A DNA stretch of 22,799 nucleotides from a virus: positions 1 through 22,799 of the IMG/VR virus record IMGVR_UViG_3300043469_001329, one strand, 5' to 3'. Both the position numbers and the translations under genes were made by a program. A model generated the notes under the pieces. That model was not told where the DNA came from. It made no database searches and worked only from the letters and a program-made list of their open reading frames with translations. Below are positions 1 through 22,799 of this stretch, piece by piece; within the stretch, counting starts at the first letter, position 1, and each line of letters opens with the position of its first letter.

Positions 1-1
1 G

Positions 2-286
2 CCAGCAATTGATTTACTATTTGAAGAACTAATCGAACTTAAGATTGTTAAGCAAAATAGGGTAGACCACCCTCGCAAATCTTCTAAGGACCTTGCGGAT
101 GCTGTCTGCGGTGCCATCTTTGGTGCTATCAGCCATACTCCAAAAGACCAAAACCTTGAAGTTGAGGTTCATACCTTTAGAGATCGTCCTAAGCAGACGC
201 TTGACACAGATATGAACGGTGTGATACAATATAAGCCTATGCCAAAAGAGGTTAAAGAATACCTGGCTAGATTCGATCTAATCTAA
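2..286 (+). CDS. Terminase large subunit, C-terminal fragment (5' end outside window)
   Basis: The open frame enters from the left edge and stops with TAA at 284-286; about 94 residues are visible. The run VDHP..SSKDLADAVCGAIFGA resembles the end of the RNase H-like nuclease domain of phage large terminases, where the Asp of the 'KDLADA' motif is one of the metal-binding acidic residues. The enzyme packages and cuts concatemeric DNA into proheads. Only the C-terminus is present, so ATPase motifs cannot be checked. The last 90 bases also carry a consensus-like promoter (201-230) for the next gene. The call rests on this one motif; another RNase H-fold nuclease is possible. Confidence 0.7.
   Translation, partial: PAIDLLFEELIELKIVKQNRVDHPRKSSKDLADAVCGAIFGAISHTPKDQNLEVEVHTFRDRPKQTLDTDMNGVIQYKPMPKEVKEYLARFDLI
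201..230 (+). promoter_or_regulatory. Sigma-70-type promoter for the 311-1240 gene
   Basis: TTGACA at 201-206, an 18-base spacer and TACAAT at 225-230, with TG one base upstream of the -10 (extended -10). The predicted start is near 237, leaving a leader of about 70 bases that ends in AAGGAG at 297-302. It lies inside the 3' end of the terminase gene, so it gives the secreted-protein gene its own transcription. Not experimentally shown. Confidence 0.65.
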
Positions 287-310
287 CTATAAATATAAGG
301 AGAAACAAAC

Positions 311-1240
311 ATGACTTCATTCAAGAAGCCACTAATTGCTATTGCCTCAGCACTAGCACTCGTAGGAACTGTTCTTTCAGTCCCTGCCAACGCTGCAACC
401 GCAGCACTAACTGTTAACGCTGTTGCAGTTACCACCGCACCAACTACTGCTGCTAATGCTGTAGCACTACCTGTACCTGCAGACAACTCTGTAGATGCAA
501 CTGACGCTCTTAAGATTGCTCTTGCTAGCGTTGCAACTGGAAGCAACGTTGTAGCAACTGCTACTGACGCACTATTGCTTACTAGCCTAACTGGAGCAAC
601 CGCTTCTTCTGGTTCAGCAACCGTGACGATTGCAACTGGTACTGGTACCACTGCAGACATCTTCGTGTTTACAAAGACCACTAAGACTGGAACTGTTGCT
701 GTCACGGCTGATGGCGTAACTACTACTTATTACGTAAAGGGAACCGCTGGTGCTCTTAACACAATTAAGGTAGATGCACCAACCGCTGCCCTTGGCACCA
801 CAGCAAAGGTAACTGTCACTGGTACCGACGTATTCGGCAATGCGGTTTCTGGATCTTCTGTAGCACTTCAGGTTGTTTCTGCAACTGCAACTGCTACTCA
901 TGCAATCACCACTACTGCTGACGGTACTGCAGTCAAGGACCTAACTGGTCTTGCTGTAGGATCGTATGATCTTCTTGCAACCGCCACTGTATCAAGTGCT
1001 GTAACTGGTCTAACTGCTCCTACTGGTTTCGTTCGTGGAACCCTTAAGGTAGTTGACCTTGCTGCTCTTGTTGCAGAGAAGGACGCAGAACTAGCAATCG
1101 CTAAGGCTCAGATTGCTGACCTAACAAGCAAGTTGGCTCTTGCAGAGGCTAAGGCTTCTGGAAACAAGGCTAAGTACAACGCTCTAGCAAAGAAGTGGAA
1201 TGCAAAGTTCCCAAAGGCTAAGGTTGCACTACTCAAGTAA
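311..1240 (+). CDS. Secreted Ala/Thr-rich protein with Ig-like region and C-terminal coiled coil
   Basis: The 309-residue product starts 8 bases after AAGGAG. Residues 1-28 form a clear Sec signal peptide (basic start, hydrophobic core, ending VPANA). Residues about 30-145 are low-complexity Ala/Thr/Val. Residues about 149-230 resemble a bacterial Ig-like (Big/invasin-type) beta domain (TAKVTVTGTDVFGNAVSG, then a strand pattern). Residues about 253-283 form a short heptad-like helix (LVAEKDAELAIAKAQIADL), followed by a basic tail. Codons are strongly restricted (GCA, ACT, GTT, AAG, CTA), as in the nrdE body, which suggests high expression. The gene has its own promoter (201-230) and terminator (1259-1286). 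The exact function is unknown; a host-surface, cell-wall-associated or virion adhesion protein is possible. Confidence 0.75.
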   Translation: MTSFKKPLIAIASALALVGTVLSVPANAATAALTVNAVAVTTAPTTAANAVALPVPADNSVDATDALKIALASVATGSNVVATATDALLLTSLTGATASSGSATVTIATGTGTTADIFVFTKTTKTGTVAVTADGVTTTYYVKGTAGALNTIKVDAPTAALGTTAKVTVTGTDVFGNAVSGSSVALQVVSATATATHAITTTADGTAVKDLTGLAVGSYDLLATATVSSAVTGLTAPTGFVRGTLKVVDLAALVAEKDAELAIAKAQIADLTSKLALAEAKASGNKAKYNALAKKWNAKFPKAKVALLK

Positions 1241-1252
1241 TTGAGATATAAT
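1224..1252 (+). promoter_or_regulatory. Promoter candidate abutting a terminator, upstream of nrdI
   Basis: TTGCAC at 1224-1229 and TATAAT at 1247-1252 are separated by 17 bases. The -35 lies in the last codons of the preceding gene. The predicted start falls near 1259, exactly where the terminator hairpin begins, so most transcripts would end as a short hairpin RNA unless they read through into nrdIEF. The -35 overlaps coding sequence and may be fortuitous. Confidence 0.45.
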
Positions 1253-1258
1253 AGATTG

Positions 1259-1286
1259 GGGAGAGGGCTTTCGTCCTCTCCCTTTT
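1259..1286 (+). terminator. Rho-independent terminator after the secreted-protein gene
   Basis: GGGAGAGG at 1259-1266 pairs perfectly with CCTCTCCC at 1275-1282 around the loop GCTTTCGT, followed by TTTTC. It lies 19 bases after the stop codon at 1240 and before nrdI. Confidence 0.85.
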
Positions 1287-1321
1287 CTATCACCAGACTA
1301 TATAAAAAGGGGTTATACTAG

Positions 1322-1715
1322 ATGTCTTTAGATATCGTATACTTCTCAAATTATTCGGGGAACACCAAAAGATTTGTGGAGAAACTAAATGGAAGCACTA
1401 TTCGTATTCCTATTGATTGGGATAGCGACAACCCTATTACTGTCACTAACGGTTATGTACTTTTTGTACCGACTTATGGTGGGGGTAGTGAGAGATCTGC
1501 AGTACCCAGACAGGTTCGACACTTTCTAAACATTCCTGGCAACAGGGAAATGCTTAGGGGGATTGTGGGGCTTGGCAATACAAATTTTGGAGAGCATTTC
1601 TGTAAGGCAGCAGAAATAATCTCAGGGAAGACTGGTGTCCCGATAATAGCCAGAGTAGAAATATTTGGAACGTCAGAAGACGTACAAAGAGTACAGGAGA
1701 GGTTGGAACAACTAA

Positions 1716-1723
<8 letters not shown>
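1322..1723 (+). CDS. nrdI: NrdI, flavodoxin-like ribonucleotide reductase activator
   Basis: The 133-residue product has the NrdI signature: an FMN phosphate loop ([16 protein letters not shown], residues about 7-22), VPTYGGG near 49-55, and [19 protein letters not shown] near 93-111. NrdI is a flavoprotein that supplies the oxidant to build the Mn(III)2-tyrosyl cofactor in NrdF. Length matches the family. A weak SD, AAGGGG (1307-1312), precedes the ATG by 9 bases. It overlaps nrdE by 8 bases, so the two are probably translationally coupled. No glutaredoxin-like nrdH accompanies it here. Confidence 0.95.
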
Positions 1724-4771
<3,048 letters not shown>

Positions 4772-4774
<3 letters not shown>

Positions 4775-4795
4775 CTAAGTCGTTAACTAAATCGT
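4772..4795 (+). repeat. Tandem 12-base repeat at the end of nrdF
   Basis: TAACTAAGTCGT at 4772-4783 is followed directly by TAACTAAATCGT at 4784-4795, one mismatch apart. The first copy contains the nrdF stop codon. The repeat leads straight into the terminator stem. It probably arose by local slippage; no function is evident. Confidence 0.6.
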
Positions 4796-4796
4796 T

Positions 4797-4825
4797 AAAG
4801 AGGGGCGAAAGCCCCTCTTTTTCTA
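4797..4825 (+). terminator. Strong Rho-independent terminator of the nrdIEF operon
   Basis: AAAGAGGGGC at 4797-4806 pairs perfectly with GCCCCTCTTT at 4811-4820 around a GAAA tetraloop, followed by further T residues. The A/T-rich stem base would also work for transcription from the opposite strand. Confidence 0.92.
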
Positions 4826-4828
4826 TAT

Positions 4829-4856
4829 CTAAACAATGTTATAATTATCTTGTTAG
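4829..4856 (+). promoter_or_regulatory. Extended -10 promoter framed by an inverted repeat
   Basis: TGTTATAAT (TATAAT at 4840-4845) is an extended -10; no good -35 is visible. The -10 is centred in an imperfect inverted repeat, CTAAACAA (4829-4836) against TTGTTAG (4850-4856), one unpaired A. The predicted start lies near 4852, only about 10 bases before the ATG at 4862. The repeat may be an operator. Confidence 0.5.
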
Positions 4857-4861
4857 CCTTA

Positions 4862-6733
4862 ATGGCAAACGAGGAGACCCCAAAAATTAATAAACCCCAA
4901 AGAATTTTTCTAGTACTTTTACTAGCCTTTGCTCCAGTGCTAGCGTCTAGTCTTGCTTTTGCAGAAACCAGGGCAGAACATGACGCTACCGTGGCTGCTG
5001 CACAGGCTAAACTTTCTGCTGCCCAAGAAGCACTAAGACAGGCACAAGATGCCTATTCGGTTGCCCTAAATGCTGGGGTATCCTTAGATTCACAAATAGT
5101 AGAAGCAGAGAAAAACTTAAGGTCAGCACAGGCAGCCTATGACCAGTCGCAAATCCTGGATCCATCCTGGGTTAGACCAATAAAAGAAGAAACATACACT
5201 GTAAGCGTAGCCCACACCGTACAGGTTCCGTATACTGTTATAGAGCAAAGGACATCTGAAGTAACCAGAACCATTCAGGTGCCAAACGTTTCAACTGTAA
5301 GCACAACATCATTAGTGCCTAGAGAAATAACAACGGTTGTGCCATCGGGCTTGACTGCTAAAGTCTATAACATGCAAGGGTATAATAATGCACCGCCACT
5401 CCCAACAGAAAACAGGCTAATGTTTACCACTACTGTTTCAAATATTGATTTTAACTGGGGTGGCAACAGAGTTATGGATAGTGGACCATATGAAGATGTT
5501 GTAGTCAACTTTGCAGGAAGCATCTATATACCAGAAAATGGTAACTACGGCTTCTATGCCCCAGGGGATGACGGAGTTCAGGTAATTATTGATGGTAACA
5601 GAATCATTAATGACTGGTATGACAAGGGTGGTGGTGGGTCCATGGTCTATGTAGCCCTGACCTCTGGTAGTCACAATATTACAGTTTGGTATTATGAAAA
5701 TGGCGGTGGGGCTAATGTATGGCTGTATTGGGCAAAGCCTGGAATGGGCTGGGAAATCGTGCCTGCATCTGCATTTGGAGAACAGACCATCAAAACCACG
5801 GTATATGACGAAGTAACCACAATATCGGAAGTAGTAACGTATACAGAAGAAACAGTCACTGAGACTATTGTTATTGATGTAGAGGTTACGCTTTACAGAG
5901 ATGAAGAAGAGTTCAGAGAAGAGGAACGAGTCAGGATTGTGCCAGATGAAGATGCAGAGCATCCAAAGATTAAAGATCCAGAACTGCTCCCAGCAATATC
6001 TGATGCACAATCTAACCTAAGCAACCTTAATACTTTTAAGAATCAAAACGCAGGTATAATAGAAGCAGCATCTGCTGATGTATCTACAAAACAACAGGAG
6101 TTAAATGTCGCTCAACAAGAATTGGAAGCCATTCCACCATTCAGAGAGCCAACACCTACGCCTACGGAGACCGAGAGCCCTTCTGAAGAGCCAGCAGAAC
6201 CTCAGCCAGAACCGCTACCAGAACCAGAGCAAACAGAAACCCCAGAGCCAAAACCAGAACCTGAGTTACGAGTAAACGAAGCGGTATCCGAAATTGAAGA
6301 TCTAGCAGAAACTGCTCCAGAAGATTTAACAGATGCACAGGTTGAGCGGTTAATTGAGGCAGCCATGTTTGTTTTTGAAACAGCAGAGCAAGGCTCTCCA
6401 GCCTACGAGCAAGCACTAGAAGCCCTTTCAATCGCAGCCGAGGCAGACGACCCTGAACTGCCATCAGAACTTGCTGCCATCCCTGGTGCTGCAGTTGTTC
6501 TAGAGGTGTTTAACAATCTTGGTAATGTTGGTGCAGATATGTCTCCTCAAATTCGTGAAGAGGCAGAAAAAACAGTTATTGCATCTGTCATCGCTACAGG
6601 TGCAGCCGTGCAAGCAACGGTCGCAGCAGCCACTGCTGCAGCAGCAACAACTTCGTCATCAGGCAGTTCTGGTGGCGGTAGTGGAGCATCAGGATCTGGT
6701 TCTGGTGGGGGAACAAACAGGAAGGTGAAATAA
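4862..6733 (+). CDS. Exported PA14-domain stalk protein
   Basis: The 623-residue product has a Sec signal peptide (residues 1-34, ending SLAFA before ETRAEHD). Residues 36-98 form a coiled coil; 108-160 are Thr/Val-rich alternating strands; 163-305 form a PA14 domain, with the diagnostic GNYGFYAPGDDGVQVIIDG and the later VWYYENGGGANVWLYW; 305-362 are again strand-like; 374-424 form a second coiled coil; 425-470 are Pro/Glu-rich. Near 570-595 comes an Ala/Val-rich, possibly membrane-inserting stretch, then a Ser/Gly tail to 623. PA14 domains usually bind glycans. No SD precedes the ATG at 4862, and a TTG at 4850 would add four residues; I prefer ATG because the mRNA would be near-leaderless. 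The role is unknown: adhesion, surface masking or a virion fibre. Confidence 0.75.
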   Translation: MANEETPKINKPQRIFLVLLLAFAPVLASSLAFAETRAEHDATVAAAQAKLSAAQEALRQAQDAYSVALNAGVSLDSQIVEAEKNLRSAQAAYDQSQILDPSWVRPIKEETYTVSVAHTVQVPYTVIEQRTSEVTRTIQVPNVSTVSTTSLVPREITTVVPSGLTAKVYNMQGYNNAPPLPTENRLMFTTTVSNIDFNWGGNRVMDSGPYEDVVVNFAGSIYIPENGNYGFYAPGDDGVQVIIDGNRIINDWYDKGGGGSMVYVALTSGSHNITVWYYENGGGANVWLYWAKPGMGWEIVPASAFGEQTIKTTVYDEVTTISEVVTYTEETVTETIVIDVEVTLYRDEEEFREEERVRIVPDEDAEHPKIKDPELLPAISDAQSNLSNLNTFKNQNAGIIEAASADVSTKQQELNVAQQELEAIPPFREPTPTPTETESPSEEPAEPQPEPLPEPEQTETPEPKPEPELRVNEAVSEIEDLAETAPEDLTDAQVERLIEAAMFVFETAEQGSPAYEQALEALSIAAEADDPELPSELAAIPGAAVVLEVFNNLGNVGADMSPQIREEAEKTVIASVIATGAAVQATVAAATAAAATTSSSGSSGGGSGASGSGSGGGTNRKVK

Positions 6734-6909
6734 TGAAAAAATTTCTAAATGATATTATTGGTCAGGCTTGGACGCTACTGGGCATGTTTGTTGCCTGGGT
6801 AGTGCTAGAAGGCTCTGCCAAGACAATTGTAGGATATTGCATCATAGGCACTTTAGGTCTATGGGTGATTACTTATCCAATTAGAAATCCAAAGGAAGGA
6901 GATGAATAA
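6733..6909 (+). CDS. Small two-helix membrane protein, holin candidate
   Basis: A 58-residue protein whose ATG overlaps the previous stop (TAATG). It begins MKKFLNDIIGQAWTLLG, has hydrophobic segments at about 12-26 and 32-48 separated by a short EGSAK turn, and ends in a charged tail (RNPKEGDE). That is class II holin-like topology. It lies directly before another small membrane protein, but the endolysin is about 4 kb away, so the holin call is tentative. I do not recognise a family. Confidence 0.6.
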   Translation: MKKFLNDIIGQAWTLLGMFVAWVVLEGSAKTIVGYCIIGTLGLWVITYPIRNPKEGDE

Positions 6910-6910
6910 T

Positions 6911-7171
6911 ATGGTAAGACAAATAGCAGATATATTTGCAAGAATGGTAGCAGTCTTCGTGATTTCGGCACTAGGAGTTCTCGGTGCTGGTGCTGTCGCA
7001 GGCGTTGAAGTACTACAGGCTGTGCTCATGGCAGGGCTACTTGGTGTAGCACGTGTACTTGAGGATCTTGCAAAGTCATTCCTACAGGATGGCAAACTAA
7101 CCCAGGCTGAGATTAACTCGGCATTTCGCAAGGAACACAGACGTGCGGAAGAAGAAGACAACGAACAATAA
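6911..7171 (+). CDS. Small membrane protein, r1t-holin-like
   Basis: An 86-residue product. An ATG at 6902 is in frame but touches the SD (AAGGAAGGAG at 6892-6901); the ATG at 6911 has 9-base spacing and is chosen. The pattern FARMVAVFVISALGVLGAGA, then VEVLQAVLMAGLLGVARVLEDLAKSF, resembles small phage holins of the r1t type: a first hydrophobic helix, a Gly/Ala-rich link, and a second helix. The tail (KLTQAEINSAFRKEHRRAEEEDNEQ) is charged and cytoplasmic-looking. It is probably co-transcribed with the PA14 gene. A scaffold or other membrane role cannot be excluded. Confidence 0.6.
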   Translation: MVRQIADIFARMVAVFVISALGVLGAGAVAGVEVLQAVLMAGLLGVARVLEDLAKSFLQDGKLTQAEINSAFRKEHRRAEEEDNEQ

Positions 7172-7186
7172 GTTTTAGTCAACCCC

Positions 7187-7215
7187 TTGACTACCCTCTC
7201 TAGATGGTGTAAAAT
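7187..7215 (+). promoter_or_regulatory. Sigma-70-type promoter for the 7244-9494 operon
   Basis: TTGACT at 7187-7192, a 17-base spacer and TAAAAT at 7210-7215. The predicted start is near 7222, and the short leader contains GAGAGG as SD before the ATG at 7244. The -10 lies inside the loop of the perfect inverted repeat 7193-7237. Confidence 0.8.
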
Positions 7216-7240
7216 ATATATACTACCTAGAGAGGGTTTT
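7193..7240 (+). repeat. Perfect 11-bp inverted repeat enclosing a -10 box
   Basis: ACCCTCTCTAG at 7193-7203 is the reverse complement of CTAGAGAGGGT at 7227-7237, with TTTT running through 7237-7240. In read-through RNA from upstream it would form a terminator-like hairpin that also hides the GAGAGG SD. RNA begun at the internal promoter lacks the 5' arm, so the SD stays free. A DNA operator role is also possible. Confidence 0.75.
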
Positions 7241-7243
7241 CAT

Positions 7244-7426
7244 ATGAACGAAGTAAATGAGACTGGATTTGGAGATTGGCTTCAAACTGGTATTGATAGA
7301 GGTTGGGTGTCAGAGCCATTCTGTTATACACACGATGGTGATCCGTACATGACCGAAGAAGAAGAGCAACAGTGGGAAGATGGCGGAGACCCATGTGCTC
7401 CAGTAATTAAAATTTTGGACAATTAA
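7244..7426 (+). CDS. Small acidic protein conserved in actinophages
   Basis: A 60-residue protein from the ATG at 7244, behind GAGAGG. Its pattern (WVSEPFCYTHDGDPYMTEEEEQQWEDGGDPCAPVIKI) matches a small acidic protein I recognise as recurrent in phages of Actinobacteria, with two conserved Cys and a His that could bind a metal. The function is unknown. Its stop overlaps the next start (TAATG), so it leads the protease and glycosyltransferase operon. Confidence 0.75.
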   Translation: MNEVNETGFGDWLQTGIDRGWVSEPFCYTHDGDPYMTEEEEQQWEDGGDPCAPVIKILDN

Positions 7427-8295
7427 TGAAAAAACTATTAGTAATAGCATCAGCAATTTCTTTGCTGTTTCAGGTAACACCAGCGGTAGCAGAAGAGCAA
7501 AACCCAACTGTCGTAGTTATTGACAGCGGTTTTGACAGCAACCTGCTTGCTCCAATCAAAGAAGTATGCATACTTGTTGTTAAGCAATGCAACAATGGAA
7601 AAGCCTTTGATGATTCTTTTGGTGCATCAGACACAACTCTTGCAATTCGAAGCAACTGGTTGAGTGAATGGGCACATGGGACCAAGATGGCGGACATTGT
7701 ACGTCAGATCAACCCTAATGCCAACCTGATTCTAATTCGTAATGCGATAGTTCTTCCATCTGGTGCCATCAATATTGGTGGAGTTAAAGAGTTTGAGTTG
7801 TCTCTAAAGTGGGTTAGAGAAAATGCTGCCAAGTATAATATTTCAGCGGTATCTTTTTCACGTGGGTCTAACGCTTGGGTAAAGGCTGGCAAGGGCTGTC
7901 CTATAGATGCTGGCATTCAATCTGAGATTGTTGCACTGCAAAGCCTTGGGGTCGCAACTGTAATCGCTGCTGGAAATAATGCAGACAAGGTCAACGTAAG
8001 TTATCCTGGTTGTATTCCAGAGGCTGTCACTATTAGTGGTATTTATTCACAAAACTATACTCCAAAGATCTGGTCTTCATATCGCCAGACACTGGGGACC
8101 AATTCAGGTGCACTAACAGACTTCTTTGCCTATGGCAATTTTAAAACCGTTGCTGGACCAGTTGCCGAATCAACTTCATCTAGTGCTGCTGCCTTTGCAG
8201 GGTACTGGAGCAAGGTTAGCAATGGAGTGTACCAGCAGACCTATGACAGCATCTTGCAGTCTAACAAAAACAAGTTTGTGGATGTTCTCAATTAA
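7426..8295 (+). CDS. Exported subtilisin-like (S8) serine protease
   Basis: The 289-residue product has a signal peptide (residues 1-22, ending TPAVA). The S8 triad is visible: Asp33 (VVVIDSGFD), His84 (WAHGTKMADIV) and Ser251 (AESTSSSAAAFAG), with oxyanion Asn184 in VIAAGNNAD. The Ser motif departs from the usual GTSMAAP: the Gly is Ser and the Pro is missing, so activity may be reduced or specialised. A propeptide is not apparent, as Asp33 follows the signal peptide closely. It overlaps both neighbours by one base pair of stop/start (TAATG). It probably acts outside the membrane: processing surface proteins, including possibly the two exported proteins upstream, or countering host defences. 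Confidence 0.8.
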   Translation: MKKLLVIASAISLLFQVTPAVAEEQNPTVVVIDSGFDSNLLAPIKEVCILVVKQCNNGKAFDDSFGASDTTLAIRSNWLSEWAHGTKMADIVRQINPNANLILIRNAIVLPSGAINIGGVKEFELSLKWVRENAAKYNISAVSFSRGSNAWVKAGKGCPIDAGIQSEIVALQSLGVATVIAAGNNADKVNVSYPGCIPEAVTISGIYSQNYTPKIWSSYRQTLGTNSGALTDFFAYGNFKTVAGPVAESTSSSAAAFAGYWSKVSNGVYQQTYDSILQSNKNKFVDVLN

Positions 8296-9494
8296 TGGCT
8301 AATCTATTCTTGAGTGGACCGTTCGACTATAAGGGTAAGGGGTGGGGTTATGCCCATTACTCTTATGGCTTTGCCATGGAATCCTTTGCAGGCGTAGCCA
8401 CAAAAGAAGACAATGTTTGTGGGTATTTCTCATATCCATTTAGTATTGGGTCTGCCAAGACCCAAATGAGACAGCACAAAGATCCAGTCAGCATATCTTT
8501 TTTGCCACCAGATGTGGCTCTGCTAATACCAAGACATAAAAACATATGCGTGTTCGCATGGGAGTTCGATAGGCTACCAGTCAAGAGCGATGGAAACAAT
8601 GGCATCTTTAAAAAAGATTATGCTTCTACACTAAAGAAGTTCGATCATGTCATTACGCTATCCTCGTACTCTCAGGCTGCCCTGCAGACGTATGGCATAG
8701 ACTCTTTTGTGCTTCCATCAGCGGTATCACCGAAGGCGATTGATTCTGGAGAGTCTATTGACGGCTTGCCATGCTACACACTAAGCACGGTGTCAGACTA
8801 TTACAAAGACCATGAGCCAGAATTATTGGCAAACTTGTTAGACAAATCAGATCATAAGGAAAGATTTCTCTATATTCTTAACCCACATGACATTAGAAAG
8901 AACTTTGGCAATCTTGTTACGGCATTCGTAAAGTTTAGACAGGAACATCCAGACGCAATTCTTTTGCTTAAGATGACCGCACAGGGAGATCTTGGAAAAT
9001 TGCAGACAACCGCTTTCAGGAGAGAGTTTCCGTCGTTCCCAGAAACAACGTTTGAGAATGTTTATTTTATTCCACAAAAGTTGTCGGACAGCAAACTACA
9101 AATGCTGATTGATTCTTGTCAGAACTATGTGTCTCCTAGTCGTGCAGAGGGTCAGAACCTGCCACTATGCGAGGCTATGGTATCTGGCAGGGTATGCATA
9201 ACTCCAGACCATACGTCAATGAGCGACTACGTAACCAACGATTCAGCAATTATTCTTGAGTCTAATACTTGGATGATAGATGAGTCTACGCATAAGTATA
9301 AAGACTTCTGGGGCTTTTCATGGTTCAATGTGGGGGAGCAAACAATTCTTGACGCATTAATCAAAGCGGTATCTCTGACAGAAGAAGAGAAGGCTACTAT
9401 CACAAATAAAGCAAAGAAAAATGTTGAAGACTTCTGCTCACCAGAGTCAGTTCTAAAAAAATGGCAGCAGATTAAGTTGCAAACAGGCATCTGA
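8295..9494 (+). CDS. GT-B glycosyltransferase (GT4-like)
   Basis: The 399-residue cytoplasmic protein ends in a donor-binding half typical of family 1/4 transferases: RFLYILNPHDIRKNFGNLV near residue 190, then YVSPSRAEGQNLPLCEAMVSGRVCITPDHTSMSDYV at about 277-312, where the Glu of the SRAEG/LCEAM region contacts the nucleotide sugar. The N-terminal half (LFLSGPFDYKGKGWGYAHYS) looks like an acceptor domain, and FDHVITLSSYSQ is a typical inter-strand motif. Donor and acceptor cannot be read from sequence. Its start overlaps the protease stop (TAATG). It is followed by the tRNA-Asn promoter and gene. Confidence 0.85.
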   Translation: MANLFLSGPFDYKGKGWGYAHYSYGFAMESFAGVATKEDNVCGYFSYPFSIGSAKTQMRQHKDPVSISFLPPDVALLIPRHKNICVFAWEFDRLPVKSDGNNGIFKKDYASTLKKFDHVITLSSYSQAALQTYGIDSFVLPSAVSPKAIDSGESIDGLPCYTLSTVSDYYKDHEPELLANLLDKSDHKERFLYILNPHDIRKNFGNLVTAFVKFRQEHPDAILLLKMTAQGDLGKLQTTAFRREFPSFPETTFENVYFIPQKLSDSKLQMLIDSCQNYVSPSRAEGQNLPLCEAMVSGRVCITPDHTSMSDYVTNDSAIILESNTWMIDESTHKYKDFWGFSWFNVGEQTILDALIKAVSLTEEEKATITNKAKKNVEDFCSPESVLKKWQQIKLQTGI

Positions 9495-9505
9495 TCCTGT
9501 ATAAT
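9477..9505 (+). promoter_or_regulatory. Promoter for tRNA-Asn
   Basis: TTGCAA at 9477-9482, 17 bases and TATAAT at 9500-9505. The -10 ends exactly 10 bases before the mature tRNA 5' end, the same distance as at tRNA-Asp and tRNA-Glu. It overlaps the end of the glycosyltransferase gene. Confidence 0.65.
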
Positions 9506-9515
9506 TGAATAACAA

Positions 9516-9588
9516 TCCTCCTTAACTCAGTTGGTAGAGTGTTCGGCTGTTAACCGAAATGTCGTTGGTTCGAGTCCAGCAGGGGGAG
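9516..9588 (+). tRNA. tRNA-Asn (anticodon GTT)
   Basis: A complete cloverleaf: acceptor TCCTCCT/AGGGGGA, D arm ACTCAGTTGGTAGAGT, anticodon stem TTCGG/CCGAA with loop CTGTTAA (GTT at 9549-9551), T arm GTTGG-TTCGAGT-CCAGC, discriminator G. CCA is not encoded. The start codon of the next gene lies 4 bases after it. Confidence 0.95.
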
Positions 9589-9592
9589 CAAG

Positions 9593-10321
9593 ATGAAAAA
9601 CATTGAAATATATAGGCTTGGCGATAAAAAGGTATTTGATATTGTACCACTAGACGTTAAGCGTTCTTGGATGGACCAAAGCCTGGATCGGGATGCATAC
9701 AAGTGCCTTCCGCTAAACATCGCTAACCAGTATGGATGGGCAGTTGTTTGTCCAGAAAACTTTTCGGTTTCTTGGTTTGGTGGCAATCGTGAGAGCGATG
9801 TTGAAGTTTTCTCAAGTGGGTCAGACCTGAATGATAAAAAAATTATTTCTCATTTTGGAGAAGGAACTTTCACAATTCAGTTAGACTTCATTGTAAAAAC
9901 ACCAGAAAATTATTCTACATACATACGTGGTATTCCAAATAAGATTGATTCCATATTGAAGCCATTGGATGCAATTGTAGAGACTGATTGGTTGCCATAT
10001 ACCTTTACTTACAACTTCAAGTTCGCAGAACCAGGCGTGGTTGAGTTTAAGAAGGGTGACTTGCTATTTTGCTTTTTTCCAATTGAAAGAAACTCTGTTG
10101 AAAATTTTGTTATAGTAGAAAAACCAATATCGGATAATCCAGAATTAAAAGATGACTATTCTAAGTTGTTGGAGAATAGACGTAACTCAGTTGCAAAAGA
10201 AAATGGAAAGCCATCATTTCAAAGGTTTTATAATACAACAGTTGCACCACACAAAAAATTTAATGTCAAAAACCACATTAAGCGGTTGATCTTTGGTGGC
10301 AAACCTGATACAATAGAATAA
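9593..10321 (+). CDS. DUF6065-like protein
   Basis: The 242-residue product matches my memory of the DUF6065 family: RSWMDQSLDRDAYKCLPLNIANQYGWAVVCP near residues 22-52, HFGEGTFTIQ near 84, and ETDWLPYTFTYNFKFAEPGVVEFKKGD near 129-155. No enzyme motif, signal peptide or membrane segment is seen. The biochemical function is unknown; relatives often lie in sugar or secondary-metabolite gene settings (my recollection, not checked). It begins 4 bases after tRNA-Asn with no clear SD, so translation may depend on tRNA processing. Its 3' end holds the tRNA-Asp promoter. Confidence 0.75.
   Translation: MKNIEIYRLGDKKVFDIVPLDVKRSWMDQSLDRDAYKCLPLNIANQYGWAVVCPENFSVSWFGGNRESDVEVFSSGSDLNDKKIISHFGEGTFTIQLDFIVKTPENYSTYIRGIPNKIDSILKPLDAIVETDWLPYTFTYNFKFAEPGVVEFKKGDLLFCFFPIERNSVENFVIVEKPISDNPELKDDYSKLLENRRNSVAKENGKPSFQRFYNTTVAPHKKFNVKNHIKRLIFGGKPDTIE
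10286..10314 (+). promoter_or_regulatory. Promoter for tRNA-Asp and downstream RNA
   Basis: TTGATC at 10286-10291, 17 bases and TACAAT at 10309-10314, with TG one base upstream of the -10. The -10 ends 10 bases before tRNA-Asp. The bases after it (AGAATAACAA) nearly match those after the tRNA-Asn -10 (TGAATAACAA). Confidence 0.65.
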
Positions 10322-10324
10322 CAA

Positions 10325-10398
10325 GGCTTCGTAGTTCAGTTGGTTAGAACGCCACCCTGTCACGGTGGAGGTCGTGGGTTCAAGTCCCATCGGAGTCG
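10325..10398 (+). tRNA. tRNA-Asp (anticodon GTC)
   Basis: Acceptor GGCTTCG/CGGAGTC (two wobble pairs), D arm GTTCAGTTGGTTAGAAC, anticodon stem CCACC/GGTGG with loop CTGTCAC, T arm GTGGG-TTCAAGT-CCCAT, discriminator G. CCA is not encoded. Confidence 0.95.
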
Positions 10399-10690
10399 CT
10401 ATAGGCTAATCACCTATACGTGTACAAGTGCACGTAAAAACTCAACACTTGTTGCTGTCCAGGCAGTAGATACTCTGGCGTGTAGGCAATCTCACGATAT
10501 AGGTTCGGAGTTGGTCACTCGTCTTAGGAAACGACCCAGGGATATAGATCTGATTAATCTGATATCCCACTAGGGATTGTATGGTAACTGGAAGCACTCC
10601 AGGTGAAGCCATGTCAAACGGTGCAAATCCGACAATCTCACTAATGGTTTCCATGCACCACTCTTCGGGTATAAGATAAAGCATGGACAC
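10399..10690 (+). ncRNA. Candidate structured RNA between tRNA-Asp and tRNA-Thr
   Basis: No plus-strand gene is convincing in these 292 bases, but local inverted repeats are dense. They include ATAGG/CCTAT (10401-10417); ACGTGTA/TGCACGT (10418-10435, one wobble); CCAG-AGT/ACT-CTGG (10459-10478); an 11-bp stem with one bulge, GGGATATAGAT/ATCTGATATCCC (10539-10568); GATTGT/ACAATC (10575-10637) enclosing ATGG/CCAT, CTGGA/TCCAG and CGG/CCG; and TCCATGC/GCATGGA (10650-10687). It lies downstream of the tRNA-Asp promoter and runs into tRNA-Thr, so it should be transcribed with them. It does not show the hallmarks I know of tmRNA, RNase P RNA, SRP RNA or group I introns. The alternative is a minus-strand gene (10442-10684). 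Confidence 0.45.
10442..10684 (-). CDS. Possible minus-strand small protein (alternative to structured RNA)
   Basis: An 80-residue frame starting at an ATG (or GTG at 10690, two residues longer), behind AAGGG supplied by the complement of the tRNA-Thr 5' end. The product (MLYLIPEEWCMETISEIVGF to the end TYIVRLPTRQSIYCLDSNKC) has reasonable composition but no family I recognise, no membrane segment and no minus-strand promoter that I can see. Open frames of this length arise by chance in this window. The strong hairpins inside it favour RNA. Both readings are kept because I cannot decide between them. Confidence 0.25.
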   Translation of the reverse strand: MLYLIPEEWCMETISEIVGFAPFDMASPGVLPVTIQSLVGYQINQIYIPGSFPKTSDQLRTYIVRLPTRQSIYCLDSNKC

Positions 10691-10763
10691 GCCCTTGTAA
10701 CTCAGTTGGTAGAGTGCGATACTTGTAATATCGAAGTCGCAGGTTCGAATCCTGTCGGGGGCT
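10691..10763 (+). tRNA. tRNA-Thr (anticodon TGT)
   Basis: Acceptor GCCCTTG/CGGGGGC, D arm ACTCAGTTGGTAGAGT, anticodon stem CGATA/TATCG with loop CTTGTAA, T arm GCAGG-TTCGAAT-CCTGT, discriminator T. CCA is not encoded. Unlike the other tRNA units it has no good promoter 10 bases upstream, so it is probably cut from the tRNA-Asp transcript. Confidence 0.94.
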
Positions 10764-10767
10764 CTAA

Positions 10768-10776
10768 TGCTATAAT
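10768..10776 (+). promoter_or_regulatory. Extended -10 promoter for the endolysin operon
   Basis: TGCTATAAT, five bases after tRNA-Thr. No -35 is recognisable. A leader of about 17 bases with AGGAGG at 10786-10791 precedes the ATG at 10800, the best SD in the window. Confidence 0.55.
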
Positions 10777-10799
10777 AGTATTAATAGGAGGTCATTATA

Positions 10800-11621
10800 A
10801 TGGCAAAAGCACAATTTCCAATCGACGGTAAACTTGGAGTAGATTTCAAGGCTACCTCACTAATGGGTATGAGAATTCACCCAGTAACAAAGAAGAAGAA
10901 GCACCACAACGGTACCGACATCTGGTCAAAGCACGAACCATGTTGGATTGAAGCACCGTATGATGGCAAGGTACTTGAGGCAAAGAAGTCAACTGCATCT
11001 GGCGGTGGCTTTGGTAACTACGTGATCTTGCTTCACAAGATTAACGGTAAAGACTACACGACTCTATACGCACACATGGGCGACGGAACTATCAAGGTTA
11101 AGAAGGGTCAGAAGGTTGAGGCAGGAACCCCTCTCGGCAAGATGGCTTCTACTGGCATGTCAACAGGCAAGCACCTACACTGGGAACTTCGCCTTGGCAA
11201 ACAACACATCTGGGATGCAAACGGCAAGAACTACATTGAGCCTATCGCATTCTTCAAGGCACTCATTGCACAGGAGAAGGCTATTGCCTCTGCTGCAGTG
11301 GTTGCCAAGGACGATGACCCTGTTGCCCCAGCACCGACACACGACGAGTCTGGAGCAGCAAAACTAGAGAAGCCAGCAGTTGTAAACCCTGTGGTTGACC
11401 CAAAGCCTGCAGCAGCAGTAAAGCCAGCACTAAAGGGAACCCTCAAGAAGGGTTCTAAGAATGGTCTTGTAACCTATCTTCAGAAGTCTCTTAAGGTTGT
11501 TGGAGATACTCCTGGAGTATTTGGTGAAAACACACACAAGGCAGTAGTTCTTCTTCAGAAGAGAACAAAACTTACCGCTGACGGCATCGTTGGTCCACTA
11601 ACCTGGGGGAAGATTAAGTAA
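10800..11621 (+). CDS. Endolysin: M23 peptidase plus peptidoglycan-binding domain
   Basis: The 273-residue product has no signal peptide. Residues 1-150 form an M23/LytM-type zinc endopeptidase, with His36 and Asp40 (HHNGTD), His92 (YAHM), and His125 and His127 (GKHLHWELR). A Pro/Ala linker spans about 165-210. Residues about 212-273 form a peptidoglycan-binding type 1 domain (VTYLQKSLKVV..GVFGENTHKAVVLLQK..LTADGIVGPLTWGKI). It would cut cross-bridges or stem peptides in host peptidoglycan and needs a holin for release; candidates are at 6733-7171 and 17167-17445. A tail-associated lysin is the alternative. It has its own promoter and strong SD and is coupled by TAATG to the next gene. Confidence 0.92.
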   Translation: MAKAQFPIDGKLGVDFKATSLMGMRIHPVTKKKKHHNGTDIWSKHEPCWIEAPYDGKVLEAKKSTASGGGFGNYVILLHKINGKDYTTLYAHMGDGTIKVKKGQKVEAGTPLGKMASTGMSTGKHLHWELRLGKQHIWDANGKNYIEPIAFFKALIAQEKAIASAAVVAKDDDPVAPAPTHDESGAAKLEKPAVVNPVVDPKPAAAVKPALKGTLKKGSKNGLVTYLQKSLKVVGDTPGVFGENTHKAVVLLQKRTKLTADGIVGPLTWGKIK

Positions 11622-11797
11622 TGCCAACATATGAATATATGTGTAGAGAATGTGAAACCACTTTGGTAGAAAAGCGTAGCATTCACGATCCATCACCAGA
11701 GCACTTTTGCGAAAAGTGTGGATATAGAATGAACCAGGTCATCGGTGGCTTGGGCATTCAATTCAAGGGTAGCGGATTTTACAGAACGGATAAGTAA
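11621..11797 (+). CDS. FmdB-like zinc-ribbon protein
   Basis: A 58-residue protein overlapping both neighbours at TAATG. It opens MPTYEYMCRECETTLVEKRS and has a second pair, FCEKCGYRM, giving two CxxC knuckles. It ends with GLGIQFKGSGFYRTDK, the characteristic end of the FmdB/CxxC regulatory-type small zinc ribbons. The function in phages is unknown; DNA- or protein-binding regulation is a common guess. Confidence 0.88.
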   Translation: MPTYEYMCRECETTLVEKRSIHDPSPEHFCEKCGYRMNQVIGGLGIQFKGSGFYRTDK

Positions 11798-12012
11798 TGG
11801 TTGAGACACAAGAGTGGGTACTTACTGCCTTAGACCGCTGCGACAGTTGTGGTTCACAGGCATATGTTCAGGTCAAAGGAATCTCTGGCGAACTTATGTT
11901 CTGTGGACACCACTATAACAAAGCATCTGGAGAAAAACTAACAGCCTTTGCTTTTGATATAATTGATGAACGAGAAAAACTAATTGAGAATAGGCTACAG
12001 GGCGATGATTAA
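11797..12012 (+). CDS. DUF7455-like CxxC/CxxH protein
   Basis: A 71-residue protein with LTALDRCDSCGSQAYVQVKG and ELMFCGHHY, a CxxC plus CxxH metal-binding set that I recognise from small proteins widespread in Actinobacteria and their phages (DUF7455). The function is unknown. It starts at the TAATG junction with the zinc-ribbon gene and overlaps the next gene by 8 bases (ATGATTAA), so the chain is probably translated by re-initiation. Confidence 0.8.
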   Translation: MVETQEWVLTALDRCDSCGSQAYVQVKGISGELMFCGHHYNKASGEKLTAFAFDIIDEREKLIENRLQGDD

Positions 12013-13141
12013 AAAAAAGAAGTGGACCACAGACTTTCCACTATCCAGAGCAGGAAAAGACAATGCACACGTTCTTGAAACGCAAATTCCATTGGGTCAC
12101 GCAGTCAACTTCCCTTTCTTTGAAGGACTATATACTCTAAAGAATGACTTGCCAGACTCAGACAACATCTTCGACTCAGCCTTTTTGGCAGAGGGAAAGA
12201 GGGTTCCTGGGTTTATTGAGTCTAGCGGAACAAGAAGGTTAGATCTGACTGGTCCAGGCACAAAAATTATTAAAACTATTTCTGGCAGTGTCTTTCACTT
12301 TTTTGCAGATGATGTCTGCGATATTCTATATGCTCTAAAAATATATCCAAAAGCAGAAGTTATCATCGACCTATCTAACGTTCAAGACTTTATCAATAAA
12401 CCATCGTGGTCTTTCCTAGGTTTCTTTTTTGACGCACTGCAGGACCAGGGTATTAAGTTTAAGTTGATTGAAACTAATAGGTTTGAGGTTATTTATATTA
12501 ACGATTACTGTGTAGCCGAAGCAGCATTTAGATCTTCTATGTCTGGTGAAATAATGTATGAATTTTTTAAGAAGTATATAGATGATCCAAACATTGAACC
12601 ATACAGAAACGTATACCTAACCAGGAAAAAATTAGAAAAAGATCCAGAAAACATATCGAAGAAGGCAGGAAAACTTTCATACAAAAGCGATAAAAGGATT
12701 GATTCAGAAGATGAATTGGCAGAAGTATTTGAAGAACTTGGTTTTGAGGTTATTGCACCAGAAGACTTCAAGGACTTTCACGAGCAACTAAACTTTTTTA
12801 ACTCAGTAAAAACTTTGGCATCTCTTACAAGTTCTGGACTCAGTAACGCTTTCTTTATGCAGCCTGGTCAGACAATGGTTGAGTTGTCAACTCCTTTGGT
12901 GGTCATATCTCCAATAATCTCTGGAGAAAGAACAATCATGGATCTTGTAGATGAAGGTCAGGAGAATCTGCTGGTTGCACAAGAACTACACATGTTCTAC
13001 AAAATGATTGCATACCTAAAGGATCACACCTATTTTTCGATAAACAATCCTGTAAGAAGTGCTCAAAAACTTAGAGAGAGCATTCACTCTAACCTGAAGG
13101 TATTGGAATTTTTAAAACATGACAAAAGCAATAATCTTTGA
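12005..13141 (+). CDS. Glycosyltransferase family 61-like protein
   Basis: The 378-residue product is started at the ATG at 12005 (8-base overlap) rather than 11984, because the added residues are the +2-frame reading of the previous gene. The C-terminal half follows the GT61/DUF563 pattern: NVYLTRKKLEKDPEN, RIDSEDELAEVFEELGFEVIAPEDFKDFHEQLNFFNSVKTLASLTSSGLSNAFFMQPGQTMVEL. The usual RxxxNE and GSGLTN motifs appear as RIDSED and SSGLSN, slightly divergent. The cytoplasmic enzyme should transfer a sugar to a glycan or protein. It forms an overlapping block with the HAD, nucleotidyltransferase and GDPD-like genes. Confidence 0.8.
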   Translation: MIKKKKWTTDFPLSRAGKDNAHVLETQIPLGHAVNFPFFEGLYTLKNDLPDSDNIFDSAFLAEGKRVPGFIESSGTRRLDLTGPGTKIIKTISGSVFHFFADDVCDILYALKIYPKAEVIIDLSNVQDFINKPSWSFLGFFFDALQDQGIKFKLIETNRFEVIYINDYCVAEAAFRSSMSGEIMYEFFKKYIDDPNIEPYRNVYLTRKKLEKDPENISKKAGKLSYKSDKRIDSEDELAEVFEELGFEVIAPEDFKDFHEQLNFFNSVKTLASLTSSGLSNAFFMQPGQTMVELSTPLVVISPIISGERTIMDLVDEGQENLLVAQELHMFYKMIAYLKDHTYFSINNPVRSAQKLRESIHSNLKVLEFLKHDKSNNL

Positions 13142-13742
13142 TCTTGACGGTGTGCTTGTAGATAGCAAGGAGTTGCACTACGATGCACTCAACCTTGCCC
13201 TAAGAAGTGTAAATGAAAAATATTATATTAGTAGACAGGAGCAGGCAGAAACTTTTGAGGGTATGACAACCAGATCTAAACTAGATATACTAACATACAC
13301 AAGAGGTCTGCCTAAAGAGTTGCACGAGTATGTGTGGAACCTAAAGCAGCAGTATTCGGCAGCAATGTTTGAGGACCTACCAAGAGATGAAGAACTTGTT
13401 AGTCTATTTAAACATATTAGCGACCAGGGCATCTCCATCGGCGTAGCCAGTAATAGCATCAGGCAAACCCTAACAAACTGTTTAGAGGCTCTTGGGCTTT
13501 GGCGGTATGTAGAGGTATCTCTAAGCAATGAGGACGTAAAGAACCCCAAACCAAATCCAGAGATGTATAATCTATGTATGCTCATGCTTGGGTCAGTCCC
13601 AACCAGCACAATAGTTTTTGAGGATAGCGAAATTGGCAGATCGGCAGCAAGGCAGAGCGGTGCACACCTTGTTGAGGTAGAGAGTCGCAAAGATTTGACA
13701 ATAGAATTTGTCCAGAGAGTGATTGAGGGATATTTTGAATAA
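13119..13742 (+). CDS. HAD-superfamily phosphatase (beta-phosphoglucomutase-like)
   Basis: The 207-residue product has all HAD motifs: IIFDLDGVLVDS with nucleophile Asp8 and acid/base Asp10, a helical cap (residues about 18-85), IGVASNS (motif II), VKNPKPNPEMY (Lys of motif III) and IVFEDSEIGRSAARQSGA (motif IV). It probably dephosphorylates or isomerises a sugar phosphate. It overlaps the GT61-like gene by 23 bases and the nucleotidyltransferase by 8, so it very likely serves the same sugar pathway. The substrate is not readable. Confidence 0.88.
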   Translation: MTKAIIFDLDGVLVDSKELHYDALNLALRSVNEKYYISRQEQAETFEGMTTRSKLDILTYTRGLPKELHEYVWNLKQQYSAAMFEDLPRDEELVSLFKHISDQGISIGVASNSIRQTLTNCLEALGLWRYVEVSLSNEDVKNPKPNPEMYNLCMLMLGSVPTSTIVFEDSEIGRSAARQSGAHLVEVESRKDLTIEFVQRVIEGYFE

Positions 13743-14460
13743 TATAAACATACTAATACCAATGGCAGGTCTAGGAAGTAGATTTGCTGAAAAGGGATAC
13801 ACCCTTCCCAAACCACTAATCAAGATATTCGGCAAGCCAATGATTCAGTTGGTGGTTGATAGCCTTGGCATAGATGGCAACTACATTTTTCTTGTGCAAA
13901 AAGATCACAGGGTAAAGTATCATCTTGACGATGTGCTTGACGAAATTGCTCCAGGATGTAAGATTGTTGAGATAGATGGACTTACAGATGGTGCTGCCAG
14001 GACTACCTTGTTCGCAAAAGATTTGATTGATAACGACACCCCACTCTTAATTGCTAATTCAGACCAGGTAGTAGCATGGTCGGGAGCCTCATTTACCGCT
14101 ACGCTGGCTTCTGTGGACGCTGTGGCACTATTCAGAGCCAACGAATCTAAGTGGTCATACTCTAAAATAGAGAATGGTTTTATCACAGAGATAGCAGAAA
14201 AGAAGGTCATTAGCGATAACGCCAACGTGGGCATCTATGGATGGTCTAAGGGATCGGACTACGTAAAGTACGCAGAGCAAATGATCGCCAAGGACATCAG
14301 GACCAACAATGAATTCTACATTGCTCCTGTTTATAATGAGGCTATCGCTGACGGTCGCAAGGTCGCTCCATACTTTGTAGAAGAAATGCACGGTATTGGG
14401 ACACCAGAAGATATGAATAACTATATTAATGGAGTTATAAATGCTAAAGATCGCACATAG
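13735..14460 (+). CDS. Sugar nucleotidyltransferase
   Basis: The product of about 241 residues has the N-terminal nucleotide-binding signature NINILIPMAGLGSRFAEKGYTLPKPLIKIFGKPMI; a Gly-rich loop and the Lys after LP define the family. LLIANSDQVVAW provides the metal-binding Asp, VGIYGWSKG and IGTPEDM the later motifs. It should make an NDP-sugar from a sugar-1-phosphate. The start is unusual: no ATG precedes the conserved motif, and TTG at 13735 (TTGAATAA, 8-base overlap, after GAGGGA) is chosen over TTG at 13723. Confidence 0.85.
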   Translation: MNNINILIPMAGLGSRFAEKGYTLPKPLIKIFGKPMIQLVVDSLGIDGNYIFLVQKDHRVKYHLDDVLDEIAPGCKIVEIDGLTDGAARTTLFAKDLIDNDTPLLIANSDQVVAWSGASFTATLASVDAVALFRANESKWSYSKIENGFITEIAEKKVISDNANVGIYGWSKGSDYVKYAEQMIAKDIRTNNEFYIAPVYNEAIADGRKVAPYFVEEMHGIGTPEDMNNYINGVINAKDRT

Positions 14461-14869
14461 AGGAAACACCAATGGACCAAGCGTTTACGAGAATCAGCCC
14501 TGGTATATCCAAGAAGCGATAGACAAAGGCTATGACGCTGAGATAGATATCTGGCTAATGGGAAATAACCTGTGGTCTGGACATGACTCCGCCCAGTACC
14601 TCATTAGAGAGGACTTTCTGCTTGAGAACAGTACTCGTTTATGGATTCACTGCAAAAACTTTGAGGCGTTAAGTCATTTCGCTAGCATGGGAAGTTCTTT
14701 CAACTATTTCTGGCACCAGGAAGATGACTTTACGCTTACTAGCCAAGATTTTGTCTGGACATATCCAGGGAAGGCAGTTGGTCCTTGGTCAGTAATAGTT
14801 GACTTAGAAGGCAATACAGAGTATAATTGTTATGCTATCTGTAGCGATTATTTCTCTAAGGAGGCATAA
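14441..14869 (+). CDS. GDPD/PLC-like phosphodiesterase-fold protein
   Basis: The 142-residue product follows a family I associate with surface-sugar gene clusters: KIAHRGNTNGP (HRG motif), YDAEIDIWLMGNNLWSGHD (EID and GHD motifs), RLWIHCKNFEALSHF, FWHQEDDFTLTSQDFVWTYPG. HRG, ExD and H residues match the metal site of glycerophosphodiester phosphodiesterases, but it is shorter than that family, so it may be a minimal TIM-barrel version. It overlaps the nucleotidyltransferase by 20 bases and the thermonuclease by one. It may act on a phosphodiester-linked sugar. Confidence 0.75.
   Translation: MLKIAHRGNTNGPSVYENQPWYIQEAIDKGYDAEIDIWLMGNNLWSGHDSAQYLIREDFLLENSTRLWIHCKNFEALSHFASMGSSFNYFWHQEDDFTLTSQDFVWTYPGKAVGPWSVIVDLEGNTEYNCYAICSDYFSKEA
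14799..14827 (+). promoter_or_regulatory. Intragenic promoter for the thermonuclease operon
   Basis: TTGACT at 14799-14804, 17 bases and TATAAT at 14822-14827, inside the end of the GDPD-like gene. The predicted start is near 14834, with AAGGAGG just before the ATG at 14869. The match is among the best in the window. Confidence 0.7.
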
Positions 14870-15276
14870 TGTTTGAATATTATGTAAAAGCAGTAACCAA
14901 CGTAGTAGATGGGGATACCATTGACGTTGTAATTGATCTAGGGTTTGACATTAGTTTTACTTCACGTGTTCGTCTGGCTGGTATTGATACCCCAGAGTCA
15001 CGAACTACCGACAAGGTAGAGAAGGCACTTGGTCTAGAGTCAAAGAAGTACTTGGCAGAACGCATCAAGGCAGCAAAGAATATTGTAATCAAGACTGAGA
15101 AGATGGATTCATCTGAGAAGTATGGTCGGATTCTTGGTTGGCTATATCTTGATGGCGATGGCACCTCAATCAATCACGAGATGATTGAAAAGGGTTATGC
15201 CTGGGGATACCTAGGAGATACCAAGGTTAAAGACTTTGATGCACTAGCCAAGGCACGAGCAAAGTCTGGCAAGTAA
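14869..15276 (+). CDS. Staphylococcal-nuclease-like thermonuclease
   Basis: The 135-residue product is an SNase-fold nuclease: VVDGDTIDVVIDLG, VRLAGIDTPESR and EKYGRILGWLYLDG. Asp40, Glu43, Arg35 and Arg87 fall at the same numbers as the catalytic and calcium-binding residues of mature staphylococcal nuclease. There is no signal peptide, so it is cytoplasmic and could degrade host DNA or RNA or salvage nucleotides. The SD is AAGGAGG, and it follows the internal promoter at 14799-14827. Confidence 0.93.
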   Translation: MFEYYVKAVTNVVDGDTIDVVIDLGFDISFTSRVRLAGIDTPESRTTDKVEKALGLESKKYLAERIKAAKNIVIKTEKMDSSEKYGRILGWLYLDGDGTSINHEMIEKGYAWGYLGDTKVKDFDALAKARAKSGK

Positions 15277-15281
15277 ACTTT

Positions 15282-15701
15282 ATGGAGTATCTTGCTGGCT
15301 CACTTTCTACAATACTGACAATAGCACTTGTTTTGTTTGTTGTCAAAAAGATTAGAGATAACAAAAAACAAACAGTAAAAATAATTTACAGTCAGAGCAA
15401 TATCTATGAGAGAATTAAGCCAGCAATTCCATTTATGCCACCAACGCCAAAAGAGTCTCAGTCCAGGAACCACAGAAATAAACAAATGGTCAGAATAATT
15501 ATGATCAGCAACAAGGTGTACTGGATATCTGAAAACAGACTATTTGAGGCACCAATAACGGAAGATGGATTTGTGGACTATTCTTTAGGCACACCTATTG
15601 ACACAATACATATGGATAAGGTAGAATTGGATAAAATAAGTTTTATTGTTGACAAACTAACGGAAGGAAATAGTGATGATCGTAGCAATACAGGGAACTA
15701 A
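15282..15701 (+). CDS. Membrane-anchored protein of unknown function
   Basis: The 139-residue product has one N-terminal transmembrane helix (residues about 7-23), a basic stop-transfer region (KKIRDNKKQ), a Pro-containing linker (PFMPPTPKESQ), then a small soluble domain with a likely beta-hairpin (RIIMISNKVYWISENRLFEAPI). I recognise no family. It follows the thermonuclease by 5 bases and overlaps the next gene by 26. Confidence 0.65.
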   Translation: MEYLAGSLSTILTIALVLFVVKKIRDNKKQTVKIIYSQSNIYERIKPAIPFMPPTPKESQSRNHRNKQMVRIIMISNKVYWISENRLFEAPITEDGFVDYSLGTPIDTIHMDKVELDKISFIVDKLTEGNSDDRSNTGN

Positions 15702-16026
15702 AACATTTGACGACTATCAGATATTTCTGAGAGCGATGGGGACAGCACTAAGAGATTTGCCAGAGGGAGATAGTGAATTCTTAATTTTCTCTGCAGGTCC
15801 AATGCGGATAAACGCATTTGGTCAGGAGTTTTCAAATATTTCAGAACGAACCCTGAAATCAAAGGGTATCAAAATCAAACTTGTTAAGGTTCCTCCGTCA
15901 TGGATTGACAGCAACCTTAGCAGTATAGACTACTTTGCCTTTTTCTCTAAACCAAAAGAGACTTGGTCAAAGCAGGCACAGAACGCACACGATAAAGATG
16001 CAAATCTTTGGGTGTACAGGTTCTAG
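15676..16026 (+). CDS. Conserved actinophage protein of unknown function
   Basis: The 116-residue product starts at the ATG at 15676 (a GTG three bases earlier is less likely), after GGAAGGAAA. Its order of motifs (VAIQGTKTF, FLRAMGTALRDLP, FLIFSAGPMRINAFGQEFSN, KIKLVKVPPSWI, FFSKPKE, then VYRF) looks familiar from actinobacteriophages. The alternating strand/helix pattern with IFSAGP could be a Rossmann-like (SLOG-type) fold; that is inference. Confidence 0.7.
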   Translation: MIVAIQGTKTFDDYQIFLRAMGTALRDLPEGDSEFLIFSAGPMRINAFGQEFSNISERTLKSKGIKIKLVKVPPSWIDSNLSSIDYFAFFSKPKETWSKQAQNAHDKDANLWVYRF

Positions 16027-16066
16027 TGCAAAAGGAAACAACAACTACAACAAACAGGAGAGTGAA

Positions 16067-16276
16067 ATGATTATCAAATCACTTGAACAAATGGAAGATA
16101 TTGTCAAGAATAATGACAGCCTTTCATGGGACGGCTGGACCGTTCTAGAAAACAAAACCAGTGATAACGGCATGATGTCTAAAGACGGAGCATTCGTTAA
16201 TGGCAAGTGGATCGTACAGAAACGGTACGAGGCAAATGCTAGTGGTTGGGAGATTCCAAACAAGTTAGTTGGTTGA
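16067..16276 (+). CDS. Small protein of unknown function
   Basis: A 69-residue protein from the ATG at 16067, behind CAGGAGAG. The frame is open further upstream, but those codons lie in the preceding gene's reverse-phase reading and have no SD. Features: MIIKSLEQMEDIVKNNDSLSWDG, WTVLENK, then a compact C-terminus (GAFVNGKWIVQKRYEAN). It may be a small beta-rich protein. It overlaps whiB by no bases, ending just before its ATG. Confidence 0.65.
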   Translation: MIIKSLEQMEDIVKNNDSLSWDGWTVLENKTSDNGMMSKDGAFVNGKWIVQKRYEANASGWEIPNKLVG

Positions 16277-16277
16277 C

Positions 16278-16568
16278 ATGGACAGACATAACTGGAAAAA
16301 CGATTCAGCGTGTCATGGCATGGATACCAATACGTTCTTTGACGAGTACGAAGAAAATCCAGAGACAAGATCTTTTGTTGACTCTATTTGTGCCGAATGC
16401 CCTGTAAGAAAGCAATGCTTTGCTTCTGCAGTTACCAACAAGGGTTGGGGTGTTTGGGGCGGTATCTACTTTGAAAATGGTAAGATATCTAGAGAGTTTA
16501 ACAATCATAGGTCTAAGCAGGAATGGTCTGAGACTTGGAAGAGCCTAACATTGGATAAAGACAAATGA
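16278..16568 (+). CDS. WhiB-like iron-sulfur transcription factor
   Basis: A 96-residue product from the ATG at 16278. The four iron-sulfur cysteines are Cys12 (SACHG), Cys38 and Cys41 (ICAEC) and Cys47 (KQCF), followed by GVWGG (58-62), the G[VI]WGG turn that contacts sigma factor. The C-terminal DNA-binding part is short and only moderately basic (REFNNHRSKQEW), so it may act mainly through sigma. WhiB proteins are confined to Actinobacteria and their phages; phage copies can replace or block host WhiB regulation. It overlaps the next start (ATGATG). Confidence 0.92.
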   Translation: MDRHNWKNDSACHGMDTNTFFDEYEENPETRSFVDSICAECPVRKQCFASAVTNKGWGVWGGIYFENGKISREFNNHRSKQEWSETWKSLTLDKDK

Positions 16569-16804
16569 TGTATACAGATGGAATGCGTAGGGCTTTTAGG
16601 TCTATTTCTGCACCCAAAAACTTTAGCGTTGACCTTATTGACAACGAACACTTTATTAGTGTAGTTGCAAAGGAAGATGCGTTTATGAGATTGCATGACG
16701 ATGAAAAGCGTGGAGCAATTGAGTATATGGTTAGGGTCAAAAAGGCTCTTGAGGACAATGGGGCAATAGTTCTATTGGTCCGTGAGGGAGGTAAGGAGCA
16801 ATAA
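16565..16804 (+). CDS. Small conserved phage protein of unknown function
   Basis: A 79-residue protein starting at the ATG overlapping the whiB stop (an in-frame ATG at 16568 is equally possible). The pattern includes MRRAFRSISAPKNFSVDLID, FISVVAKEDAFMRLHDDEKR and YMVRVKKALEDNGAIVLLVREGG, a small alpha/beta protein that I recall from actinophage gene chains. No known domain. It ends TAATG into the next gene. Confidence 0.7.
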   Translation: MMYTDGMRRAFRSISAPKNFSVDLIDNEHFISVVAKEDAFMRLHDDEKRGAIEYMVRVKKALEDNGAIVLLVREGGKEQ

Positions 16805-17166
16805 TGAACTATGAGATAATTGCTTTTACACTAATAAGCCTGATATCAATTGTGTCAATTGGTTATGCCCTTTACCTATTTGGTAAAAACAGGAGACTGG
16901 TAAAAAATGTAATTGAGTTGCATATCGAAAGATCGGCACTTGAAAACATGATTTCTACCCAGGCTCTTGATAGGGAAGAACCAATTGATCAGAATGATGG
17001 GTTCGTTAAGTTCCTGTCAGACTCTCGTGAATGGGCATTTAATTATATTGACAATGTTCAAAACACAATTCTCGTATTAAAAGAAAAATACGATAACAAA
17101 AAGGCACTTGACGAATCGTTAAAAGAACTGTTCGACATGTTGCCAAAAGAAAACAAGGAGAAATAA
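16804..17166 (+). CDS. Membrane-anchored helical protein
   Basis: The 120-residue product has one N-terminal transmembrane segment (residues about 5-25), a basic KNRR boundary and a mostly helical cytoplasmic part with heptad-like spacing (VKNVIELHIERSALENMI, YIDNVQNTILVLKEKYDNKKALDESLKELFDML). The SD is GGAGGTAAGGAG. The topology recalls phage spanin-like or lysis regulator proteins, but no family is recognised. Confidence 0.65.
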   Translation: MNYEIIAFTLISLISIVSIGYALYLFGKNRRLVKNVIELHIERSALENMISTQALDREEPIDQNDGFVKFLSDSREWAFNYIDNVQNTILVLKEKYDNKKALDESLKELFDMLPKENKEK

Positions 17167-17445
17167 ATGAACGCACAACTCAAGGCACTACTCGCATCAT
17201 ATGGACGCTCAGTCCTTGGTGCTGGACTTGCTCTTTACTTGGCAGGAGTACCTCTAGAAGACCTAGTGTACTCATTGCTGGCAGCCCTAGTTCCTGTAGC
17301 ACTACGCTACGTGAACCCAAAGGATCCAGCATTCGGTCGCCAGTTGCCACCTGTAGAGGAAATCGCAGAGGCACTTAAGGATGTCAAGGTTGTTAAGGCT
17401 CCTGCAAAGAAGCCAGTAGCAAAGAAGACTACTCCAAAGAAGTAG
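17167..17445 (+). CDS. Holin-like small membrane protein with Lys-rich tail
   Basis: The 92-residue product starts directly after the preceding stop, behind AAGGAG. Two hydrophobic segments (residues about 12-28, SYGRSVLGAGLALYLAG, and 32-47, VYSLLAALVPVALRYV) are followed by NPKDPAFGRQLPP and a tail ending in repeated KKPVAKK/KK. I recognise this layout from actinophage putative holin or membrane proteins. Codon use is more biased than in its neighbours, which suggests good expression. It precedes the bidirectional terminator. Confidence 0.7.
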   Translation: MNAQLKALLASYGRSVLGAGLALYLAGVPLEDLVYSLLAALVPVALRYVNPKDPAFGRQLPPVEEIAEALKDVKVVKAPAKKPVAKKTTPKK

Positions 17446-17460
17446 TACAAATAAAAAGAT

Positions 17461-17488
17461 AGCCAGGGGAGACCCTGGCTTTTCTTTT
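17461..17488. terminator. Bidirectional Rho-independent terminator
   Basis: AGCCAGGG at 17461-17468 pairs perfectly with CCCTGGCT at 17473-17480 around GAGA, followed by TTTCTTTT on the plus strand and by a T-rich run (ATCTTTTTA) on the minus strand. It separates the plus-strand operon ending at 17445 from the converging minus-strand gene ending at 17491. Confidence 0.92.
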
Positions 17489-17490
17489 AC

Positions 17491-18225
17491 CTAAAAGTTT
17501 TCGTGATATATTTTTGCAGTGTGAATAATATATATGTTTTCAAATCCAGCCTTGTGAAAGTTCTGGCAAACAACCACGGTATCACAATCAAATCTATTTG
17601 TAACAGGATTGATGTAACCATACCTAACACCATCTTTAAATGGCTGTGCCCTGTATAGACATACACCATTGGACGTGGCGTAATATTTGTCGTAAGGCTT
17701 AGACGTTACATCATACAGCCTCACCTCTTCGTGACTGGTAAATCTTGGACCCTTGCGAGTAGCCCAACTGTCATAAACAGGATGATTGTTTACGGTAAGC
17801 CCAGAGACAATGTCAAAGTCTGGCTCAAGATCTTTAAAGTTTAATATTTGCTTAATAGTTTTATTGTCAAAACGCATGTCAGACTCCACCATCATAACGT
17901 AATCTGCCTGAGACAAAAAGTCTTTAACTTCCAAAGCCTTGTTTCTAGCAATAGAAAGATTCTTGACTCTATCCTTCGATTTGACTGACCCATAATTCTT
18001 TGTCATAAGTTTTTCAGATACAAAAGAAAAGTCATCGAAGAATGACCAGTCTTTGCTTTTGATAAGCCCTGGGGTACCGTCGGTAGAGTCATTTTCATAG
18101 ATAGAAAGAATGAATCTATATTCTGGGAATGATTTGACCATCTGCTTAAGTTGGTCGTAGTATCTGTCTATATAACTTGCTTCATTTCGAATAACTGAAT
18201 AGACTAAAATCGTTGGCTTTGACAT
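17491..18225 (-). CDS. GT-A glycosyltransferase (Anp1/GT69-like)
   Basis: The only convincing minus-strand gene; 244 residues. The pattern includes ILVYSVIRNEASYIDRYYDQL, FILSIYENDSTDGT (residues about 38-51, nucleotide-sugar binding), RVKNLSIARNKAL and YVMMVESDMRFD (about 109-120, with ESD at 114-116 as the DxD-like metal site), then YDSWATRKGPRF. It resembles mannosyltransferases of the Anp1/CAP59 (GT62/GT69) type, so a mannose donor is possible but unproven. There is no signal peptide or membrane segment. It has its own promoter (minus -10 at 18249-18254) and terminator, like a moron gene. An AGAAAAGAG tract 5 bases upstream of the ATG may serve as SD. Confidence 0.82.
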   Translation of the reverse strand: MSKPTILVYSVIRNEASYIDRYYDQLKQMVKSFPEYRFILSIYENDSTDGTPGLIKSKDWSFFDDFSFVSEKLMTKNYGSVKSKDRVKNLSIARNKALEVKDFLSQADYVMMVESDMRFDNKTIKQILNFKDLEPDFDIVSGLTVNNHPVYDSWATRKGPRFTSHEEVRLYDVTSKPYDKYYATSNGVCLYRAQPFKDGVRYGYINPVTNRFDCDTVVVCQNFHKAGFENIYIIHTAKIYHENF

Positions 18226-18239
18226 AAAACTCTTTTCTA

Positions 18240-18268
18240 TTTACATCAATTATAGCATGTGGTATAAT
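18240..18268 (+). promoter_or_regulatory. Promoter for hsp20
   Basis: TTTACA at 18240-18245, 17 bases and TATAAT at 18263-18268, with TG one base upstream of the -10. The predicted start is near 18275, giving a leader of about 50 bases with AGGAG at 18311-18315. It overlaps the divergent promoter of the minus-strand gene. Confidence 0.75.
18249..18257 (-). promoter_or_regulatory. Divergent extended -10 promoter for the minus-strand glycosyltransferase
   Basis: On the minus strand this reads TGCTATAAT, an extended -10 starting about 24 bases upstream of the ATG at 18225. It sits within the 17-base spacer of the plus-strand hsp20 promoter, so the two RNA polymerases could not bind together. 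Confidence 0.6.
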
Positions 18269-18311
18269 ATTTATGCCTGCCAATTGGGGGCAATTAACTC
18301 GCTAAATATTA
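18265..18311 (+). repeat. Concentric inverted repeats from the hsp20 -10 to its SD
   Basis: TAATATTTA (18265-18273) is the exact reverse complement of TAAATATTA (18303-18311). Inside it AATTG (18282-18286) pairs with CAATT (18291-18295) around GGGG. Both repeats share the same centre near 18288. The outer arm overlaps the -10 box, so a DNA operator is more likely than an RNA hairpin, but both are possible. Confidence 0.6.
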
Positions 18312-18324
18312 GGAGATGATATAT

Positions 18325-18747
18325 ATGGTATACACACGTACACCGCACACAGGAAGAGACCTACTCTTCCCATTTGGAAACCTTGCTCAGGAATTTGAGA
18401 AGGCATTCTACACAGGACAGCCAGTAAAGGCAACCTACCCACCATACAACATCAACAAGATCTCAGACGAACATCTAGTTCTTGAATTTGCTGTTGCTGG
18501 ATTCAACCAAAAGGGCATTGACATCTTGGTAGAGAAGGATGTGCTAACTGTTAAGGGTGAGCGTCAAGAGGACGAGGGGGCGAACTATATCCACAAGGGT
18601 ATTGCAGGTCGCAAGTTCACTCGTTCCTTTAATCTGCCAGAATACTTTGAGGTAGACAGGGCATCTATGATTGATGGAATTCTGTACATTGACCTGTACA
18701 AGCGTGTTCCAGAAGACAAGAAGCCAAAAAAAATTAGCATTAACTAG
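18325..18747 (+). CDS. Hsp20 small heat-shock protein
   Basis: The 140-residue product starts at the ATG at 18325, 9 bases after AGGAG; an ATG at 18316 touches the SD. The alpha-crystallin domain covers residues about 35-130: YPPYNINKISDEHLVLEFAVAGFNQKGIDILVEKDVLTVKGER, NYIHKGIAGRKFTRSFNLPEYFEVDRASMIDGILYIDLYKRVPE. It resembles IbpA-type holdases, which bind unfolding proteins without ATP. Phages of freshwater and marine bacteria commonly carry Hsp20, perhaps for virion assembly. It has its own controlled promoter. Confidence 0.95.
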   Translation: MVYTRTPHTGRDLLFPFGNLAQEFEKAFYTGQPVKATYPPYNINKISDEHLVLEFAVAGFNQKGIDILVEKDVLTVKGERQEDEGANYIHKGIAGRKFTRSFNLPEYFEVDRASMIDGILYIDLYKRVPEDKKPKKISIN

Positions 18748-18759
18748 TCAATATCTCCT

Positions 18760-18780
18760 GGGCATGAGTTAAAACTGCCC
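18760..18780 (+). terminator. Weak hairpin between hsp20 and dps
   Basis: GGGCA (18760-18764) pairs with TGCCC (18776-18780) around an 11-base loop. Only ATTCC follows, with no T run, so it would stop transcription poorly. It may instead be part of the dps control region. Confidence 0.3.
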
Positions 18781-18796
18781 ATTCCTATGCTATAAT
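18769..18796 (+). promoter_or_regulatory. Promoter giving a leaderless dps mRNA
   Basis: TGCTATAAT (TATAAT at 18791-18796) is an extended -10, with a possible -35 TTAAAA at 18769-18774. The predicted +1 is A18803, the first base of the dps ATG, and no SD precedes it. CCTATG repeats at 18784-18789 and 18800-18805, on either side of the -10. Confidence 0.6.
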
Positions 18797-18802
18797 TGTC
18801 CT

Positions 18803-19252
18803 ATGGAACAATTACTAACACAACTAAGAATGCTTTTAGCAGACAACATTGCTCTTAAGTTTAAGGCACACGGATACCACTGGAACGTAGAGTCAGACGA
18901 CTTTAAGCAGTTCCACGATTTCTTTGGCGAGATTTACGAAAACTATGACGGTGCCACAGACACCTATGCTGAGTGGCTACGTATCTTGAAGGCATATGCA
19001 CCATATAGACTAACAGACTTCTTTGACATGGCAACTATTACTGAGCCAGTTGTTGTAGGAGATCCCCAGCCAATGCTTGCTGACCTATACATGTCTATTG
19101 AAAAGCATATTGAAGATTTGATTCTTGCAAGCGATCTTGCAAATGCTGCTAAAGAATACGGATTGGCAAACTTCTTTGCTGACCGACAGACAGCATCGCA
19201 AAAGTTCTGCTGGCAGATTCGTGTAAGCATGGAAGTAGAGGAGATGGACTAA
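18803..19252 (+). CDS. Dps-like ferritin (DNA-protection protein)
   Basis: The 149-residue product has the Dps ferroxidase ligands at the expected intervals: His26 (HWNV), His38, Asp53 and Glu57, spaced 12, 15 and 4 as in classical Dps. A helical four-bundle fits the length. It lacks a long Lys-rich DNA-binding tail, so it may mainly store iron and remove peroxide. Twelve subunits normally assemble. It could guard phage DNA or supply metal for NrdF. It is the first gene of an operon running to gmd, coupled by TAATG to the next gene, and is probably translated from a leaderless mRNA. Confidence 0.92.
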   Translation: MEQLLTQLRMLLADNIALKFKAHGYHWNVESDDFKQFHDFFGEIYENYDGATDTYAEWLRILKAYAPYRLTDFFDMATITEPVVVGDPQPMLADLYMSIEKHIEDLILASDLANAAKEYGLANFFADRQTASQKFCWQIRVSMEVEEMD

Positions 19253-20172
19253 TGCCATATCATGTTGGAGAAAAAGGATCTTATGGTTGCAAGGGATACC
19301 CTGCACTAAAAGACGACGGCACCGTTATGGGTTGCCACGACACTGCCGAAGAAGCAGCAAATCAAATTTATGCTATCAACCAGTCCGAGGGCAATGTAGA
19401 CAAGAAATACCCATGCTGGGAAGGTTACGCACAGCGTGGCATGAAGCCAGGAGACAATGGCAAGATGGTTCCAAACTGTATCCCAGTAGCGAAAGTAGAT
19501 CGTCAAATTGTTGAGGGCGACTACGTTGTTGGCGGTACGTCTGAAGGTCTGGTTATTGGACAAGTAGAACACATTATGACTGAGGGTGGAGTATACGGAG
19601 TGCCAGGCACAGAGTATGCCATTCAGTCTACACCAGAAAATCCAGCAATGGCTGTAAGAATGTTTGAACAAGAAGAGGACGGAACATTCTGTCCAACAGC
19701 ATACTCAATTGGTATGCTTTACAATGACGCAACCATTGTTGACATTGAGGTTGCAGAAGAAGAGGATGAAGATGAAATGGAAAAGGCTGAGGGTTATTCC
19801 CCTCCTGCTGGTGCCAGGTCTGCTGCTCGTCGTGCTATTAAATTCAAGGAAGATGGCAAAGCCACTGGAGCAGGAACTGCTGTTGGATGGACTAGGGCTA
19901 GACAATTGGCTAATGGAGAGACACTCTCGCTAAGTACTGTTAAGCGTATGTACTCTTACTTCTCACGCCACGAAGTAGACAAGAAGGGCAAGGACTGGGG
20001 AAGCCAGTCGAACCCATCCAATGGCTACATCATGTGGCTTGCCTGGGGTGGAGATGCTGGATTCTCTTGGTCACGTGGCATCGTTAACCGCATGAAAGAT
20101 AAGAGCCTCTTTGCTGATTTTGGCAAAGATTATACCAAAAATGTTTCGCTAGATTCAATCTGGAAAGACTAG
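19252..20172 (+). CDS. Multi-domain phage protein (maturation/structural-type C-terminus)
   Basis: The 306-residue product appears modular. Residues 1-45 carry [42 protein letters not shown], a small module found alone or fused in actinophages. Residues about 53-80 add a Cys-containing motif ([17 protein letters not shown]...PNCIP), 80-170 look beta-rich, and 171-177 are acidic. Residues about 181-280 match a domain I recall from phage maturation protease or portal-linked proteins ([58 protein letters not shown]). It uses the biased codon set of the abundant genes. The precise role is unknown. Confidence 0.65.
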
Positions 20173-20174
20173 TA

Positions 20175-21209
20175 ATGAAAAAAGCACTTATAACTGGCAT
20201 AACAGGTCAGGACGGTTCCTACCTGGCTGAACTGCTTCTTAACATTGGCTATCAAGTCCACGGTATCGTAAGACGATCGTCAACAGATAACCTAGTTAGA
20301 ATCAAGGGCATCCTAAATAACGACAACCTATTCCTTCACCAAGGGGATCTGACTGATTCAGCATCTATTGCCAATCTTATTAAACTTGTTGAGCCAGACG
20401 AGATTTACAATCTAGGTGCACAAAGCCATGTGCAGGTATCATTTGACACAGCAGAGTTTACTGCAGAGGCAGATGGCATTGGCGTTCTTAGGATTCTTGA
20501 GGGCATCAGATCTGCTGGGCTAACAGACAAGACAAGATTCTATCAGGCATCTACCTCTGAGATGTTCGGCAAGGTGCAGGAAGTTCCACAAAAGGAAACT
20601 ACAGCGTTCTACCCAAGATCTCCATATGGTGTGGCAAAGTTATATGGTCACTGGATTACAAAGAACTATCGTGAGTCTTATGGCATGTTTGCTACCAGTG
20701 GAATTCTATTTAACCACGAATCACCTAGACGTGGAGCAAACTTTGTGACAAGCAAGATTGTTTTGTCTCTTAATGCTATTAAAGAGGGTACTATGGACAC
20801 CCTGGAACTTGGCAATATTGATGCACTTCGTGACTGGGGTCACGCCAAGGATTACGTATACGCTATGTGGCTCATGCTACAGGCTGATGAACCAGATGAC
20901 TATGTGATTGCAACAGGTGAGCAGCACTCAGTACGTGACTTCGTAAATATTGCATCTAAGTATTTTGGTTTTGATATTGAATGGCAGGGTACAGGGGTAG
21001 ACGAAATCGGAATTGATAAGAACACTGGTAAGACTATCGTAAAGATTAACCCTAGGTTTTTTAGACCTGCAGAAGTTGAGACCCTCCTAGGCGATCCTAG
21101 CAAGGCTGAGAGTACCCTGGGATGGTTCCGCAAGCGATCATTCACGGATTTGGTAGAAGATATGTGTGAGAATACTCCAAAGATCTTTCCAAACTATTCA
21201 GCAGAATAA
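20175..21209 (+). CDS. gmd: GDP-mannose 4,6-dehydratase
   Basis: The 344-residue product is a full-length short-chain dehydrogenase of the Gmd type. It has the NADP-binding [12 protein letters not shown] (residues about 8-19), RRSSTDN, the catalytic ASTSEMFG Ser-Thr-Glu region and YGVAK with the Tyr and Lys, then [16 protein letters not shown]. It makes GDP-4-keto-6-deoxymannose, the precursor of GDP-fucose, GDP-rhamnose or GDP-perosamine. No second enzyme (fucose synthase or reductase) lies beside it here. The nearby transferases may use its product. It starts 2 bases after the previous stop. Confidence 0.95.
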
Positions 21210-21210
21210 C

Positions 21211-21239
21211 TTGACTTGAAGCCCCATTCTTGATACAAT
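21211..21239 (+). promoter_or_regulatory. Promoter for the tRNA-Glu-Ala-Gln cluster
   Basis: TTGACT at 21211-21216, 17 bases and TACAAT at 21234-21239 with TG one base upstream. The -10 ends 10 bases before tRNA-Glu, as in the other tRNA units. Confidence 0.78.
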
Positions 21240-21249
21240 TAGTATCTAA

Positions 21250-21321
21250 GGTCCCATAGTTTATCGGTTAGAACGTCGCCCTTTCACGGCGATAGGAGGG
21301 GTTCGATTCCCCTTGGGACTG
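21250..21321 (+). tRNA. tRNA-Glu (anticodon TTC)
   Basis: Acceptor GGTCCCA/TGGGACT, D arm AGTTTATCGGTTAGAAC, anticodon stem TCGCC/GGCGA with loop CTTTCAC, T stem GGGG/CCCC with loop TTCGATT, discriminator G. CCA is not encoded. Confidence 0.94.
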
Positions 21322-21325
21322 CTCA

Positions 21326-21398
21326 GGGTCTTTAACTCAGTTGGTAGAGTGTCTGCTTTGCAAGCAGAAAGTCGGGAGTTCAAGTCTCCCAAGATCCA
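21326..21398 (+). tRNA. tRNA-Ala (anticodon TGC)
   Basis: Acceptor GGGTCTT/AAGATCC, which includes a G3:T70 wobble, the alanine identity element. Anticodon stem TCTGC/GCAGA with loop TTTGCAA; T arm GGGAG-TTCAAGT-CTCCC; discriminator A. It lies 4 bases after tRNA-Glu. CCA is not encoded. Confidence 0.95.
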
Positions 21399-21402
21399 CT
21401 AT

Positions 21403-21474
21403 TCCCCTTTGGTGTAATTGGCAACACTACGGTTTTTGGTACCGTCATTCTAGGTTCGAATCCTGGTGGGGGAG
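21403..21474 (+). tRNA. tRNA-Gln (anticodon TTG)
   Basis: Acceptor TCCCCTT/TGGGGGA with a T-T mismatch at 7:66, D arm TGGTGTAATTGGCAACAC typical of tRNA-Gln, anticodon stem ACGGT/ACCGT with loop TTTTGGT (TTG at 21436-21438), T arm CTAGG-TTCGAAT-CCTGG, discriminator G. CCA is not encoded. Confidence 0.92.
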
Positions 21475-21488
21475 CGAAAAGGAGAAAA

Positions 21489-21689
21489 ATGTTTATATCA
21501 AAAGCAAAACTAGAAAAGATCAAGACTGAAGCCTGGAACGATGGCTTTGACGTTGGTCGTAAAAAAGCGGTAAACGAAACAAGAAAAGTATTCATCAAAC
21601 TATTGACTAAAGAGGTAGACTTGGATATAATTGATAATACAGCAGGGCTCAACAGAGCCATAGAAATCATTCGTAAAGGAAAGCAATAG
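21489..21689 (+). CDS. Small basic helical protein of unknown function
   Basis: A 66-residue protein 15 bases after tRNA-Gln, with AAGGAG as SD. It is largely helical and rich in Lys and charged residues (MFISKAKLEKIKTEAWNDG, then RKKAVNETRKVFIKLL and GLNRAIEIIRKGKQ). No family or membrane segment is seen. It contains the promoter 21603-21631 and overlaps the next gene by one base at a TAGTG junction. Confidence 0.65.
   Translation: MFISKAKLEKIKTEAWNDGFDVGRKKAVNETRKVFIKLLTKEVDLDIIDNTAGLNRAIEIIRKGKQ
21603..21631 (+). promoter_or_regulatory. Intragenic promoter upstream of groES and thyX
   Basis: TTGACT at 21603-21608, 17 bases and TATAAT at 21626-21631, within the preceding small gene. The predicted start is near 21638, about 50 bases before the GTG at 21689. 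It matches the 14799-14827 promoter in both boxes. Confidence 0.65.
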
Positions 21690-21940
21690 TGAATAGGCTT
21701 TATTCTATCATTACTTCAGAACTTGAAGACCACGTAGACGAGCATGCACATGGGGGAGAATCTCTTTTAGATACAATCGTTGAAGTAACCTTTGGGTTAG
21801 AGCATATGGTATCAGAATTTTTCTGGAATGCAGTATTCCTACTAGTAGGCTTTGCAGTATCAAAGGCAATAGCACTACGCAAGATCCACAAGTACATTGA
21901 TGACAAGCACGGTGTAACCCACCAGAAAGACGAGTATTAA
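21689..21940 (+). CDS. Small membrane protein with FFWN motif
   Basis: An 83-residue protein with a GTG start (21689) overlapping the previous TAG, after AAAGGAAAG. An acidic/His-rich head (SELEDHVDEHAHGGESLLD) is followed by one membrane helix (SEFFWNAVFLLVGFAVSKAIAL) and a basic tail (RKIHKYIDDKHG). Its C-terminal half resembles the 22456-22626 product (FFWN, a helix, then basic residues), so the two may be paralogues. The function is unknown. Confidence 0.7.
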   Translation: MNRLYSIITSELEDHVDEHAHGGESLLDTIVEVTFGLEHMVSEFFWNAVFLLVGFAVSKAIALRKIHKYIDDKHGVTHQKDEY

Positions 21941-21941
21941 A

Positions 21942-22229
21942 ATGATTAAACCTTTAGAAGATAAGGTAATTGTAAAGCCCTTAGTTGAGGCAGAAAAGAC
22001 TTCAGCCTCTGGACTCATTATCCAGACACTGGAAAAGGAAAAGCCAACCGAAGGAATTGTTGTGGCTGTTGGTGCAGGAGCAACATTCGCAGACGGCACC
22101 AAGATGACCATTGACCTATCTGTAGGTGACAAGGTTGTCTATTCTAAGTATGCTGGTACAGATATTGAGCACGATGGTGAGAACCTTGTAATCTTGCCAT
22201 ACCGAGACATCTTTGCAGTGATTGGATAG
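21942..22229 (+). CDS. groES: GroES-like co-chaperonin (Cpn10)
   Basis: The 95-residue product follows the Cpn10 pattern: IKPLEDKVIVKPLVEAEKTSASGLIIQ (N-terminal strand and mobile loop), KPTEGIVVAVGAGA, LSVGDKVVYSKYAGTDIEHDGENLVILPYRDIFAVI. Seven copies would cap the host GroEL ring. The mobile loop (about residues 18-32) looks intact. No GroEL is seen here. A phage copy may widen the folding cage for a capsid protein, as known for T4 Gp31. Confidence 0.95.
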   Translation: MIKPLEDKVIVKPLVEAEKTSASGLIIQTLEKEKPTEGIVVAVGAGATFADGTKMTIDLSVGDKVVYSKYAGTDIEHDGENLVILPYRDIFAVIG

Positions 22230-22231
22230 TC

Positions 22232-22453
22232 ATGCCTAAGATCGCTATTGAGGACATGACACCAGAGCAACAGGTTGTCATCCAGGTTCTTATTAATGAG
22301 GGCAAGTTGCAGGCGTATGAAGAACTCCTTGAAGAGTTTGAGAAAGAGCACATGGCAACGGCGACAGAAGACCCATACTATGGCTACTACATCAAGCATG
22401 TAATTAAGAGAATCCATGAGTTGTATGACCCATTGGTAAAGGAAACCGAATAG
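22232..22453 (+). CDS. Small acidic helical protein of unknown function
   Basis: A 73-residue protein 2 bases after groES. It begins MPKIAIEDMTPEQQVVIQVL, followed by Glu-rich helices (LQAYEELLEEFEKEH) and DPYYGYYIKHVIKRIHELYDPLV. No known domain. It is probably co-transcribed with groES and the next membrane protein. Confidence 0.65.
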   Translation: MPKIAIEDMTPEQQVVIQVLINEGKLQAYEELLEEFEKEHMATATEDPYYGYYIKHVIKRIHELYDPLVKETE

Positions 22454-22455
22454 GT

Positions 22456-22626
22456 ATGGATTGGTCTGTCATTATCGGGATGATAACCGACATAAACCAT
22501 ATAATCGTTGACTTCTTTTGGAATACCATTTATGAGTTAACAGTAGCGATAATCTCATATAGAATTATTGTTAAGAAATTAGAGAAACGCTTCGTAGAAA
22601 AGAATAAGAATGAGCAATCAGATTAA
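22456..22626 (+). CDS. Small membrane protein, possible paralogue of 21689-21940
   Basis: A 56-residue protein beginning MDWSVIIGMITDINHIIVDF; FFWNTIYELTVAIISYRIIV forms a membrane segment and KKLEKRFVEKNKNEQSD a charged tail. The FFWN turn, helix and basic C-terminus match the GTG-started protein upstream. It overlaps thyX by 17 bases. Its SD is weak. The function is unknown. Confidence 0.65.
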   Translation: MDWSVIIGMITDINHIIVDFFWNTIYELTVAIISYRIIVKKLEKRFVEKNKNEQSD

Positions 22627-22799
22627 TGTATTGGATGAAGGATATGTACGCCTTGTTGATACCCTTGGTAATGATCTATCTGTGGTTAACGCTGCACGTG
22701 TATCATACGATAAAGAGTCTTACGAGTTTGAGCCCAGAGACGAGAAACTTCTTAGTTTCCTCGTCCGTGAGGGTCACACGTCACCGTTTCGTCACGCAG
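22610..22799 (+). CDS. thyX: Flavin-dependent thymidylate synthase, N-terminal part (cut by window edge)
   Basis: Sixty-three residues are visible before the window ends. YVRLVDTLGNDLSVVNAARVSYDKES near residues 12-36, then KLLSFLVREGHTSPFRHA, match the N-terminus of ThyX; the last run is the substrate/FAD-contacting region. The diagnostic RHRxxS motif lies further downstream, outside the window. ThyX makes dTMP from dUMP using FAD and methylene-tetrahydrofolate, complementing NrdEF in building dNTP pools. The start overlaps the previous gene by 17 bases, suggesting coupling. Confidence 0.92.
   Translation, partial: MSNQINVLDEGYVRLVDTLGNDLSVVNAARVSYDKESYEFEPRDEKLLSFLVREGHTSPFRHA

Follow-up and report, generated by a model that had tools for sequence, protein, structure and literature searches.

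Structured RNA modules between the tRNA genes of a phage array

The tRNA-Asp/tRNA-Thr gap and its division into three modules

The window, i.e. the whole stretch of DNA analysed here and to which all coordinates refer, is a 22.8-kb virus record whose gene content identifies it as a phage. Its plus strand carries a tRNA-Asp(GTC) (10325..10399 according to ARAGORN; 67.4 bits with the Rfam tRNA model) and a tRNA-Thr(TGT) (10691..10764; 65.2 bits), confirming the two genes recognised by an earlier sequence-only reading of this region, and the gap between them measures 291 bases. According to Rfam, the tRNA-Asp ends with N73 at position 10398, C10399 being the first base beyond it. An endolysin-like gene with M23 peptidase and peptidoglycan-binding domains is located at 10800, downstream of tRNA-Thr. 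Upstream, the tRNA-Asn/tRNA-Asp gap is occupied by a gene for a DUF6065 protein (9593-10321; Pfam E 6e-59), and locus L004 has an insert of similar size in the same gap. A PA14-domain protein encoded at 4850 had no match in INPHARED, and ribonucleotide reductase was discarded as a marker of the host or phage family, being too widespread.

No promoter-like or terminator-like site was seen on the plus strand within the Asp-Thr gap, in agreement with the earlier suggestion that tRNA-Thr lacks a promoter of its own. A promoter-like sequence (TTGATC-17-TACAAT with TG) is present at 10286-10314, upstream of tRNA-Asp; such sites are equally frequent in shuffled sequences.

The stems previously named in the gap are all found at the positions given for them. 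Since the gap does not fold more stably than expected by chance (z = -1.31), such stems, spotted by eye, are no evidence by themselves. The folding energy of the largest module, module A, is likewise not beyond chance (z = -1.25), and it is therefore the comparative evidence that carries the case. For this purpose, 76 related IMG/VR loci were retrieved with the endolysin-like gene as query, many contigs being fragments, and the set of module A copies was enlarged by IMG/VR pattern scans. Searching the gap against Rfam gave no match at gathering scores, as expected from the earlier remark that no named family fits, and nothing convincing beyond the flanking tRNAs even at E-values up to 10.

The gap had been read as a single RNA of 292 nt. 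This candidate was rejected, as the gap consists of three separate modules that are found apart in relatives, i.e. module A (10399..10572), module E (10573..10640) and module D (10641..10690), all on the plus strand: A occurs without E in L023, and D alone stands between the Asp and Thr tRNAs in L009. A protein-coding gene on the minus strand (frame at 10442-10690) was rejected as well, because the frame is not kept among relatives: the segment matching 10442-10571 measures 119-131 nt in complete copies, with length differences that are mostly not multiples of three. The pattern named beforehand as speaking against a structured RNA, i.e. a kept minus-strand frame together with stems that do not covary, was not seen, as frame lengths vary and the stems do covary.

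Conservation and secondary structure of module A

Module A is a 174-nt RNA backed by a covariance model (R1) and pair counts, its last four bases (ACTA, 10569-10572) forming the linker to E. Including the window, there are 17 distinct copies, one of them partial (L109), all from IMG/VR; in L023, L024, L053 and L074 the module each time stands behind a tRNA-Gly. The covariance model built from the 14 closer copies matched two loci outside its building set, L062 (E 1.2e-13) and L108 (E 1.3e-29). A had no blastn match among 50,697 phage records, and the only candidate for a cellular copy, obtained when bacterial and archaeal genomes were scanned with a pattern (L095, Acidimicrobiia), was dismissed as a chance match (E 0.43, 68 % GC). 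On the basis of these sequences, A is well supported as a new structured RNA family outside Rfam, an earlier description elsewhere than in openly licensed papers being possible.

In 11 copies, A shows an identity of 86-96 %, compared with 65-69 % between the tRNA-Thr of those arrays, where present, and that of the window. This difference fits strong constraint or the exchange of A as a unit; recent spread or exchange between phages, rather than function, could also account for the high identity.

Six helices, P1 to P6, were read off the alignment and then counted. Among the 14 closer copies, in a count that takes in the pairs of the kissing contact proposed below, 99.5 % of the cells are paired, compared with 27-40 % in slid controls, and seven pairs are changed on both sides. 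When L062 and L108 are added, 23 of the 37 pairs are double-changed (41 cells), a result reached by none of 500 shuffles, and the covariation score is 0.288, compared with at most 0.063 with the partners slid. The pair cells kept amount to 99 %, against 23-41 % when slid, although the slid control favours the structure because this was drawn with some of the counted sequences, L062 among them, in view. L108, found after the drawing, fits the structure except for the outermost pair of P1. The covariation that had been proposed as a check was thus found, and these compensatory changes among relatives bear out the idea of a structured RNA packed tightly between tRNAs.

P1 (TATAGG/CCTATA, 10400..10418; 99 % of cells paired) encloses the conserved loop CTAATCA (10406-10412) and shows G-U variants and one double change. 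All seven pairs of P2 (ACAAGTG/CACTTGT, 10424..10452) are double-changed among the copies, its sequence differing in L053, L074, L062 and L108 with the pairing intact; in L074, where the alignment is gapped, the strands GAGGAA/TTTCTC were paired by eye. P3 (CCAG/CTGG, 10459..10478) is paired in all cells, with two of its four pairs changed on both sides, and the same holds for four of the five pairs of P4 (AATCT/AGGTT, 10488..10505; loop CACGATAT, 10493-10500), the counterparts of which are GAAGT/ACTTC in L062 and GAGTC/GACTC in L108. P5 (GGTC/GACC, 10513..10536) is also 100 % paired, with GC/GU/AU and CG/UA as pair types. P6 (10539..10568) corresponds to the 11-bp stem of the sequence-only reading, in which GGGATATAGAT (10539-10549) pairs with ATCTGATATCCC (10557-10568) leaving one bulged G; its loop is CTGATTA (10550-10556), and 8 of its 11 pairs are double-changed.

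The loops of the two end hairpins may be joined by a kissing contact (10407..10556) between TAATCA (10407-10412) in P1 and TGATTA (10551-10556) in P6. They are complementary over six bases in 15 of the 16 complete copies, L024 having one mismatch, but as the loops are nearly invariant this contact is only a proposal. Approximately 0.2 % of random loop pairs match equally well, in a test devised after the complementarity had been seen. The minimum-energy fold favours a long-range helix, CCTATACGTG/CACGATATAGG, which competes with P1. Counted as a possible additional pairing alongside P1, its CGTG/CACG part reaches 90.6 % pairing, shows a single double change and fails in three copies.

Module packing and the repertoire of the arrays

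The spacing is the same in all 16 complete copies: A starts one base after N73 of the preceding tRNA, and precisely four bases separate the end of P6 from G1 of the element that follows, which is a tRNA-Asp, a tRNA-Gly, a tRNA-like module or E. Ordinary tRNAs directly follow A in seven loci (L023, L081, L082, L092, L093, L062 and L108). Since its upstream neighbour is a tRNA-Gly, a tRNA-Asn or a tRNA-Asp, A is not tied to one neighbour. The tRNA leaders at these loci contain few G; position -1 is T in 53 % and position -2 is A in 58 %.

In the arrays of the relatives, the modules A, B, C, D, E, TLS (tRNA-like), manA, G, H, I and J stand between Asn, Gly, Asp and Thr tRNAs in varying order, usually with 0-4 nt between neighbouring elements; C, G, H, I and J were defined by sequence similarity only. 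Like A, at least eight further RNA modules, manA (RF01745) among them, occupy different inter-tRNA slots and combinations in a cassette-like manner. For instance, D is found in the Asn-Gly, Met-Gly, Asn-Asp and Asp-Thr slots, manA in Asn-Gly, Gly-Asp and Asn-Asp arrays, and I in Asp-Thr and Thr-Ser.

Module E is a tRNA-like structure known from four copies. The pairing GATTGT (10575-10580)/ACAATC (10632-10637), seen as a stem of its own by the sequence-only reading, does exist, but is really part of an acceptor-like stem of 8 bp (10573-10580/10632-10639) that is paired in all four copies with three double-changed pairs. The outer strands read GGGATTGT/ACAATCTC, GGACTTGT/ACAAGTCT, AGGGTTGT/ACAACCCT and GGACTTGT/ACAAGTCC, and variation is nearly confined to this stem, the arms being identical save for one base. 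A long arm (10581-10612) is followed by a T-arm-like CGG-TGCAAAT-CCG (10619-10631) directly before the 3' acceptor strand, and by an N73-like A10640. Neither ARAGORN nor the Rfam tRNA model calls E a tRNA. With its acceptor-like stem and adjoining T-arm, it looks like a reduced tRNA; its T-stem has only 3 bp instead of the full 5 bp and there is no D-arm, so that RNase P may cut E poorly. The T-loop form TGCAAAT/TGCAACT of E and the L053 relative is also that of plant-virus tRNA-like structures of the TYMV type, whose Rfam model reads GUGCAACUCCC, a resemblance that is local only and without an Rfam match in E.

Module D folds as an H-type pseudoknot and is 98 % identical in L009. A first stem (TGGT 10645-10648/ACCA 10657-10660; CGGT/ACCG in some copies) is combined with a second one formed by its loop, TCCATGC (10650-10656), and GCATGGA (10681-10687), this being the second of the previously named stems to stand unchanged, with an inner hairpin (TCTT 10662-10665/AAGA 10673-10676). 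The second stem, of 6-8 pairs, is kept in 21 of the 22 tRNA-array copies of the first locus set, the exception being one mismatch in L087, despite clearly different sequences (GCCTA, GCCCAT, CCATGC, GCTTGC, GTCCAT, GCCAGC and GTCTAAC, with their partners), i.e. the stems covary among relatives. Two other matches to the D pattern in that set fall outside arrays; a wider scan yielded further copies, and every high-scoring one adjoins tRNAs.

Module B, of approximately 171 nt, stands between tRNA-Asp and tRNA-Thr in L023 (2987-3158), L006 (3721-3891), L063 (2392-2564) and L092 (592-760); 17 of its 47 predicted pairs are changed on both sides, and it has no Rfam match. A blastn search of cultured phages gave only a weak 36-base match for B and no match for H. 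A hairpin loop of the CTGA type is common to B and A. Modules G (L083 2044-2240), H (L006 3196-3385), I (L079 690-766), J (L087 2646-2714) and M (L063 2132-2317) are likewise without an Rfam match, and all of these except M recur at other loci. The TLS module (L053 191-260, L083 1974-2043, L079 297-365, L009 3523-3589 and L074 3487-3553) has an acceptor, a D-arm and a T-arm, with an abnormal anticodon arm; ARAGORN labels some copies '???(ga)'.

Possible processing and roles of the modules

We consider the chances to be somewhat better than even that these modules are trans-acting non-coding phage RNAs, co-transcribed within a tRNA operon and cut at their ends by tRNA-processing enzymes. The modules, their structures, their packing and their presence in different slots are seen directly in the arrays; co-transcription, cleavage, stability and trans action of A are what we infer from the sequences. 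The fixed packing of A together with the leader composition points to an array transcribed as a single precursor, in which one cut would come from 3'-end processing of the preceding tRNA and the other, downstream, from RNase P, whose action on such a transcript is plausible. A 3'-trimming enzyme, taken to be of the RNase Z type because CCA is not encoded, would cut behind tRNA-Asp and create the 5' end of A, and RNase P would create its 3' end by cutting at the 5' end of E. This would set free a compact RNA of approximately 174 nt, its end hairpins possibly joined by the kissing contact. As a tRNA-like module follows A wherever a true tRNA does not, E may mainly be a processing signal, i.e. 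a stand-in for a tRNA, and D would be released ahead of tRNA-Thr as a separate small pseudoknot. The slot independence and conservation of A suggest action in trans, the likeliest way being that its conserved loops bind a host protein, the ribosome or a defence component.

Alternatively, the modules may be cis-acting structured spacers that separate tRNAs, prevent mispairing of acceptor stems and guide processing, without any role after release; the array could even be dispensable spacer RNA. Their exact fit between tRNAs, the plain short hairpin or D that many relatives have in the same slot, and the variation of E almost solely in its acceptor stem are all consistent with spacers. Yet 174 bases with invariant loops are not needed for spacing, given the 0-4 nt between tRNAs in other arrays, and A stays highly identical while the adjoining tRNAs diverge, which makes this explanation unlikely in our view, albeit one to be taken seriously. 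A would suit a decoy for host nucleases that attack tRNAs, with tRNA-like modules absorbing the nuclease and A protecting or presenting them, insofar as it precedes tRNA-like modules with odd anticodon regions in several phages; as A itself is unlike a tRNA and ordinary tRNAs directly follow it in seven loci, we hold this to be quite improbable.

Equally little probability is given to a riboswitch-like RNA that regulates a downstream gene in cis, be it the endolysin gene at 10800 or a different one. Although manA, labelled as cis-regulatory (PMC2864571), shares these arrays, A precedes tRNAs rather than a reading frame, tRNA-Thr lies between it and the endolysin gene, and the same gene also follows arrays without A. 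A selfish mobile element inserting behind tRNA genes, such as an intron remnant, a ribozyme or a homing cassette, would explain why A and E together look like a clean insertion behind tRNA-Asp in comparison with L009, and other phage tRNA arrays do have endonuclease genes within or close to them. However, of 39 records searched, the 10 that match contain A only once each; it has no reading frame, Rfam detects neither a group I intron nor a ribozyme, and both flanking tRNAs are intact, so that this origin appears very improbable.

Going beyond the favoured reading of trans-acting RNAs, one might speculate that these phages maintain interchangeable trans-acting RNAs as a library that is reshuffled, with tRNA-like structures marking where host tRNA enzymes excise them, and exchange them under host pressure like the anti-defence genes of other phages; we regard this as possible, though on balance doubtful. 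In any case, the well-supported family A and two smaller families, E and D, are added to the short list of structured phage RNAs, together with a modular organisation in which many unrelated RNA modules occupy changing tRNA slots and a concrete idea of how RNAs without promoters of their own might obtain their ends.

The tRNA cluster of phage T4 gives rise to the stable RNAs C and D (species 1 and 2), whose function is unknown, and A, likened to them by description, also belongs to a phage tRNA cluster. Like A, the GOLLD and ROOL RNAs are borne by phages or prophages and often found near tRNA islands; their function is unknown and many GOLLD RNAs exceed 800 nt (PMC12286853). A is much smaller (174 nt) and matches neither Rfam covariance model at the gathering score. 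RNase P also cleaves RNAs other than tRNAs where these carry tRNA-like structures, phage-induced RNAs and MALAT1 being examples; in the latter, the cut at the adjoining tRNA-like structure (mascRNA) makes the 3' end of the non-coding RNA (PMC4919922). E would play this part for A, but MALAT1 is eukaryotic, much longer and not homologous, its weak sub-threshold match in the window lying only in tRNA-Asp itself.

The surroundings of A are shared by manA, which fills inter-tRNA slots of the same arrays but differs in sequence and fold, the gap search giving no match of A to the manA covariance model. It lies between tRNAs in six arrays (L006 3463-3644, L053 683-863, L084 657-838, L092 90-271, L096 3481-3663 and L107 1716-1930), usually within a few bases of the gap ends; these six are whatever the searches returned and therefore no survey of manA. 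Two of them are cultured phages: in Rhodococcus phage Francesca, manA begins 3 bases after tRNA-Met and stops 1 base short of tRNA-Lys, and in cyanophage S-CREM1 it is located between tRNA-Leu and tRNA-Asn. This suggests that the manA of phages may be an inter-tRNA RNA, despite its cis-regulatory label. The tRNA array of S-CREM1 also contains wcaG and abiF RNAs (L107 1246-1343 and 2032-2068), the latter RNA between tRNA-Asn and tRNA-Gly.
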